A stretch of 64,000 bases of DNA, from the NCBI GenBank assembly GCA_016722945.1, contig JAEQMT010000010.1, forward strand, positions 513,765 to 577,764, read 5' to 3'. Shown here piece by piece: positions 1 through 64,000 of the stretch. The notes beneath the pieces are model-generated. The model saw only the letters and a program-made list of their open reading frames with translations. It searched no databases and had not been told where the DNA came from. The number at the start of each line of letters is the position of its first letter. Position 1 is the first letter of the stretch. Origin of the DNA: Desulfofustis sp. PB-SRB1 (GTDB taxonomy: Bacteria; Desulfobacterota; Desulfobulbia; Desulfobulbales; Desulfocapsaceae). Both the position numbers and the translations under genes were made by a program.

Positions 1-323
1 GTATCAAGATCGACTTCGCGGTAATCCGTACCACCTGGCTGGCTGGTATTATGTTGTGATACGATCAGTTTTGCGGCAATATCCTGGGCTGTTTTTTCTA
101 TATCACTATCGATTTCAAACAATGACTGTTGGCCGCTCAGGATATCTTCAACGCGCCTGGCCAGATCGGGCCACTGCTCGCGCGGCAGGGAGAAATCAGT
201 GCCAAGATTGAGCAGGGTATATTGCTTGACACCGGTGGCGGTTCGCTTGGATTCAACAAGGCGATAGGTATAATACTTTCCGCCATCTTTTCTGCTTTTG
301 ATTTGGGCTCTTCTGATATACAT
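1..323 (-). CDS. IS1634-family transposase, N-terminal part (cut by window edge)
   Basis: Reading the minus strand from the ATG at 323 gives MYIRRAQIKSRKDGGKYY, then YTYRLVESKRT and KQYTLLNLGTDF, and the frame stays open to the window edge. This N-terminus is typical of IS1634-family (IS4 superfamily) DDE transposases, which begin with a short beta-rich segment of the form MYIRR...YYxYRLVES...KQRTLLNLG. The catalytic residues would lie outside the window, so activity cannot be judged. It differs clearly from the second IS1634 transposase at 35441, so it is not a copy of that element. Family assignment is by recognition of the N-terminal pattern. Confidence 0.8.
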   Translation of the reverse strand, partial: MYIRRAQIKSRKDGGKYYTYRLVESKRTATGVKQYTLLNLGTDFSLPREQWPDLARRVEDILSGQQSLFEIDSDIEKTAQDIAAKLIVSQHNTSQPGGTDYREVDLD

Positions 324-626
324 ACGGGCGAGTATGTCAGACAAAACCAGGCGTGTCAAGAACTATTTACTATATTATGTCACTACAATAACAATCCGAA
401 AACTAAGTTACTGTTTTATGGTGCTTATTGCATTCAAGAAGTCCTGTTTTAGCAAGTGTTAACAATCTTCAAGAGCTATTTGTGGAAAGTTGGGTTAATT
501 CCGAAGTAACTGTCACCAGGGTTGCATGGTATCAATTCCTCCCTACCCCCATTCTATCTGTTTGAACGATGTGTAGAGCCGGGTGCCTCGGCGCGGCAAT
601 GTCAACAACAAAGGGTGGTTGGTAGC
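324..626. other. Non-coding stretch upstream of the edge transposase
   Basis: No credible gene is seen here on either strand. It should contain the outer end of the IS1634-family element whose transposase starts at 323, but without the other end no terminal repeat or target duplication can be identified. Confidence 0.4.
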
Positions 627-833
627 TCAGGCAGTTTTGAGATCGGAGATGAGTTTGAAGGCCAGGGCGGCTCTTTCGTTGCGGGTTAGCTCCGCCTCTG
701 CCATGGTCACCAAGCGCTGAATGCGGGGCGATGATTCCGGATCGTTTTTAGCCAGCCGGAGCCCTTCCTGCATCTGCTGCTCGTTAATGCAGTGCACCGA
801 TTTACCGCCCATAAGTGAAATCGTATTACTCAT
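627..833 (-). CDS. Small hypothetical protein after the A-type Fe-S carrier
   Basis: A 68-aa protein beginning MSNTISLMGGKSVHC and ending in AALAFKLISDLKTA. The ATG at 833 overlaps the TGA of the upstream HesB/IscA-like gene in an ATGA arrangement, which indicates translational coupling and decides the start over a longer in-frame option. The C-terminal two thirds look helical and charged, with one cysteine near residue 15. No family is recognised. The strict coupling suggests a role connected with iron-sulfur carrier function, but that is inference from position only. Confidence 0.6.
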   Translation of the reverse strand: MSNTISLMGGKSVHCINEQQMQEGLRLAKNDPESSPRIQRLVTMAEAELTRNERAALAFKLISDLKTA

Positions 834-1192
834 GGCAGGGGGGCTCCTTTGTCCGCGAGTTGGGGAAACCCGGCCAAGGCAAAGCTGGCGCCGCACCCAC
901 AGCTGGTTTCGTTTTTGCTGTTGGTAAAGCGAAAGCCGGCGCTGATCAGATCATCGGAATAATCAACCACGAGACCCTCAAGAAGGGGCAGACTCACCCT
1001 ATCGGCAACGACGGTAAGTTCATCGTCGACCAGTATGATTACCTCACTTTCTCTTTTTTCAGTATCAATTTCGGCGTCATAGACCATGCCCGCACAGCCT
1101 CCCGCCTTTACGGTAAGTCGCACCACGCTGCCGGGTTGGGCATAACGAGCAATCTGTTTGCGAGCCCGATCGCTTATCTGTATGGTGGCCAT
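830..1192 (-). CDS. HesB/IscA-family A-type iron-sulfur carrier
   Basis: This 120-aa protein has the A-type carrier signature: a cysteine in KAGGCAGM near residue 33 and the paired cysteines of SCGCGASF near residues 98 and 100. In this family the three cysteines bind a transient Fe-S cluster that is passed from a scaffold to apo-proteins in the cytoplasm. The start MATIQISDRARKQI at 1192 matches the usual family N-terminus and has GAGAAG upstream; a longer in-frame extension is unlikely. It is coupled by ATGA to a 68-aa gene. Whether it is closer to IscA, ErpA or a stand-alone HesB cannot be settled by eye. Confidence 0.85.
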   Translation of the reverse strand: MATIQISDRARKQIARYAQPGSVVRLTVKAGGCAGMVYDAEIDTEKRESEVIILVDDELTVVADRVSLPLLEGLVVDYSDDLISAGFRFTNSKNETSCGCGASFALAGFPQLADKGAPLP

Positions 1193-1384
1193 AATCTTCT
1201 CGATCCTGGTGTTAGCTTGGATATATAATCTTTTCCGACTTATAGGAATGATTGATCCATGTGACAAGTTATTCAATCTATTTTCCAGGCTCTGCAATCC
1301 AAAAAAATAAAGACCATGTCCCGGCGCGCTGGAAATTGACCAAGGGGTGCTTACTCTGAAGTAGGTTATTCAGTGTGAGGGGCC

Positions 1385-1507
1385 ATGGTTTCGCAGAAAT
1401 ATCAACTTATATCGATTCACCTGCTGTTGAGCATCGGGGCAATGCTGCTTCATCTCAGGACTCATTGCGTACCGAGAGCTTATTTTTCAGGTGGGCGGCG
1501 CCGATGA
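1385..1507 (+). pseudogene. Possible truncated small membrane protein
   Basis: A 40-codon frame starts at an ATG preceded by GAGGGGCC. It encodes MVSQKYQLISIHLL followed by LSIGAMLLHLRTH, a single hydrophobic segment, then stops at 1505-1507 in low-complexity arginine-rich sequence. Another open frame continues from 1491 to 1766, so this may be the 5' remnant of a longer, frameshifted membrane protein. The rest of 1193-1824 shows nothing convincing. It could equally be chance. Confidence 0.25.
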
Positions 1508-1824
1508 CGGTGCGGGCAGGGTGGGTGTGCTTGTCATAAACCTCGTCATTGCCACACCCGCCATCGCCGCTGCCGAGGTAAGCGATGACGAATGGGATAA
1601 GGTTTTTATGGCTCTTGTCGGTGCCAGGTGCTCCTTGGCCGCCTGGATACCGCTGAAGATGATGCATCATTTGTTGCGTATCTGTGTGCGGAGGCGGCAA
1701 ATTGTTTTGTCGGGCAGCTATTTCCGCTATGCGGCGGCTGGATTTCGCGCTGAGAGAGATGCGTAATTATAGTAAGTAGTTAAAAAAAGAACTTTTACTA
1801 CACAGCAATCAGAGGAATGCCAAA

Positions 1825-2028
1825 ATGACTATTGATAAACTCGCGAAACTGCGGGAGGAATGGTACAGCCAGCCGGATCATTCCGAGCAGACGGAAGAAG
1901 AGCACATCGATGACGAGCTGTTAGAGCTCAACATCTTGTTCAAATCACGCGGGGTGACGGTGGCGGGCGAGAACAGCGTTACCGTCAGCAAAGATGAAAC
2001 CGACAAAAAGTGCGATAACGAGTCGTGA
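1825..2028 (+). CDS. Small acidic hypothetical protein upstream of flavodoxin
   Basis: A 67-aa protein, MTIDKLAKLREEWYSQPDH onward, very rich in Glu and Asp in its middle part, with one cysteine near the C-terminus. A good ribosome-binding site (AGAGGAA) precedes the ATG. It ends 63 bp before the flavodoxin start and is probably cotranscribed with it. No domain is recognised. The acidic composition might suit a small partner of a redox protein, but there is no direct evidence for this. Confidence 0.55.
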   Translation: MTIDKLAKLREEWYSQPDHSEQTEEEHIDDELLELNILFKSRGVTVAGENSVTVSKDETDKKCDNES

Positions 2029-2091
2029 GCCTTGGGCGGGGTCATCAATGATGATGACAAAGGAAAGACCAAGATCGAAGGAGATACGAAC

Positions 2092-2652
2092 ATGACATCA
2101 ATACTGGTGATATACGCGAGTGATTACGGCAATACCGAAAAAATGGCCCAGGCCGCAACGGATGCCATAGCGGCCCTGGCCGACACAACCGTAGTTATGA
2201 AAAAGGCCGAAGATGTCACCGCCGATGACTTCACCGGCAGCGATGGGGTGCTCATCGGTACCCCGGTACATATGGGCTCCATGGATTGGCGTATTAAAAA
2301 GATGATCGACACCGTCTGCTCGGGGCTATGGATGCAAGATAAGCTTAACGGCAAGGTTGTTGGTGTTTTTGCCTCCGGTGGGGGCTTCGGGGGCGCCGGC
2401 GGCGGCGTGGAACTGACTTTTCTAGCCATGCTCAATAATTTCGCCGAACTGGGGATGATTTTCGTGCCGCTGCCGAAGATGATCGAGGGATACAAGAAAG
2501 GCGGTCTGCAATGGGGGCCCTATGGCCGCAGCGCCGATGAGGACATGAATCACGGCGGCGTCAGCGAGGAGGTACTTGCCCTCACCGGCAAACATGGAGT
2601 CCACCTCGCCAGAGCGGCCAAGGCCTTGAAAGAGGCCGATATTTTCGCTTAA
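2092..2652 (+). CDS. Flavodoxin / NAD(P)H:quinone oxidoreductase-like flavoprotein
   Basis: The 186-aa product starts MTSILVIYASDYGNTEKMA, where the SDYGNTEKMA loop is the FMN-phosphate binding loop of flavodoxin-fold proteins. The segments IGTPVHMGSMDWRIKKMID and FASGGGFGGAGGGVE are the second and third flavin loops seen in WrbA and related quinone reductases. It is expected to be a cytoplasmic FMN electron carrier or quinone reductase. The start at 2092 is chosen because GAAGGAGATACGAAC sits just upstream. At 186 aa it is close to WrbA length, but the glycine-rich loop differs from classical WrbA, so a general call is safer. Confidence 0.85.
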   Translation: MTSILVIYASDYGNTEKMAQAATDAIAALADTTVVMKKAEDVTADDFTGSDGVLIGTPVHMGSMDWRIKKMIDTVCSGLWMQDKLNGKVVGVFASGGGFGGAGGGVELTFLAMLNNFAELGMIFVPLPKMIEGYKKGGLQWGPYGRSADEDMNHGGVSEEVLALTGKHGVHLARAAKALKEADIFA

Positions 2653-2890
2653 ATCAGTTCGATGTATGGGTTTACTATAATTTTCTAGAAATTTATAATA
2701 GTAGATATTTCAAGTTGTTACACGCAAGATAAGGGAGTGGCTCAGCAGCTGTTCTTACCCTTTTTGGGTATCGTCAGAAAAATGTCAGCAGGGCAGGGTA
2801 GAGTGGTGCGCAATATCTCACTGGCCGGAGAGATTTGACTACCGCGGGGAAAAAACCCCTAAAAGAGAAAAACCTGCTCTACAGGAGGAC

Positions 2891-3208
2891 ATGATGAATC
2901 TGAAAAATACCCTGCTGACCATCTTTTGCGTGTGTGCTTTTGCCCTTTTCGGACAATCGGTGCTGGCCGCGAATGCGGCGGACGTATCGGAGGGACAACT
3001 GGTTGCCGTTGCCGCCAAAGTAGATGTCAACAACGCCGATATTGATACTCTGATGAGTCTACCCGGCATCGGCTCCAAGACAGCTGAAGCGATCGATTCG
3101 TATCGCAAGGAAAACGGCCGCTTTCAAAGTGTTGATGACCTCTTGAAGGTAAAGGGGATCGGCCCAAAGAAGTTGGAGAAAATCAAGCCGCTGGTGATTG
3201 TCTCTTGA
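2891..3208 (+). CDS. ComEA-like secreted helix-hairpin-helix DNA-binding protein
   Basis: A 105-aa protein with an N-terminal signal sequence (MMNLKNTLLTIFCVCAFALF, cleavage likely after VLAAN) followed by a helix-hairpin-helix pair. VDVNNADIDTLMSLPGIGSK and LLKVKGIGPKKLEKI carry the two GIG turns characteristic of ComEA. Such proteins bind double-stranded DNA in the periplasm during natural uptake, and short stand-alone forms are common in Gram-negative bacteria. AGGAGGAC precedes the tandem ATG codons. No other competence gene is nearby, so a role in transformation is not shown. Transcription converges with the gene at 3239. Confidence 0.85.
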   Translation: MMNLKNTLLTIFCVCAFALFGQSVLAANAADVSEGQLVAVAAKVDVNNADIDTLMSLPGIGSKTAEAIDSYRKENGRFQSVDDLLKVKGIGPKKLEKIKPLVIVS

Positions 3209-3238
3209 TGATCCCTTGCTCAAATCCGGCGGGCTGCC

Positions 3239-4348
3239 TTAATCGGCGTCCGCCGGGTTTTCGCTGATATCTGAAATATCGTAAGTAGCTCCGGCCTGGG
3301 TCATGAAAGCAGTTTGACGCAGGTTACATCCGTAAATGCATTGGCAATGTTTGCCAAGCACTCTGAAAAAATCCAAGACAGCCGCACCGGGAGTGGCATC
3401 AATGCTCCCCAGTGAAACGAGCAGAATCGGTTGTACCTTGTCAACCATCGTCGTCGTTGCCGCCGCACATCCGGCCTGTTTCAGCACACCTTGCCAGTGC
3501 GGGTGCGCATCGCTCAAAGCGTGGTGAAGAATCCGGACCTCACCATCATCTCCTCTCTGATCGACACCTAAAAATTCATCCAAACCCGTTTCCACCAAGT
3601 ATTGGCTGAGTCGGTGGCCACCAATCTGGGAAGAGGCATGTTCGGCCGCCACAGACTGTGCGCGTTGATCAGGTGGTAGGTGCTTATCGATATGGATGAA
3701 CCGGGGCAGATGTTTGGCAACAACGAGGCGGGCGAGCTGAAAATCCCGGGCGCGATAGATGGTATTCAGCACCTGTGCCGCAAGGGTATCATGTTCAGTT
3801 GCGTTGCGTGCACAGCTCTGCACCCACTCACCGAGTTGCTCCATGAGTGCACCGCTAATGCGATGGGTGGGCGGGGTTGCCGCAATCGTCTCGGGCACTG
3901 TGTGCTCATAACGCTCACTCAGCAGTTTGAGTTCATCGACTACCTCACTGAATCTGGATGAAGACGCCAGCTCCACAAAGTTAAGCCAGCGCGAGTAATC
4001 GAGCCGGCGCCCAACCTCGATTCGGTCTGTTTCGTATAGCAGCTCATTGATTTCGGCAAGCGCTTCCACCAGGGTGCTGTCGGCACTGAATACCGATATG
4101 GCGATGGTGCGTTTTTCAGGATGCACCTTTTTGCTATACCCGCCTCTTTGTTCGGTGTCTGGAAACCCTTTGAAAGGGTTCTCTATGACGCAATCATACA
4201 GGGGATTGATGGTTGCCAGGGCACGCAGCAGCAGATGAGTCCGCTCCGGGTTCTCATCGGCTAGGCAGGTGGTGCCGGGGGCAATATCGAACCAGTCGGT
4301 GTAGGGCGTTGTGCCAAGCCCCCGGACTCGTGCTTTAATCAGATCCAT
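3239..4348 (-). CDS. Conserved hypothetical protein with RecF-like N-terminal start
   Basis: A 369-aa protein whose N-terminus (MDLIKARVRGLGTTPYTDWF ... PGTTCLADENPERTHLLLRAL) resembles the opening strands of SMC/RecF-type ATPases, but no Walker A motif of the form GxxxxGK[ST] can be found. The central part is helical and includes EVGRRLDYSRWLNFVELASS. The C-terminal third contains several cysteines (CQCIYGC). I recall similar proteins from other Desulfobacterota but know no function. It stands alone between convergent comEA-like DNA and the rubrerythrin unit. It may have lost nucleotide binding or simply be unrelated. Confidence 0.6.
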   Translation of the reverse strand: MDLIKARVRGLGTTPYTDWFDIAPGTTCLADENPERTHLLLRALATINPLYDCVIENPFKGFPDTEQRGGYSKKVHPEKRTIAISVFSADSTLVEALAEINELLYETDRIEVGRRLDYSRWLNFVELASSSRFSEVVDELKLLSERYEHTVPETIAATPPTHRISGALMEQLGEWVQSCARNATEHDTLAAQVLNTIYRARDFQLARLVVAKHLPRFIHIDKHLPPDQRAQSVAAEHASSQIGGHRLSQYLVETGLDEFLGVDQRGDDGEVRILHHALSDAHPHWQGVLKQAGCAAATTTMVDKVQPILLVSLGSIDATPGAAVLDFFRVLGKHCQCIYGCNLRQTAFMTQAGATYDISDISENPADAD

Positions 4349-4423
4349 GGAAAGGGTAACGGGGTGGATAAAAATGAATCAGGCCGCATATATCAGACTC
4401 GAGCCGGGAACAACGCAAAAGAA

Positions 4424-4455
4424 CTCCCGCCGGACACGGGTGCATCCGGCGGGAG
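4424..4455 (-). terminator. Rho-independent terminator of rubrerythrin
   Basis: Perfect 11-bp arms CTCCCGCCGGA / TCCGGCGGGAG with a 10-nt loop lie just downstream of the rubrerythrin stop. On the minus strand the stem is followed by GTTCTTTT. Confidence 0.8.
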
Positions 4456-4462
4456 GGTGGGA

Positions 4463-5038
4463 TTAGTAGTTGGTTTCCTTGATCTCGAAATATTTTTTCT
4501 CGTGCAGGCAGGCCGGGCAGAGTGCCGGGGCCTCTTCGCCCTCATGGACGTATCCGCAGTTGCGGCACTTCCAGCGGGCCGGCGCCGATTTTTTGAATAC
4601 CTCGCCGTTTTCTACGTTGGCGATCAGCTTGTTGTAGCGTGCTTCATGCTCAACCTCGACGGCGGCAATGAGTCTGAAGGTTGCGGCGATTTCAGGAAAC
4701 CCTTCCTCGTCGGCCACGTCGGCGAAACCGGGGTAGAGGATAGTGTGTTCCTCATGCTCGCCGGCGGCGCCCATTTTCAGGTTTTCCAGGGTGTCTTCAA
4801 TGGTTCCGGCCGGATATGCGGCGCTGATCTCCACCATGCCGCCTTCAAGATGCTTGAAAAAGCGCTTGGCGTGCTCGCGCTCGTTTTCCGCCGTCTCCAA
4901 GAAAATTGCGGCAATCTGCTCGTACCCCTCTTTTTTCGCCACTGAAGCGGCGTAGGTGTAGCGATTTCGTGCCTGAGATTCGCCGGCGAACGCCGCCAGC
5001 AGGTTTTTTTCGGTCTTGGTTCCTTTTACCGATGCCAT
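4463..5038 (-). CDS. rbr: Rubrerythrin
   Basis: A 191-aa two-domain protein. The N-terminal ferritin-like four-helix domain carries the di-iron ligands in FAGESQARNRYTYAA, TAENEREHAKRF and AAVEVEHEARYNKL. The C-terminal rubredoxin-like domain has the paired CxxC motifs CRNCGYVH and LCPACLHEKKYF. Rubrerythrin reduces hydrogen peroxide in the cytoplasm of anaerobes using electrons from NADH via rubredoxin or other carriers. Length and domain order are standard. It is a single-gene unit with its own terminator at 4424-4455 and a purine-rich site (AAGGAGG) before the start. Confidence 0.97.
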   Translation of the reverse strand: MASVKGTKTEKNLLAAFAGESQARNRYTYAASVAKKEGYEQIAAIFLETAENEREHAKRFFKHLEGGMVEISAAYPAGTIEDTLENLKMGAAGEHEEHTILYPGFADVADEEGFPEIAATFRLIAAVEVEHEARYNKLIANVENGEVFKKSAPARWKCRNCGYVHEGEEAPALCPACLHEKKYFEIKETNY

Positions 5039-5338
5039 ACTGCCTCCTTAGTTTGAGTTATAGTCTCACGGTTGTACCGCGGGCCGTGGAATACGTCTTT
5101 CGACCATGCGGGTGGTTCGGAAAAATTTATGCTATTTGTACCTGTTCAGCGCTCTTGTGACAAGTGTTTATGGGCAAATGCACAATTAAAAACAACACTA
5201 TCTTGTTTTGCAAAGAGTTCCCTGTTCATGCTCATCCCCCATGGTCTCTATTTTTGCCGATAAAAGGGAGTTTTCCAGCGAACTGATTGAGGATACATAA
5301 TGAAACGAGCACACTTGTAAAAAGCAGGAGGGTTTAGT
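5039..5338. other. Intergenic region between rubrerythrin and the PHP gene
   Basis: The divergent promoters of the rubrerythrin gene (minus) and of the short frame and PHP gene (plus) should lie here. No gene or strong repeat is visible, and no Fur or PerR box was recognised with confidence. Confidence 0.4.
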
Positions 5339-5478
5339 ATGAAGCCGGTGCAGTTTTTCATGCCGCAAATACAAGTGTGACATGTGGCGTCAACGTCTAC
5401 CCGGAAAGCGTATATGAACCCGATGGCATACCTGACCATTTTCTCAGGGTGAGACCGGCTCCAATCATCCATGACTGA
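5339..5478 (+). pseudogene. Short frameshifted ORF coupled to the PHP gene
   Basis: An ATG at 5339 with a strong AGGAGG site seven bases upstream opens MKPVQFFMPQIQV and stops at 5378-5380. A -1 shift near codon 12 would join it to a frame reading VTCGVNVYPESVYEP, ending in RVRPAPIIHD, whose TGA (5476-5478) overlaps the ATG of the PHP gene. The good ribosome site and the overlap argue that a 46-aa protein was once, or still is, encoded. An indel, sequencing error or programmed shift are all possible. No function is recognised. Confidence 0.3.
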
Positions 5479-6328
5479 GATCAGCAAAGTATCCGTGCAC
5501 GGTGGTCACAGCGGAGAGTTCTGCAACCACGCCGCCGACACCCTTGAGGAGGTGATCCGGGCATATATCGCTCAGGATTTCCAGTGGGTGGGAATAACCG
5601 AACATGCCCCCGCCTACAGCGACGATTTGCTGTATACGGATCAGAAAGAGGCGGGGCTCACCCCTGAGTTTCTACTGGCCAGGTTTGGCGCCTACATGCG
5701 TGAATGTCGCCGCCTGCAGGGAAAATACCGTGATTCCATCACTATCTTCGCGGCCATGGAGATAGAGACCTATCGCGATTATCATCAGTTTGTTCCCCAT
5801 CTGTGCCGCCTTTTTGAACCGGACTATATTGTCGGCTCGATCCACTTCGTAAACGATATCAATTTCGATTATTCTCCTCAGCAATATGCCAAGGCGGTTG
5901 CTGCAAGCGGCGGTATTGATGAGCTCTACGAGGCCTATTTCGATCTCCAGTATGAGATGGTGCGCTGTCTGCAACCGGCAGTGGTGGGCCATTTTGATAT
6001 TATTCGGATATTTGACCGCGGCTATCGTGGTCGCCTGCGTAAACCTGCCATCGCCGCCAAGGTTGAGCGTAACCTGAAGCTTATTGCCGAGTTACGCCTG
6101 ATCATGGATTATAATCTTCGCGCCCTCTACAAAGGGGCCGATGAACCCTATATTACCGAGTCGATATTGAACAGGGCGCACGAACTTGGGATAGCGGTAG
6201 TACCAGGGGATGATTCGCACGGCGTGGCCACCGTCGGTAACTATATGGAGCGCGGCATCAGCAACCTGCAGCGCCATGGGTTTTCCCCACCGTGGCAAAC
6301 ACCCGCTGTGCGCCCTGAAATGAAATAA
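5471..6328 (+). CDS. PHP-family phosphoesterase, histidinol-phosphatase type
   Basis: The 285-aa product begins MTEISKVSVHGGHSGEF and carries the full set of PHP metal-binding motifs: HGGHSG, the VGITEHAP segment, the AMEIE glutamate, GSIHFV, VGHFDIIR and PGDDSHG. Together they bind the trinuclear metal site. This arrangement is that of HisJ/HisK-type histidinol-phosphatases, which dephosphorylate L-histidinol phosphate in histidine biosynthesis, but other PHP phosphatases share it. hisD is 40 kb away, so there is no local operon support. The next gene starts within its stop codon (TAATG), showing tight coupling. Confidence 0.8.
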   Translation: MTEISKVSVHGGHSGEFCNHAADTLEEVIRAYIAQDFQWVGITEHAPAYSDDLLYTDQKEAGLTPEFLLARFGAYMRECRRLQGKYRDSITIFAAMEIETYRDYHQFVPHLCRLFEPDYIVGSIHFVNDINFDYSPQQYAKAVAASGGIDELYEAYFDLQYEMVRCLQPAVVGHFDIIRIFDRGYRGRLRKPAIAAKVERNLKLIAELRLIMDYNLRALYKGADEPYITESILNRAHELGIAVVPGDDSHGVATVGNYMERGISNLQRHGFSPPWQTPAVRPEMK

Positions 6329-6954
6329 TGCCTGCTATGACCATCACCCTGGATTTATACTCTGATTATGTGTGCCCCTGGTGCTATTTTATGACCAGGC
6401 GAATTGAACGACTGCACAAGGAATATGATATCGCCACTGTCTGGCACCCGTTTCCCCTCCATCCCGACACACCGGAGGAAGGGCGCTCTTTAGAGGAGAT
6501 ATACTCACGCTATCCATATCCAACCAGGGACATGCTTGAACATCTGCGGCGAAATGCCCGGGCGCTTAATCTTCCCTATGGCGAGCGAACCATGACCTAT
6601 AACAGCCGGCTCGCTCAGGAGCTTGGCTGCTGGGCGGAGGCACAGGGGCGTGGTGAGGCGTTTCACGAAGAAGCGTTTCGTACCTACTTCGTCGAATTGC
6701 AGAATCTTGCCCGCACCCCGGTACTGCTCGGCATCGTGCGGCAGGCCGGGCTCGATCCCGATGGTGCCGAAGAAGTTCTAGCAACCCGTGCATATGCCCC
6801 TGAGGTTGACCGCCACTGGAAAAATGCCCGCGAACAAGGAGTTAAAGCGGTGCCGACCATTGTCGTCGGCGATAATATGCTGATTGGGGCTCGTCAGTAC
6901 CGTGCTCTGGCAGACTTTATTGAGCAACAGGGAGCACAGGAGCTTAATGTATAA
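6328..6954 (+). CDS. DsbA-family oxidoreductase, FrnE-like
   Basis: A 208-aa thioredoxin-fold protein. Near the N-terminus SDYVCPWCYF holds the CxxC redox motif in the form typical of FrnE/2-hydroxychromene isomerase-like DsbA proteins. The helical insertion follows, and VKAVPTIVVGDNMLIGARQY near the C-terminus contains the cis-proline (AVPT) of the active site and the family pattern GAQxx. No signal peptide is present, so it should act in the cytoplasm. It is translationally coupled to the upstream PHP gene (shared TAATG); a second ATG at 6337 is a possible start. The substrate is unknown. Confidence 0.88.
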   Translation: MPAMTITLDLYSDYVCPWCYFMTRRIERLHKEYDIATVWHPFPLHPDTPEEGRSLEEIYSRYPYPTRDMLEHLRRNARALNLPYGERTMTYNSRLAQELGCWAEAQGRGEAFHEEAFRTYFVELQNLARTPVLLGIVRQAGLDPDGAEEVLATRAYAPEVDRHWKNAREQGVKAVPTIVVGDNMLIGARQYRALADFIEQQGAQELNV

Positions 6955-6958
6955 ATGG

Positions 6959-6982
6959 AGCCGCCCGCGAGCGCGGGCGGCT
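6959..6982. terminator. Bidirectional hairpin terminator
   Basis: Perfect 10-bp arms AGCCGCCCGC / GCGGGCGGCT with loop GAGC sit between the convergent FrnE-like gene (+) and the small gene ending at 6992 (-). There is no strong T tract on either side. Confidence 0.65.
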
Positions 6983-6991
6983 ATATGTGAA

Positions 6992-7168
6992 TCAGTGTTC
7001 CGGTGCTTCTGCTATAAACCTGCTTATATCGGTACACTGAGTGAGTTCGTCAAAATTCTTGTGAATCGGTGTGGCCGCTAATGGCTGATTCTCGTCTATC
7101 GCGAAACAGGCAAGCTGCCTGCCGCTTTTGTCTGTTATCCACACGATTCCTTCTTGTTTGATTCGCAT
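6992..7168 (-). CDS. Small protein, paralogue of the next upstream gene
   Basis: A 58-aa frame starting MRIKQEGIVWITDKSGRQLA. It aligns by eye with the 55-aa product encoded just upstream at 7201-7368: both share VW[IV]xDKxGxxxACxA near the N-terminus and a C-terminal DELT...C.D[IV]S segment. Its ribosome site, TGAGGAAGCC directly before ATG, is almost identical to that of the neighbour (GGAGGAAGCC), which supports a tandem duplication. Both have two conserved cysteines. No known domain is recognised. A divergent PAS-LuxR regulator lies beyond the pair. Confidence 0.7.
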   Translation of the reverse strand: MRIKQEGIVWITDKSGRQLACFAIDENQPLAATPIHKNFDELTQCTDISRFIAEAPEH

Positions 7169-7200
7169 GGCTTCCTCACATAGTTATCGCAGCTTAATTG

Positions 7201-7368
7201 CTACCATCGTTCAGTGCCTACCAGTTGGCTTACGTCCATACAGTTTTCAATTTCCTCCGGGGTCAACTCATCCTTCCGTTTGATGTTTTTGAGGTCATCT
7301 GCGTAGCATGCATACTCTTTTCCATCTTTATCACGTACCCATACCATTGATTCATATCCACCCTTCAT
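7201..7368 (-). CDS. Small protein, first gene of a tandem paralogous pair
   Basis: A 55-aa frame beginning MKGGYESMVWVRDKDGKEYA with a strong GGAGGAAGCC ribosome site. After the VWVRDKDGKEYACYA segment comes a charged helix and the end CMDVSQLVGTERW. The gene 32 bp downstream encodes a relative of the same size. The short strand-turn-strand pattern VWxxDKxGxxxAC could form a beta hairpin. Function is unknown. The start lies about 90 bp from the divergent PAS-LuxR gene at 7457, which may control it. Confidence 0.72.
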   Translation of the reverse strand: MKGGYESMVWVRDKDGKEYACYADDLKNIKRKDELTPEEIENCMDVSQLVGTERW

Positions 7369-7456
7369 GGCTTCCTCCATTGTTTTATTTTGACTACAAT
7401 GGCAAATAGATTATGTCGAATGTTTTCTCTTTCAATAGGATTGAAAAGGTAGTACT

Positions 7457-8350
7457 ATGGTAGTTTATGCTACCAATAAATCAATTATGAGCGAAGCTTC
7501 TTCAAACATATACCAGCTTGCCCTGGATTCCATTTCGGCCCATATCGCCATTCTTGATGAGGATGGCGATATCATCGAGACCAACCGGGCGTGGCGTGAA
7601 TACGGGCTCAATAACGGCATTGAGGTGGAACCATCGTGTGTCGGATTGAATTATCTGCATTCCTGCGACCAGGCGGCCGCCCAGGATGTTGTTGAAGCCC
7701 GCGTTATCGGTGACGGCATCAGGCAGGTAATTGCCGGTGAGATCAGGGAGTTTTTCATAAACTATCCCTGTCATTCGCCCACCGAGCAGTGCTGGTTTGC
7801 CCTGCGTGTGGTACGGTTTCGTGAACCGGGCGCGAACAAGGTGATTTTGTCGCACGAAAACATCACCCCGCTCATGAAGGCGCACCAGGAACTCGCCGCC
7901 CAGGAGCGGCACCTGCGCGATCAGGCGGAGAAACTGCAGGAATCGAACATCGCCCTCAAAGTCCTGCTAGACCATCGGCAGAAAGACCGGCAGCAGCTCG
8001 AAGAAAATATGCTCGCCAACGTCCGTACTCTGGTTCTGCCTTACGTGCAGGAACTTATGGATGCCCGTCTGGGAAAGCGCGAGCGGACAATTGTCGAGAT
8101 AGTCGAAGAGCGTCTCAGTGATATCGCCGCTCCTTTTCTCAATCGGCTTACCTCGCTGACTACCGTTCTAACGCCGCAGGAGCTCAAGGTTGCGGTCATG
8201 GTGCGGGAGGGTAGGTCCAGCGCCGAGATTGCCGATGTGTTGATGGTCTCCGTTAGCGGGGTTAATTTCCACCGCAAGCAGATCCGCAAAAAGCTTGGCC
8301 TCACCGGAACCAGTGGTAATTTACGGTCATATCTGTTATCTCTGGTGTAG
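7457..8350 (+). CDS. PAS-domain LuxR-type transcriptional regulator
   Basis: A 297-aa protein. Residues about 20-140 form a PAS-like sensory domain (IAILDEDGDIIETNRAW is the usual entry strand), followed by a coiled coil of about 45 residues (HQELAAQERHLRDQAEK). The C-terminal 60 residues are a LuxR-type helix-turn-helix: LTPQELKVAVMVREGRSSAE then IADVLMVSVSGVNFHRKQIR. There is no receiver domain or kinase domain, so it is a one-component cytoplasmic regulator of unknown ligand. A second possible start is at 7487. It is divergent from the small-protein pair and about 50 bp ahead of the glutaredoxin-FTR genes. Confidence 0.88.
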   Translation: MVVYATNKSIMSEASSNIYQLALDSISAHIAILDEDGDIIETNRAWREYGLNNGIEVEPSCVGLNYLHSCDQAAAQDVVEARVIGDGIRQVIAGEIREFFINYPCHSPTEQCWFALRVVRFREPGANKVILSHENITPLMKAHQELAAQERHLRDQAEKLQESNIALKVLLDHRQKDRQQLEENMLANVRTLVLPYVQELMDARLGKRERTIVEIVEERLSDIAAPFLNRLTSLTTVLTPQELKVAVMVREGRSSAEIADVLMVSVSGVNFHRKQIRKKLGLTGTSGNLRSYLLSLV

Positions 8351-8400
8351 TCGAAGGTCCAGAGTAGAAAAAAAATTTCTGAACATAAAAGGAGCGGTTA

Positions 8401-8661
8401 ATGAGTGAAAAACAGGTAAAAATGCTGGTGCTAACCACCTGCATGCAGTGCCGAGCGTTGATAGACATGCTGAAATCTCACGGGGTGGAGGTGGACGCCA
8501 CAAACGTGGATTTGATGGAAAAAGAAGAGCGTGAAGAGTTATTCACGAAGATGGCTCCATTTAATGAAAAAAAGGCGTTCCCGGTAACTTTTATCGGCAA
8601 CAAGGCGATCATCGGGTTTCAGAAGAAGGTGATCATGGAGGAGCTGGGAATCGCGCCATGA
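8401..8661 (+). CDS. Glutaredoxin-like protein
   Basis: An 86-aa thioredoxin-fold protein with LVLTTCMQCRALIDMLKSH at the N-terminus, where CMQC replaces the CPYC of classical glutaredoxins. AFPVTFIGNKAIIGFQKKV near the C-terminus holds the cis-proline and the glycine-containing GF segment. The start has AAAGGAGCGGTTA upstream. It overlaps the FTR catalytic-subunit gene by ATGA, and such pairs in anaerobes suggest that ferredoxin-derived electrons reach this glutaredoxin through FTR. That coupling is an inference from gene order and family chemistry. Confidence 0.88.
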   Translation: MSEKQVKMLVLTTCMQCRALIDMLKSHGVEVDATNVDLMEKEEREELFTKMAPFNEKKAFPVTFIGNKAIIGFQKKVIMEELGIAP

Positions 8662-8984
8662 ATGCTGAAGAACTCTACGAAAAATTGCGGCGGGTCAATG
8701 AACCGAAGGGATTTTTTTTCAACAAGGACAAGGAAAAAACCCTCTTTCTGCTTGAGGGGTTGCTCACCAATAAAGATCGCTACGGCTACATGTGCTGTCC
8801 CTGCCGGATCGCCAAGGAAGACCGCGAGGCCGACCGCGATATCATCTGCCCCTGTGTCTACCGTGAACCCGATGTAACCGAGTATGGCAGCTGTTACTGT
8901 GCCCTCTATGTTTCCAAAGAGTGGAATGACGGGATTATAGAAGAGACCTATGTGCCGGAGCGTCGCCCAGCCGAAAAGTGTTGA
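8658..8984 (+). CDS. Ferredoxin-thioredoxin reductase catalytic subunit
   Basis: A 108-aa protein with the complete cysteine pattern of the FTR beta subunit: CPC in YMCCPCRIAKEDREA, CPC in IICPCVYREPDV and CxC in GSCYCALYVS. In the known enzyme four of these cysteines bind a 4Fe-4S cluster and two form the redox disulfide that transfers electrons from ferredoxin to thioredoxin. No variable alpha subunit is visible nearby, as is usual outside cyanobacteria. Translation is coupled to the preceding glutaredoxin-like gene through ATGA, so the two products probably work together. Confidence 0.92.
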   Translation: MNAEELYEKLRRVNEPKGFFFNKDKEKTLFLLEGLLTNKDRYGYMCCPCRIAKEDREADRDIICPCVYREPDVTEYGSCYCALYVSKEWNDGIIEETYVPERRPAEKC

Positions 8985-8997
8985 GGCGGCCTGTCGT

Positions 8998-9969
8998 TCA
9001 GCAGAGGTTTTCAAGAAATTGCACGGTGCGCGTCTCCGACCAGTAGAAGGGGGGCGTGTTTGCCTCGATAAAGCCCACATGGCCGCCATGGGCGGGGATT
9101 TCCAGCACCAGGTGCTTACTTGCCATGGCTTGGGTGCGTGGATAGCAAGAATCCGGCAGAAACGGGTCATCGACTGCCTGCACAAGCAGGGTGGGAACGG
9201 TGATTGTATCCAGGTAGCGGGCCGATGAGCTCTGCTCATAGTAGTCCTGAGCGCTGGCGAAGCTATGCAGGGGGGCCGTGAACCGGTCATCGAAGGTTTC
9301 AAACCTCATTGTGCCGGATAATCCCTCGGTACTGTATTGTTTTGGAAACCTCTTTGCTTTCATCCGCACCTTTTTGTGCAGGCTCCACATAAAGTACATC
9401 AGATAGATCCGGTTGAACCAGCGCCCGATCTCAAAGGCGGCGTCGGCCAATTGGCAGGGCACTGAAAAGGTTGCCGCCCCGACCAACTCCGGCGGAATCC
9501 TTTTTGGTGATTCTCCCAGATACTTGAGGATCTGGTTGCCGCCCATGCTGAACCCTACCAGGGCGGCATGGTCATAAGCGCGGGCGGCCAGGGCATGGCT
9601 GAGCACCGTGTGCAGGTCATCGGTATCGCCGGAATGGTAAAACCGGGCAAGCCGGTTCATCTCCTCCGAGCAGCCGCGAAAATTCCAGCACAGCACATCC
9701 CACCCGTGATAGTTGAGGCAGCGAGCCATGCCGCGCATGTAGATGCTGGCTGAATTGCCCTCCAGTCCGTGGCTCAGCACCGCCACCTTTCTCGATCCAC
9801 CTGCCCGGTGCCAGTCCACATCGAGAAAATCGCCATCGTCCAGTTCCAGCCGCTCCCGCACCGGACAACCGGAGCCGACGCGACGAAAGAGTTTGGGGTA
9901 AACGGTCTGCAGATGACCGTTGGTCAATAAATGAGGGGCGCGATAGGTGGATATCTCTACAATGGGCAT
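8998..9969 (-). CDS. YheT-family alpha/beta hydrolase
   Basis: A 323-aa alpha/beta hydrolase. The N-terminus (APHLLTNGHLQTVYP) is characteristic of the YheT/EMB8 group. The nucleophile elbow is GFSMGGN, the oxyanion region VLSHGLEGNS, the acid lies in VQAVDDPFLP and the catalytic histidine in PAHGGHVGF. Proteins of this group are putative cytoplasmic esterases; the natural substrate is unknown. Length is typical (about 320-340). The gene is convergent with the FTR pair and stands alone. It is the last plausible gene before a 200-bp intergenic stretch at 9970-10172 in which nothing was found. Confidence 0.88.
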   Translation of the reverse strand: MPIVEISTYRAPHLLTNGHLQTVYPKLFRRVGSGCPVRERLELDDGDFLDVDWHRAGGSRKVAVLSHGLEGNSASIYMRGMARCLNYHGWDVLCWNFRGCSEEMNRLARFYHSGDTDDLHTVLSHALAARAYDHAALVGFSMGGNQILKYLGESPKRIPPELVGAATFSVPCQLADAAFEIGRWFNRIYLMYFMWSLHKKVRMKAKRFPKQYSTEGLSGTMRFETFDDRFTAPLHSFASAQDYYEQSSSARYLDTITVPTLLVQAVDDPFLPDSCYPRTQAMASKHLVLEIPAHGGHVGFIEANTPPFYWSETRTVQFLENLC

Positions 9970-10172
9970 ACTGTTTTATTGATTTTTGTTTGTATCGGTT
10001 AAGGCCACAGGAAGGATACCAACCGGTTGCATGCTCAGTCCCTGAGAGAGAAGGTCTTTTTCTATTTGAGGTTTTATGTATATTTCTTGTAAAGACAAAA
10101 GAAAATGTTGAGATTATTGAAAAGTTCTTGCTACCCTCTTGTCCCCTGCAACAGAAGTGAGAGAGTATCGGC

Positions 10173-11012
10173 GTGATACAGCTCAACCTGTTCGATTTAC
10201 ACATAATTGCTTCCGCACAGGGCTTTGCCTGTCTGGCCCGGTTCGAATTCGACGAGGCTCGCAGCCACTTTACCAAGGCCCTTGACATCAGGCCTGAGTA
10301 TACTGAAGCGCAACGAGGCATCAACGATGTCGTCTATTGGCAGAAAGCTATTGAGGGTATCGGCGGTGACACTTCACCTGCTTCCGTTGGGCATCTGTGG
10401 CGGATGTTCTGTGGCTTTGATTTTCTGGAATCGCAGCACCACCGCAACTTGCGGCAGCACCTGCTGAAATTTCTGGCAACGCTGTTGCCGGATCATCCTT
10501 CCTTCTATGATCCGCCTGACCTGTGCCATGGCTACCTGCATTTACTGCGTGGCGACTACCAGCGTGCGGAAGCGAACTTGCGTCTGCTGGTTGAGCATTA
10601 TCCCGATACGGCTTTGCTCCACCTGTTTCTGGCCGAAGCATTGTGGCAGCAGGGTCGCGGAGAACCGGCCGGTCCTCAGTATGCACGGGCGTTGCTGTTG
10701 GATCCGGCCGCCTGCGAAAACCGGAAAATCAGCAATTACCCGCTGATGGAAATCATCACTGAGTATGGTGCCGATCAGGCCCCGATCTATGGATTTTTCA
10801 AAGGTGTTCTACCCCTTGTCAAACTTCCCGGCCGTCTCTTGCCGGATACATCTGCCAATATGCTCTATGAGACCATGCGGAAGGCTGAACAGGCCCGGCG
10901 ACGCCGCGCACACCAGCAGATGATCAGTCATCGGAAGGAATTGCAACGGGCGAACAAAACCGTATTTGGCGACTACCTTGACTATGTCCGTGGCTCCATA
11001 GGCCCCGATTAG
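10173..11012 (+). CDS. Tetratricopeptide-repeat-like protein
   Basis: A 279-aa protein with a GTG start. TPR-like helices are visible near residues 10-50 (LARFEFDEARSHFTKALDIR) and 120-180 (HLLRGDYQRAEANLRLLVEH, then LLHLFLAEALWQQGRGEPAG). Such repeats mediate protein-protein contact. The C-terminal 60 residues are rich in arginine and lysine and lack a recognised domain. No signal peptide is present. The gene stands alone, convergent with the Yip1-like gene. Function unknown. Confidence 0.7.
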   Translation: MIQLNLFDLHIIASAQGFACLARFEFDEARSHFTKALDIRPEYTEAQRGINDVVYWQKAIEGIGGDTSPASVGHLWRMFCGFDFLESQHHRNLRQHLLKFLATLLPDHPSFYDPPDLCHGYLHLLRGDYQRAEANLRLLVEHYPDTALLHLFLAEALWQQGRGEPAGPQYARALLLDPAACENRKISNYPLMEIITEYGADQAPIYGFFKGVLPLVKLPGRLLPDTSANMLYETMRKAEQARRRRAHQQMISHRKELQRANKTVFGDYLDYVRGSIGPD

Positions 11013-11096
11013 TGATGTTATAGCTGATAGTTCCCGGGAGGCTATATGTATCTCAGTGGTTGTGTGCGACTCTGAACTGCTGTCCTGCCGGTATTG

Positions 11097-11666
11097 CTAT
11101 GGCAGAAACAGGTAGACCGCGCTGGTGCTGAATATCCACATACTGGCGACTGCCAGAGTTGCCTTGCCCATGCTCAGTCCCTGGCCCACCACCAGACTTT
11201 TACGCACAACGTTAAATGTCCAGAAAAAGGCGAGGGCAATGGGAATCAGCAGGCTAATGGGTATCTCTCGGTTGGGGGCAAACTGGATGGCATAATTGAG
11301 AAGTGGCGCCAACGCCCAAAACGGGACAGCCGACAATCCCACCAGATCCAGCACCAGACCAAACCCGGCGGGGCCGCCGAACCCCTTGGCGGCAGCCCAG
11401 TACACCAAACAAAGACCAATGGTGGCGCCACACATGGTGACGATGCCGAGGATGCCGAACAGGGCCGGGGTGATGAAGAGATACGCCCCAGCCAGCGGCA
11501 GTTCGACCCCCTGTGCATACACGCCGACAAGATTTGACAGGCCATAGAGTATGCCGAGAATGATGATATTGAGCAGGGCGTAGCTTCTCGCCGTGCCGTC
11601 CACGGCACGTTGAAAGACGGCATCTTCACCGCGCGCGGCGCCGCTGATAATCTGGAGATAATTCAT
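11097..11666 (-). CDS. Yip1-like integral membrane protein
   Basis: A 189-aa protein with about five hydrophobic segments: LLNIIILGILYGLSNLVGVY, LFITPALFGILGIVTMCGA, LCLVYWAAAKG, LVGLSAVPFWALAPLLNY and LLIPIALAFFWTFNVV. The pattern and length fit bacterial YIP1-domain proteins, a poorly characterised inner-membrane family. It lies directly downstream of the symporter operon on the same strand, but a strong terminator at 11707-11737 separates them, so it is probably expressed alone. Confidence 0.65.
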   Translation of the reverse strand: MNYLQIISGAARGEDAVFQRAVDGTARSYALLNIIILGILYGLSNLVGVYAQGVELPLAGAYLFITPALFGILGIVTMCGATIGLCLVYWAAAKGFGGPAGFGLVLDLVGLSAVPFWALAPLLNYAIQFAPNREIPISLLIPIALAFFWTFNVVRKSLVVGQGLSMGKATLAVASMWIFSTSAVYLFLP

Positions 11667-11706
11667 GGCGCTGAAGGATTCCAGCTAACAGAAAAGATAA
11701 AACGGT

Positions 11707-11737
11707 ACCCCCTCCATGAATGGTTCATGGAGGGGGT
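11707..11737 (-). terminator. Terminator of the symporter operon
   Basis: Perfect 14-bp arms ACCCCCTCCATGAA / TTCATGGAGGGGGT with a 3-nt loop. On the minus strand the stem is followed by ACCGTTTTATCTTTT. It lies 31 bp past the symporter stop. Confidence 0.9.
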
Positions 11738-11768
11738 GTAAACGAGTTTCAGTTGGCGTGTTCAGAGA

Positions 11769-13415
11769 TTACCAGCCGCCCGGCAGAATCGCCCAGATGC
11801 AGAACAGCAGGCTGACAACGGCAACGATGACGCCGGCGGCGGTGCTGTTGTACCGCTCTTCGCTGTAGTCGTTCCAGCCGTGAATCTTCTCCACCAGCAT
11901 TTTGTCCTGCTCATGCGGGATCTTGGCCATGAGCCCGGGCATCCGTTCGGTGATCATGGAAACCGTGGTGAGCAGGAAGAAGCACAGAGGAACGCAGAGC
12001 AGCGCACCCGACATGCCGACCTTGGCCGGCAGGCCGCCGGCGATGACAATGTTGGGAAAAACGTAGGGCGAAACGGCGATATAGGTGAGCCCCGCGCCGA
12101 GCACCGCGGTGGTGGCGCCGTAGCGGTTGGCGGGTTTCCACCATACCCCGAGCATCACCAGCGGCGCCACCGTGACACCGGCCAGACCGAACGCCCAGAG
12201 GATGCTGACCACCAGAAAATTGGGCGGGTTGAGGGCGATCAGGATTGAGGCCGCACCGCCACCGGAAATAGCCAGATAGCCGATTATTTTCATGGTTTTA
12301 TCGGAAAGATTCGGCTTGATGGTGGCGATGATGTCCTGGGCGATCATGGCGCCGATTGCCATGAGATTGGCGCTGATCGTCGACAGGCCGGCGGCGATGG
12401 CACCGGCGATGACGAATGCCAGTACCCAGGGCGGGTTGAAGACCGAGTTGAGGATCAGGGTGATCTTGTCAAAATCGGTGGGGGCAATGGATGCCCCGGA
12501 AGTAGCCTGGAAGAAAACCCCGGAAAATCCCATGGTGTAGGTAGAGCTGAAGACGATGCCGCAGAAGAAGGTGAACCAGACCATGGCTCCCCTGGCGCTC
12601 TTGAGGTTGGACGAGGTGTATACTCTCATGCCGAGATGGGGCAGCCCCATGGCGCCGAGGGTAAAGCAGGGGATGAGTGAGGCGTACCACTTGATGCCGT
12701 ATTTCATGTCGAAGAAATCGGGCACTGCTTCGAGCATTGTCGGCACCATGTCGCTGTAGAACAGCGGTGGGAACCACCAGCCTGAACTGCCCAGCGCCTT
12801 CATGATTGCCGCCAGCGGCACGATAAAGGCAACCCCCATCAAAATCATTTGGAAGGCGGCGTTGTACGAGGTGCCGTACATACCGCCGATGGTGACATAG
12901 CCGACAATCAGGGCGCCGCCGCAGATCAGTGCCAGGGTGTAATTGATGCCGAACAGCATCTCAAACACCTTGGCAACCCCGATCATCTGCCCCAGGGCGT
13001 ACATCACCATGATGAGAATCATGAAAAATACGGTAATGTATGATGTTCGCAATCCGTAGCGTTCACGCACGAAATGGGCCGGCGTAAAAGCGCCCATGCG
13101 GCGCAGCGGGGTACCGTACCAGAGGGTGATGAGCGGGATTGACAGGGCGAACTGAATCCACATGTAGACGAACGGCACCTTGAGATTGAGGATCAGGGCG
13201 GTAACCCCCATGAAGGTTGCCAGGCTCATGTAGCTCGAGGCCATCCCCAGTCCATTGGTGATGGAGCCGATTGAACGACCGGCCGTCCAGTAGTCGGTGG
13301 ATGATTTGGCCATCCGTTGGGAATACCAGCCGATCAGGTAAAAAACAACAAAGGATGCACCGACAAAGATCATCCCCAGGACGGGATTTTCCAATGCCCA
13401 CTGTTCATGTTCCAT
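11769..13415 (-). CDS. Sodium:solute symporter, acetate/monocarboxylate (ActP-like)
   Basis: A 548-aa SSS-family transporter with about 13 hydrophobic segments. Family features include DYWTAGRSIGSITNGLGMAS near residues 40-60, SYMSLATFMG, FTPAHFVRERYGLR and GAIAAGLSTISANLMAIGAM. The nearest well-known relatives are cation-acetate symporters such as ActP, which import acetate and other short monocarboxylates with sodium. It is encoded with a small membrane subunit 10 bp upstream, behind an operator-like palindrome shared with fatty-acid catabolic operons in this window, so a short-chain acid is the likely substrate. The exact substrate is inferred. Confidence 0.88.
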   Translation of the reverse strand: MEHEQWALENPVLGMIFVGASFVVFYLIGWYSQRMAKSSTDYWTAGRSIGSITNGLGMASSYMSLATFMGVTALILNLKVPFVYMWIQFALSIPLITLWYGTPLRRMGAFTPAHFVRERYGLRTSYITVFFMILIMVMYALGQMIGVAKVFEMLFGINYTLALICGGALIVGYVTIGGMYGTSYNAAFQMILMGVAFIVPLAAIMKALGSSGWWFPPLFYSDMVPTMLEAVPDFFDMKYGIKWYASLIPCFTLGAMGLPHLGMRVYTSSNLKSARGAMVWFTFFCGIVFSSTYTMGFSGVFFQATSGASIAPTDFDKITLILNSVFNPPWVLAFVIAGAIAAGLSTISANLMAIGAMIAQDIIATIKPNLSDKTMKIIGYLAISGGGAASILIALNPPNFLVVSILWAFGLAGVTVAPLVMLGVWWKPANRYGATTAVLGAGLTYIAVSPYVFPNIVIAGGLPAKVGMSGALLCVPLCFFLLTTVSMITERMPGLMAKIPHEQDKMLVEKIHGWNDYSEERYNSTAAGVIVAVVSLLFCIWAILPGGW

Positions 13416-13425
13416 GTCTGTCTCC

Positions 13426-13692
13426 TTAGCTTGCGTTTTCAGCGGAGTTGCTGTTCAGCGCCTCGATTTCATCATCCAGGTCGTTGGTGAGTTTGGCCTG
13501 GATGCCGACAACCACCATCAGAACGAGCCAGCCGAAGATAATCGGGATGATGTACTGCGAGGGAAAACCAAAAATCACCCGGTCCTGAAGCCCGGGAAAG
13601 GCAACGAACAACAGGCCCATGTGGCCACAGACAAGTAACAGGGCGCTGAAAATCAGCGTGTAGCGTATTTCCTTCTTGTACGCACTATTCAT
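13426..13692 (-). CDS. Small membrane subunit of the solute symporter
   Basis: An 88-aa protein with two hydrophobic segments (YTLIFSALLLVCGHMGLLFV and YIIPIIFGWLVLMVVVGIQA) and a charged C-terminus. Start MNSAYKKEIRY at 13692 is preceded by an excellent AAAGGAGGAGAGC, which decides it over two upstream in-frame options. Small two-helix proteins of the DUF485/DUF4212 type are commonly encoded immediately upstream of acetate-type SSS transporters and are thought to be accessory subunits. Its 10-bp distance from the symporter gene supports that role. Confidence 0.82.
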   Translation of the reverse strand: MNSAYKKEIRYTLIFSALLLVCGHMGLLFVAFPGLQDRVIFGFPSQYIIPIIFGWLVLMVVVGIQAKLTNDLDDEIEALNSNSAENAS

Positions 13693-13948
13693 GCTCTCCT
13701 CCTTTGACATCCGTTTTCTGGTTTCCCGTATGGCCCGAAGCGCTCTGGAGAACACCAACCGCTTCGCCAATGCTCCGGTACGGACCCCCCACCTATTGTA
13801 CCAAAAACGTCAGCAGCAGCGTGACCGCCGTAAGCCGCTTGCCTGAAACGGCCGTCTTGCAACGGGCGTGCTGTTGCTGTTTTCCACCATCAGGCTGTTG
13901 CCGTTCACCGAGGTCTTGCTTCATGGCGAGCTTTACCATGCATGCAAT

Positions 13949-13990
13949 CGGTGAATCAAAACCGAGCGCTCGGTCGGTTTTGATTCACCG
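13949..13990. promoter_or_regulatory. TetR-type operator inside a 17-bp inverted repeat
   Basis: Arms of 17 bp (13949-13965 and 13974-13990) are exact complements. The centre ACCGAGCGCTCGGT (13961-13974) is a perfect 14-bp palindrome with the GAGCGCTC core that also occurs near 14156, 26777 and, with one change, 27151. It lies between the symporter operon (minus) and the CaiB gene (plus). A hairpin role is possible, but the match to the other sites favours an operator. Confidence 0.6.
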
Positions 13991-14149
13991 TTTCGCCCCG
14001 CCTTTTCCGGTTGTGAACCGACACCGTTGAATCAGAAGCCAGCGTGCCGTTAACTGGAGAAAAGCAGTAATGAATACTACGGTGTAACGGCGGCCCCCCT
14101 TACGAAAAATCATGAGCGCTTTGAGACAATACCCGGTAAAGAGAACGAT

Positions 14150-14212
14150 ACTGAGCGAGCGCTCACTCTTTAAAACTTGGCGCATATAAATGTGCCGCAG
14201 GAAAATTGTCAA
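14150..14212 (-). promoter_or_regulatory. Promoter of the symporter operon with overlapping operator
   Basis: On the minus strand TTGACA (14212-14207) and TATATG (14188-14183), 18 bp apart, form a sigma70-like promoter. ACTGAGCGAGCGCTCACT at 14150-14167, with the GAGCGCTC core, falls where transcription should begin. A second weaker copy, GAGCGCTT, is near 14115. The same promoter-operator spacing is seen upstream of the acyl-CoA synthetase operon. The long leader (about 480 bp) to the small-subunit gene is a weakness of this call. Confidence 0.45.
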
Positions 14213-14341
14213 CGTTTTTTATCTGTACCGTTTTAAGTGCGGGAAAATGGTGATGGCATCACAAAAAAAACCGCTCCACGGCTGACGGAATCGTTTTGAC
14301 TGCTCAAGTAAGGTTTTGTTTTCCATTGCCCATTAAGGCGT

Positions 14342-15532
14342 GTGGTTTTGACCAGTAAGAGGACACCAGAGGTGACTGAGCACCCAGGAAGTCTGGCGGG
14401 GGTCAAGGTGATCGATCTCTCCCGTATGCTGCCGGGTCCGTTTTGTTCCATGGTGCTGGCGGATCACGGGGCCGAGGTGATTGCCATAGAAGATCGCCGG
14501 TTTGCATCGGACGGACTGTTTTCTGAGAGACTGAACCGCAACAAGCGGCACATGTGTCTGAATCTGAAAATAGCCGAGGGCAAAGAGATTTTCCTTAGGC
14601 TGGTGAAAGGAAGTGATGTGCTCATCGAGGGGTTTCGCCCCGGGGTAATGAGCCGGCTGGGGCTTGACTATGAGTGTCTGAACCCACTTAATCCCGGCCT
14701 CATCTATTGTTCCATCACCGGATTCGGTCAGAGCGGACCATGTTGCAACCATGCCGGCCATGACGTCAATTACCTCGGCATGGCCGGTATTCTCGGCCTT
14801 AACGGACCGGCGGGGACGCCGCCGGTTATCCCCGGTGTTCAGATTGCCGACATCGGCGGCGGCAGTCTCCAGGCGGCAATCGGCATTCTCCTTGCCCTGC
14901 TGGCCAGAGCGCGCACCGGCAGGGGGCAGTTCATCGATATATCCATGACTGACGGGCTGCTTGGCTTTCTCAGCCTGCCCCTGCATTTCAGTGAGCAGGG
15001 AACCGGAACTGTTTCTCCGCGTCGCGGCGAAGAGTTGCTCAGTCACCGCTATGGTTGTTACAATACTTACGCAACCGCGGATGGGCGCTATGTCGCGGTG
15101 GGGGCGCTGGAAACCAGATTCTGGCGTCGTCTCTGCACGCTGCTCGGGGTGGAGGAACTTATCGAGCTGCAGTATGATGAAGCGAGGCGTCTAGAGGTGA
15201 TCGACGCCATGCGCGCCCTGTTCAGCTCAAAAACCGTTGCCGAACTGGGGCCGGTGCTGCGCGATGAAAACAGTTGCTGCTGCCTGGTGGAATCTCTCGA
15301 AGATGTCCTGCAAAACGACCATTTCCGCTACCGGGAGATGATTTCGTCCTACCTCGATGAGACGGCGCGAAGACGCACCATAATCGGCGTACCGATTAAA
15401 CTCAGTGACACTCCCGGGTCGGCTGAGCGGAGAAAACCCGATCCATTTGGCGGTAGCACCCACGACATTTTGCGGGAAATGGGCTATGATGAGAACGAGA
15501 TCATAGCGCTTGAAAGGCGCCGAGTTATCTGA
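14342..15532 (+). CDS. CaiB/BaiF-family (family III) CoA-transferase
   Basis: A 396-aa family III CoA-transferase. LAGVKVIDLSRMLPGPFCSM, LADHGAEVIAIE, NRNKRHMCLNLK and FRPGVMSRLGLDY are family hallmarks, and GHDVNYLGMAG near residue 140 carries the catalytic aspartate. These enzymes move CoA between an acyl-CoA and a free carboxylate. The location beside an acid symporter and operator palindromes suggests activation of an imported short-chain acid, and alpha-methylacyl-CoA racemases also belong to this family. The GTG start at 14342 is poorly supported; a start a few codons later is possible. The sequence CCCLV late in the protein is unusual. Confidence 0.85.
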   Translation: MVLTSKRTPEVTEHPGSLAGVKVIDLSRMLPGPFCSMVLADHGAEVIAIEDRRFASDGLFSERLNRNKRHMCLNLKIAEGKEIFLRLVKGSDVLIEGFRPGVMSRLGLDYECLNPLNPGLIYCSITGFGQSGPCCNHAGHDVNYLGMAGILGLNGPAGTPPVIPGVQIADIGGGSLQAAIGILLALLARARTGRGQFIDISMTDGLLGFLSLPLHFSEQGTGTVSPRRGEELLSHRYGCYNTYATADGRYVAVGALETRFWRRLCTLLGVEELIELQYDEARRLEVIDAMRALFSSKTVAELGPVLRDENSCCCLVESLEDVLQNDHFRYREMISSYLDETARRRTIIGVPIKLSDTPGSAERRKPDPFGGSTHDILREMGYDENEIIALERRRVI

Positions 15533-15588
15533 CATTCAGGCGGTAAACTCAGACGAAGCAGTCGTCAAAAAGAATACGGAGACGGGCA

Positions 15589-16761
15589 ATGCAAGGCGAT
15601 TATGAAGAATTTTTCAAGGTGTTCGCCCAGGTCAGCAAGGCAATTCACTCAGGCCAGAACACCACGGAAATTCTCGAACATATCGTAGAAAATATTAAGG
15701 CGATTTTCGGGGCACGCGGGTGTATCTACTGGATCATCGATATGGAGCGGGCGACCATCGAGGCGCAGGTGTCATCCGGCTTTTATTACCATAACCTGTC
15801 AATGGTCAATTTTTCGGAGCTGACCACAATTTTTAAGACGGAACCGGGCCGGCGCACCTTTATCGAGGATGCCACCTCGGACCGACGTATTCCGGTGCGC
15901 GACAGCATCGGCAAACGCCGTGTCGGCTCGATCTACGGCATGTATTTCGACATCATCGGCTCACTTGGCGGCATTCTTGCCGTCTATTTCTACGATCAGC
16001 GGAAGTTGAGCGATAAGGAACAAGATATCGTCAATGCCCTGGGTGAGCAGGGCGCCATTGCCCTGCAAAAGTCGCTCAGCTATGACGAGAAAATGCTCCA
16101 GAACCTGCACCAGATGGTGGAGGGGTTTGCCCTTGCCCTGGAGGCAAAGGACGAGAACACCCACGGCCACTCGGTGCGGGTGGCCCGCTTTGCCCGGGCC
16201 GTGGCCGTTGAGTTCGGCCTGTCCGCCGCGGAGGCTGCTACCATTCATCATGGCGGTCTGCTGCACGATATCGGCAAGATCGGCATGAATGACGATATTC
16301 TCAAACGACTGGGCATTTTAAGCAGACGTGAGATGGATGTGGTCAAGCAGCATCCGGTCATCGGCGTCCGTATCATCGAGCCCCTGCATTTTCTCAAAGA
16401 CGTATCGCCACTGATTCGTCATCATCACGAGCGGTTTGACGGCAGCGGTTATCCCGATGGGCTGAAAGAGGACCGTATTCCACTGGGCGCCAGGATCCTG
16501 ACCGTCTGCGATGCCTTTGAAACCATGCTGGCGGGGCGCAAACATTTTGCCCGGATGTCGTTGGAAGACGCCGTCGTAAATCTGCGGGAAGGAGCCGGGC
16601 GTCAGTTTGATCCCGCCCTGGTGGACGCGCTCTTCTCGGCAATCAGGAAAAATCCTGAAACATTTGATCTGGAGGCCGATGATCGCGGTCTTGCCTGTCT
16701 GGCAAACCATCAGAAGCGGCTGCAACAGGGCCCCGCCGTCCGCGGCCAGCTCTTCATCTGA
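15589..16761 (+). CDS. GAF and HD-GYP domain protein (putative cyclic-di-GMP phosphodiesterase)
   Basis: A 390-aa cytoplasmic protein. Residues about 5-160 form a GAF-like sensor (ILEHIVENIKAIFGARGCIY; GSLGGILAVYFYD). Residues about 180-360 are an HD-GYP domain with the metal motif HHGGLLHDIGKIG, then HHHERFDGSGYPDGL, the intact GYP signature. HD-GYP enzymes hydrolyse cyclic di-GMP. GEGAGRQFDPAL closes the domain as usual. It sits 56 bp after the CaiB gene and only 8 bp before the large Cache-PAS-CBS-DUF294 sensor, so the three are probably one transcript and the two sensors act together. Confidence 0.9.
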   Translation: MQGDYEEFFKVFAQVSKAIHSGQNTTEILEHIVENIKAIFGARGCIYWIIDMERATIEAQVSSGFYYHNLSMVNFSELTTIFKTEPGRRTFIEDATSDRRIPVRDSIGKRRVGSIYGMYFDIIGSLGGILAVYFYDQRKLSDKEQDIVNALGEQGAIALQKSLSYDEKMLQNLHQMVEGFALALEAKDENTHGHSVRVARFARAVAVEFGLSAAEAATIHHGGLLHDIGKIGMNDDILKRLGILSRREMDVVKQHPVIGVRIIEPLHFLKDVSPLIRHHHERFDGSGYPDGLKEDRIPLGARILTVCDAFETMLAGRKHFARMSLEDAVVNLREGAGRQFDPALVDALFSAIRKNPETFDLEADDRGLACLANHQKRLQQGPAVRGQLFI

Positions 16762-16769
16762 GCAGGACC

Positions 16770-19700
16770 ATGAGTGAGACGATCAGCCGGCGGCAGTGGT
16801 TCACCTTCGTGCTCGGCATCATCCTGCCCACCGTGCTGGCCGTTTCAGTCTTCGTTCTGGCCGCCTATATCATCATTCTCCCCGCCTTTGAAAAAAGCTT
16901 CATCGACGGCAAACGCGACATGATCCGCGAGTTGACCACGGTAAGCTGGTCTATTCTCGTCTTGTACGAACAGCAGGAGCGAGACGGGCTGCTCAGCCGG
17001 CAGGAAGCCCAGAGCAAAGCGATTGAAGAAATTGAGCACCTGCGCTACGGCGAAGACCTGCTGGACTATTTCTGGATCAGCGACCTGCATCCTCGCCTGG
17101 TCATGCATCCTTATTCCAAGGAGCTGATCGGCACCGATCTCAGCGATTTTGAGGATGCCGGCGGCAAGCGCTTGTTCATGGAGATCAACCGGGCGGTGGC
17201 CCAAGAAGACAGCGCCTTTATCGACTATATCTGGAACAAGAAATACGATACCCCGCGGGATGTGCCAAAGCTTTCCTATGTGAAACGGTTCGAGCCGTGG
17301 GGCTGGGTGGTGGGTACCGGCATTTTCCTCGATGACATTCAGACGAAAATCGACGAAATCAGCTCCCGCCTGCTTCGCCTGAGCCTGATTGCCGCCTCTT
17401 TTTCAGCCCTGCTGCTGACCGCGGTGGTGCTGCGCAGCCTGGCTACGGAGCGGCGGCGGCGCCGGGCGGAGATTGATCTGCAACAGTCACGAATCAAATA
17501 CAAGACCCTGGTGGAGACGGCGGTTGATCCGATCATGATGCTGCATAACGGCACCTGCATCTACGCCAATAAGGGGATGGAAACCCTGCTGGGCTATTCG
17601 GTTCTGGAGCTCGAAAATATCAACCCAACGGAGCTTTTCGATCCCGATTCCGCCGATGGCTCCGGCCGAAATCTATTGGCAAAGGCCCTGCACGGATACA
17701 TCCCCGCCGGCCAACATGAGGTGGTGCTGCGCACCAAACAGGGCGAATCGGTACCGACCCTGTTGAGCCTGAGCAGAAAGGATCTGGGTACCCAGAAGGT
17801 GATTGTCCTGGCTGCCAAAGATGTGAGCGATACGAAATTGATCGAGGCGCAGTTGGATGCCAGCAGGGAGCGTTACCGGGTCTTGACCGAGCATCTCGAC
17901 ATTGGGGTATTTCGCACCACGTCCACGGCCGGTTTTACTATTCTCGAGGCCAATCCGGTTGTTGCCGCCCTGTTCAATTACGCCGACCCAGCCTCTCTGA
18001 TCGGGGTTGATCTTCTCGATCTCATCGAAGATGACCTGACCGACGGCGGGATCGCCGAAGTAATCGAAGCGGATGGGGTCGTCAAGGAGCGAGGGTGCCG
18101 GGTAAAGAGCACCGGCTCTGAGCCGCGAACCGTGTCGCTGTCGCTGGTGCTGGCCACGGATGAACGGGGCAGGGGGCTGCACTGCGATTGTCTGGCCGAA
18201 GATATCAGCCGTCAGCAGCGCAACGCCGATGCCCGGGAGAGGCTGATCGTTGAACTGCAGACATCGCTGCTCTTTATGAATCAACCGGTGGGAGGCGCCG
18301 TCACCACCTCGTTTATCACCTGCACCCCGGATACAACGGTGCAGGATGCCGCCCGGAAGATGACCGAGAATGGCAGCCGTTTCATCCTGGTGGGCGATGA
18401 ACAAGGCCGGGAAACGGGCATCCTCACCGATTCTTTATTGCGGCGCCATGTGGTTGCCCTGGATCTTCCCGTCGATACGCCGGTGGCAACGCTGATGAGC
18501 TCCCCCCTGCTTACTATCAGTGCGGATTCGCCGGTTTTTGAGGCACTGGCATTGCTGCACGAATGCAGCGTCGACCAGATCGCGGTGGTTGACGACAATG
18601 GCCGGATTAGCGGGGTGATCGGCAGTGATGACCTGTTGGCCATGTACCGCTATGGCGCTCCCGTTATCATCGAGCAGATCGGCAGGGCCGTAACGGTTGA
18701 GGAAATTGGTGCCAGTCAGGCAAGAATTCCCCGGATCATCAAGGCGCTGACCGACAGCGGCGCCCATGCGGTCAATATCAACCGGGTGATCACCGCCATC
18801 TCAGACAGCGTTCTGGAGCGGCTGATGGCCCTTGCCCTGGCGGAACTCGGCCCACCCCCCTGTTCGTTTGCCTTTGTCAGCCTGGGCAGTGAAGGCAGAA
18901 GCGAGCAGACCCTGGTCACCGATCAGGACAACGCCATTATCTATGAGAATGTGGCGGCGGATAGCGATGCCGCGGTACACGACTATTTTCTTGGTTTGGG
19001 GAAAACGGTCTGCACCTGGCTCGACCAGGTGGGCTACGCCTTTTGTAAGGGCGAGGTGATGGCCATGAATCCCCGCTGGTGCCGGCCCCTGGCAACCTGG
19101 CAGGACTATTTCTCCCAGTGGATCAGCGAATCGAGACCGGAAAATCTGATGGAGGTCAGTATCTTTTTCGACCTCAGGTGCATGTATGGCGACAGGGCTT
19201 TGACCGAGAGTCTGCGCACCCATATTCTGGCACGCACCGAGAAGCAGAAGGCCTTTCTCTACCAGATGGCGCAAAACACCTTGCTGTTCAAGGTGCCCAT
19301 CGATTTCTTCGGAAAAGTCGCGGTTGAGTCAGGCGGCGACCACCCGCATACCTTCAATATCAAGCACGTGATGGCCCAGGTCGTCGGTTTTGCCCGTATC
19401 TATGCGATATACGGCGCCCTCACCAGCACCAATACCCTGCACCGTCTCGATCAGCTGCACCACCGCAAGCTCATCAAGAAAGAGGTGTACGAGGAGGTGG
19501 TGGAGGCCTACAATTTTCTTATGCAGCTGCGCTTGCAGCACCAGGTGAGACGCATTGACGCCGGTGAACCGCCGGATAACCATGTAGATGTCCGGGCCCT
19601 GAGTCAGATGGAAAAAGAGATGCTGGAAAAGGTGCTGGGCCAGATCAATCAGCTCAGAAAACGGATCAGCCTCATCGGCCATAACGAGATTTATTTTTAA
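16770..19700 (+). CDS. Membrane Cache-PAS-PAS-CBS-DUF294 nucleotidyltransferase-like sensor
   Basis: A 976-aa protein. A first transmembrane helix (residues about 12-35) is followed by a periplasmic single-Cache domain (YFWISDLHPRLVMHPYSKEL; WGWVVGTGIFLDDI) and a second helix (about 197-222). Then come a PAS domain (IMMLHNGTCIYANKGMETLL), a second PAS-like region, and a CBS pair (residues about 515-640: IAVVDDNGRISGVIGSDDLL). The C-terminal third is a DUF294-type nucleotidyltransferase-like domain with FVSLGSEGRSEQTLVTDQDN, keeping GS...R and DQD, plus its helical partner domain. DUF294 proteins often neighbour acetate-type symporters, as here. Ligand and reaction are unknown. No kinase or cyclase domain is present. 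Confidence 0.85.
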   Translation: MSETISRRQWFTFVLGIILPTVLAVSVFVLAAYIIILPAFEKSFIDGKRDMIRELTTVSWSILVLYEQQERDGLLSRQEAQSKAIEEIEHLRYGEDLLDYFWISDLHPRLVMHPYSKELIGTDLSDFEDAGGKRLFMEINRAVAQEDSAFIDYIWNKKYDTPRDVPKLSYVKRFEPWGWVVGTGIFLDDIQTKIDEISSRLLRLSLIAASFSALLLTAVVLRSLATERRRRRAEIDLQQSRIKYKTLVETAVDPIMMLHNGTCIYANKGMETLLGYSVLELENINPTELFDPDSADGSGRNLLAKALHGYIPAGQHEVVLRTKQGESVPTLLSLSRKDLGTQKVIVLAAKDVSDTKLIEAQLDASRERYRVLTEHLDIGVFRTTSTAGFTILEANPVVAALFNYADPASLIGVDLLDLIEDDLTDGGIAEVIEADGVVKERGCRVKSTGSEPRTVSLSLVLATDERGRGLHCDCLAEDISRQQRNADARERLIVELQTSLLFMNQPVGGAVTTSFITCTPDTTVQDAARKMTENGSRFILVGDEQGRETGILTDSLLRRHVVALDLPVDTPVATLMSSPLLTISADSPVFEALALLHECSVDQIAVVDDNGRISGVIGSDDLLAMYRYGAPVIIEQIGRAVTVEEIGASQARIPRIIKALTDSGAHAVNINRVITAISDSVLERLMALALAELGPPPCSFAFVSLGSEGRSEQTLVTDQDNAIIYENVAADSDAAVHDYFLGLGKTVCTWLDQVGYAFCKGEVMAMNPRWCRPLATWQDYFSQWISESRPENLMEVSIFFDLRCMYGDRALTESLRTHILARTEKQKAFLYQMAQNTLLFKVPIDFFGKVAVESGGDHPHTFNIKHVMAQVVGFARIYAIYGALTSTNTLHRLDQLHHRKLIKKEVYEEVVEAYNFLMQLRLQHQVRRIDAGEPPDNHVDVRALSQMEKEMLEKVLGQINQLRKRISLIGHNEIYF

Positions 19701-19729
19701 CTCATACCCGTTGTTGCGCCGTCCATTAT

Positions 19730-22700
19730 TTACATATTTCTGCGATATTGACCGCCCACTTCATAGAGGGCGATGGTGATCTGGCCGAGGCTGCAGCAAC
19801 GTACCGTATTTATCAGTTCGGCAAAGATATTGCCACCCTCAAGGGCCACTTCCTTGAGACGGGCGAGGGCCGCCGGCGCCTCATCCTGGTGACGTTTCTT
19901 GAAATCGTCCAGGCGGCGGAGCTGATCCTGTTTGATCTCGTCGGAAGCACGCACCAGTTCCAGGGTGGCGGCCTCCTCATCGACGTCGGTATCGGGGTTG
20001 CGAAAGGTGTTGACCCCGATGATCGGATATTCGCCGGAGTGTTTCAATTCCTCATAATACATCGATTCTTCCTGAATTTTGCTGCGCTGGTAGCCGGTCT
20101 CCATGGCGCCCAGAACGCCGCCGCGCTCGGTGATCCGATCAAACTCTGATAAGACCGCCTCTTCCACCAGATCGGTGAGCTCCTCGAGGATGAAACTGCC
20201 CTGGTTCGGGTTTTCGTTCTTGGCCAGCCCCCATTCCCGATTAATGATCATCTGGATGGCAAGGGCGCGGCGCACCGACTCCTGGCTGGGCGTCGTGATG
20301 GCCTCGTCATAGGCGTTGGTGTGCAGGCTGTTGCAATTGTCGTAGATGGCGCACAGCGCCTGCAGGGTGGTGCGGATATCGTTGAACTGAATTTCCCGGC
20401 TATGCAGTGATCTGCCCGAGGTCTGGATGTGGTACTTGAGGCGCTGGGAACCGGATTCGGCGCCGTATTTCTCCTTCATCGCCACCGCCCAGATGCGCCG
20501 TGCCACCCGTCCGATCACGGTGTATTCCGGATCCATCCCGTTGGAAAAGAAAAACGAGAGGTTCGGGGCGATCTGGTCGATATCCATCCCGCGGGCGAGA
20601 TAATATTCGACATAGGTGAAGCCGTTGGACAGGGTCAGGGCCAGCTGGGTGATCGGGTTGGCGCCGGCTTCGGCGATATGGTAGCCCGAGACCGAGACCG
20701 AATAGAAGTTGCGAACCTTGTTGTCGATGAAAAATTCCTGGATGTCACCCATCATCTTGAGGGCGAATTCGATGGAGAAGATACAGGTATTCTGGCCCTG
20801 ATCCTCTTTTAAGATATCGGCCTGCACGGTGCCCCGCACCTGGCTGAGCACTTCGGCGCGGATCACTTCGCGCTCACCCTGATCGGGTTCCCGGTTGTTG
20901 CTTTCACGAAACAGATCGATCTGTTGGTCGATTGCGGTGTTCATGAACTGGGCCAGGATGATCGGCGCCGGCCCGTTGATGGTCATGGAGACCGAGGTGG
21001 TGGGGGCGATCAGGTCAAACCCGTGGTAGAGCAGCTTGAGATCGTCCAGGGTGCAGATACTCACTCCGGAGGTGCCGATTTTTCCGTAAATATCGGGCCG
21101 CTCAGCAGGGTCCCAGCCGTAGAGGGTAACGGAATCAAAGGCGGTGGACAGCCGTTTCGCCTCCGAGTCGGCGGACAGCAGCTTGAATCTTCGGTTGGTC
21201 TCGTTGGGGCCGCCCTCACCGGCAAACATCCTGGTGGGATCCTCGGCCGTACGTTTGAGCGGAAATACCCCGCCGGTATAAGGAAAATAGCCGGGCAGGT
21301 GCTCTTTTCTGAGCCAGCTGAAGATGTCACCCGGTTCGGAAAATTTCGGCAGGGCGATCTTGGGAATCCGCGAGTGGCACAGCGAGGTGGTGAACAGCGG
21401 TACCCGCACCTCGCGACCCCGAACCTGGTAGACCAGTTCATCGCCGCTGTAGGCCTCTTGAATCTCTTTCCACTCTTCAAGCGTCGCCAGGCTGTCAGCG
21501 TCGATGGTGCGCTCGAGCCGGGTGCAGGTTTCGGCCAGAGCATCGATGAGGGATTCCTGCCCTTTTGGCGATCCGGCGGCAAGCAATTCACCGCTACGGC
21601 GCAGGTGATTAACGTCGCGGATGGTTGCGGCCTGTTGAGCGGTTCGGGCGTGATAAGAACGAACCGCATCACCAATCTCGGCCAGATACCTGATCCGTTC
21701 CGGCGGGATGACGATGGTCTTGGATGATGAAATCTTTGCCGGCGGCAACTGCAAAGTAGGTGTCAGGGAGACCGCACATTTCTCGTTCAGTTGACGGATC
21801 AGTCCGTGGAAGAGTGCGGTCACCCCGTCGTCGTTGAATTTGGAGGCAATGGTACCGTACACCTCGAATTCTTCGGCCGCCGTCTCCCAGGCCTTGCGGT
21901 TGCGCTTAACCTGCTTGCGAATGTCGCGGATGGCGTCTTCGCTGCCTTTTTTCTCGAATTTGTTGACCACGATGATATCGGCGTAGTCGAGCATGTCTAT
22001 TTTTTCCAGCTGGGAGGGCGCTCCGAAATCGCTGGTCATAACATAGAGCGAAACATCCGCCAGATCGGTAATCTTCGAGTCACCCTGGCCGATACCCGCG
22101 GTTTCCGCGATGATGAGGTCGAACCCGGCGCCCTTTGCCACCATGATCGCCTCGGCCAGCGCCTCGGAAACCTCGAAGGCGGAATCCCGGGTGGCCATGC
22201 TGCGCATGTAGACCCGCTCCGAGTTGGTGATGGCGTTCATTCTGATCCGGTCGCCCAAAAGCGCCCCGCCGGTCTTGCGGCGGGAAGGGTCGCAGCAGAT
22301 GACCGCGATATTCATATCCTTGAAATCGTGCAGAAAGCGCACGATAATCTCATCGGTCAACGATGATTTCCCGGCTCCGCCGGTTCCGGTTATGCCCACC
22401 ACCGGCGGGTTGTGCCGGCGGGCAGCGGGCTCGATCAGCTCAAGCAGTCGGCGAAGTTCGGCCTGATCCGATTGCTTCGCCTGCTGAACCGCGGTGATAA
22501 AGGCGGCGAGGCTGTTGCGGTTGGCATGGTGCAGGACGGATATGTCAAGGTCATGGTGGCTCAGGGTAGGAAAATCCATGCATTCGATCATGTGATTGAT
22601 CATGCCCTGCAACCCCATGGCGGCCCCGTCTTCGGGGGAGTAAATCTTGGTGACCCCGTAGGCCTCAAGTTCCTTGATTTCATCCGCCACGATGACCCCC

Positions 22701-23008
22701 CCGCCGCCGCCGAACACCCTGATATGCGCCGCGCCCCGCTGCCTGAGTAGATCCACCATATATTTAAACGACTCCATATGGCCGCCCTGATAACTGGACA
22801 TGGCAATGCCCTGGGCGTCTTCCTCGATGGCCGCATTGACGAGTTCCTGGACGGAGCGGTTATGGGCCAGATGGATCACCTCGACGCCTGAATCCTGGAG
22901 GATACGGCGCATGATGTTGGTGGAAGCGTCATGGCCGTCGAACAGTGAAGTGGCGGTGATGACGCGGACGTTGTGGGTGGGCTTATAGATGCTGATGGGT
23001 GCGTTCAT
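19730..23008 (-). CDS. icmF: IcmF: fused isobutyryl-CoA mutase with G-protein chaperone
   Basis: A 1092-aa three-part enzyme. Residues about 12-145 bind coenzyme B12: [10 protein letters not shown] holds the DxH ligand pattern (H26). Residues about 200-440 are the MeaB-like GTPase, with Walker [13 protein letters not shown] and the base motif NKFEKKG. The remainder is the acyl-CoA mutase barrel ([46 protein letters not shown]). This order, B12 domain-GTPase-mutase in one chain, defines IcmF, which interconverts isobutyryl-CoA and n-butyryl-CoA. Methylmalonyl-CoA mutase would lack the internal GTPase. It closes the synthetase-dehydrogenase-tetR operon, 54 bp after tetR. Related acyl-CoAs could also be substrates. 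Confidence 0.93.
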
Positions 23009-23062
23009 GCCGGTTCCTCGTGGGTCAGCAGATGTGGTGTGCGCCGCTGTCTGAAAAGGGGC

Positions 23063-23704
23063 TCAGACGGTGGCGCCGACCAAAAAGTTCATGATAAATT
23101 TGGTCTGCCGTTCAATGTATTGCTCGATGGTAAACTGTTTGGCGAAATACCAGCGCCTGAAGGCCCAGGTGTGACCGAGCACCGATATATTGTGACCGAT
23201 AAGATCGATGGTATCGTCATCGACCTCGGCCAAGGCGCCCCGCCTTCGCAACTCGACCATCGCCTGGATAAAGACATCGGTAATCCGCAGTTCGGCTTCA
23301 AGCACTTTTTTCTGCCACTTGCGGGGCAGGAAATGGGTGACCTGGTACATCAAGAGGATATGATCGCTCATCCGGTCGCAGACCAGAAAATACTTCCTGA
23401 TCACCTCGGCCAGCGCCACCTTGCCGGCAAGGGGCCGGTCCATGGCCTCCCTGACCGCCTGTTCGACCTCGCCGTGAATAGCGATACAAACCAGGTAGAG
23501 CACATCATCTTTGGTGGAGATGTACTCATACATCGAGCCGATGGAAAGGCCGGTGGCTTTGGCCAGGGCGCGGGTGGTGGTCTTGTGGTAGCCGTGCTCG
23601 ATAAAGAGCGGCACCGCCGCATCGACGATCTGGCGGCGCCGCTCCTGAACCAGCTCCCGGTTTTTGATCTGGGTGGCGACCTCTTTGGTGTCGGTCAAAT
23701 CCAT
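23063..23704 (-). CDS. TetR-family transcriptional regulator of acid catabolism
   Basis: A 213-aa TetR protein. The N-terminal helix-turn-helix is visible as RRRQIVDAAVPLFIEHGYHK followed by TTTRALAKATGLSIGSMYEY. The C-terminal ligand domain is about 140 residues. It lies inside the operon between an acyl-CoA dehydrogenase and icmF, so it probably regulates its own transcript. Palindromes with the core GAGCGCTC overlap or follow the promoters of both divergent beta-oxidation operons and the symporter operon, making it the likely binder, with an acyl-CoA as inducer. Binding and inducer are inference. Confidence 0.9.
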   Translation of the reverse strand: MDLTDTKEVATQIKNRELVQERRRQIVDAAVPLFIEHGYHKTTTRALAKATGLSIGSMYEYISTKDDVLYLVCIAIHGEVEQAVREAMDRPLAGKVALAEVIRKYFLVCDRMSDHILLMYQVTHFLPRKWQKKVLEAELRITDVFIQAMVELRRRGALAEVDDDTIDLIGHNISVLGHTWAFRRWYFAKQFTIEQYIERQTKFIMNFLVGATV

Positions 23705-23724
23705 AACAATGTCTGGTGGTGCAA

Positions 23725-24870
23725 TCAGCGCAGCAGCGAGGTACCGATGACGAGCCGCTGGATTTCGCTGGTTCCCTCGTAGATTTCCGTTATCTTGGCA
23801 TCGCGCATCATTCGTTCCACCGGGTATTCGCGGGTATAGCCGTAACCACCCAGCAGCTGAACCGCCTGGGTGGTTACCCGCATGGCGGTCTCGCTGGCAA
23901 AGAGCTTGCCCATGGCCGAGGCCTGCGAATAGCGCGCCCCGCTGCTGGCCAGATACGCCGCCCGGTAGAGCAACAGCCGTGCCGCATCGATCTGGGTGGC
24001 CATATCGGCAAGCTGAAACTGCACCCCCTGAAAAGAGCCAATGGCGGTTTCAAACTGCTTGCGCTCCTTGGCGTACTCAAGAGCCACATCAAAGGCCCCC
24101 TGAGCAATGCCCAAAGCCTGCGCGCCGATGCCGATTCTGCCGCCGTCCAGGGTCTTCATGGCGACCTTGAAACCGGCCCCTTCCTCGCCAAGCAGATTAT
24201 CGGCCGGGATTCGGCACCCATCGAAGACCAGCTCCATGGTGGGTGAGGAGCGGATTCCCATTTTCCGCTCCTTTTTGCCGAAGCCAAATCCCTCGGTGCC
24301 CTTTTCAACGATAAAGGCGCTGATGCCGTGATGCTTTTGCGCGTCTTTATCGGTGCGGGCCAGGACGATGTAGGTCTCGGCATCGCCGCCGTTGGTGATG
24401 AAGATCTTGGTGCCGTTCAGCACCCACTGGCCGTTGTCCTTCACCGCGGTCATCTTGGTTCCGCCTGCATCGGAGCCGGCGGCCGGCTCGGTGAGGCCGA
24501 AGGCGCCCATCTTTTCACCGGCGGCCAGGGGGCTGAGAAACTTCTCTTTCTGGGCCTCGCTGCCAAACAGGTAGATGGGATTGGCGCCCAGAGATATATG
24601 GGCTGAAAGCGTCACCCCAGTGGAGGCGCAGACCCGGGACAGCTCCTCTACCGCGATGGCATAGGAAAGATAGTCGGCCCCGGCCCCGCCGTACTGCTCC
24701 GGGAAAATAATGCCGGTGAGTCCCAGCTCGGCCAGGGAATCAAACATCAGCCCCCGGTCAAAACGTTCCTGCTCGTCACGCTCGGCTGCCGATGGGGCAA
24801 TCTCCGCCTCGGCGAATTCACGCACCGTCTCTCGGATCAGACTCTGTTCTTCGCTCAGTTCAAAGTTCAT
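23725..24870 (-). CDS. Acyl-CoA dehydrogenase (short-chain type)
   Basis: A 381-aa flavoprotein with the acyl-CoA dehydrogenase signatures [19 protein letters not shown] and [20 protein letters not shown], and the catalytic-base region [14 protein letters not shown]. It should oxidise a short acyl-CoA to the 2-enoyl-CoA and pass electrons to electron-transfer flavoprotein in the cytoplasm. Given the acyl-CoA synthetase 20 bp upstream and icmF in the same operon, isobutyryl- or butyryl-CoA are reasonable substrates. It is clearly distinct from the second acyl-CoA dehydrogenase at 32212. Substrate preference cannot be read from the sequence by eye. Confidence 0.92.
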
Positions 24871-24890
24871 GAGTAGTGCTCTTTTGCTGG

Positions 24891-26660
24891 TTATTGCTTG
24901 TTTTTGGAGCTCAGCTCAGGGAAATCCCAGTAGTAGAATTCCTCGCCAAGCGCCCCGGTCTGAGTTTCCTGACGCTCCACCTCGCGCTTGCGTAGTTCAA
25001 CCCGACGGATTTTGCCGCTGAGGGTCTTCGGCAGCTCGGTGACGAATTCGATAATGCGGGGGATCTTGAATTTGGCCAGGATGTCAATGGAGGTTTGAAA
25101 CAGCGACAGGGCCAGTTCCCGCGACGGCGTGTTGCCCGCCTTGAGGATGACATAGGCCTTGACGAGCTGGTGCCGTTTCTCGTCGGGCACGCCGACCACC
25201 GCGGTCTCGGCCACGGCCGGATGCTCCATGAGGGCGCTCTCTACCTCGAAGGGACCGACCCGGTAATCAGAAGATTTAATCACATCGTCGCTGCGGCCCA
25301 CGAACCACCAGTAGCCGTCCTCATCGATGGAGGCGCGATCACCCGTGTAGTAATAGTTGTCGATGAAGACGCCGGCCATTTTCTCGGGGTTGCCGATATA
25401 TTCGGTAAACAGGCCGATGGAGCGCCACCGATCCAGCCTGACCACGATGAAGCCCGGCTCGTTCGGCTCACTCACCTCCTTACCGCTGTCATCCACCAGG
25501 GTGACGTCGTACATGAAAGAGGGATAGCCAAATGACCCTTTCTTCATTCGTCCTTTCATCCAGGGGCCGTTGCCGATCATGGCGGTGGACTCGGTCTGCC
25601 CGTAGAAATCCCTGATCTCGGTGCCGGTCAGTTTGTGCCATTGGGTGATGATCTCGGGATTGAGCGGTTCACCGGCCCCGATGGACTCACGCAGGTTGGA
25701 AAAGTCCAGATCGGAGGTGTCGATGTTGATAAATACCCGCCAGGCGGTGGGCGGGGCGCAGAATATATTCACCTTGTGATTGGCGAGACATTCCATGTAA
25801 GCCCGGCCGTCAAGGGCGCTGAAGTTGAACGCGGTGGCGGTTGCCCCGATGTTGAGCGGAACGAAAAACGAGCTCCAGGCCCACTTTGCCCAGCCGGGCG
25901 CACTCAGGTTGTGGTGCACGTCGGTGGGGCGGGTGCCCGCCATCACCGTTGTGGAGAGATGCCCCACGGGATATGAAACGGCGGTGTGACCCACCCGCTT
26001 GGGCAGGCCGGTGGTGCCGGAGGTGAAAAAGCAGAAGAGCAGATCGTCCGCACGGGTTTTGGCGGCCTCTGCCTCGGCTGATTCCTGCTCGAGCTCAGCA
26101 AAGCTTTTCCAGCCCGGCTTTTCGCCCAGGACAATCTTAATCTTGGCCCGTGACCCGGTGGAGGTGAGCGCTTCATCGATCATGTCGGTAAACATCTCAG
26201 AGGCGATGATCACGTCGGGCTGATAGGCCTGGAAGCGAAACTCCATCTCCCGCAGGGTCATGGTGGTGGCGGTGGGAACATTGATGATGCCGCCCTTGAT
26301 ACAGGCATAGCTGGCGAACCAGGTCTCCGGGACGATGGGCACCATCATGTAGAGGTTGTCTCCCTTATCCACCCCGGCGCCGCGCAGGATGTTGAGAACC
26401 CGGTTGCCGTTGGCGGCAAATTCGGCGTAGGAAAATGTGCGTTCTTCCCTGGTATGGATATCGGTCCAGAGCAGGGCCGTCTTATCCGGATGGTTCTGCA
26501 CGTGCATACCATCGAACACCTCCTCCGCCCAGTTGAAATATTCGGGTAGTTCCATGGTGTTGAGCTTCTCGAAAAACGACTTGGCGGCCTCCTCCTTCTG
26601 CTTGTTGTCGTCCATCTGGTTGAGTTCCATTACCGCTTCATACAGGTTCCGCATTGTCAT
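24891..26660 (-). CDS. Medium/short-chain acyl-CoA synthetase (AMP-forming)
   Basis: A 589-aa adenylate-forming enzyme. Core motifs are [18 protein letters not shown] (P-loop A3), [14 protein letters not shown] (A5), [20 protein letters not shown] (A7-A8) and [15 protein letters not shown] with the catalytic lysine (A10). The overall pattern, including [20 protein letters not shown], fits the medium-chain acyl-CoA synthetase (MACS) group, which activates butyrate, isobutyrate and similar acids. GGAGGAGGCGAC precedes the ATG at 26660. As first gene of the operon that also encodes an acyl-CoA dehydrogenase, TetR and IcmF, it likely supplies their acyl-CoA substrates. Confidence 0.92.
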
Positions 26661-26772
26661 GTCGCCTCCTCCCCCACTCGGTTTTTAACTGAAATTTCAG
26701 TGCACTACTGGGTGCCCGTCGACCGTCCCCCTCGTCCAATTTTCGACGTACGGCCATGGAGTTGCCAAGTCT

Positions 26773-26829
26773 ACTGAGCGCTCGGTCGGTTCCATCCGAC
26801 ATAGAATAATAAATGCTGATCTTTGTCAA
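26773..26829 (-). promoter_or_regulatory. Promoter and operator of the synthetase-icmF operon
   Basis: On the minus strand TTGACA (26829-26824) and TTCTAT (26806-26801), 17 bp apart, resemble a sigma70 promoter. The palindrome read on the plus strand as ACTGAGCGCTCGGTCGGT (26773-26790) lies at the expected start site, so binding should block transcription. It shares the GAGCGCTC core with the sites at 13961 and 14156. Confidence 0.55.
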
Positions 26830-27106
26830 AGGATTTTTTACCGCGCGGTGGTGGGGGGTGAGCAGAGCAGAGCTCTGCAAGCAGATTGTCTTATGATAAA
26901 TAGCGGCATGGAATTGCACCACGTAAATTAATTGGTTTGCGCTTAAGCGTGCCCCTGATTGGTATAGTTGAGGGTTAGAATGAATAAAACACGCAATTTC
27001 AAGATTTTTGCGACTTCATCAAGAATTTAGCGTATCGTCTGGATCAGGCTGGCCCGTTTTCGGGAAGGTGCTTGCCTGCTTTGGCTGGTGGCGCTATTGA
27101 AATTGT

Positions 27107-27165
27107 TTGACATCATATTGTAATCGGGTAAATAGAGAGCATGAGCCGACCGAGCGCTTGGTCGG
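27107..27165 (+). promoter_or_regulatory. Promoter and operator of the beta-oxidation operon
   Basis: TTGACA (27107-27112) and TAAATA (27129-27134) are 16 bp apart. They are followed at 27146-27165 by CCGACCGAGCGCTTGGTCGG, a 20-bp palindrome with a single mismatch. Promoter-operator spacing mirrors the divergent operon. The leader to the thiolase start is about 150 bp and holds no obvious gene. Confidence 0.55.
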
Positions 27166-27301
27166 TTTTGGGCGGTGGCGTCCAGTTGGGCTTCCCAATA
27201 TACATAACTGGGCGGATATAGATGGCAATGAAAACGGTGCCGGCCGGCTGCCGAGAATAAGGGTGGCGGTGGCCGGTGGTTCTCAGATGAGGGGGGATAT
27301 T

Positions 27302-28480
27302 GTGAAACAAGCAGTAATTGTCAGTGCGGTGCGGACACCGCTGGGTAGTTTTGGTGGTTCACTTGCCAAGGTCGGCGCCACCGAACTGGGCGGCCATGTT
27401 ATCAGTGAGGCCATTGCTCGTGCCGGTATCGAAACGGTGGTGGTGGACGAGTGTATCATGGGCCAAGTTCTGCCCTGCGGCTACGGCCAGAATCCGGCAA
27501 AGCAGGCGGCTATCAAGGCCGGTCTGCCGGCCGAGGTGGAGGCCATTACCGTGAACAAGGTCTGCGGTTCATCGCTCAAAGCGGTGATGCTGGCGGCCCA
27601 GGCGATTCAGTGCGGCGATGCCGAGGTGGTGGTGGCCGGCGGCATGGAAAACATGTCGATGGCGCCCTATTACCTGGATAAGGCACGCTGGGGGCACCGC
27701 ATGGGGCCGGGGAAAATCGAGGATCACATGGTGCATGATGGGCTCTGGGACGTGGTCAATGATTTTCACATGGGCATGTCTAATGAGATTATTAGTCAGC
27801 ATTGGCAGGTGAGCCGTGAGGAGCAAGACCAATTTGCTGCGCAATCATATGGGCGCGCCCTTGATGCCATTGCCGATGAACGTTTTGCCGGCCAAATTGC
27901 ACCGGTGCCGGTGGTGCGCCGCAAGGGGGCGGAGCCGGATCTGTTCGCGGTAGACGAATGTCCCGTTGACACCAGTTATGAAACCCTTGCCGCCATGCGC
28001 CCGGCATTTACCAAAGACGGGGTGGGAACGGCGGGTAATGCCTCGATTATCAGCGATGGGGCGGCGGCGGTGGTGCTCATGAGCGAAGAGCGGGCGGCGC
28101 AGCTGGGCTGCTCGGTGATGGGTGCGGTGGGTGCCCAAGCCTCGCACGGCATCAAGCTGGAGCATGTTCTGGTGGCGCCGATTCTGGCCATTCCCAAGGT
28201 TCTGAAAAAAGAGGGTATCATCCTGGCCGATATCGATCTGTTTGAAATTAATGAGGCGTTCAGCGGCTCTTCGGTTGCCATCAACAAGGTGCTTGAACTG
28301 GATCCTGAAAAGGTGAACGTAAACGGTGGCAGTGTCGCTTTGGGCCATCCGATCGGTGCCAGCGGCGCCCGGGTTCTTACCACCCTGCTCTACGAGATGG
28401 AGCGGCGCCAGCTCAAACGGGGCCTTGCCTCACTCTGTCTGGGTGGCGGCGAAGCGGTGGCACTGGTGGTACATCGATAA
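27302..28480 (+). CDS. Acetyl-CoA C-acyltransferase (thiolase)
   Basis: A 392-aa biosynthetic/degradative thiolase. NKVCGSSLKAVMLAAQAIQC holds the nucleophilic cysteine near residue 90, NGGSVALGHPIGASGARVL the catalytic histidine, and LCLGGGEAVALVVHR the second cysteine. The GTG at 27302 is chosen as start because VKQAVIVSAVRTPLGSFGG is the usual thiolase N-terminus and GGGGGG lies six bases upstream; a longer frame back to 27107 would cross the operator. It cleaves acetoacetyl-CoA to two acetyl-CoA in butyrate oxidation. It is the first gene of a six-gene operon. Confidence 0.93.
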   Translation: MKQAVIVSAVRTPLGSFGGSLAKVGATELGGHVISEAIARAGIETVVVDECIMGQVLPCGYGQNPAKQAAIKAGLPAEVEAITVNKVCGSSLKAVMLAAQAIQCGDAEVVVAGGMENMSMAPYYLDKARWGHRMGPGKIEDHMVHDGLWDVVNDFHMGMSNEIISQHWQVSREEQDQFAAQSYGRALDAIADERFAGQIAPVPVVRRKGAEPDLFAVDECPVDTSYETLAAMRPAFTKDGVGTAGNASIISDGAAAVVLMSEERAAQLGCSVMGAVGAQASHGIKLEHVLVAPILAIPKVLKKEGIILADIDLFEINEAFSGSSVAINKVLELDPEKVNVNGGSVALGHPIGASGARVLTTLLYEMERRQLKRGLASLCLGGGEAVALVVHR

Positions 28481-28513
28481 AGCGGCGGCATCCTGCCGTC
28501 CATGGAGGAAGAT

Positions 28514-29365
28514 ATGGAGATAAAGACCTTTGGCGTGGTCGGCGCCGGCCAGATGGGCAACGGCATTGCCCAGGTGGCGGCGGCCAGCGGGCTCATGGTG
28601 ATCATGAGCGATATCAGTGCGGATCTTCTAAACGCTGGTCTGGCAACGATTGAAAAGAACCTGGGCCGCGGCGTAAAGAAGGGGACCATAAGCGAGGAGA
28701 CAGGTAAGTCGATTGTAGCACGGATCAGGACCACCACAACCCTTGCCGATATGGCTGAGGCGGACTATGTGGTGGAGGCGGCGGTGGAAAAGCAGGAGTT
28801 GAAGTTTGCGATTTTCCAAGAACTTGACCAGGCCTGCCCGCCACCGGTGATCCTGGCCACCAATACCTCTTCCATTCCCATCGGCAGGATCGGCGCGCAG
28901 ACCAGCCGGCCGGACAAGGTAATCGGCATGCACTTCATGAATCCGGTGCCGGTGATGAAACTGGTGGAGATCATCCGGGGGTTGGCCACCTCGCGGGAGA
29001 CCTTCGACATCACCTGGAAGCTTACTATAGAGTTCGGCAAGACCCCGGCCGAGGCCAACGATTATCCGGGATTTATCGCCAATCGCATCCTCATGCCGAT
29101 GATCAATGAGGCGGTGTTTGCCCTCTACCATGGGGTCGGCACCAAAGAGGATATCGACACGGTGATGAAACTGGGCATGAATCACCCCATGGGGCCGCTG
29201 GCGCTGGCTGATCTGATCGGGCTCGACACCTGTCTGGCGATTATGGAGACCCTGCATGACGGCTTCAAAGATTCCAAATACCGGCCCTGCCCGCTGCTGC
29301 GCAAATATGTGGAAACCGGCTGGCTGGGACGAAAGAGCGGTCGTGGATTTTACAAATATTCATGA
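28514..29365 (+). CDS. 3-hydroxybutyryl-CoA dehydrogenase
   Basis: A 283-aa protein. The NAD-binding loop is FGVVGAGQMGNGIAQVAA, the catalytic histidine is in VIGMHFMNPVPVMKLVEII, and the C-terminal helical domain contains NHPMGPLALADLIGLDTCLA. Length and motifs match single-function 3-hydroxybutyryl-CoA dehydrogenases, which oxidise 3-hydroxybutyryl-CoA to acetoacetyl-CoA. The ATG at 28514 is preferred because GGAGGAAGAT precedes it; the in-frame ATG at 28502 overlaps that site. It is 33 bp after the thiolase gene, its pathway neighbour. Confidence 0.94.
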   Translation: MEIKTFGVVGAGQMGNGIAQVAAASGLMVIMSDISADLLNAGLATIEKNLGRGVKKGTISEETGKSIVARIRTTTTLADMAEADYVVEAAVEKQELKFAIFQELDQACPPPVILATNTSSIPIGRIGAQTSRPDKVIGMHFMNPVPVMKLVEIIRGLATSRETFDITWKLTIEFGKTPAEANDYPGFIANRILMPMINEAVFALYHGVGTKEDIDTVMKLGMNHPMGPLALADLIGLDTCLAIMETLHDGFKDSKYRPCPLLRKYVETGWLGRKSGRGFYKYS

Positions 29366-29382
29366 ACCGGCGAATATAACCC

Positions 29383-30591
29383 ATGGCCGAAGACCACCAG
29401 ATAGCGCTTCTGACCCCCGGCGCCGAGATTGAGGCCCGCATTGAGGGACTCCGCCGTGTGCTTGTGGAACAAGAACTCGATGCGGCGCTTATCGTCCAGA
29501 AGACGGATCTGTTTTACTTCGGGGCAACCTCGCAGCTGGGCTGGCTCTATCTGCCCCGCGAGGGGGATCCGCTGCTGCTGGTCTTCAAAAGTGTGGAGCG
29601 GGCCCGGGCCGAATCGCCGCTGGCTCAAGTTCATCCACTCTCCAGTGTGAAGCAGATACCGGCGGTGGTAGCCGATTTCGGCTATCCGGCACCGCGTTCC
29701 CTGGGTCTGGAACTCGATGTGTTGCCCACCAATCTCTATTTTCAGTACCAAGATATCTTCAGTGGGGTCGCCATCAGCGATATCTCGCTTTTTATCCGCC
29801 TGCTGCGGGCGGTTAAATCGGATTATGAATGCGATTTGATCGGTGCCGCCGCCACCCTGGCCGACCAGGTTGCGGCCAGAGTACCGCAACTGCTGGAGGA
29901 AGGAAAAACCGAGGTGGGTCTGGCCGGTGAGCTGGAGGGGTACGCACGCGGCCTGGGCCACCAGGGAATCGTCAGGATGCGGCTCTGGAACAACGAGTTG
30001 TTTTACGGTCACCTGATGTTTGGCGATGCGGCGGCGGTGCCCAGTTATCTTGCCTCACCCACCGGTGGCCGGGGGGTGAGCGGGGCCATCGGCCAGGGCG
30101 CCGGTTTTCGTGAGCTTCGCCGCAACGAACCGGTTCTGGTGGACTATGTCTTTGCCCGCAACGGGTATCTGGCCGATCATGCCAGGATTTTCTGTCTCGG
30201 CAGGCTACCCGATGATCTCTGCCGGACCCACGATGCGATGCTCGATCTGCAGGAAACAGCCGCCAGGGCGGCAAAACCGGGGGTGGGCTCCGGCGAAATC
30301 TATGAACTCATGCTTAGCCGGGCGGAGACGGCGGGGTATGCCGACTATTTTATGGGCGCCGGTGAGCGGCGAATCCGCTTTACCGGTCACGGCGTCGGCC
30401 TGGAGCTGGACGAGTTTCCCTTTATCGCCAAGGGCCAGAAACTTGCCCTGCGGGAAAACATGGTGATTGCCATGGAACCGAAGGTGATCATCCCGGGCAC
30501 CGGGGTGGTGGGAATCGAAAACACCTTCAAGGTCACAAGAGACGGCCTGATCCCGTTTACCACCTTTGAGAATGGCATCGTTGCGGTTTAA
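29383..30591 (+). CDS. M24-family aminopeptidase (Xaa-Pro peptidase-like)
   Basis: A 402-aa M24 metallopeptidase with a creatinase-like N-terminal domain (residues about 15-165) and a pita-bread catalytic domain. All five metal ligands appear present: Asp in VLVDYVFARNGYLADHARIF (two), His in FTGHGVGLELDEF, Glu in MVIAMEPKVI and Glu in VVGIENTFKV. Xaa-Pro aminopeptidases remove N-terminal residues before proline in the cytoplasm. Its location inside a beta-oxidation operon, 17 bp after the hydroxyacyl-CoA dehydrogenase, is unexpected and hints at hydrolysis of an amino-acid or amide conjugate feeding this pathway, but that is speculation. Confidence 0.87.
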   Translation: MAEDHQIALLTPGAEIEARIEGLRRVLVEQELDAALIVQKTDLFYFGATSQLGWLYLPREGDPLLLVFKSVERARAESPLAQVHPLSSVKQIPAVVADFGYPAPRSLGLELDVLPTNLYFQYQDIFSGVAISDISLFIRLLRAVKSDYECDLIGAAATLADQVAARVPQLLEEGKTEVGLAGELEGYARGLGHQGIVRMRLWNNELFYGHLMFGDAAAVPSYLASPTGGRGVSGAIGQGAGFRELRRNEPVLVDYVFARNGYLADHARIFCLGRLPDDLCRTHDAMLDLQETAARAAKPGVGSGEIYELMLSRAETAGYADYFMGAGERRIRFTGHGVGLELDEFPFIAKGQKLALRENMVIAMEPKVIIPGTGVVGIENTFKVTRDGLIPFTTFENGIVAV

Positions 30592-30626
30592 CTGAAAGCC
30601 GGCATATTCCAATACGGAGGAAGCAG

Positions 30627-31382
30627 ATGAGGTTACAAAAGACCAGTGCCGCCCATAGCGCCGAGCTGGATCATCGTGATACCGCCGCTCATATTATCGA
30701 GCTTTTTCATCGTATCATGGTGCATCATGCCCTCTGGTTCGCCGAGGTCAAGCATCAGATGGGTACCGAGCGGGCCCTTGATATCCTCCATGAAGCATTT
30801 ACCACCAGTTTCTCCATCCAGATGAAACATCTGGGTGGGCTGTTCGGATTTGAAATGGATGATGGCGTTCCTGCCCCGCTGCTGGACATGGAGCCCGAGC
30901 TGCTGGCACAAGTGCGTGACCGGCTGGCCAAGAACTGGCTGGTTAATGACGGGGTCTGGTTTCAGGCCATCGAACAGCGGGAGGGGATGAGTGAGGCGAA
31001 GCGGTGCAACGACTCCTGCTGGGCGCAGTTCAGCCCCTATGAGGCGTTTGCCATCAAACGCCAACTGGGCCTGGCCGAACAGGCAGGTCTGGCCGGGCTG
31101 AAGCAGGCCTTGGGATTCAGGGTGTATGCCACCATCAACATCCAGTCCATCGTCGATGAGAGTGATACCAGCTTCATCTTCAGGATGGATGAATGCCGGG
31201 TGCAGCAGGCCCGGCAGCGTCGCGGCCTGCCCGATTACCCCTGCAAGTCGGCTGGGCTCGTTGAATATAGCTACTTTGCCCGGGCAATCGATGCTCGAAT
31301 CAAGACCGAGTGTATCGGTTGTCCGCCCGATGAACATCCGCCCGAATGGTTCTGCGCCTGGAGATTTACCCTGGAGCCTTAA
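30627..31382 (+). CDS. DUF6125-like protein of the beta-oxidation operon
   Basis: A 251-aa protein of the family I know as DUF6125. The N-terminal half is helical with histidines (FHRIMVHHALWFAEVKHQMG, ALDILHEAF). The C-terminal part is cysteine-rich: CNDSCW, PDYPCKSAGLVEYSYFARAI, TECIGCPPDEHP and EWFCAWRF, spacings that could bind metal. AGGAGGAAGCAG precedes the ATG. No catalytic role is established to my knowledge. Its position between the peptidase and the enoyl-CoA hydratase suggests a function linked to acyl-CoA metabolism or to a metal or redox cofactor. Confidence 0.75.
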   Translation: MRLQKTSAAHSAELDHRDTAAHIIELFHRIMVHHALWFAEVKHQMGTERALDILHEAFTTSFSIQMKHLGGLFGFEMDDGVPAPLLDMEPELLAQVRDRLAKNWLVNDGVWFQAIEQREGMSEAKRCNDSCWAQFSPYEAFAIKRQLGLAEQAGLAGLKQALGFRVYATINIQSIVDESDTSFIFRMDECRVQQARQRRGLPDYPCKSAGLVEYSYFARAIDARIKTECIGCPPDEHPPEWFCAWRFTLEP

Positions 31383-31413
31383 TGTGGAGCACACCTAACT
31401 GAGCCGGGAGAAC

Positions 31414-32187
31414 ATGCCCATGAACAGCGTGATAACAGAGAAAAAAGATCGGGCCGCGATCGTCACAATCAATCGTCCCAAGGCCCTCAACGCCTTGAAC
31501 CGAGACACCCTGGAAGAACTGCTGGCCTGTTTTACAGCCCTTGAGGAAGACCGTGAAATCGCCGCGATTATCATTACCGGGGCCGGTGACAAGGCATTTG
31601 TGGCGGGTGCGGATATTTCCGCCATGCAGGATATGGACACCTTGGCAGGCCGCGAGTTCGGTCAGCTTGGCCAGCGGGTGATGAACTCCGTTGAAACCTT
31701 TTCCCGGCCGGTGATCGGTGCGATTAACGGCTTTGCCCTGGGTGGTGGCTGTGAGCTTGCCCTTGCCTGTGATTTCAGGATTGCCAGCGATTCAGCCCGC
31801 TTCGGCCAGCCTGAGGTTAACCTCGGCGTTATTCCCGGGTTTGGCGGCAGTCAGCGTCTACCTCGGCTGGTGGGAACCGGCCATGCCATGGAATTGCTCG
31901 TCACCGGTGAGATTATCGATGCCGAGCAGGCCTGTCGCATCGGCCTGGTGAACCGGGTGGTGTCCGCGGCGCAGCTTATGGATGAATGTCTACAGGTTGT
32001 GGAGAAAATCAGCCGCAAGGGCCCGCTTGCGGTCAGGCTGTGCAAAGAGGCGGTGCGTGGTGGCATGCAGATGGATATTGACCGCGCCTGCCGCTACGAG
32101 AGCGAGCTTTTCGGCATCTGTTTTGCCAGTGCCGACCAGAAAGAGGGGATGCGGGCGTTTCTTGAGAAGCGGCCGGCAAACTTTTAG
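31414..32187 (+). CDS. Enoyl-CoA hydratase (crotonase family)
   Basis: A 257-aa crotonase-fold protein. AFVAGADISAMQDM and the oxyanion-hole region INGFALGGGCELALACDF are present, with both hydratase glutamates expected in GGGCELA and FGQPEVNLGVIPGFGGSQRL. These features match short-chain enoyl-CoA hydratases (crotonases), which hydrate crotonyl-CoA to 3-hydroxybutyryl-CoA in the cytoplasm. It lies in the operon together with the dehydrogenase and thiolase of the same pathway, 31 bp after the DUF6125-like gene. Confidence 0.94.
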   Translation: MPMNSVITEKKDRAAIVTINRPKALNALNRDTLEELLACFTALEEDREIAAIIITGAGDKAFVAGADISAMQDMDTLAGREFGQLGQRVMNSVETFSRPVIGAINGFALGGGCELALACDFRIASDSARFGQPEVNLGVIPGFGGSQRLPRLVGTGHAMELLVTGEIIDAEQACRIGLVNRVVSAAQLMDECLQVVEKISRKGPLAVRLCKEAVRGGMQMDIDRACRYESELFGICFASADQKEGMRAFLEKRPANF

Positions 32188-32211
32188 AAATTTAAGAATA
32201 CACAAATTGTC

Positions 32212-33369
32212 ATGAACTTCGAGCTGAGTGAAGAACAGAAGCTGATTCAGGATACCGCCCGGGAATTTGCCAAGGCCGAATTGGAACCGGTAGCCGCCGA
32301 GTTGGATCAGGGGCACAATCAGCAGAGCTTTTTTGAAAATCTTACAAAGCTGGCTGAACTTGGCTTCATGGGGCTTAACATCGAGGATAGCTACGGCGGC
32401 TCCGAGGCCGGGGTGGTGGCCTTCAGCCTCGCCATTACCGAGATTGCCAGGGCCTGCGCCTCCACCGCGGTTACCGTGTCGGTCAACAATATGGTGAGTG
32501 AGGTTATCCAGTCGCTGGGCAGCGTGGCACAGAAAGAGCATTACATCACCAGGCTCTGCTCCGGTGAGTATCTGGCCGGCGCCTTTGCCCTTACCGAATC
32601 GGGGGCCGGTTCTGATCCGGCGGCAATGAGCACCAGCGCGGTGCGCGACGGGGATCATTGGGTGCTCAACGGTGCCAAGATTTTTATCACCTCAGCACCC
32701 TATGCCGGAGTATTCGTGGTCTGGGCCATAACCGATCCCACCGCCGCCAAGGGCAAGGGGATCAGTGTCTTTCTCGTGGAACCCGGGACACCGGGCCTGA
32801 AAATCGGCAAGACCGAGAAGAAAATGGGACAGCACGCATCCGCAACCAACGAACTGCATTTTCAGGATTGCAGAATCCCCGGGGATGCTCTGATGGGGAC
32901 ATTGAACGACGGTTTTCGGGTGGCGGTGGCGGAGTTAGCCGGCGGTCGTATCGGTATTGGTTCGCTGGCGCTTGGTATCGGGCTTGCGGCCATGGATGCG
33001 GCCACCGGGTATGCCCTGGAGCGGGTCCAGTTCGGCAAGAAGATCTCCGAGTTCCAGGCAATCCAGTGGAAGATAGCCGACCGCTATACCGAGCTTGAGG
33101 CGGCGAGGCTGTTGCTGATGCAGGCCGCTTACCGTAAAGAGCAGGGGCTCTCTTTTGCCAAGGAGGCCTCCATGGCCAAGGTGTTTGCCACCGAGGCGGC
33201 CAACCGGGCCTGTTACGATGCCATGCAGATTCTCGGCGGCTACGGCTACACCAGTGATTACCCCATCGAGCGCTACAGCCGCGACGTGCGGATCACCACC
33301 ATCTACGAGGGAACAAGCGACATCCAGCGGCTCATTATCGCCCGTGAGATTCTTTCCCGGTTTGAATGA
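32212..33369 (+). CDS. Acyl-CoA dehydrogenase (butyryl-CoA dehydrogenase-like)
   Basis: A 385-aa acyl-CoA dehydrogenase with AGAFALTESGAGSDPAAMST, QILGGYGYTSDYPIERYSRD and the catalytic-base region YEGTSDIQRLIIAREIL. It is the last gene of the thiolase operon, 24 bp after the enoyl-CoA hydratase, which makes butyryl-CoA the most likely substrate. Together with the upstream genes it completes butyryl-CoA to acetyl-CoA conversion. No electron-transfer flavoprotein genes are in this window. The 136 bp to the next gene hold nothing recognisable. Confidence 0.93.
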   Translation: MNFELSEEQKLIQDTAREFAKAELEPVAAELDQGHNQQSFFENLTKLAELGFMGLNIEDSYGGSEAGVVAFSLAITEIARACASTAVTVSVNNMVSEVIQSLGSVAQKEHYITRLCSGEYLAGAFALTESGAGSDPAAMSTSAVRDGDHWVLNGAKIFITSAPYAGVFVVWAITDPTAAKGKGISVFLVEPGTPGLKIGKTEKKMGQHASATNELHFQDCRIPGDALMGTLNDGFRVAVAELAGGRIGIGSLALGIGLAAMDAATGYALERVQFGKKISEFQAIQWKIADRYTELEAARLLLMQAAYRKEQGLSFAKEASMAKVFATEAANRACYDAMQILGGYGYTSDYPIERYSRDVRITTIYEGTSDIQRLIIAREILSRFE

Positions 33370-33505
33370 TGAGCGAGCGTTTCAGGTGATTGGCGAGATC
33401 AGATATTCAAAAGCGGGTGATTTGGTTATATAAAAGCGATATACCAAGATTAGAGATGTGCCCCAATTTACTCGCCAACTTTCTCGTACCCGCCAATTCG
33501 GTTGA

Positions 33506-35010
33506 TTAATCTTCAGGGCGGGTTGCGAGGCGCACCAGGAGTATATCGCTCATCTGCATAACTGCTTGCGAAAGCCCACCATCGTCATTGACAAGCACCC
33601 TGTAATCCTGATCGATTAACTTGGTGATGGTTGTTTTGTCCGGGATATGCGGATAGACCTTCAGATCGGTGTAAAACATGGCCTCGATGGGGTTCTGGTA
33701 ATTAAACAAAACGGCACGCTGATCAGCACCACTCTCGTGCAGAGCGCGCAAGTCGGCAACCCATTGCGGGTCTCTGTCCCGCACCTCGAAAACTTCCAAC
33801 CGTTCCACAGTGTATCGGATCGGCAGTATGATAAGAGCAGCCATGATGGTGATACGCAACCATCTCCACTTTCGGTGATTTCCGCTGTCTGCAAGGGTAT
33901 AAAAAACTCCCCGGTCATGTAAAAAAGAGTCGGCGCGGCAAACAGTAGATATCCCTGCATTTTAGTGGTGACCGCGGAAAAAAAAGCAAACGGCACCATA
34001 AACCAGACCAGGACGGCAAGTCGCTTTTTGTTGCTCATCTGCCGATATGTCCGGTAGAAGAACCACCCCAGGGGGAGGTAGATCAACTCCCCGTAGTTGA
34101 TGCGGATCCGGTTGAGGTAAAAAAAGACAGAGCCGGAATGACCTTCGATCACCTCCGTCAGGTGGCGAAAGTTGTACTTCGATTCCCATCCGGCCTCTTT
34201 CGGAAATGTTTCGAATATGTAAAACTGCCAGGGCAGGAAAACTACGCTCAATGTGGCGACAATTATACACAAATCAACGGCCGCTTCTTTTCGGTTGCAA
34301 TGTGAGGTGTCTAATACCAGGAGCAACCAGATGGGCAGGACGATAAGCGCCGGCAGCCATTTTGATAAAATTGCCAGGCCGATGCTCACGCCGATCAGCG
34401 GGGCGAAATAACGATTCTGTTTTCGGCAATACTGGACGCTCAGGAAAATGGCGAGCAGCACGAAGAACATGAAAAAGATGTCGACGTGATCGGTTGTCCT
34501 CCTCCCCGACATCAAAGAGATGACCAGGCCGTTTATCGAAAAGAGAAAGGCCGAAAAATATCCAATACGTCTATTGAAGAGATAGCTTCCAATAGCGAAC
34601 ACCAGGGAGATGGAAATAGATACGAGAATAACCGAAGGAATGCGCAGGGCGATCTCATGTATTCCGAACACCCACATCCCGGCCGCCATTCCCCACAGGG
34701 GCAGGGGCTGCTTGTGCACCCAAATATGATTGGCCGACCACTCTCTGAAATCATAGGGCAGTACCGGGTTGTCGTAGAGGGTGGGGATAAACGGGTGTTT
34801 GAGCAGATTTTTTGCAACAAGGGCGTGGTAGCGCTCATCCCAGTAGTGCAGGAAAAAATCGGCGATCACGTAGCCGTACAAACCAACCGCGCCGGCAATC
34901 ATCAGCAGTATGGCTGTTTTGTAGCGGTGCCGCTGCTGATAGCGCCACGACCAGTAGTAGAAGAGCGACGCATAGATGAGCGCCAGAATACCGAAGGTGA
35001 CGTTGTTCAT
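33506..35010 (-). pseudogene. ArnT/PMT-type membrane glycosyltransferase, frameshifted
   Basis: The frame from 35010 encodes a polytopic glycosyltransferase of the GT39/ArnT type: FFLHYWDERYHALVAKNLLK holds the conserved acidic-aromatic loop, followed by about ten hydrophobic segments. At the hexa-A run 33901-33906 (six T on the coding strand) the frame is lost. One extra T would restore GEFFYTLADSGNHRKWRW and the downstream frame ending in QMSDILLVRLATRPED at 33506. The intact protein would be about 500 aa and would transfer a sugar from a polyprenyl carrier at the membrane. The break may be a real mutation, phase variation or a sequencing error. Confidence 0.75.
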
Positions 35011-35256
35011 GATGCCTTAACACGTAGGAGGGCACCAAGGATTCCAGAAAACCTCTTTTTGGGTGGCTTCTTACTCTGTGATGCCATCGAGCGCTACCGT
35101 CATTTCGTCGGTTATAGAAACTCTCTGCCGATCTTCGCCCAAGAGTTAAGGATACCTTAAAAAATAAGAATTTTAGTTTGAAATCAAGGCGTGAGAGAAA
35201 TCTTATCGCGGGCATTGTCGATATTTCGAGGATAAAATTTCTCGAACAACGCAGAA
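35011..35256. other. Intergenic flank of the IS1634 insertion
   Basis: Between the glycosyltransferase start and the left target duplication of the IS1634 element. No gene is recognised. The matching right flank resumes at 40460, so the uninterrupted region would have been about 430 bp between the glycosyltransferase and the secreted-type protein at 40640. Confidence 0.4.
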
Positions 35257-35261
35257 TCTGG

Positions 35262-35286
35262 CTTGGGTTTGCGGTCAGTAGGCACA
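35262..35286 (+). repeat. Left terminal inverted repeat of the IS1634 element
   Basis: The first 15 bases, CTTGGGTTTGCGGTC, are identical to the complement of the right end; 22 of 25 positions match. It is immediately preceded by the duplicated target TCTGG. Confidence 0.85.
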
Positions 35287-35440
35287 AAATCGGTCGAATT
35301 CACTCCATTAGATAAGTCAAAATCGCTAAATTTCAACAACATATATCGAGCCAAATGTCAGGTGTGAGCTGAAATATGTAGGCACACGAATTGTATTTAT
35401 TTCCTTGCATTAGCTGTCTATACATGCTATTTACGTAAGC

Positions 35441-36726
35441 ATGTACCTGAGAACAACAAAACGCACCAACAAAGATGGCTCGGTCGTCGAGTACTTTCAG
35501 ATTGCCCACAACGAGCGCCATCCAAAGACTCGCAAACCGGTCGCCAAAATCATCCATAACTTTGGTAGAGCCGACCAACTTGACCGTCTTGAACTGGTAC
35601 GACTGTGTCGATCTATCGCCAGGGTCTGTGGGTTGCATATCTCTGATCCATTGGCTGAAGACGTGTTGCTACCAGAGGGAGAAGCAATAGGTATACCGCC
35701 TGATCTGAAGATCAAGCAAACGTTTGCTCTGGGGTGCCCGTTGGTCATTGAGACCCTATGGGAACGGCTCGGTTTGAAAAAGACGCTCAATAGTATTGAA
35801 CAGGCAACCGGTAGTCAAGTTCCTTACGAACGAGCAATTCTGGCCATGGTCACTAACCGATTATGTGACCCCGAATCCAAACTCGGGGTATGGGACCGCT
35901 GGCTGTCCACCGTCTACCTGCCTTCTTGTGCAAGCCTCAGGCTCAGGCATATGTATGAAGCGATGGACCTGCTTCACGCCAATATCGATACCATTGAACA
36001 AACCGTGTTTTTCAACACGGCCAACCTTTTCAACCTGGAGGTCGATCTGATCTTTTACGATACGACGACCGCTTCTTTCCAGGTCGATGCTGAAGACCAT
36101 TCTGAAGCCGACCCCAACGCCACATTACGTAAATTTGGCCGTTGTAAAGAAGGCGGTTGGGCACCGCAGGTCGTCGTTGCTCTGGCGGTGACCCGCGATG
36201 GTATCCCGGTGCGTAGTTGGGTGTTGCCGGGTAATACCGCCGATGTCACAACGGTAGAAAAAGTTCGCGCCGATCTCAGAGGCTGGAACTTGGGTCGGGC
36301 AATGTTTGTCGCCGATGCGGGGATGAACTCCGAAGATAACCGCGTTGAACTGGCCAAAGCTTGTGGGAAATATCTTCTGGCCTGTCGTATGGCCAGTATC
36401 TCTGAAATCAATTTGAAGGTTCTCAGTAAACGTGGCCGCTACACCAAATTTAAGGATAACCTCTATGCCAAGGAGATCATCGTCGGCGATGGTGAGAGGC
36501 GGAGGCGTTACATCCTCTGTTATAACCCCAAACAAGCGCAAAGGCAGCGGAGCCACAGACAGCTAATAATCGAGCTGCTTGAAGCTGAGTTGGCCACGCA
36601 CAAGGATCACTCAGCAACTGCCCAGTGGGCTATTGAATTGTTGGCATCACGCCGTTTCAAGAAATATCTGCGAACCACCAAAGGTGGCCTCATTCGTATT
36701 GACCGGGCTGCCGTTGGTAAGGCGGC
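35441..36726 (+). pseudogene. IS1634-family transposase, 5' part
   Basis: The N-terminal 428 codons of an IS1634-family transposase. MYLRTTKRTNKDGSVVEYFQ is the usual start. The first catalytic aspartate is in LIFYDTTTASF and the second in AMFVADAGMNSEDN. The frame runs to GLIRIDRAAVGKAA and is then cut by the inner transposon at 36727. An artificial end within the insert follows at 36748. The reading frame resumes exactly at 39954, so the intact protein would be 563 aa. Confidence 0.92.
36722..36726. repeat. Left 5-bp target duplication of the inner transposon
   Basis: GCGGC here is repeated at 39949-39953. Dropping one copy and joining the flanks restores the IS1634 transposase frame without loss of a base. 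Confidence 0.92.
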
Positions 36727-36765
36727 TGTTGAACCCCAGATTATCTAAAATAAAACCAGCCTTTT

Positions 36766-36787
36766 TTGTCAGAATCTGTTAGCAGTG
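36766..36787 (+). repeat. Left subterminal repeat of the inner transposon
   Basis: TTGTCAGAATCTGTTAGCAG plus TG matches the complement of 39898-39919 at 18 of 22 positions. It begins 39 bp from the left end. Additional CAGATTAT motifs lie at 36737-36744 and 36801-36808. Confidence 0.6.
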
Positions 36788-36850
36788 GGTGGTGACACTG
36801 CAGATTATTTTGATTTCTCGTAACGTTATTGTACACCCCTCGTGAGTGGT

Positions 36851-36884
36851 GGCTGCCGGGGCCGTGGACACGGCCCCGGCAGCC
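36851..36884. repeat. Strong hairpin upstream of the first transposon gene
   Basis: Arms of 16 bp (GGCTGCCGGGGCCGTG and its exact complement) are separated by two bases. It lies 39 bp before the GTG of the first gene. It could block transcription reading in from the host, or hide the first ribosome site in long transcripts. There is no T tract. Confidence 0.7.
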
Positions 36885-36923
36885 CTCCAGGCAGGAAACC
36901 TACTTCCTGAAAGGAGTTGCCTT

Positions 36924-37430
36924 GTGGTACTGTTTGTTGCCGCATCCGTCAAGGAAATTGCTCGTCTCGGCACCGCCTACCCCTGGAATAAACCATCGTG
37001 CTGTCCCCGGTGCGGTGGACGGTTGTGGTGGCATGGATTTGTTGTCGCCTGGTTTAGCTGCCTTTCTCATTGTGTCTATCTTCGACGTCTGTTCTGTTCG
37101 CAGTGCCGCGCCGTTCATCGGTTGAAACCACAGGGGTATTGGCCCCGGTATCGCAGTTCCAGTGCTGAGATTCACCAGGCAATTACCCACCGACAGAGCA
37201 CAAAACGCTGGCGGCCCGATCTGCCGCGTTCGCGCCAACGCCAGTGGTGGCGTCGGCTAGGTCGGATGATTCGGCTGGTCTTCGGGATGTCCACTCAGCT
37301 TACCCACCGGGAAGGATTCACTCGACTCATTGCACGAAACATCATCCCGGTCACCCAAGCAATACACCATGACAATCGACACATCCATGACCCACCCTAC
37401 CGTATTGTAGCTCTGCCCGGCGGCCTCTGA
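36924..37430 (+). CDS. Zn-ribbon-like protein of the transposon (DUF6431-like)
   Basis: A 168-aa protein starting at GTG 36924, chosen because AAAGGAGTTGCCTT is directly upstream. The N-terminal half has two paired-cysteine sets: SCCPRCGGRLWWHG and LFCSQCRAVHRLKPQGYWPR, separated by about 20 residues, as in a treble or ribbon zinc fold. I recall this as the DUF6431 family. The C-terminal half is basic (PRSRQRQWWRRLGRMIRLVF) and could bind DNA. It is the first gene of the transposon and may serve in target selection, in the position that TniQ/TnsD-type Zn proteins fill in larger relatives; this is a guess from context. Confidence 0.75.
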   Translation: MVLFVAASVKEIARLGTAYPWNKPSCCPRCGGRLWWHGFVVAWFSCLSHCVYLRRLFCSQCRAVHRLKPQGYWPRYRSSSAEIHQAITHRQSTKRWRPDLPRSRQRQWWRRLGRMIRLVFGMSTQLTHREGFTRLIARNIIPVTQAIHHDNRHIHDPPYRIVALPGGL

Positions 37431-37494
37431 GCATGGTATCGGCAGACAGACTCGGATAACCCGACTCTGATACCCCATACCCAGGAGGACGCCC

Positions 37495-38814
37495 ATGGAA
37501 GACGAAGCCTTACGTACCGAAGTTGCCCTGTTTCGCTTCGGAGTCATCAGCGAGTTGGTTGCATCACGACTCGAACCCGGTGAGTTGACCGAACTCATCT
37601 ATCAAAAAAGTGAGCAGCACTGGCATATCCCCGGCTCTCATCGCACCCGGGTGTCGGCAGCCACCGTCAGGCGCTGGCTGCGACTCTATGAGCGGGGCGG
37701 CCGCGAGCTCAGTGCCTTGATGCCGGCCAGGCGGTGCGACCGGGGATGCTCTCGCACGGTCGATGATGAGACTCGCGGCGCCCTGATCCGGTTGCGCAAA
37801 GAACAACCAGGTTGGCCGGTCTGGCGGCTGGTGCAAGCACTTGCTGAAAAACAAGTAATCACACCCGGCACGACCCTGAGTCTCTCCACCGCCTATCGCA
37901 TCCTCACCCAGGAAAAGCTTGACAGCGCCGCTCTGCACAAGCGAGCCCCGGTGGATCGACGGCGTTACGAGGCCGAATTCCCCAACGATATCTGGCAATC
38001 AGATATCATGCACGGCCCGCTGGTAAAAGGCACCGGCAAAAGGCGCAAAGCGTATCTGATCGCCATTCTTGACGATCATTCCCGGTTCATTACCCACGGC
38101 GAGTTCTTCTCTTCGGAAAAACTCGAATCCTGGCTCCAGGTCTTTCGCCAGGCCCTGCTTACCAGAGGACTGCCGCGTAAACTCTACGTGGACAACGGCG
38201 CCGCCTTTCGCTCACGCCATCTCGAACGAATCTGTGCCTCGCTCGGCATCGCCCTGATCCACAGCCGCCCCTATACCCCACAGGGGCGCGGCAAGATCGA
38301 GCGCTTCTTTCGCACCGTCAGATCCCGGTTTATCTCGCGCCTCGATGACCAACCCGACACCCTTGCTCAGCTCAATGAGCGGTTCCAGCACTGGCTGGAA
38401 ACGGACTATCTGCATCGGGTTCATTCGGTCACCGCGATGACCCCGTTCAACCGCTTTGCCGCTCATCTTGAAATGATTCGCGAAGCACCCGCTGATCTTA
38501 CTGATCACTTCCGTAAAGAAGTGCGGCGCCGGGTCAGCAAAGACCGGGTCGTCACCATCGACGGACGACTCTTCGAAGCCCCGGTTCAATTGATCGGTGA
38601 ACGGGTCACGCTCTTGTTCAACGATGATCGGCCGGAACGGGTCGAAATCTTCTGTAAGGGGCAGTCGTGTGGTCTGCTCAGGCCGGTTGATCTGGTGGTC
38701 AACACCCTGGTGAAACGAACCAAAAACGGCGGTGAAGAGATGCTCGCCGAAACCTCGACATGCCGGCCGGGACGGCTGCCCTTTGATCCTAGCGCCGACG
38801 GAGGTGGATCATGA
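37495..38814 (+). CDS. DDE transposase, TniA/MuA-like with integrase core
   Basis: A 439-aa transposase. An N-terminal helix-turn-helix region (VSAATVRRWLRLYERGG) is followed by a second (GWPVWRLVQALAEKQ ... LSLSTAYRILTQE). The catalytic core carries Asp in WQSDIMHGPLVKG, Asp in LYVDNGAAFRS and Glu in PQGRGKIERFFRTVRS. A beta-barrel region resembling the C-terminal domain of Mu-type transposases follows (VTIDGRLFEAPVQLIGERVT). It is shorter than TniA or TnsB (usually 550-700 aa). Its stop overlaps the ATPase start (ATGA). The IS481 family has a similar core but usually no ATPase. Confidence 0.88.
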   Translation: MEDEALRTEVALFRFGVISELVASRLEPGELTELIYQKSEQHWHIPGSHRTRVSAATVRRWLRLYERGGRELSALMPARRCDRGCSRTVDDETRGALIRLRKEQPGWPVWRLVQALAEKQVITPGTTLSLSTAYRILTQEKLDSAALHKRAPVDRRRYEAEFPNDIWQSDIMHGPLVKGTGKRRKAYLIAILDDHSRFITHGEFFSSEKLESWLQVFRQALLTRGLPRKLYVDNGAAFRSRHLERICASLGIALIHSRPYTPQGRGKIERFFRTVRSRFISRLDDQPDTLAQLNERFQHWLETDYLHRVHSVTAMTPFNRFAAHLEMIREAPADLTDHFRKEVRRRVSKDRVVTIDGRLFEAPVQLIGERVTLLFNDDRPERVEIFCKGQSCGLLRPVDLVVNTLVKRTKNGGEEMLAETSTCRPGRLPFDPSADGGGS

Positions 38815-39614
38815 GCTATCGAACTTTCTTCGGCCTCAGTGCGGAGCCCTTCAGGGCTGATCTCGCCCTTGAGCAGGTGCTCACCACCCCGGAATTGCTC
38901 GGCGTCCAGCAACGCCTCGACTATGTCTTGCGTCTGGGCGCCATCATGCTTGTCACCGGCGAAGTCGGCGCCGGCAAATCAACCGCCGTGCGCTACAGCT
39001 GTGGAACGCTTCATCACTCTCGGTACAAGACCCTGTGGGTCACCGCTTCAGCCGGCTCTATTCTCGAACTCTACCGCCAGCTCCTGGCCGAGCTTGACAT
39101 CGCTACCGCATCGTCCTCACGGGCCGTATTGACCCGGCTGATCAGAGCACAGATCGACAGCCTGGTCGCCGGTAAAAAGCAGCAACCCCTGCTGATTATC
39201 GATGAGGCCTCACTGCTGCGCCTCGATGTCTTTGCCGAGCTCCATACCATCACCCAGTTCGAAGCCGACTCCAAACCGTGGCTGCCCATGGTGCTGGCCG
39301 GCCAGAATAACCTGGCGGAAAACCTGCTCTACCGTACCGCCATACCGCTGGCTTCTCGCATTGTTGCCAGAAGTCATCTGCCGGCGGTCACCCGCCAGGC
39401 GATGGGTGAGTATCTGGACCATCATCTCACCATTGTCGGAATAAAAAACTCACCCTTTACCGAACAGGCGGTAACCGCCATTCATCAGGGCTCCGGCGGG
39501 CTCTTTCGCAAAGCCAACCATCTTGCCCGCGGCGCCATGATCGCCGCTGCCGCCGAAAAAACACAAGAGGTAACAGCGGAGCATGTTCGGTGTGCCGACT
39601 CGGAGCTGCTGTAA
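38811..39614 (+). CDS. ExeA/TniB-like AAA ATPase of the transposon
   Basis: A 267-aa AAA ATPase beginning MSYRTFFGLSAEPFRAD, the typical ExeA-like N-terminus. Walker A is LVTGEVGAGKSTAVRY, Walker B is QPLLIIDEASLLRLDVFAEL, and LAGQNNLAENL is the sensor-1 region. In Tn7/Tn5053/Mu relatives (TnsC, TniB, MuB) such an ATPase activates the transposase and chooses target DNA. The gene overlaps the transposase gene by ATGA, so the two are made together. ExeA itself acts in secretion, but that context is absent here. Confidence 0.88.
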   Translation: MSYRTFFGLSAEPFRADLALEQVLTTPELLGVQQRLDYVLRLGAIMLVTGEVGAGKSTAVRYSCGTLHHSRYKTLWVTASAGSILELYRQLLAELDIATASSSRAVLTRLIRAQIDSLVAGKKQQPLLIIDEASLLRLDVFAELHTITQFEADSKPWLPMVLAGQNNLAENLLYRTAIPLASRIVARSHLPAVTRQAMGEYLDHHLTIVGIKNSPFTEQAVTAIHQGSGGLFRKANHLARGAMIAAAAEKTQEVTAEHVRCADSELL

Positions 39615-39642
39615 TTCAACCATCAAACACAAGGAGCACATC

Positions 39643-39804
39643 ATGAAACCTGAACAGACCATCCAGTTTCTTGCCGAATTGCTTGAACTGGCTGAAGAAC
39701 TAAACCGTATCGTCAAACAGTATTGCCGACTCGTAACCACTGATCAATCTGGACACGGACACTACGCAGAGAAGAAGGACTCAGAATATGATGCATTGTT
39801 CTGA
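39643..39804 (+). CDS. 53-aa accessory protein of the transposon
   Basis: A short frame MKPEQTIQFLAELLELAEEL then NRIVKQYCRLVTTDQ, with AAGGAGCACATC before the ATG, 28 bp after the ATPase gene. Residues 4-28 form a strongly amphipathic helix with leucine spacing suited to a coiled coil. Being inside the element and well translated, it is probably a real fourth component, perhaps a partner of the ATPase or transposase. No family is recognised. Confidence 0.65.
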   Translation: MKPEQTIQFLAELLELAEELNRIVKQYCRLVTTDQSGHGHYAEKKDSEYDALF

Positions 39805-39836
39805 GTAAATCTGTACTCTAGTCGTGCCGAGATGCT

Positions 39837-39873
39837 CCCCCCGGGCGGCGCTACGCGACGCACGCCCGGGGGG
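39837..39873 (+). terminator. GC-rich hairpin after the transposon operon
   Basis: Arms CCCCCCGGGCG / CGCCCGGGGGG (11 bp) with a 15-nt loop lie 33 bp after the last transposon gene. It probably ends the transcript, although no T tract follows. Confidence 0.6.
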
Positions 39874-39897
39874 GACGCCTGCAAAATATTCTGATAT

Positions 39898-39919
39898 CAC
39901 TGGTAAGATATTCAGACAA
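39898..39919 (-). repeat. Right subterminal repeat of the inner transposon
   Basis: Its complement, TTGTCTGAATATCTTACCAG plus TG, matches the left repeat (36766-36787) at 18 of 22 positions. It ends 29 bp from the right terminus. A further weaker copy, CAGAATATTTTGC on the minus strand, is at 39881-39893. Confidence 0.6.
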
Positions 39920-39948
39920 ATGCTGTGCATTTAATGTGAGAATCAACA

Positions 39949-39953
39949 GCGGC
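39949..39953. repeat. Right 5-bp target duplication of the inner transposon
   Basis: GCGGC, identical to 36722-36726, directly follows the terminal TCAACA. Confidence 0.92.
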
Positions 39954-40359
39954 AAAGTATGATGGAAAATGGGTAATTGAAACCAACGACGATACCATTA
40001 GTCTCGAGGATGCGGCGTGCGGTTACAAGAGTCTGATGGTGATCGAGCGTTGTTTCCGCTCGTTGAAACGTACCCAGATAAAGATGGTGCCGATGTACCA
40101 CTGGGCCTCCCGAAGGATTGTGAGTCATGTCAAAATTTGCGTACTGGCCTTGCTTATCGAACGGATCGCTGAAATGACCTGCGGCATGTCGTGGCACCAT
40201 ATCCAGCGAAATTTGGAGACACTGCAGATCACAGAATTTTTTGATTTAAAGTATCGTGTGCTTATGCGCAACGAAGTGACAACAGAGGCAAGAAACATAT
40301 TAAAATCATTAAAGATAAAGGTACCAAAGCAGCTCATACACGCGGAAAAAACAGCTTGA
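39954..40359 (+). pseudogene. IS1634-family transposase, 3' part
   Basis: Continuation of the transposase split at 36727. The joined sequence reads AVGKAA then KYDGKWVIETND without a frame change. The third catalytic residue lies here, in GYKSLMVIERCFRSLKRTQI, which fits the IS4-superfamily Y-x2-x-x3-E-x6-K signature. The end is LKIKVPKQLIHAEKTA. Because DD and E are now 3.2 kb apart, neither half can be active. An internal ATG at 40036 could make a short fragment but this is unlikely to matter. Confidence 0.92.
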
Positions 40360-40429
40360 ATTTGTAGACACACGCCGAATCTTGCTATGCATCGCATAAC
40401 CACCAACAGCAATGGTTTGCGGTGATTCA

Positions 40430-40454
40430 TGTACTTACAGACCGCAAACCCAAG
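40430..40454 (-). repeat. Right terminal inverted repeat of the IS1634 element
   Basis: Complement of the left end, ending GACCGCAAACCCAAG and followed at 40455-40459 by the duplicated target TCTGG. Confidence 0.85.
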
Positions 40455-40639
40455 TCTGGGCGAAAAGGCCAATTATCAAGATTGCCTTAATAAATGAATT
40501 TGCGGGATCACTATGCCTGTCTGCTTGAATTTTTCTCATTTCGCCCTATTTAACATAACAAGCATACCGCCGTATTTTGCTACTTTTTGATAAAAAATAC
40601 ATGTCCTCGATCTGATCTAGGCGCAAAGAATGGCTATTT

Positions 40640-41473
40640 ATGAAACAAGCAGATAAAAAGACGCTTCGCAAGGACCCAAATGACTCGAGTCGTCGTCAGG
40701 CAGTAAAGACAATCGTCGGAGGGGTATCTACGGTTGCCGCATACCATCTCATGCCGGCTAAATGGAGCACTCCGCTGATTGAGTCGATAATGTTGCCGGT
40801 TCACGCGGCGGCCAGTGGCCTGACTCTTTCCGACCCCTGCTCCGTGGCGGTTCTTTCCGGCACGACCGCAAGTGCAGAGATCACTATACGCATTGACGGA
40901 TTTGTCACTCCGTCCGTCGGTGCCCTGGATACGGTGATTGAGATCATTCCACAAGGGGCGGGAAATCCCGTGCGTCTGGAGACGGTAACCGCCGATGACG
41001 GCACCTTCAGTGAACAAATCGTCATTACCGGCGGGCCCGGCATAACCGGACTGGCCGTCACCACTAGTGTGCAGGGGGCTACCGGTGCGGCGAACTGCTC
41101 CATTGCTCTTTCACCATCGTCGGGTCCCGATCCTGATCCTAATCCCGATCCCCCAGAGGTTACAGATTTTATGGGAGAGTATTTAAGCGGAAATCGGAAT
41201 AAATCCAACGTGAGATATCGCTTGGTAATTACAATTGATCCTGCTCAAGCCGGTGTTCCCATTGACTTGACGATGCAAAGGAGAGGCGGAAGCGATCAAA
41301 ATAAATACGAATTACCATCAAGTGAAACGGGATTTGTCACAGATGCAGATGGTCGTTTAATACTAGATACATTTGGTTTTCATCCGTTTGGCGCGTATCA
41401 AATTGATTTTACTGCCAGGGTGCATGGTGGTGATGACGATAAGTATATTGGGCTGAGTATACCACCTAAATAG
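40640..41473 (+). CDS. Secreted-type protein with twin-arginine-like leader
   Basis: A 277-aa protein. The N-terminus has a twin-arginine-like motif (SRRQAVKTIVGG) and a mild hydrophobic stretch (VSTVAAYHLMPAKW), then LPVHAAASG, a possible processing region. Two beta-rich domains follow, separated by an Asp-Pro linker (DPDPNPDPPEV). The second domain is more AT-rich in its DNA than the first, which could reflect a fusion or transfer. No family is recognised. The promoter region is interrupted further upstream by the IS1634 insertion, whose right end is 186 bp before the start. Confidence 0.6.
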   Translation: MKQADKKTLRKDPNDSSRRQAVKTIVGGVSTVAAYHLMPAKWSTPLIESIMLPVHAAASGLTLSDPCSVAVLSGTTASAEITIRIDGFVTPSVGALDTVIEIIPQGAGNPVRLETVTADDGTFSEQIVITGGPGITGLAVTTSVQGATGAANCSIALSPSSGPDPDPNPDPPEVTDFMGEYLSGNRNKSNVRYRLVITIDPAQAGVPIDLTMQRRGGSDQNKYELPSSETGFVTDADGRLILDTFGFHPFGAYQIDFTARVHGGDDDKYIGLSIPPK

Positions 41474-41880
41474 TGGCGATGTTCACTGTCAAATAGGTTT
41501 AGGCAGAGGAGACGCTCCATCTGGCATCCGCATCAACCAAATGCTTCATAAAAAGAGTGGTACTGCTTTCGTGCGGCAGGCTGTAAATGAAAAGGAAAAA
41601 TGGCCCTTTTTGATGTGCCATACAGAGTGAAGTTTATTTATACTGAGAACTTCAGGGATAAGAAACCAACAGAAGTTCTATCCATTGGGCGGAAGGTAAC
41701 CTTGCAAATAAGATGGGCGTCAAGGGCGCTGGTAGTTAGCCTTGCAGGCCCGAATCAGTGGGTTTTTTTCAATTGTAATGCTTGAAAACCACACCTATTC
41801 ACTGTCGAAACTTCCACAATAAGTACTACGTGAGGGAGGACTTTTTTTCCAAGACCCTGATGAGGACCTTTGAAGTGTGG
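41474..41880. other. Intergenic region, no gene supported
   Basis: Convergent space between the secreted-type protein (+) and the HprK-like gene (-). Short frames exist but none has a good ribosome site, family resemblance or sensible composition. A peptide precursor for the PqqD/HprK pair was looked for on both strands and not found. Confidence 0.4.
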
Positions 41881-42723
41881 TCACTCAAATAACTTCGAGT
41901 TGGCATAAAATATCTGGCTCAGTTGATCAAAATTACCGTAGGTAAGACGAAATGACCGGCATCTGCGGGTAATAGACGATATCTCCGGGGCGACCCGTTT
42001 TCCCAGGTTACGGGCATTGAGGTGGGAGTACAGCAGATTCAGGCTGCTTCTGGCTGGTGTGATTTCATCGAGAGTGAATTCAGCGTCAGCAACAAAATGC
42101 GGAAAGATGATAGACCTTACGCGCGGCCGTGGCGGTGGCGAGAGAGAATTGAGCAGTCTGGGCGGGATCATGGACCCGGCATCACCGCTGATGACCCCAT
42201 CGGGATGGCCTTGCAGAAACCATGAATGGTGGTCCGGGCTGATCTTGACATCCACCGGGCGGGTCATTGGCAGGACGGTCCCGTCAGGTTCGAGAAAAAC
42301 AATTTCATCGGTCAGGTAACAGTAGCCGCGGGTCGCCAGCCAGCCGGTGAGCATGCTTTTACCGCTGCCGCTTTTTGCCGGGAAAAGAATGCACCTGGCA
42401 CTATCACAGACGGCCCCGGCATGCAGCACGTGATGACTGTTGTTGGAGTCGATACAGTCAAACATCACCCGGTTAACCAGAAGGAAGGCCAGCCAATAGC
42501 GTGAGCCGCCGCTGTAGAGGTTTTTATCGCCGTCCCGGAAAGAGTACACCGGCACGTCGCCGGAGGCACAAATAGCGTAGCGTTTCGTCCGGGCGCCTCT
42601 CTGTGCTCCGGGAAAGTCGGCAAAAAGCAATTCTGCCAGACTGTATACATCGTCATTGTTGCAGTGGATTTCAAAGTGGTGATCCCAAAATCCGGTGCGA
42701 TATATCCTGTTATGATTACCCAT
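41881..42723 (-). CDS. HprK-like P-loop kinase paired with PqqD
   Basis: A 280-aa protein resembling the C-terminal domain of HPr kinase. HVLHAGAVCDSARCILFPAK is followed by the P-loop KSGSGKSMLTGWLATRG, then YLTDEIVFLEPDG (Walker B-like acid) and MTRPVDVKISPD. Such HprK-related proteins occur with PqqD-like peptide-binding proteins, including in some ribosomally made peptide clusters where they phosphorylate a precursor. The start at 42723 overlaps the PqqD stop by 8 bp; two codons more (GTG) are possible. No precursor peptide was found, so the substrate is unknown. Confidence 0.78.
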   Translation of the reverse strand: MGNHNRIYRTGFWDHHFEIHCNNDDVYSLAELLFADFPGAQRGARTKRYAICASGDVPVYSFRDGDKNLYSGGSRYWLAFLLVNRVMFDCIDSNNSHHVLHAGAVCDSARCILFPAKSGSGKSMLTGWLATRGYCYLTDEIVFLEPDGTVLPMTRPVDVKISPDHHSWFLQGHPDGVISGDAGSMIPPRLLNSLSPPPRPRVRSIIFPHFVADAEFTLDEITPARSSLNLLYSHLNARNLGKRVAPEISSITRRCRSFRLTYGNFDQLSQIFYANSKLFE

Positions 42724-42994
42724 CAACACAATCGATGGCCCCTTTTTTCCCCAGTTCTTCTAGGACGTGGTACACATCGTCTCTGATCCGGTCTTGTGCG
42801 TCCGGGTAAGTCTGCCGCAGATACTCGATAATCTCGCCAATGTTCATGTTCTTCCCGCACAATGTCCATACCGCACAGGCTGTTTCGTTGAGATAGATGG
42901 CCTTGCGGCCTCGTGCTGAGTAAAGCAATAATTCGCCGTCAAACCGCTCGGCAACATAGAACGGGGTTATGCGCGGTCTCAGGGTATCGTTCAT
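42716..42994 (-). CDS. PqqD-family protein (RiPP recognition element)
   Basis: A 92-aa winged-helix PqqD-like protein. The strands LRPRITPFYVAERFDGELLL and GRKAIYLNETACAVWTLC (the conserved hydrophobic xxxLNxTAxxIW pattern) are followed by helices NIGEIIEYLRQTYPDAQDRI and VYHVLEELGKKGAI. PqqD-like proteins bind leader peptides for modifying enzymes. It overlaps the HprK-like gene and is 38 bp downstream of the HD-domain gene. A radical SAM gene (ahbD) is in the same minus-strand run, but it belongs to haem synthesis and is unlikely to be its partner. Confidence 0.87.
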   Translation of the reverse strand: MNDTLRPRITPFYVAERFDGELLLYSARGRKAIYLNETACAVWTLCGKNMNIGEIIEYLRQTYPDAQDRIRDDVYHVLEELGKKGAIDCVDG

Positions 42995-43032
42995 GAGTTT
43001 TTACCATAGTGATGACGGCAGGGCCGGTGCGC

Positions 43033-43632
43033 TCAGCCAAAGTGGTGGGTGGTGAGGTTGGTGACCAGTTGGTGGGTGGCAAACGGCAAGTAGGAAAAGA
43101 GATACGATTCCAGTTCCAGGCAGGCCGCGAAATTTTCTTTGATACGGGTTTCGGTGGCCGGGGTGCCATCGCTGTAACGGGCGATGATGTAGCCGAGGCG
43201 GTCATCGAGGGTGACGATGGTATCATGCTTGACCCGCTTGTCGGCGTAGAAGACAATCTCTTTGGGGCCGAACCGCCCGCGTTTGTACTGCTCGAAAGCA
43301 AACTCACTAAGCACCACATGCTCGGCAACCACCCCGCCCACCTCACCATAGCCGTGCGACTCACAGATGCGCCTGCCTTCTTCGGCATGTTTGCAGCTGC
43401 CGTCCAGACAGAGGGTTTTGGCAATGTCGTGGAGCAGGGCACCGGCGATGACCATATTTCTGTCAGGTGGGGGTGGGGATTCGCCGCCACCATCCGCCAG
43501 ATGAGAGACGATAGTCTCCGCCACCCGCGCCACCATAAATGAGTGAGCACGAATGTTGGCCAGCATCCCATACTGATCCATCAGCGCCAGACAGTGGGAG
43601 ACACTGGGGATACGGGGTATGGTACTGATCAT
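43033..43632 (-). CDS. HD-domain phosphohydrolase
   Basis: A 199-aa HD protein. IRAHSFMVARVAETIVSHLA provides the first histidine and VIAGALLHDIAKTLCLDGSC the HD pair, followed by GGVVAEHVVLSEF and KEIVFYADKRVKHD with the last metal-binding aspartate. Small HD proteins of this sort hydrolyse phosphate esters or nucleotides; the substrate here is unknown. Its ATG shares one base with the hemE stop (TGATG), so the two genes are translationally coupled. Confidence 0.85.
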   Translation of the reverse strand: MISTIPRIPSVSHCLALMDQYGMLANIRAHSFMVARVAETIVSHLADGGGESPPPPDRNMVIAGALLHDIAKTLCLDGSCKHAEEGRRICESHGYGEVGGVVAEHVVLSEFAFEQYKRGRFGPKEIVFYADKRVKHDTIVTLDDRLGYIIARYSDGTPATETRIKENFAACLELESYLFSYLPFATHQLVTNLTTHHFG

Positions 43633-44669
43633 CAATGGTGATCCGGTTGAGCGCTTAATTGGTGAACCAGATCAACCACCAGCTTTGCCTTTTCCGGGGG
43701 AGTGAAATGGTTGACCCCGTGGCCCAGGTTGAAGATATGCCCGGTGGCCTGTTCGGCATCAGCCAGCAGTGCTTCCAGGCGAGTGCGCAGCTGCGGTTCC
43801 GGAAGCAGCAGCGCGGCGGGATCAAGGTTGCCCTGGACAACCTTGGGGGAGACCAGGCGGGCCGCCTCGCCGATATTTACGCGCCAGTCCACCCCGATTA
43901 CCTGTGCGGCGATCGATTCGCATTGATTCAGCAGGGTGGCGCCGTTGTTAATGAAATAGATGAGCGGCACCGCGCAGTCCCGCAACTGGGTGAAAATCTG
44001 CTCGACGTAGGGCAGGGCATAGTGTCGGTAATCGCCGGGCGCCAGGATGCCGGCCCATGAATCGAACAGTTGCAGGGCCTGGGCGCCGGCCTCGGCCTGG
44101 GCGCGCAGATATGAGATGGTGGTCTGGGTAATTTTTGCCATGATGGCGTGAAACAGCTCGGGGGCGGCAAACATCATTTTCTTGGTTTCCCAGAACACCT
44201 TGGAGCTGCCGCCCTCAATGGAATAGGTGGCGCAGGTAAAGGGAGCACCGGCAAAGCCGATGAGCGGAACCGACAACTCGCGGCGCAATAGCTCTATGGT
44301 TTTTAGCACGAACCCCATCGTTTCCCGGGGATCCGGTACGATCAGCCGATCAAGCGCCGCTTTTCCATGTATCGGCTCCGGCAGTACCGGGCCGCGTCCC
44401 TCGTGAAACTCCAGGGCAAGCCCCATAGCCTCCAGGGGGATGAGAATGTCGGAGAACAATATGGCGGCGTCCACCCCGAGATAATCGATGGGCTGCAGGG
44501 TCACTTCCACGCATAATTCCGGGTTCTTGCACAATTCGAGAAAGCTTAGATTTGTGCGAACCCGCTGATATTGCGGTAGATAGCGCCCGGCCTGGCGCAT
44601 CAGCCAGACCGGTGTGTATTCCACCGGCCTGCCCATGCATGCCTTGAGAAAGGTATCGTTAAAGGTCAT
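43632..44669 (-). CDS. hemE: Uroporphyrinogen decarboxylase
   Basis: A 345-aa enzyme starting MTFNDTFLKACMGRPVEYTP. Family motifs are PVWLMRQAGRYLPQYQRVR (substrate-binding arginines), ILFSDILIPLEAMGL (catalytic aspartate), GFAGAPFTCATYSIEGG and FNLGHGVNHFTPPE near the C-terminus. It converts uroporphyrinogen III to coproporphyrinogen III in the classical haem route. The start at 44669 is two bases after the ahbD stop; a longer in-frame extension would lie within ahbD and is rejected. Its partner ahbD belongs to the alternative siroheme-based route. Confidence 0.96.
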   Translation of the reverse strand: MTFNDTFLKACMGRPVEYTPVWLMRQAGRYLPQYQRVRTNLSFLELCKNPELCVEVTLQPIDYLGVDAAILFSDILIPLEAMGLALEFHEGRGPVLPEPIHGKAALDRLIVPDPRETMGFVLKTIELLRRELSVPLIGFAGAPFTCATYSIEGGSSKVFWETKKMMFAAPELFHAIMAKITQTTISYLRAQAEAGAQALQLFDSWAGILAPGDYRHYALPYVEQIFTQLRDCAVPLIYFINNGATLLNQCESIAAQVIGVDWRVNIGEAARLVSPKVVQGNLDPAALLLPEPQLRTRLEALLADAEQATGHIFNLGHGVNHFTPPEKAKLVVDLVHQLSAQPDHH

Positions 44670-44671
44670 AA

Positions 44672-45736
44672 TTATTGGGCTCTTATTCGTGCCGGAACAT
44701 AGCTGCAGTATGGTTCCTGGGCGAGATAGTCGCCGGTGACGGCATAGGCCCGGGCGCGGCATCCGCCGCACACGTTGACGTATTCGCAGCGGCCGCAATT
44801 GTCCTTGTAGTTCTTAAAATCACGCAGGGTGGTAAAAAGCTCTGAATGTTCCCAGATATCTTTAAATCCACGCTGGTAGATGTTGCCTGCTGAAAGCGGG
44901 AAGTAGCTGCATGGCAGCACCTCGCCGTCGACATCGATCAGGCAGATGAGCTGGCCGGCCAGACACCCCTTGGAGCCGCCGGTGGAAAAGCTGAGCGAGC
45001 GGCGGGTATAGCGTTCCCCTTCTTCTTTGGCTTTCTGGCGGACAATTCGATAGTAGTGCGGGGCGCAGGTGGGGCGCATGAGCAGATCAGTCTCTTTTTT
45101 CTCAACCTGGTAATGCCATTCCAGAATTTCATCGTACAACGATTCGGGAATCAATTCATCCATCACATCCTCGCCCCGGCCGGTGGGCACGATCATGAAC
45201 ATGTACCAGGCAACCGCGCCGCTCTGCTTGACCAGTTCGAATATAGCCGGAATTTCGGTGCGGTTGCGCACGGTAAATGACGAATTGATGAGAAACGGTA
45301 TGTCATGACGCCGAAACAGCTCCATGGCCCGCATGGTTCCGGCAAAGGCGCCGGCCTGGGCACGGAAGTCATCGTGCGTTTCCTGCGTTGCCCCATCGAG
45401 GCTGAGCGAGACCATCTTGAGACCGGCTGATTGTATCTGCCGGCAGGTCTCGTCGGTGACCAGGGTGCCGTTGGTGGCCAGGCACATGCGTAATCCCTTG
45501 TCGGTGCCGTAGTGGGCAATCTCAAAGATGTCATCGCGCAACAGCGGCTCACCACCGGAGAGCACAAGCACCGGTTTTGTATAGGAAGAAATATCATCGA
45601 TAACGGCGGTTGCCTGGGCGAAGCTGAAATCTTCGTGGCCCTTGATTTCCAGAGCTGAGGAGGAACGGCAATGAATACAGCGCAGATTACAGCGCCTGGT
45701 GGTCTCCCAGGCGATCCATTTCGGTTCAAAATCCAT
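44672..45736 (-). CDS. ahbD: AhbD-type radical SAM haem synthase
   Basis: A 354-aa radical SAM protein. [20 protein letters not shown] carries the CxxxCxxC cluster motif, [20 protein letters not shown] the GGEP motif, and a C-terminal SPASM-type region binds further clusters ([36 protein letters not shown]). [13 protein letters not shown] is the segment I associate with AhbD. AhbD performs the last step of the siroheme-dependent route, oxidative decarboxylation of iron-coproporphyrin III to haem b, in sulfate reducers and archaea. It heads a minus-strand run with hemE. Confidence 0.88.
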
Positions 45737-45920
45737 AGTAAAAGTAAGCTATAGTAGTGCCACCGGCTGAGGACTGGAAAAGAAGCGCTGATGCATGTGG
45801 GTTTGTGGTGTGCTAATAATATATTGATTCGCGCTGATCAAAAACTATATTTACTAAACATTCATCTGCAAAGAGAAATCCCCCGCCACCATTAATTTGA
45901 TGGCATCATAACCCATAGAA

Positions 45921-47222
45921 ATGATTGAAGCATACAAATTGAACGAATCCGGCGGGATCGAAGCCGCCACCCGATTGATCAACCGGTTTCAACTGGTCGA
46001 TGATCACTATCGCGCCAAAGTCGAAACGATTCTTGAATCGGTATGCGGTGATGGTGATGAAGCGCTGGTTCACTTTACCCGCCAGTTTGATGCCCCTGAA
46101 TTTACCCTTGATGACCTGCGGGTCAGCGATGGTGAATACGCCGCCGCCGCGGAAAAGGTAAGCGATGATTTTCTTGAAACACTGAGCGCCGCCACCGCGC
46201 GCATCAGGAGTTTTCATGAGCGGGAAAAAGAAGATTCGTGGCTGCTTACCCGTGATGACGGCGCCATTGTCGGCCGGCTGGTGAGGCCGGTGGACAGTGC
46301 CGGGCTCTATGTGCCGGGTGGCACAGGTGGTTCAACACCGCTGGTTTCTTCCGTTTTGATGAACGCAATACCGGCAAAGATCGCCGGGGTCGAGCGGTGC
46401 ATTATGGTTACCCCGCCGGCGCCCGATAATTCAATAAATCCTTATCTGCTGGTGGCCGCCCGCCATATCGGCATAGATGAGGTGTACAAGGCGGGTTCAG
46501 CCTGGGCTATCGGTGCCCTTGCCTTCGGCACGAAGCGTATAGCAGCCGTGGATGTTATCGTCGGTCCCGGCAATCAATGGGTGACCGAGGCCAAACGACA
46601 GGTTGCCGGTAAGGTGCGCATCGATATGATTGCCGGTCCCTCTGAGGTGCTCATCATCGCCGATGAGACCGCCAACCCCGAATATATCGCCGCCGATATG
46701 ATTGCCCAGGCAGAGCATGATGTCCTGGCGCTGGCCATCGTCATTACTACTCAATCGCACCATCCGGCGGCGATCAACAAGGCGCTCGACAGCCAGCTGA
46801 GCGGGCTGGGCCGTGCCGACATTGCCCGTCGGTCGCTGAGAGATCGCGGCTGCATCCTGGTGGCCGCCGATGTCGGTGAGGCAATCGGCTGGGCCAACAA
46901 CATCGCCATCGAGCATCTGGAGTTGCAGGTCGATGATCCTTGGAACTGGATTCCCCACATCAAGCATGCCGGGGCTATCTTCTGCGGGAATCATACGCCG
47001 GAGGCGGCGGGGGACTATTTCGCCGGACCGAACCATGTTCTGCCCACCATGGGAACGGCCCGCTACGCGTCGGCCCTCGGGGTGGAGACCTTTGTCAAAA
47101 GAAGCTCACTGATCTCCTATTCACCCGCCGCCCTGGCCGGTGACGCCGAGCATATCATCAGGATGGCCGAGCTTGAGGGTCTGGACGGTCATGGTGCTTC
47201 GGTGAAACGGCGTTTATCGTAG
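45921..47222 (+). CDS. hisD: Histidinol dehydrogenase
   Basis: A 433-aa enzyme with characteristic segments [57 protein letters not shown], and [15 protein letters not shown] with the zinc ligands Gln and His. The end [10 protein letters not shown] contains the final conserved histidine. It oxidises L-histidinol to L-histidine with NAD. It opens a five-gene plus-strand operon: hisD, rsmG (17-bp gap), leuB (21 bp), prs-like (26 bp) and the fusion protein (28 bp). The 184 bp upstream hold its promoter; no attenuator-like leader peptide was recognised. Confidence 0.96.
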
Positions 47223-47239
47223 CCTGGGCCGGCCGGGTA

Positions 47240-47905
47240 ATGGATAATGCACGATTTGCGGCCATGGTTGGCGAAGGGGCCGAGTCTCTGGGCGTTGCGA
47301 TGAGCCCCGCCGGTCTCGATACACTGTATCGTTATTTTAAGGAGCTGGCACACTGGAACAGGAAGGTCAACCTGATTTCCAGAAACCTCTCTGCGCAGGA
47401 GATTGTTGAAAAGCATTTCATAGACTGTCTGGCGCCACTGAGGCTGCTTGGTGCTTCCGACAGGCTGCTCGATGTCGGCACCGGGGCCGGGTTTCCCGGT
47501 CTGGTGTGCAAAATCGGGGCGCCTGCCATGACCGTACACCTCATTGAGCCTCGCCTGAAACGGGTTTCCTTTCTGCGTCAGGTGATCCGTCTACTGGGGC
47601 TGGATGACGTTTTTGTGCACAACGGCCGACTTGGCGATGGCTCAGTGGTGGAAAACAGTGCTGGGACGACGTGCGTAATCAGCCGGGCGGTAATGGAGAT
47701 TGGCGAGTTTTTAACGTGCTGTGAGCGCTTTACCGCCAGCTCATGCCGGGTTATCTTCATGAAGGGACACGCTTATGAGGATGAGCTGCCCATAAAGGTG
47801 CGCCGGTTGCACGGCTTTGCATTGAAATACATTGATGAATACAGATTGCCGTTTTCCGGCTCACGGCGGACGCTACTCGTGTTTCAGGGTGAAGCTGACG
47901 CCTAA
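47240..47905 (+). CDS. rsmG: 16S rRNA (guanine-527-N7)-methyltransferase
   Basis: A 221-aa methyltransferase. HWNRKVNLISRNLSAQEIVE and KHFIDCLAPL are family hallmarks, and RLLDVGTGAGFPGLVCKI is the S-adenosylmethionine binding loop. HLIEPRLKRVSFLRQVIRLL and VISRAVMEI follow as usual. RsmG methylates G527 of 16S rRNA. The cysteine-rich stretch LTCCERFTASSC is unusual but outside the core. Its place between hisD and leuB is a mixed housekeeping operon rather than a functional grouping. Confidence 0.95.
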   Translation: MDNARFAAMVGEGAESLGVAMSPAGLDTLYRYFKELAHWNRKVNLISRNLSAQEIVEKHFIDCLAPLRLLGASDRLLDVGTGAGFPGLVCKIGAPAMTVHLIEPRLKRVSFLRQVIRLLGLDDVFVHNGRLGDGSVVENSAGTTCVISRAVMEIGEFLTCCERFTASSCRVIFMKGHAYEDELPIKVRRLHGFALKYIDEYRLPFSGSRRTLLVFQGEADA

Positions 47906-49000
<1,095 letters not shown>

Positions 49001-49026
49001 CAACTCAATTTCGTTTCTAATGCACC

Positions 49027-49974
49027 ATGGAACAGAGACCAGTACAACATGATGTAGTACTCGTGGCCGGTGAGGGCTCAGCCGCACTTGGCCGGGCGAT
49101 TGCGGACGATCTTCAGGTATCTTTTTCAGAGATGGTCACCAAACGTTTCGCCGATGGTGAGCGCTATCATGCCTTTCCCGCTGATATTGCCGAGAAACAT
49201 CTGGTTATCGTCGGCAGCACCCACACAGACGAGGCCCATCTCGAGATACTTGATCTCATCCAGGGCGGGCGCTACTGGAATGCCGCCTCCATCAGCGTAA
49301 TTATTCCGTTTCTCGGCTATTCCACCATGGAGCGGGCCAAACATAATTCCTGGGAGATACCCAAGGGGATTACCCGCACCCGACAGATCTACCGGGTACG
49401 GCCCAATTTTGTCGCCTTTATCGATCTGCATTCCGAGGCGGTGCTGCACGCCCATACCGGCGAAGTCCGCACCAAACATGTCTGGACCGACCGGCTGGTG
49501 GTGAAGAAGATCAAAAGTCTCGGTATCGATGATCTGGTGCTGGTTTCACCCGACTACGGGTTCTCAAAGCGGGTGGCGAGGCTGGCGAGCCTGCTCAATT
49601 GTTCTCACACCGCTGCCGACAAGGATCGTTTCGATACCGATAAGACCATCGTATCACAGGTATCAAGCGTGGTGAGGGACAAGACGGTGATCGTCTGCGA
49701 TGACATGATTCGAACCGGCGGCTCCATCGTCCAGACCGCGAACCGTTGTCTGGACGCCGGCGCCCGGGAGGTGTTTGCCATGGCCACACACCTGGTTCTG
49801 GCCGGTGAGGCGCGGCAAAAACTTGGCGCCAGCCCCATTGTCAAGGTTATTGGATCCGATACCGTGCCCGGCGTCGTCTCCGGTGACCTGATCGACGTCT
49901 ACTCGGTAGCACCGCTGATCAGCTCAGTGCTTGCCTCGCATCTCTTTTCCCGACATCGCCTCGCTCGTAGATGA
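49027..49974 (+). CDS. Divergent ribose-phosphate pyrophosphokinase-like protein
   Basis: A 315-aa protein with two phosphoribosyltransferase-fold domains. MVTKRFADGERYHAFP corresponds to the FxDGE region, FIDLHSEAV to the LDLH motif, LVSPDYGFSKRVARLASLL to the usual SPDxGGxxRA ribose-5-phosphate site and VIVCDDMIRTGGSIVQTANR to the PRPP loop. Several consensus positions differ: DYGFSKR for DAGGxxR, IRTGG for IDTGG, and the ATP-binding loop (AKHNSWEIPKGITRTRQ) is atypical. It could be a true but divergent PRPP synthase or a paralogue with altered activity. Histidine synthesis (hisD upstream) needs PRPP, which favours a real synthase role. Confidence 0.75.
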   Translation: MEQRPVQHDVVLVAGEGSAALGRAIADDLQVSFSEMVTKRFADGERYHAFPADIAEKHLVIVGSTHTDEAHLEILDLIQGGRYWNAASISVIIPFLGYSTMERAKHNSWEIPKGITRTRQIYRVRPNFVAFIDLHSEAVLHAHTGEVRTKHVWTDRLVVKKIKSLGIDDLVLVSPDYGFSKRVARLASLLNCSHTAADKDRFDTDKTIVSQVSSVVRDKTVIVCDDMIRTGGSIVQTANRCLDAGAREVFAMATHLVLAGEARQKLGASPIVKVIGSDTVPGVVSGDLIDVYSVAPLISSVLASHLFSRHRLARR

Positions 49975-50002
49975 TGTACAACGGCTGCCCCTCTTTTTTC
50001 TC

Positions 50003-52633
50003 ATGATTACCTCCCTTATCGCCGAGCATCTGGGCCAGACGGAACTTTTTCGCGGTTTTTCCCCTGAGCAGATGCGCCTCATTGCCAGAAGATCCGAGGT
50101 GCGTCACGTCAGTGAGGGGGAGACCGTGTATCGCAAGGGCGATGAGGCCGATTTTCTTTTTTTGGTGGTGGTGGGAGAGGTGGAACTGGTGCTGGAAGGT
50201 GAAGACGGGGCGCAGGCCATTGTCGGCAAGGTCAGCACCGGCGGCCATTTCGGAGAAACCTCTTTTTTTACCGAGAAGGCACGTTCCTTGAGCGCCCGTG
50301 CTGTCTGCGACGGTGTGTTGATCTGTTTTTCCTATGAATCGTTGCGGGCATTGATAGTCAGCCATGGGGTGCTGCGTGAACGTCTTGAAAAGATGCTTGC
50401 CGAGCGCCTGCGGGTATCGTTTCAAAATCAGGCGGACGGCCGGGCCGCGGTCAGCATATCGAGCCGGGAAAAAGATCAGATGGCTGCCATGCTCGGGGCT
50501 GAGAGAGGCTCTGAAGACGGCGCCGATCGGGTCACCCGCTCGCAGCATGCCCGAGATATTCAGGCGGCAATCGGCCGTTTTGCCAAAACCGATGAGCCGA
50601 TTCTTCTCACCGGTGAGCCCGGCACCGGGCGGCGTATGATTGCCAAGCAGATTCACCTGCACGGCAATCAGGCCCAGGGACCCTATCTTGAACTTGATGT
50701 CCGCGACTACAATGGCGAGCAGTTGATAAAAAAGCTCTTCGGCGTCCGTCATGATTCCTCGCCGTTCGCCCGAACCAGGCAAACCGGGGTGCTCGAGCAG
50801 TTCAGCCGGGGAACGATAGTTCTGCTCCATACCGATAAAATACCGCTGCCTATTCAAAAAAAGCTGGCCGAGGCGGTAGCCACCATGACCTTTACCCCCA
50901 TCGGTGGGGATAATTTAGTTGCCCTGCAGGCACGGTTGATCTTCAGCAGCAATTTTTCTCTGGAGGCTTTGAAGAAAGATTTACATATCATCAAGAATCT
51001 GGAGCAGGTGCTGGCGCCCAATCTCTATCATGTGCAGCCGCTGCGTTTTCACAAGCGAGACATTCCCTATTTCATCGGTCATTTTCTCAACCGATTCAAT
51101 CTTGAATACGGCAAAACCATCAAAAGCGTATCCCCGGAGACCCTGGGGATTCTGATGAATTACGACTGGCCCGGCAACCTCACCGAGCTTGCCACGGTAA
51201 TCCAGCGGGCGGTGATGCTGAACCGCGGTGATGAGCTGCGCAGCGATCATATTCTCCTGGGACTGCCCAAAAGCGAGGGAAAGTGGGAATTCAACCTGCT
51301 TCGGCTCGGCTGGGTGCGGGCAATAATGAACAGCAAACTCTTTCCTGCCCTGCCGCGGGCGATTGTCGGTATAGTTTTGCTGGTATCTATCGGCACCCTG
51401 CTGCTGGGCCCGGAAAACCCGGAGGAAAACATCGGCATCACCCTGAGCTGGGTGATCGGCTGGCCGCTGCTCTTCTTTTCGTTCTTTTTTCTAGCGCGCC
51501 TCTGGTGTTCGGTGTGCACCCTTGCCATGCCCGGCCATCTACTGCAGAAAATCATCAAACCCACCCGCCAGACCCCGCTCTTCATTAAACGATATTCGGG
51601 CTGGATCATGGCGGCCCTGTGTATCGCCGTTATGTGGGTGGAGATCGTCTGGAATGCCTATCGAAATCCGGTGCTTTCAGCGTGGATCATCCTCGCCGTT
51701 ACGGCCGGCTCCATGATCTTCTCTGTTTTTTTCAGGCGGCGCACCTGGTGCCGCTACCTCTGCCCGCTTGGCGCCATCAATGCCATTTTCGCCATGCCGG
51801 CGGTGTTGGAGGTGCGTTCCAACCGCCATCTCTGCATGAACCAGTGCAGTGACCATGCCTGCTATGCGGGAGACAACGATGAACAGGGCTGTCCCATGTT
51901 TCGCCATCCCTTTATGGTAGATAATAACCGGGACTGTATCGTCTGCGGCCAGTGCATGAAAAGCTGTACAAAGCAATCGATTCAGCTCAACGTGCGGATG
52001 GCTCCGCAGGAGTTGTGGAATATCGAAATCCCGCGCCGGGCCGACAGTTTTCTCATTGTCTCCTTAGGGGCAATCTTTTTTCCCTTTGCCCTTCATGAAC
52101 AATTTTACGGGCTGGCCACCTACCTGCACGGCAGCTTGCCGACACCATTGTCATTTATCCCGTGGTGGGCGGTGGCCACCATGTTGTTTTTCGCACTTAT
52201 CGCCATCTTTCAGATTGGTTACTACCTGATGGCGCTGATTCAGGCCAGACTGACGAACATCGATCGGGCCACCATCCTGCCGTTGATGGGCTATGGATTT
52301 ATCCCGATTATTTTAGGGGTGTATCTTGCTGTTCATTTTGAATTGTTCGTCGGCGAGTCGTGGCGTCTGGTGGCCAACGTGCGTGATATTATCGGTCGGC
52401 CGCTGGTGGCTCAAGGCACACGCCTGCTCAGCCCGGATGCCTCCGCCCTGCTTCAGGTGATTACCGTGGTGGGCGGGTTTCTCGCATCATTGTATGCCAT
52501 TCATCGGATTACCGAACGGTTGAAAGGAAGCACCCTGACCAAAAAAGATCTGGTGCTTCCCTACAGTTTTCTTACCGGCTTTGCTGCATTATTTGTTTTC
52601 TTCATGAAGTCATCACGAATCCTGTTTTCGTGA
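50003..52633 (+). CDS. Fusion: cyclic-nucleotide domain, degenerate sigma54-type AAA, membrane polyferredoxin
   Basis: A protein of about 876 aa. A cyclic-nucleotide-binding-like domain (FRGFSPEQMRLIARRSEVRH; GGHFGETSFFTEKARSLSAR) comes first. An AAA domain of the sigma54-activator type follows, but Walker A is TGEPGTGRRMIAK (Arg for Lys), the GAFTGA loop reads SSPFARTR, and the Walker B acid is lost (VLLHTDKIP). The C-terminal half has several membrane helices and NapH/NosR-like cysteines: WCSVCTLAMPG, WCRYLCPLG, CMNQC...C and CIVCGQCMKSC. No DNA-binding domain is seen. It probably regulates or senses through a membrane Fe-S electron path. The ATG at 50003 is preferred to a TTG at 49931 that overlaps the prs-like gene. 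Confidence 0.85.
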   Translation: MITSLIAEHLGQTELFRGFSPEQMRLIARRSEVRHVSEGETVYRKGDEADFLFLVVVGEVELVLEGEDGAQAIVGKVSTGGHFGETSFFTEKARSLSARAVCDGVLICFSYESLRALIVSHGVLRERLEKMLAERLRVSFQNQADGRAAVSISSREKDQMAAMLGAERGSEDGADRVTRSQHARDIQAAIGRFAKTDEPILLTGEPGTGRRMIAKQIHLHGNQAQGPYLELDVRDYNGEQLIKKLFGVRHDSSPFARTRQTGVLEQFSRGTIVLLHTDKIPLPIQKKLAEAVATMTFTPIGGDNLVALQARLIFSSNFSLEALKKDLHIIKNLEQVLAPNLYHVQPLRFHKRDIPYFIGHFLNRFNLEYGKTIKSVSPETLGILMNYDWPGNLTELATVIQRAVMLNRGDELRSDHILLGLPKSEGKWEFNLLRLGWVRAIMNSKLFPALPRAIVGIVLLVSIGTLLLGPENPEENIGITLSWVIGWPLLFFSFFFLARLWCSVCTLAMPGHLLQKIIKPTRQTPLFIKRYSGWIMAALCIAVMWVEIVWNAYRNPVLSAWIILAVTAGSMIFSVFFRRRTWCRYLCPLGAINAIFAMPAVLEVRSNRHLCMNQCSDHACYAGDNDEQGCPMFRHPFMVDNNRDCIVCGQCMKSCTKQSIQLNVRMAPQELWNIEIPRRADSFLIVSLGAIFFPFALHEQFYGLATYLHGSLPTPLSFIPWWAVATMLFFALIAIFQIGYYLMALIQARLTNIDRATILPLMGYGFIPIILGVYLAVHFELFVGESWRLVANVRDIIGRPLVAQGTRLLSPDASALLQVITVVGGFLASLYAIHRITERLKGSTLTKKDLVLPYSFLTGFAALFVFFMKSSRILFS

Positions 52634-52648
52634 TGAAATACTAGGGAT

Positions 52649-52777
52649 CCTTGCAACATGAGAGTGTTCGTTCAAGATCGAGGCGCCAGGAACATGGTAC
52701 CGCGGGCGGCCCCAAAGTTCCGAGGATATTATTTGTTGCGCAGCGACGAGGTTGAGCGAAAAGGCCATGTTGCAAGG
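52649..52777. repeat. Inverted-repeat bounded intergenic element
   Basis: CCTTGCAACATG (52649-52660) and its exact complement CATGTTGCAAGG (52766-52777) enclose 105 bp without a gene. This could be a small non-autonomous element or a long-range RNA stem. No target duplication was recognised. Confidence 0.45.
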
Positions 52778-52815
52778 TTCCCATCAGGTGAAACATAAGG
52801 CACCAGGAGATAGTC

Positions 52816-53001
52816 ATGCTTGCCACCGATAAAATCAGCGCCGCGTTTCGCGCCATCGTCGAGGAATCAGAAAAAGGACTCAGCCAATCCGCACCGGAAG
52901 CGATGCAGGAACACCTGAAGACCATCATCTCCATCGCCAGGCATCAAAGCGATATCCGTTCCGCCGCACCGGGAAGCTGTACAGCGGAAAAAGATACATG
53001 A
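52816..53001 (+). CDS. Small hypothetical protein
   Basis: A 61-aa frame MLATDKISAAFRAIVEESEK onward with CCAGGAGATAGTC before the ATG. The first 45 residues look like a helical hairpin (AMQEHLKTIISIARHQ); the tail is Ser/Ala-rich with one cysteine. It is isolated between the fusion-protein gene and the glnB terminator. No family recognised; the good ribosome site is the main support. Confidence 0.5.
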   Translation: MLATDKISAAFRAIVEESEKGLSQSAPEAMQEHLKTIISIARHQSDIRSAAPGSCTAEKDT

Positions 53002-53030
53002 GGAAGTAGGAGTTAGGAGCGGACTCCGAG

Positions 53031-53078
53031 AAAAAAAGTGCGTCTTCCCCACCGTCAGATAGACGGCGGAGAAGACGC
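53031..53078 (-). terminator. Terminator of amtB-glnB
   Basis: On the minus strand GCGTCTTC...CCGTC pairs with GACGG...GAAGACGC (three internal mismatches, 5-nt loop) and is followed by ACTTTTTTTC. It lies about 40 bp past the glnB stop. Confidence 0.88.
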
Positions 53079-53116
53079 GGGGGAGGAGGAGGTTGAGGTT
53101 ATGGGTTTAATCGGCG

Positions 53117-53470
<354 letters not shown>

Positions 53471-54814
53471 TCAATCTTTGGTGAATTCCGGATAGGCCTC
53501 GAGACCGCACTCGGAAATATCGCATCCTTCGTGCTCTTCTTCCTCGCTGATACGGATACCCATGGTCGCCTTGATGATGCCCCAGACAACCAGGCTGGTA
53601 CCGAACACCCAGCCAAATATTACTACGGCACCGATTATCTGCGCAACAAATGAGGCGTCCGGATTGCTCAACGGCACTGCCAGCAGACCCCAGACGCCGA
53701 CCACGCCGTGCACCGAGATGGCGCCCACCGGGTCATCAATTTTTGCCTTGTCAAGAAAGATGATCGAGACAACCACGATCAGACCGCCGATGGCGCCGAT
53801 AATGGTGGCGACCAGCGGACTTGGTGCCAGCGGCTCGGCGGTGATGGCCACCAATCCGGCCAAAGCGCCGTTGAGCGCCATGGTGAGATCCGCCTTGCCG
53901 AACCAGGCGCGGGCCAGCAGCAGCGCCGCCACCAGGCCGCCGGCGGCAGCGGTGTTGGTATTGACGAAGACTATGGCAACGGCGTTGGCCTCATCGATAT
54001 TGGAAATAATCAGCTCGGAGCCGCCGTTGAAGCCGAACCAGCCCAGCCAGAGAATCAGCGTGCCGAGGGTGGCCAGCGGCAGGTTAGCGCCGGGAATGGC
54101 GTTGATCCGCCCATCCACATATTTGCCCTTACGCGGGCCAAGCAGGAGAACGCCGGCGATAGCGGCTGAGGCGCCGCACAGGTGAACCACACCGGAGCCG
54201 GCGAAGTCGGAGAATCCCAACCCATCGAGAAAGCCACCGCCCCATTTCCAGAACCCCTGGACGGGATAGATAAAGCCGGTGAGGATCACGGCAAAGAGCA
54301 GAAACGAGAAGAGCTTCATACGCTCGGCAACGGCGCCGGAGACAATCGACATGGCGGTGGCCACGAAAACAACCTGGAAAAAGAAATCGGCGAGATTTGA
54401 GTAATAGATATCGCCGCCGCTTGCCAGTACTTCGTCAACACTATTGTCAGGGCCAAGAAAGAAGCTCAGGCCGGGGATAACCGAGTTAAGGCTGTCTCCA
54501 TACATAATATTGTAGCCGACAATCATGTACATGATGCAGGCAATCGAGTAGAGGCCGACGTTTTTGGTGAGAATTTCCACCGTATTCTTGCTTCGCACCA
54601 GACCAGCTTCCAGCATGGTAAAGCCGGCCGCCATCCACATGACCAGGGCACCGGTCACCAGGAAATAGAAGGTATCGATGGAATAAGCGAGATTGACCAA
54701 CGTTGCCGCGACATCGGTGTCTTCGGCCATGGCCGGTATGGCGCCGGCCAGGACGGCGAGAAAGATGGCGCCGCCCCAATAGGTTTTTGGTTTTAGTTTC
54801 ATTGCCATGTTCAC
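53471..54814 (-). CDS. amtB: Ammonium transporter
   Basis: A 447-aa AmtB with an N-terminal signal peptide (WGGAIFLAVLAGAIPAMAED) and about 11 membrane helices. The twin histidines of the pore are in GSGVVHLCGASAAIAG and ISVHGVVGVWGLLAVPL, and VRSKNTVEILTKNVGL is a family motif. It conducts ammonium across the inner membrane under nitrogen limitation. The GTG at 54814 follows GGAGG by seven bases; the ATG two codons later is the alternative. It is cotranscribed with glnB and has a sigma54-type promoter at 54861-54876. Confidence 0.95.
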   Translation of the reverse strand: MNMAMKLKPKTYWGGAIFLAVLAGAIPAMAEDTDVAATLVNLAYSIDTFYFLVTGALVMWMAAGFTMLEAGLVRSKNTVEILTKNVGLYSIACIMYMIVGYNIMYGDSLNSVIPGLSFFLGPDNSVDEVLASGGDIYYSNLADFFFQVVFVATAMSIVSGAVAERMKLFSFLLFAVILTGFIYPVQGFWKWGGGFLDGLGFSDFAGSGVVHLCGASAAIAGVLLLGPRKGKYVDGRINAIPGANLPLATLGTLILWLGWFGFNGGSELIISNIDEANAVAIVFVNTNTAAAGGLVAALLLARAWFGKADLTMALNGALAGLVAITAEPLAPSPLVATIIGAIGGLIVVVSIIFLDKAKIDDPVGAISVHGVVGVWGLLAVPLSNPDASFVAQIIGAVVIFGWVFGTSLVVWGIIKATMGIRISEEEEHEGCDISECGLEAYPEFTKD

Positions 54815-54860
54815 GTGTGTTCCTCCATTTGAGTTGTGGGTGAATAACGTGAACAGATAC

Positions 54861-54876
54861 AGCAAAAACCAAGCCA
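54861..54876 (-). promoter_or_regulatory. Sigma54-type promoter of amtB-glnB
   Basis: On the minus strand TGGCTTGGTTTTTGCT matches the sigma54 pattern TGGCACG-N4-TTGCW with GG and GC correctly spaced. It is about 50 bp before the start. Nitrogen-controlled sigma54 promoters are usual for amtB-glnK operons. Confidence 0.7.
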
Positions 54877-55437
54877 GCCTGAGATAAATTAGAAATACAT
54901 TTAATTTCAGTCAGTTAGAGAGCAAAGAGATAATCATAAAAATTACGTTTATGTAATAAAATATTTTAAAATGTTACATTAGTGTCGATACGGTACAAAT
55001 ATCGATTGTCGTTGGCACCTCTTGCGCGGATATATCCATGCGCACCCTCACACCTGCCGAAAAACCCGCAGCCTTGCGTGGAAAATGGTCCGTACCTGGA
55101 CGCGGTAGCGCTGCATGCCGGGATCTGGTGGAAGTGTCTGCCGGTTTGCCCGTGTGAGGCCAGGCCATGGCCTCGACTCTTCTTGGTTGATGTATATCCT
55201 GACAGATCGGTATTTGGTCGTCTTTTTTACATAATAATTTAATAATTCAGCTAAATTCTAAACAAATTATCATATATCAATATCTTAGATATTCTTTCTG
55301 AAAATCTCATAGATGTTTTCCCGTGTCAGAAAATTGTCAGAGTGAAGTTGTATGGTGGAGCACAATTGTATCCTGAAGAGATTTTTCGGGGTGCGGGGGA
55401 AGCCGCGGTCGTTGATATTCAACAAAGGAGGAGAACA
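54877..55437. other. AT-rich intergenic region
   Basis: Divergent promoter region between amtB (minus) and the small membrane protein (plus). It is clearly more AT-rich near 54890-54980 and 55230-55300 than the surrounding DNA. Open frames inside have no ribosome site or family resemblance. Activator sites for the sigma54 promoter would be expected here but none was identified. Confidence 0.4.
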
Positions 55438-55632
55438 ATGAACTGGCTTGCGGATGTGATTGTGGTGGCATGGTTTTTTCCCGTGGTTGTCTATGGCCTT
55501 ATCCCGCTTATGATCGGTGTCGGGTGGGCGCTCGGAAAGCTGTTTGGAGGAGTCAGCGAGCGGCTTGCACAACTATTGGCTACCAAAGACAGCGGCGCGG
55601 TAAACGATTCATTGAGCCAGGTTGCCGGATAA
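55438..55632 (+). CDS. Small single-pass membrane protein
   Basis: A 64-aa protein MNWLADVIVVAWFFPVVVYG with one long or two short hydrophobic segments to about residue 32, then an amphipathic tail (KLFGGVSERLAQLLATKDSG). AAAGGAGGAGAACA sits just before the ATG. A clear terminator follows at 55645, so it is a monocistronic unit. Function is unknown; the universal stress protein downstream is separately transcribed. Confidence 0.7.
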   Translation: MNWLADVIVVAWFFPVVVYGLIPLMIGVGWALGKLFGGVSERLAQLLATKDSGAVNDSLSQVAG

Positions 55633-55644
55633 ATCCAACACCTT

Positions 55645-55688
55645 CTGAGGCGAACGGGGGCGGCCCCTGTTCGCCTCAATCATTTTTC
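55645..55688 (+). terminator. Rho-independent terminator
   Basis: TGAGGCGAACGGGG pairs with CCCCTGTTCGCCTCA (one bulged base) and is followed by ATCATTTTTC. Confidence 0.9.
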
Positions 55689-55782
55689 ACGATAGGGGAA
55701 CTGCTCCACCTCTGATGCTGCGAAAAATCTGTTAATGTGTTATAGTTGGTACATAAACTCCAATTCAATACAGGAGGATGAA

Positions 55783-56286
55783 ATGAAACGGATACGCAGA
55801 ATCAGAAAGGTGGTAACTCCCATTGATTTTTCCGACAATTCCAAACTCATCGCCGATTCAGCCGGATTTATCGCCGGTCGTTTCGGGGCTGATCTTGATC
55901 TGGTTTTCGTGGTGCAGAATTTTGAGGCGTATTCCGGTTTCTTCGTACCTCAGTTACAGGTTCCCAACCTGGAAGAGGAATTGGTTGCCGGTGCTGAGGA
56001 GAAAATGGCGGAGTTTCTGGGCGAGCTTACCGACGAATTTCATAATCTTGGCGTCGGTTCCGTCGCCAGCAAGGTGCTGATGGGTGATGTCGGGGAACAG
56101 ATCGTGAGCTATGCCGGTGAAATTGGCGCCGATTTGATTGTCATGGGAACACATGGCTATAAGGGGCTTGAAAAGGTGATGTTCGGCAGCGTTGCCGACA
56201 AGGTTGTGCGCTCGGCCCTGTGCCCGGTTCTCACCATTAATCCCTACACCTGCTGTGTCGGCACGGATGTTGCCGACGATGGCTGA
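55783..56286 (+). CDS. Universal stress protein (UspA family)
   Basis: A 167-aa Usp domain: RKVVTPIDFSDNSKLIADSA at the N-terminus and the ATP-binding pattern VMGTHGYKGLEKVMFGSVAD then KVVRSALCPVLTI at the C-terminus (G-2x-G-9x-GS). It is thus of the ATP-binding type. Usp proteins accumulate under stress; precise roles vary. AGGAGGATGAA precedes the ATG at 55783, which is preferred to an earlier in-frame codon. It ends in a short cysteine-containing tail (CCVGTDVADDG). Confidence 0.92.
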   Translation: MKRIRRIRKVVTPIDFSDNSKLIADSAGFIAGRFGADLDLVFVVQNFEAYSGFFVPQLQVPNLEEELVAGAEEKMAEFLGELTDEFHNLGVGSVASKVLMGDVGEQIVSYAGEIGADLIVMGTHGYKGLEKVMFGSVADKVVRSALCPVLTINPYTCCVGTDVADDG

Positions 56287-56552
56287 TAAAAATTCTTGCA
56301 AGCACGGATCCCGGCTCGCCGCCGGTTGTGGGTGCCAAATAAATTTGTAGCGCCGTTTCCGCGACCAGGTGCCCGCGCTTCCCGGACATTGACAATCATC
56401 TATCGCTTAATACAGTGCCAGATAAGAAAAACAGATGGCCTGTGCGGTCCTTATGTCCCTCTTAACATAGAGTCGATATTTCCACGGTGATCATATGAAA
56501 TGAGCCACCGACCAGCAATCCCTTAGCATTGCCCATTATTAAGGAGAACAAG

Positions 56553-57086
56553 ATGATTAAAGATGAAATGGCAACCGCCTTGAATGAGCAGATCAACAAA
56601 GAGATGTATTCGGCGTATCTCTATATGTCCATGTCGAATCAGTGTGCCAATCTGGGCTTGAAAGGTTTTTCCACCTGGTTCATGGCCCAGTATCACGAAG
56701 AGATGTTTCATGCCATGAAATTCTACGAGTATGTCCAGCGCCAGGGAGCCGAGGTAGATCTGCAGTCGATCGCGGCGCCACCGGCCGAGTTTTCCTCACC
56801 CCTGGATATGTTTGAAAAGACCCTCGCCCATGAGCAATTCGTCACCCAGTCCATAAACGAACTGATGGAACTTGCCATCTCCCACAAGGATCACGCCACC
56901 CAGATTTTTCTGGAGTGGTTTGTTACGGAGCAGGTGGAAGAGGAAGAAACGGACAACGACATCCTCGCCCAGCTCAGACTCGTGGGAGAAAATCCACATG
57001 GTCTGCTGATGATGGATCGTGAGCTTGGCGGACGTGGCGTAACGGTACCGGTGGATTATACCGCCGGCCTCTCGGGTGGTGAATAG
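56553..57086 (+). CDS. Non-haem ferritin
   Basis: A 177-aa four-helix ferritin. EQINKEMYSAYLYMSMSNQ holds the first iron ligands, AQYHEEMFHAMKFYEYVQRQ the bridging Glu and His, and LEWFVTEQVEEEETDNDI further ferroxidase residues. It stores iron as a 24-subunit shell in the cytoplasm and limits oxidative damage. AAGGAGAACAAG precedes the ATG at 56553. It is monocistronic; no Fur box was recognised in the 266 bp upstream. Confidence 0.95.
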   Translation: MIKDEMATALNEQINKEMYSAYLYMSMSNQCANLGLKGFSTWFMAQYHEEMFHAMKFYEYVQRQGAEVDLQSIAAPPAEFSSPLDMFEKTLAHEQFVTQSINELMELAISHKDHATQIFLEWFVTEQVEEEETDNDILAQLRLVGENPHGLLMMDRELGGRGVTVPVDYTAGLSGGE

Positions 57087-57148
57087 GTGGGCGCGGTTAC
57101 GTCGCCCCTTGAGTACCTGAAGCTTTACCCTGGACAAGATTCATTACC

Positions 57149-57577
57149 GTGTCGGTTCTTGATGCACCAACCTCCCGTCCCGGCGGCGATATGATTTTGC
57201 AGACGCTGGCCATGCCGTCGGATACCAACCCCAACGGTGATATCTTTGGCGGCTGGATCATGTCGCAGATGGACATCGCCGGTGGAATACTTGCCAAAGA
57301 GGTCACCCAGTCGCGGGTGGTGACGGTGGCGGTTGATTCAATCCATTTTATAAAACCCGTCCATGTAGGTGACGTGGTCAGCTGTTTCGGCTCCATTACC
57401 CGGGTCGGCACCACCTCCGTTACCATCAGGCTCGAGGTATGGGTGCGTCCCGTCATTCACGAAGCGGGCCGCCACTCAGGGCAATTCAAAGTAACCGAGG
57501 CGGCTTTCACCTATGTATCGGTAGATGAAAACGGCATGAAACAGCCGATTAACCGGGCCCATTGCCATCTGCCTTGA
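57149..57577 (+). CDS. Acyl-CoA thioesterase (YciA-like hot-dog)
   Basis: A 142-aa hot-dog protein. MILQTLAMPSDTNPNGDIFG and GWIMSQMDIAGGILA form the family active-site region (N-x-x-G-x-x-x-G-G-x-x-M-x-x-M-D). VVTVAVDSIHFIKPVHVGDV is the central strand pair. These enzymes hydrolyse acyl-CoAs in the cytoplasm. The GTG at 57149 lacks a strong ribosome site; the ATG at 57191 is within the conserved core, so the start must be upstream of it. Confidence 0.87.
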   Translation: MSVLDAPTSRPGGDMILQTLAMPSDTNPNGDIFGGWIMSQMDIAGGILAKEVTQSRVVTVAVDSIHFIKPVHVGDVVSCFGSITRVGTTSVTIRLEVWVRPVIHEAGRHSGQFKVTEAAFTYVSVDENGMKQPINRAHCHLP

Positions 57578-57684
57578 ACGGAAATCGGCGACAGGCGACC
57601 AGATTGTGCTCAGGTACGGCCCTTGCCGTTGTCGGTTTTCTCCCGTAACCGCCTGGATGTCCACATAAAACACAACAAGAATAT

Positions 57685-58566
57685 ATGAAGAAAAAGTTCC
57701 TCGTCACCGTCAGCAACGACTTTGATCAGTTGACCGCCATCGAGTTTCTCTGCTCGTTTTTTCTGCCGCAGTCACGGCACCAGTTAACCTTGTATCACAT
57801 CTGCCGGCTCGACAGTAACGATATGAACAAGGCCCTGTTGCAGATGTGGGATGAACCGGATGCGCGGGTTGCCAAACGGCTCAGTTTCGGGGCGAGAAAA
57901 TCCTTGGATCGGGCCACCGACATGCTCGGTTCCAGCCAGATGTCGGTGGATGATATTATCACCAAGACGGTTGCCGAGCGGTTCGGCAAGGTGAAAGACA
58001 TTCTTTCGGAGGGGGCCGGCGGACTCTACGATGCCATCATCCTCGGCAAAAGAGCCTCATACGCCCTGCAATGGTTTTTTGAGCGGCCGGCGGACGAGAT
58101 TGCCCAGGCCATTGTCAATGATCCCTCTTTTTCCACCCCTTTATGGATCTGTCCGGAAATAGAGCAGGGCCGCAAAAACGTTCTGGTGTGCCTCGACGGT
58201 TCAAAAAACTCGGACCGCGTGGTTGATCACGTAGGCTATATTCTTACCCGCCAGACACAGCATTCCATCACCCTGTATGTCGTTGATAACGGCGCCGGGA
58301 TTGACCATGATATCGCGTTCAGCCGGGCCCGAGAGATTCTTGCCGGTCACGATATTTCCAATGAACGTATCGGCACCGATTCGGAGTGGGGCATATCCGT
58401 TTCGAACTGTATTCTCGGCAAAGCGGCGAAGGGGCACTATGCAGCCGTGGCCGTCGGCCTGCACGGCCGGGACAAGGGGTTGTTGAAGGATATCCGGCTA
58501 TCCGGCGGGGCCACCGCCAAATTGATCAGCAGGATAGAAAAGGCGTCACTCTGGGTGTGCCCATAG
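57685..58566 (+). CDS. Tandem universal-stress-like protein
   Basis: A 293-aa protein with two Usp-like halves: KKKFLVTVSNDFDQLTAIEF starts the first and RKNVLVCLDGSKNSDRVVDH the second (near residue 160). In each half the C-terminal strand reads LWICPE or LWVCP. The ATP-loop glycine pattern is not clearly present in either half, unlike the neighbour at 55783, so it may not bind ATP. It contains DAIILGKRASYALQWFF in place of the MGTHG region. Role unknown; several stress genes surround it. Confidence 0.75.
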   Translation: MKKKFLVTVSNDFDQLTAIEFLCSFFLPQSRHQLTLYHICRLDSNDMNKALLQMWDEPDARVAKRLSFGARKSLDRATDMLGSSQMSVDDIITKTVAERFGKVKDILSEGAGGLYDAIILGKRASYALQWFFERPADEIAQAIVNDPSFSTPLWICPEIEQGRKNVLVCLDGSKNSDRVVDHVGYILTRQTQHSITLYVVDNGAGIDHDIAFSRAREILAGHDISNERIGTDSEWGISVSNCILGKAAKGHYAAVAVGLHGRDKGLLKDIRLSGGATAKLISRIEKASLWVCP

Positions 58567-58570
58567 CATG

Positions 58571-58596
58571 ATGGAGTCGTAAAAACTTCGCTCTGC
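58571..58596. repeat. Partial copy of the TCGTAAAAAC intergenic repeat
   Basis: ATGGAGTCGTAAAAACTTCG plus CTCTGC differs from the left end of the 61688 element at very few positions. Only one end is visible here. Confidence 0.55.
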
Positions 58597-58614
58597 ATCG
58601 TTGTGGGGCCTTTT

Positions 58615-59184
58615 TCAGACGAGCTTTTTCATTTCCTGGTAATTTCTTTCCGCATAAGAAACAATTTTTTCCAGCCGGTGGCGAAATGGATCATCGGAGC
58701 CAAGCCGGCGATCGGCATTTCTCAGCAGTTCCCGCCCATGCTCACGATACTCCTGTAACTCCTTGAGCAACCGCCGACGCGCCGCCAGTTTCTCCCGTTC
58801 CGCCTCGACAAAAGGTATGAGCCGGTTAATAGAAAATTCGATCAGAACGTCCCGAGATACATCATGTCGCTTTGACATCTCCTCGAGCAGGGTCAGGGTT
58901 GATCTGCTCAGCACCATGGTTTTCGGCCGTCGCTCACCATCGACATCCGCTGATTTTTTGGCGCTGATTGCCACCAGGCTGAGGGAACTCTGATCATCCA
59001 CCAATTGATCGATAATTGATTTCTGCTTGACGCCCAGATGAGATGCAGCCACCTTGAGGAGCTCGATGATTTGCGGTGAAAGCTTGAATGTCGCCCGCAC
59101 CGACTGTTTGCCCTTGAGTTCATGGGCGTTTAAAATCGGCGGGCCGGCCGATGAGTCGCCCTGAATATTGCGCTGTTCAGTCAT
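58615..59184 (-). CDS. Putative DNA-binding protein with two ribbon-helix-helix domains
   Basis: A 189-aa protein with two similar strand-helix-helix segments: SVRATFKLSPQIIELLKVAA followed by HLGVKQKSIIDQLV (residues about 28-62), and KTMVLSRSTLTLLEEMSKRH followed by DVSRDVLIEFSINRL (about 87-122). Both resemble ribbon-helix-helix DNA-binding units, here in tandem in one chain. A long charged helix, perhaps a coiled coil, ends the protein (REKLAARRRLLKELQEYREH). It is divergent from the twin Hsp20 genes across 306 bp and may regulate them or itself. Assignment is by pattern only. Confidence 0.6.
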   Translation of the reverse strand: MTEQRNIQGDSSAGPPILNAHELKGKQSVRATFKLSPQIIELLKVAASHLGVKQKSIIDQLVDDQSSLSLVAISAKKSADVDGERRPKTMVLSRSTLTLLEEMSKRHDVSRDVLIEFSINRLIPFVEAEREKLAARRRLLKELQEYREHGRELLRNADRRLGSDDPFRHRLEKIVSYAERNYQEMKKLV

Positions 59185-59259
59185 TATTAACCCCTATTCT
59201 CATTATTTAACGAGAAATATAGTAAAAGTAATGGAATAAATCAATTCATTATTTGATTG

Positions 59260-59287
59260 TTGACAGGCACCTATTTGGTCTTAAAAT
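59260..59287 (+). promoter_or_regulatory. Sigma70-like promoter upstream of the Hsp20 pair
   Basis: TTGACA (59260-59265) and TAAAAT (59282-59287) are 16 bp apart. The leader to the first Hsp20 start is about 195 nt, long enough for RNA-level control, but no CIRCE or clear thermometer hairpin was recognised. Confidence 0.45.
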
Positions 59288-59490
59288 CTTGCCGTGCTAG
59301 TTTTTCCGGTTACAGGCTGGATGAGTAAACACTGAGTCTTTGGCAGAGGCTGGTTCTGTTCGCAGATGAGACATGATTGGCCCTATGTCGCTGGCGCAGG
59401 ACGGGTGGTGGCGGAGTTAACCCTTTAGCAAGGGTGAGGCGGGGAGTACAATGTCTTCAACCCGCCCACCTCAGATGATTGGAGGATGCA

Positions 59491-59940
59491 ATGATAACTA
59501 GATGGAGCGATTTAGACCGCGTGTTCAATGCGATCGACGCCATGGGGCTTCTCCGGGGGCGCCTGGAGAGTGGGCTGGACGAATTCGATCAGGTTTTGAA
59601 AAAAAGTGGTTCGGTAACGGGTACAACACCGCGAACAAATCTTTTTGACATGGGCGAATATTTTGAGTTAAGCGCCGAAGTTCCGGGAATCGGCAAGGAC
59701 GATTTATCGGTCAAGATTCAGGGCAATTACCTGGAGATAACCGGGACCCGGGCAATTGAAGCGCCCGCCGGCTATACCACCCACAGAAACGAGCGCTCGT
59801 CACTGAACTTCACCAGAAGTTTGACCCTGCCGGCCGATGTCGATTCAGCCAAGGTTGAGGCGCGACTCCAGCATGGTGTGCTGGTATTATCGCTTGCCAA
59901 GGCGGAACCGGCAAAACCGCAAGAAATTTCAATTAGTTAA
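59491..59940 (+). CDS. Small heat-shock protein Hsp20, first of pair
   Basis: A 149-aa alpha-crystallin-domain protein. The domain runs from about residue 45 (PRTNLFDMGEYFELSAEVPG) to RLQHGVLVLSLAKAE with the conserved GVLxLxxxK pattern; KPQEISIS forms the C-terminal extension. Such chaperones bind unfolding proteins as oligomers. The ATG at 59491 follows TTGGAGGATGCA, which contains the ribosome site, and is preferred to an upstream TTG. The second Hsp20 gene starts 27 bp downstream. Confidence 0.93.
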   Translation: MITRWSDLDRVFNAIDAMGLLRGRLESGLDEFDQVLKKSGSVTGTTPRTNLFDMGEYFELSAEVPGIGKDDLSVKIQGNYLEITGTRAIEAPAGYTTHRNERSSLNFTRSLTLPADVDSAKVEARLQHGVLVLSLAKAEPAKPQEISIS

Positions 59941-59967
59941 CCGGATCGAATCGGGGAGGTGTTACTT

Positions 59968-60351
59968 ATGGAAGCAAACAAAATGATTCAGGCCGATGGC
60001 GGCACAGCCGAGACGGCGGCCAACATGCAGTCGGTGATCCCTCTGGTTGATATCTATGAAAACAATGACGAAATCCTGCTTCATGTGGAGTTGCCGGGTG
60101 TTACCAAAGAAGCAATAACCGTCAATATAGACAACGGTACCTTGGTCCTGACCGGTACCCGGACCAAAGGTTCAGACGGCATCAAAGGGTGGCGTGAATT
60201 TGGCGATGTCAGGTTCCAACGGAGTTTTTCGGTTCCCCAGGCCATCGATGTGGCACAGGTGCGGGCTGAACTCAAGGACGGTATCCTTCACCTGCATCTG
60301 CCCAAATCAGAAGCTGCCAAGCCGCGGATCATTGAAATCAAGTCGGATTGA
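59968..60351 (+). CDS. Small heat-shock protein Hsp20, second of pair
   Basis: A 127-aa alpha-crystallin protein: SVIPLVDIYENNDEILLHVE begins the domain, PGVTKEAITVNIDNGTLVLT and ELKDGILHLHLPKSEAAKPR close it (GILxLxLPK). The first 20 residues form a short variable N-terminal region. GGGGAGG precedes the ATG at 59968. Pairs of unequal Hsp20 proteins often co-assemble; here the two share only the domain and are probably cotranscribed. Confidence 0.93.
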   Translation: MEANKMIQADGGTAETAANMQSVIPLVDIYENNDEILLHVELPGVTKEAITVNIDNGTLVLTGTRTKGSDGIKGWREFGDVRFQRSFSVPQAIDVAQVRAELKDGILHLHLPKSEAAKPRIIEIKSD

Positions 60352-60464
60352 TACACTGAGCTCTCTTACCGGCGGGGGCCTGCCCCCGCCCCACCAAAGC
60401 AGCCCAAAAACGCCTGTTACTTGAGGATATCCCGCAATAATGGTCTTTTCTGCCAAACGCTTCA

Positions 60465-60600
60465 TTGACGGACTCGTAAAAACCTAAAAATTGCTTGCTA
60501 TCGTCATTCCCGCGAAAGCGGGAATCCAGTGATTCCAATTAATTGTGAATGTCTTGTCAACCCCGTTATGACCGGTATATGGGTTTTTACGACTTCATCT
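60465..60600. repeat. MITE-like element with TCGTAAAAACC ends
   Basis: GACTCGTAAAAACC at 60471 and GGGTTTTTACGACTTC at 60581-60596 are inverted ends sharing TCGTAAAAACC. Inside, at 60506-60525, is the hairpin ATTCCCGCGAAAGCGGGAAT, a repeat-like stem common in intergenic DNA of many bacteria. No coding capacity. Related ends occur at 58571 and 61688. Confidence 0.6.
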
Positions 60601-60824
60601 TTATTGCTTAAACTATGTTATCCCGGCAAGACTCACAATATGTTCGTGGTAATTGTTCCTTGCGCCTCGATTTTGAACGTAAATTCTCATTATTCAAGGA
60701 ACCCTTTTAACTTATGAGTTCCCGCTCTCGAGAAAATCACGGTTACTAGCTATTGTAAGGCTTTTACCGGGCCGTCGAATTTTAGCAGGCGATCAGTGAT
60801 AAACCAGCTTTTTGTCGTTGTACA

Positions 60825-61556
60825 TCAGTTCAATTTTCTGCCGATTCGGTACATGCGTGCATAGATGGCGGGGTAGCGCAGACGGGTGAGTTCGGCGGCC
60901 ACCGCTTCTACCTTATAGTCGAGACGCAGATGGGAAACAGCGATATCTTCACCTGAGAGTTCAAGCACGGCGCAGCTTGCCGTTGGGCTGCCGTCGAACA
61001 TCCGTCCGACGCTGCCGGGGTTGATGAAGTGAACGCCGTTTATGTGTTTGTGAAATGGTGAGTGGCTGTGGCCGACGATGATAATGTCGTGATCGGTGGC
61101 GCCGGCCAGTTCGGCAAAGCGACTGTCGGGTGTGTCGGCAAAGAGAAAACCATCCGGATTCACTGGTGAGCCGTGAAATAAACCGATTTTCGGCAGATGA
61201 CGACCATCGTCCTCGGCGGCGAGATCAATGGTGCGCCAGAGAGGTTGGCTTTTCAGCCAGGCACCATTCTCCTTGCTCAACTCAGCGGCGGTTGCCCCGT
61301 ACATGATCCGTTTTTCCGCCTTTTTCGGATGGGTAAAGGTATCGCCGGCCAACAGGGTCAGTATATGACGGTCGGTGTTGCCGAGGATCGAAACGGCCCG
61401 ATGGGTGCGCAGCCAATCAATGGTCTGGTTGGGAAAGGGAGCATACACGGTGGTGTCACCACCGTTGAGGATGAGATCAACGTCCCCGCACTGCTTCGCA
61501 ACCGCCTCCAGGGCCGGGAAATTACCGTGGATGTCGGAAACAATAAGGATGCGCAT
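60825..61556 (-). CDS. YfcE/MJ0936-like metallophosphoesterase
   Basis: A 243-aa calcineurin-like phosphoesterase. Motifs in order: MRILIVSDIHGNFPALEAV, LILNGGDTTVY, SILGNTDRHIL, GLFHGSP and IIIVGHSHSPFHKHI, then FINPGSVG. They form the di-metal site of the MJ0936/YfcE group, which hydrolyses phosphodiesters. The start at 61556 matches the usual family N-terminus. An extension to 61625 in the same frame lacks support. It is a single gene between two MITE-like repeats. Confidence 0.9.
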   Translation of the reverse strand: MRILIVSDIHGNFPALEAVAKQCGDVDLILNGGDTTVYAPFPNQTIDWLRTHRAVSILGNTDRHILTLLAGDTFTHPKKAEKRIMYGATAAELSKENGAWLKSQPLWRTIDLAAEDDGRHLPKIGLFHGSPVNPDGFLFADTPDSRFAELAGATDHDIIIVGHSHSPFHKHINGVHFINPGSVGRMFDGSPTASCAVLELSGEDIAVSHLRLDYKVEAVAAELTRLRYPAIYARMYRIGRKLN

Positions 61557-61687
61557 GGTCGCTTTTTCTTCATGGAGAGGTGAGGCGGCGGGGTTATTGG
61601 CACCTGATTGAGAGTTTTTTGTCATATTCGTCGATCACTGATTGCATGAATTAAGGGATCAGGTACATTTGATGGCTCTTTACGGGT

Positions 61688-61850
61688 GATGGCGTCGTAA
61701 AAACTTCGCTCTACGGTCTCAAGGGATCGTTTTGACTTCTCGACGTACCACATGTACGCCTGCGAGGTCAAAATGACCACCACTCCTAGTATAGCTGTGT
61801 TTTTATTTAGCCATCTCAAACTGCTAGACTGAGTTTTTACGAGTTAATCA
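61688..61850. repeat. MITE-like element with TCGTAAAAACT ends
   Basis: GTCGTAAAAACTTC at 61694 and GAGTTTTTACGAGT at 61831-61844 are inverted ends. An internal imperfect inverted repeat (GATCGTTTTGAC ... GTCAAAATGACC) spans about 61725-61776. Same family as 60465-60600 and 58571. Confidence 0.6.
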
Positions 61851-61912
61851 CGGGTAATGTCGAGCGTGCCGTGCGAATCGGCACCAATGAGAAAAGTATA
61901 CTGGATTGCGTA

Positions 61913-63097
61913 ATGATCATAAACGGTTTTTCTTTCGCCGCTGTTTCAGCCGGACTCAGGTATAAAAACCGGTTGGATCTGGGCCTTATCGTCTGCGACC
62001 AGCCGGCGGTGACGGCCGGCATGTTTACCACCAATCAGGTAAAGGCGGCGCCGGTGCTTCTCGATATAGAGCGGCTCAAGCAGGGCAAGGCAAGAGCCAT
62101 TCTCGTCAACAGCGGCTCCGCCAATGCCTGTACCGGCGAGATTGGGATGGCTGATGCTCACAAAACCTGCGGACTGGCGGCGCAACATCTGGGTATCGAT
62201 GAAAACGAGGTGCTGGTTGCTTCCACCGGGGTTATCGGTGAGCGGCTTAAGGTTGCCGGGTTTGAAGCGCATATGGGAGAACTGGTGGCGGGGTTGCGCC
62301 ACGATGGCGCCGTTGACGTGGCGCGCGCCATGATGACCACTGACACGGTGGAAAAATCCGCCTTCCGGACCATTGAGCTTGGCGGCGAAGAGGTCGCTAT
62401 TGGTGGCCTGGCTAAAGGCTCTGGAATGATTATGCCCAATATGGCAACCATGCTGGCCTTCGTCATGACTGATGCCCGTATCAGCTTCCCTCAACTGCGC
62501 CATTGTCTGAAAAACTCAGTAGCTGCCAGCTTTAATCTCATCACCGTTGACGGCGACACCTCAACCAATGATATGGTCTTGGTCATGGCCAGTGGCCACG
62601 CCGGCAACAGGTGGATTGAAGATGTTGATCACCCGGATTGTCATGACTTTGGCGCGGCCCTTGCCGAGGTGCTGGACGAGCTGGCCGAAAAGATCGTGGC
62701 CGACGGCGAAGGCGCCACCAAGCTGGTGAGAGTTGCGGTGGGCGGCGCTAAAGATGATCATGAGGCGGAACAGATAGCGCGCACGGTGGCCAACTCGAGC
62801 CTGGTGAAGACCGCATTTTTTGGTGGAGATCCCAATTGGGGGCGGATCGTCGCCGCCATGGGGCGGGCCGGAGTGCGGTTTCGTCCGGAGTTGGTGGATA
62901 TCGCCTGCGAGGGAATCATGCTGGTACGCGGCGGCGTATGGGTAGGGGAAGAGGCTGAGACCCAGGTGGCCGAGGCGATGCGGGCCCCGCGCTTTACCGT
63001 TTCCATCGACCTTCATCAGGGCAGCGGCGCGGCGGCGGTGCGCACCTGTGACTTATCTTATGACTACATAAAGATTAACGCCGATTATCGGAGTTGA
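61913..63097 (+). CDS. argJ: Bifunctional ornithine acetyltransferase/N-acetylglutamate synthase
   Basis: A 394-aa ArgJ. The self-cleavage site is in GSGMIMPNMATMLAFVMTDA, between Ala and Thr, with the threonine becoming the nucleophile of the beta chain. VNSGSANACTGEIG, STGVIGERLK and FFGGDPNWGRIVAAMGRAGV are further hallmarks. It transfers acetyl from N-acetylornithine to glutamate in arginine synthesis. The ATG at 61913 gives the usual start MIINGFSFAAVSAGLRYKNR; an in-frame GTG at 61871 is less likely. The CHAD-domain gene follows after one base. Confidence 0.95.
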   Translation: MIINGFSFAAVSAGLRYKNRLDLGLIVCDQPAVTAGMFTTNQVKAAPVLLDIERLKQGKARAILVNSGSANACTGEIGMADAHKTCGLAAQHLGIDENEVLVASTGVIGERLKVAGFEAHMGELVAGLRHDGAVDVARAMMTTDTVEKSAFRTIELGGEEVAIGGLAKGSGMIMPNMATMLAFVMTDARISFPQLRHCLKNSVAASFNLITVDGDTSTNDMVLVMASGHAGNRWIEDVDHPDCHDFGAALAEVLDELAEKIVADGEGATKLVRVAVGGAKDDHEAEQIARTVANSSLVKTAFFGGDPNWGRIVAAMGRAGVRFRPELVDIACEGIMLVRGGVWVGEEAETQVAEAMRAPRFTVSIDLHQGSGAAAVRTCDLSYDYIKINADYRS

Positions 63098-63098
63098 G

Positions 63099-64000
63099 AT
63101 GAGAAAACCGCGCAGTACCGCCTTGATATTTGGTGAGGCGAATCAGAGCTCAGCGTTGATTGAGCGGCTTGGTGAACATTTTATCGTTGAGCAGTTCGAC
63201 GAAACCAACACTATCCGCCGCTATTTCGATACCTTCGACTGGCGTCTGTACCGCGCCAAGCGGTTGTTTTATGCAGGGGCCGATACCATCAGCTTGTGCA
63301 CTTTAAATGAGTCACCCGTTGGGCGGGCGGCTGCCGCTCCCGCCGAATCATATTTCTGGTGGGATATCGCCGATTCTCCCCTTGCCGAGTGGCTGGCGCC
63401 GATCATTGGGGTACGGGCCCTGATTCCATTGTTTAGTGCCCAGTTGAGCACCGCCTGCTATCGTTTGCTGAATAAAGATCAGAAGATCGTTGTCCGGGTG
63501 GAGGTGGAGACCACCGTGGTGGACGGCGTCGACGGCGACCAATTGCATATGCATGGGGTGAGCTTCGAGGAGGTGCGGGGATATGATGAGCAGTATGATA
63601 CAGCAACCTCAATTGGTGCGGCATGCGGTGGCCAAGCCCCGGCCCAAAAGGCCTCACGCTTCATAAACGGCTTGTCGGTGAGCGGCCGAACACCGCTTGA
63701 TTACACCAGCAAGTTTGCCATTGCCCTGCCGCCCGAGATACCCATCGGCCGGGCGGTAAGCGCCATTTTCCTCGATCTGGCCGGCACCATGAAACGCAAT
63801 CATGACGGGGTCATGAATGATGTCGATTCCGAGTTTCTGCACGATTTCCGGGTTGCGGTGCGGCGTGCCCGTTCACTTCTGAGCCTTTTCAGAAAGGTGC
63901 TGCCCGAGGCCGAGTGCGACTGGTTTCAGCAGGAATTCAAGTGGCTGGGCAGTGTCACCGGGCCGGTCCGTGATATCGATGTCTATCTGCTTGCCCGTCA
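63099..64000 (+). CDS. CHAD-domain protein (cut by window edge)
   Basis: The frame starts at ATG 63099, one base after the argJ stop, and is open to the right edge (300 codons). The N-terminal 200 residues resemble a degenerate CYTH-like domain (RRYFDTFDWRLYRAKRLFYA; VVRVEVETTVVDG). A CHAD domain begins near residue 245: SEFLHDFRVAVRRARSLLSL and FQQEFKWLGSVTGPVRDIDV, with conserved histidine and arginines that bind polyphosphate. CYTH-CHAD proteins are linked to polyphosphate granules and phosphate metabolism. Coupling to argJ is probably incidental. Confidence 0.85.
   Translation, partial: MRKPRSTALIFGEANQSSALIERLGEHFIVEQFDETNTIRRYFDTFDWRLYRAKRLFYAGADTISLCTLNESPVGRAAAAPAESYFWWDIADSPLAEWLAPIIGVRALIPLFSAQLSTACYRLLNKDQKIVVRVEVETTVVDGVDGDQLHMHGVSFEEVRGYDEQYDTATSIGAACGGQAPAQKASRFINGLSVSGRTPLDYTSKFAIALPPEIPIGRAVSAIFLDLAGTMKRNHDGVMNDVDSEFLHDFRVAVRRARSLLSLFRKVLPEAECDWFQQEFKWLGSVTGPVRDIDVYLLAR

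Follow-up and report, generated by a model that had tools for sequence, protein, structure and literature searches.

The window, that is, the whole 64,000-nucleotide stretch of DNA that was analysed, carries on its forward strand a single open reading frame with an ATG at 50003 and a stop codon ending at 52633. The Pfam models over cut-off along its product are cNMP_binding (residues 34-120), Sigma54_activat (178-329), AAA_lid_14 (350-418) and Fer4_5 (560-597), with the two-cluster ferredoxin (Fer4) models giving sub-cut-off scores only. No HTH was present among the 9 Pfam families listed at E 0.1, which bears out the lack of a DNA-binding helix reported in the first-pass annotation, and the lid continues into membrane helices. 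The features of the locus are as follows, all on the forward strand:

49027..49974, +, divergent PRPP-synthetase-like gene, separated from the fused gene by 28 bp
50003..52633, +, whole fused gene of 876 aa: cyclic-nucleotide-binding-type (CNB) domain, pseudo-sigma54 AAA module and membrane polyferredoxin
50102..50362, +, CNB-type domain, residues 34-120 (Pfam PF00027, 68.2 bits against a cut-off of 27.5)
50534..50989, +, degenerate sigma54-activator AAA+ core, residues 178-329 (PF00158, 83.7 bits against 20.2)
50612..50635, +, Walker A GEPGTGRR, residues 204-211, Lys changed to Arg, a lineage-specific change
50753..50770, +, DSSPFA, residues 251-256, at the place of the GAFTGA sigma54-contact loop by motif alignment
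50810..50830, +, Walker B strand GTIVLLH, with L275/H276 at the Asp/catalytic Glu places by motif alignment
51050..51256, +, AAA lid, residues 350-418 (PF25601, 66.8 bits against 27)
51257..51346, +, juxtamembrane linker, residues 419-448, free of any HTH, between the AAA lid and membrane helix 1
51347..52606, +, membrane region, residues 449-868; nine of its ten hydrophobic peaks are taken as membrane-spanning
51506..51517, +, cysteine pair C502-x2-C505 (CSVC), present in 53/53 close, 25/25 distant fused and 16/16 standalone rows
51749..51763, +, cysteine pair C583-x3-C587 followed by Pro (CRYLCP, NapH/NosR-type CX3CP), in 53/53, 25/25 and 16/16 standalone rows
51833..51967, +, eight cysteines, C611/C615/C620/C630 and C645/C648/C651/C655, in 53/53 close and 25/25 distant fused rows

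The same architecture, which the earlier annotation had proposed to look for in other genomes, was indeed found there. At least 54 loci (54 of the 79 listed) match most of the protein, a profile search gave a match in 25 of the 58 relatives' genomes, its own genome counted, and 25 diverged fused proteins occur in 18 further genomes of the same phylum. The match is free of stops in 51 of the 54 relatives, finished chromosomes among them, and this contradicts the frame error joining two genes that had been entertained at the outset. L026 has a stop seven codons short of the match end, internal stops interrupt L045 and L055, which were left out of the alignment rows, and L011, L025 and L039 end at contig ends. 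The 876-residue product is one real protein and its fused architecture is confirmed. The family is frequent in the window's phylum and conserved, yet uncharacterised and unnamed, and no description of a CNB, pseudo-AAA and polyferredoxin architecture was found in the available portions of the open-licence PMC literature.

The AAA part matches NtrC1 (1ny5_B) in a fold search with the predicted structure (Z 27.2, rmsd 3.2, 258 aligned residues). Its motifs were counted over 77 family rows, 53 close and 24 distant, beside six control activators selected for carrying GAFTGA, in which the catalytic Glu, both finger Args and the sensor II Arg are each present in 6/6 and the Walker B Asp in 4/6. An intact GAFTGA occurs in 0/77 family rows and the Walker B catalytic Glu is missing from all 77, its place being taken in the close rows by His (33/53) or Asn (16/53); the replacement of the contact loop and the loss of the Walker B acid had thus both been read correctly. 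The lid keeps an invariant MNYDWPGN, with T394 in place of the sensor II Arg, which 2/77 rows retain. To the list of lost motifs we add the arginine-finger segment just upstream of the lid, where the first finger Arg is found in 2/77 rows and the second in 0/77, in columns that hinge on how a degenerate stretch is aligned. Arginine fingers form inter-subunit contacts in active AAA rings.

The Walker A motif requires a different reading. The Lys to Arg substitution had been offered as a sign of a dead AAA module and is present in this protein, but as an argument it is weak, since the Lys is kept in 47/77 rows (25/53 close and 22/24 distant) and gone in the other 30 (29 Arg, 1 Thr); judged from the alignment, it is a lineage trait and not a family trait. 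In 9 of the 10 closest pairs the AAA part has a dN/dS of 0.05-0.11, with the membrane part alike, and the dead module is kept by purifying selection in most pairs tested. Because the losses of the catalytic Glu, GAFTGA and arginine fingers are shared, dN/dS is low and the fusion is constant, it is strongly supported that the AAA module, predicted to be non-catalytic, has been reused beside a membrane electron-transfer module. Non-catalytic reuse had been proposed in the first-pass annotation and this half of the proposal stands; the two roles offered with it, scaffold or redox-responsive regulator, are both compatible with the sequence, although the membrane part looks like an output. Automatic annotation may label this family a sigma54-dependent regulator, a label that the motifs contradict.

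The predicted structure of the CNB domain matches CRP/GlxR chains (Z 19.3-19.8, 149-153 residues aligned). In its cassette, H82, G84 and E85 are invariant (53/53 close rows) and F83 is found in 52/53. E85 and R94 are the phosphate-cassette residues of CRP/PKA-type domains; R94 is present here, but the Arg is found in 23/53 close rows and absent from 30/53, so cyclic-nucleotide binding would not be universal in the family. The host genome has one class III cyclase match over cut-off (50.4 bits against 21.9).

The multi-helix domain with four cysteine groups was another sound observation. All 12 cysteines are invariant in 53/53 close rows, the window's protein counted, and in 25/25 distant fused rows, so that chance is no explanation. 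The eight ferredoxin-type cysteines would be enough for two [4Fe-4S] clusters, whose binding is predicted, and in the linker G426, K427, N431, L433 and R434 are invariant as well. In the putative topology the hydrophobic peak at 586-604 is taken as non-spanning, and the cysteine pairs and cluster sites most likely lie on the cytoplasmic face; if this peak crosses the membrane, all eight ferredoxin cysteines would fall on the opposite side. The ferredoxin segment is largely at pLDDT under 50 in the structure model. A fold search with the membrane part alone gave nothing at E <= 0.001, the best match (Z 6.9, rmsd 2.9, 82 residues) lying in a range that the tool calls common, and a sequence comparison with solved structures up to E 0.1 gave only formate hydrogenlyase subunit 6 (E 0.065, 33 profile positions). 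NapH, NosR and CcoG are absent among the structure matches listed, which proves nothing.

C-terminal modules without CNB and AAA were found in 15 of 40 regions fetched. Outside the phylum, among 21 sampled genomes each with a separate AAA match, a C-terminal homologue turned up in 3, in no case fused to a CNB or AAA domain. On the N-terminal side, some members have gained GAF or FHA domains, with the membrane part unchanged: three of the 25 distant fused proteins were scanned, and L119 has an extra GAF between CNB and AAA and L137 an extra FHA ahead of the CNB. The membrane module can therefore stand alone, in keeping with an output role, and the standalone relatives together with the N-terminal GAF/FHA additions suggest that the membrane part is an output rather than a sensor, the opposite of what a redox-responsive regulator of transcription would have.

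Neighbour genes were clustered for the 54 relatives plus the window and then for 40 further regions, with a family scan on part of them only. In at least 22 of 55 loci the gene immediately preceding the fused one belongs to the PRPP-synthetase-like cluster; the figure is a lower bound because antisense open reading frames displace leuB or prs in L014, L021, L026, L027, L029, L040 and L061 and because contigs end near the gene. This is the one conserved gene order and it is confined to one of the two main branches; in the other, the clustering showed no neighbour common to more than 3 loci. A second Prs is encoded elsewhere in the host genome. No neighbour gene common to the whole fused family, and hence no candidate redox partner, emerged from the clustering.

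Taken together, we favour, at somewhat less than even chances, a signal-gated redox protein in which the chassis of a sigma54 activator (bEBP) would have been redirected from DNA to a NapH-like electron carrier in the membrane. Activators usually have the order input domain, AAA+ ring module and output domain, with a C-terminal HTH that is usual in bEBPs although not universal. This order would have been kept, the AAA+ module turned into a pseudo-ATPase and the DNA-binding output swapped for a NapH-like polyferredoxin with two cluster sites and two cysteine pairs. The protein may oligomerise through the pseudo-AAA module, against which counts the loss of the arginine fingers, since it removes contacts of active rings. 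The clusters would carry electrons from the quinone pool to a cytoplasmic partner or the other way. Whether this path is open or shut would depend on ligands of the N-terminal domains, putatively a cyclic nucleotide here and, in some relatives, GAF or FHA signals, with gating relayed by way of the AAA lid and the conserved linker. If gating is true, second messengers directly control membrane electron flow in anaerobes, and a classical transcription ATPase has been recast as a non-catalytic signal transducer. The broader proposal, that these proteins form a new class in which second-messenger, GAF or FHA signals gate a quinone-linked polyferredoxin through a pseudo-AAA ring, we consider doubtful at present; if true, the mechanics by which transcription is activated would now serve to control electron flow directly.

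The rival that survives best, although we judge it rather unlikely, is a redox-sensing transcription co-regulator, in which the polyferredoxin would sense the redox state of quinones or metals and the pseudo-AAA module would tether, poison or release an active sigma54 activator via mixed rings. Such a role is consistent with the kept and conserved AAA fold and lid, and with L122 and L124, where an NtrC-type regulator, preceded by a histidine kinase, lies directly upstream on the same strand (identities from Pfam for L122 and from the same clusters for L124). Moreover, bEBPs without GAFTGA, such as the NtrC proteins of Caulobacter and Rhodobacter, can act at sigma70 promoters, according to PMC10274813. 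However, an adjoining activator is found in only these 2 of the 25 distant fused loci, and the activator-type genes within about 5 kb at three close loci (L036, L050, L052) are no more than chance would give, because the host genome alone has about 23 AAA matches in 4.7 Mb. Against it also stand the absent DNA-binding domain, the lost arginine fingers and the varying N-terminal signal domains, which make the protein itself seem to receive cytoplasmic signals. Sigma54 promoters upstream of the fused genes were not above background, with 0/71 by a strict pattern (background 0.3 percent) and 2/71 by a loose one (6.8 percent, from random windows, coding included).

Quite unlikely too is a constitutive scaffold, with CNB and AAA merely assembling or anchoring the polyferredoxin in a multimer or partner complex, free of ligand control. 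That the Walker A Lys is lost in 30/77 rows and the CNB Arg in 30/53 fits this idea, neither nucleotide site being needed family-wide, but the CNB cassette is almost wholly conserved, GAF/FHA additions would be superfluous for a pure scaffold, and relatives of the membrane module do without the CNB/AAA part.

Improbable, although compatible with the signal-gated redox protein that we prefer, is a metal-reductase system in which the C-terminal module would reduce copper or some other metal, in the manner of CcoG (a cupric reductase according to PMC8267372), with the fused N-terminus tuning it. Standalone modules adjoin a YtkA-like gene (L138) or directly precede a gene for a heavy-metal P-type ATPase (L162, a Bacillus), and others are fused to YHS (L155) or to a cytochrome c with a Met-rich stretch (L152). 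Nevertheless, another standalone group has as neighbours either trp genes (L144 by Pfam, L145 by clusters) or genes of MgtE/CNNM type (L157), and no metal gene was seen among the five fused-form neighbours scanned (two at L128, two at L122, one at L036), which is weak evidence. Finally, that a sequencing or frame error has fused two genes, or that the gene is a pseudogene in decay, has practically no chance of being right: the odd architecture and the internal stops in 2/54 relatives could be cited in favour, but the stop-free relatives and the low dN/dS in most pairs already refute it.

Among known systems, the CNB domain shares its fold and the E85/R94 phosphate cassette with CRP/PKA-type domains, but here it has no DNA-binding or kinase partner and R94 is not conserved in the family. 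From NapH/MauN, the quinol dehydrogenase subunit with which it has in common the Fer4_5 membrane module, the cysteine pairs at membrane helices and the eight ferredoxin cysteines of two cluster sites, the protein differs in about five extra membrane helices beyond the clusters, in its large cytoplasmic N-terminus and in a first cysteine pair that is CX2C and not CX3CP; the NapH/MauN model TIGR02163 gives 47.6 bits, far under its cut-off of 213.05. CcoG is not known to carry such a fused N-terminus, and the NCBIfam matches listed for the C-terminal half include no CcoG family. PMC8267372 describes CcoG as a membrane protein whose ferredoxin-type cysteine motifs face the cytoplasm. NosR and RdhC (PceC) share a membrane module with cysteine motifs, but the NosR model NF046105 scores 19.6 bits against a cut-off of 1000, and the FMN-binding domain typical of NosR/RdhC is missing, with no FMN_bind among the Pfam families listed. 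Their annotation history is alike, as both were initially considered transcription regulators and later tied to electron transfer, as stated in PMC5928378. With the sigma54 activators NtrC1, PspF and FleQ the protein shares the AAA core and lid fold and the input-AAA-output order; here, in contrast, the catalytic Glu, GAFTGA, arginine fingers and sensor II Arg are lost and a membrane output replaces the HTH. The NtrC proteins of Caulobacter and Rhodobacter and VpsR of Vibrio have likewise lost the sigma54-contact loop, and they regulate sigma70 promoters (PMC10274813). They keep their HTH, whereas the present family has none and carries a membrane redox module in fusion.

The fused gene and its upstream neighbour are as follows:

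50003-52633, + strand: fused gene, an open reading frame of 876 residues
49027-49974, + strand: divergent PRPP-synthetase-like gene (so assigned by Pfam and NCBIfam), adjoining the fused gene on its 5' side

In the fused protein, cNMP_binding, Sigma54_activat, AAA_lid_14 and Fer4_5 scored over the Pfam cut-offs and ferredoxin models only under them, and none of the best 25 of 43 NCBIfam families reached its cut-off, the top-scoring models among these, all under cut-off, being those of sigma54 activators (bEBPs). A genome-collection scan, in which 544 stretches encoded some relative (the bulk presumably of the AAA part only), kept 79 loci, a lower bound. Of these, 54 (L009-L062) matched the greater part of the query and 25 the AAA part alone, numbers that are no census because the six peptide patterns of the scan favour close relatives. 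Record titles of the close loci were mostly Desulfobulbaceae, Desulfofustis, Desulfopila, Desulfocapsa and similar, some being only Desulfobacterales, Deltaproteobacteria, Proteobacteria or bacterium, and finished chromosomes were included. An artefactual origin of the fused gene was rejected, given 54 loci matching most of the query on finished chromosomes among others. The first-pass annotation had called for a search for the same architecture in other genomes, and we found it at these close loci, and the AAA-membrane fusion in 25 distant regions.

Leaving out L045 and L055, which carry internal stops, 53 close rows remained, the window included. A profile built from 46 rows was run against 58 genomes from the family and order to which the window belongs and matched 25 of them, the window's own included, at a threshold of E 1e-60; this count overlaps with that of the collection scan, since match coordinates coincide at some loci (e.g. 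L018 and L022). Several assemblies carry two copies, one per main tree branch (e.g. L019 and L043, on the same chromosome), and the window's own genome has a single one. A long-branched member of 1197 residues (L060, 7983-11573), with about 360 residues separating the CNB and AAA matches, adjoins genes that by eye resemble his genes.

AAA motifs were tallied in 77 family rows, of which 53 are close (counting the window) and 24 distant (the truncated L140 was left out), and in six control activators selected for having GAFTGA. The catalytic Glu was found in no family row, its place being occupied by His or Asn in 49 of the 53 close rows; the Walker B Asp was present in 1/77, with Glu in its place in 1/77 (Asp in 4/6 controls), and the sensor II Arg in 2/77. 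No row carried an intact GAFTGA, the first finger Arg was found in two rows and the second in none, loop and finger columns alike depending on the alignment of degenerate stretches. Remnants in the GAFTGA place, GAIPSA in L126 and GTFATA in L121, point to a GAFTGA-bearing ancestor. The first-pass motif readings on the fused protein proved correct, including the Walker A Lys to Arg change, but the latter does not hold as a family trait: the residue is Lys in 47 rows, Arg in 29 and Thr in one, and the change is therefore a lineage trait. It is established that AAA motif changes of this sort abolish hydrolysis, which we apply here to the fused protein. The defects common to the family are thus predicted to be those of hydrolysis and sigma54 contact, and the sequences argue for an AAA module that is dead by shared descent.

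We calculated dN/dS separately for the CNB, AAA and membrane parts in 12 pairs, some with a common member, and these ratios are rough because synonymous distances are about 1 in most pairs. Values for the AAA part were 0.05-0.11 in 9 of the 10 closest pairs, the exception being L044/L047 (AAA 0.25, CNB 0.47, membrane 0.23), where synonymous change is low; L009 against the window gave 0.14 for the AAA part and L009/L017 no value. Mean pairwise identity was 46 percent for the CNB, 49 for the AAA and 57 for the membrane part. Judged by its sequence, the fused protein is maintained.

The C-terminal half matched 151 of the 395 genomes of the phylum, the window's own included, at E 1e-5, the weakest matches being short and probably general ferredoxin-type hits. 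Genomes other than the window's own gave 62 matches at E < 1e-40. Of these, 40 regions were fetched by non-random choice, and the membrane module was fused to AAA in 25 (18 genomes; L140, with no CNB visible, and L142 reach the contig end) and lacked this fusion in 15, L154 and L156 among them. Some architectures identified with Pfam were:

L119: CNB-GAF-AAA-membrane
L137: FHA-CNB-AAA-membrane
L152: cytochrome c-membrane
L155: YHS-membrane

A tree was built from 37 fused and 16 standalone C-terminal modules, 53 in all (rooted for drawing only, with some long branches); in it the standalone modules form two groups and the fused/standalone label needs two changes, so fusions or separations were few. 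A standalone relative from another phylum (L162, Bacillus, 7264-8688; 269 bits) lies in a metal context, just 5' of a heavy-metal P-type ATPase gene, and two further standalone modules (L144, 5352-6716; L145, 4661-6022) directly follow trpB and trpA in a trp cluster.

AlphaFold2 gave a mean pLDDT of 77 and a pTM of 0.53 for the whole protein, and 79 and 0.80 for the C-terminal part alone, much of the ferredoxin segment staying below pLDDT 50 in both models; sequence and fold searches among solved structures yielded no clear match to the membrane part. Nine of its ten hydrophobicity peaks were taken as membrane-spanning and 586-604, just past the CX3CP pair, as non-spanning; with this choice loop charges alternate per the positive-inside rule. 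The N-terminus and all cysteine groups would then be cytoplasmic, a prediction that fails if 586-604 spans the membrane. Every fused row examined keeps all 12 cysteines. The 16 standalone forms share eleven of them, and four of these forms have another residue in the place of C611, most with a cysteine nearby. C540 is present in 53/53 close rows, yet in only 2/25 distant fused rows.

In 22 of the 55 loci, the window among them, the gene immediately 5' of the fused one belongs to the PRPP-synthetase-like cluster; a functional link between the two genes is possible. Genes named by eye hisD, rsmG and leuB lie 5' of the PRPP-synthetase-like gene, and a second Prs elsewhere in the genome, canonical by eye, is 27 percent identical to it. 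In the other main branch, the neighbours of fused genes differ; a universal stress protein gene is directly upstream in L036 (7433-7894, Pfam) and a gene for a similar protein in L050 (7402-7905). In L122 (2439-8065) and in L124, an NtrC-type regulator gene, preceded by a histidine kinase gene, is directly upstream of a distant fused gene on the same strand. Sigma54 promoters were not enriched upstream of fused genes, and class III cyclase had one match in the window's own genome.

From this anatomy we favour a reading in which the N-to-C logic of activators (input, AAA, output) would be retained and the output swapped for the membrane module, with the pseudo-AAA acting as an assembly and coupling element; the membrane module is favoured as output because the input part varies and some relatives of the output are found as standalone proteins. 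According to passages of PMC5928378, NapH has a proposed role in quinol oxidation, and NosR was initially regarded as a transcription regulator before being tied to electron transfer and nitrous oxide reductase activation, a history that we take as a warning. The parts of the fused protein are already known, and searches of open-licence papers aimed at the CNB-AAA-membrane combination yielded no description of it. The protein has the folds or motifs of both parent families, yet on the tested features it falls outside each of them.
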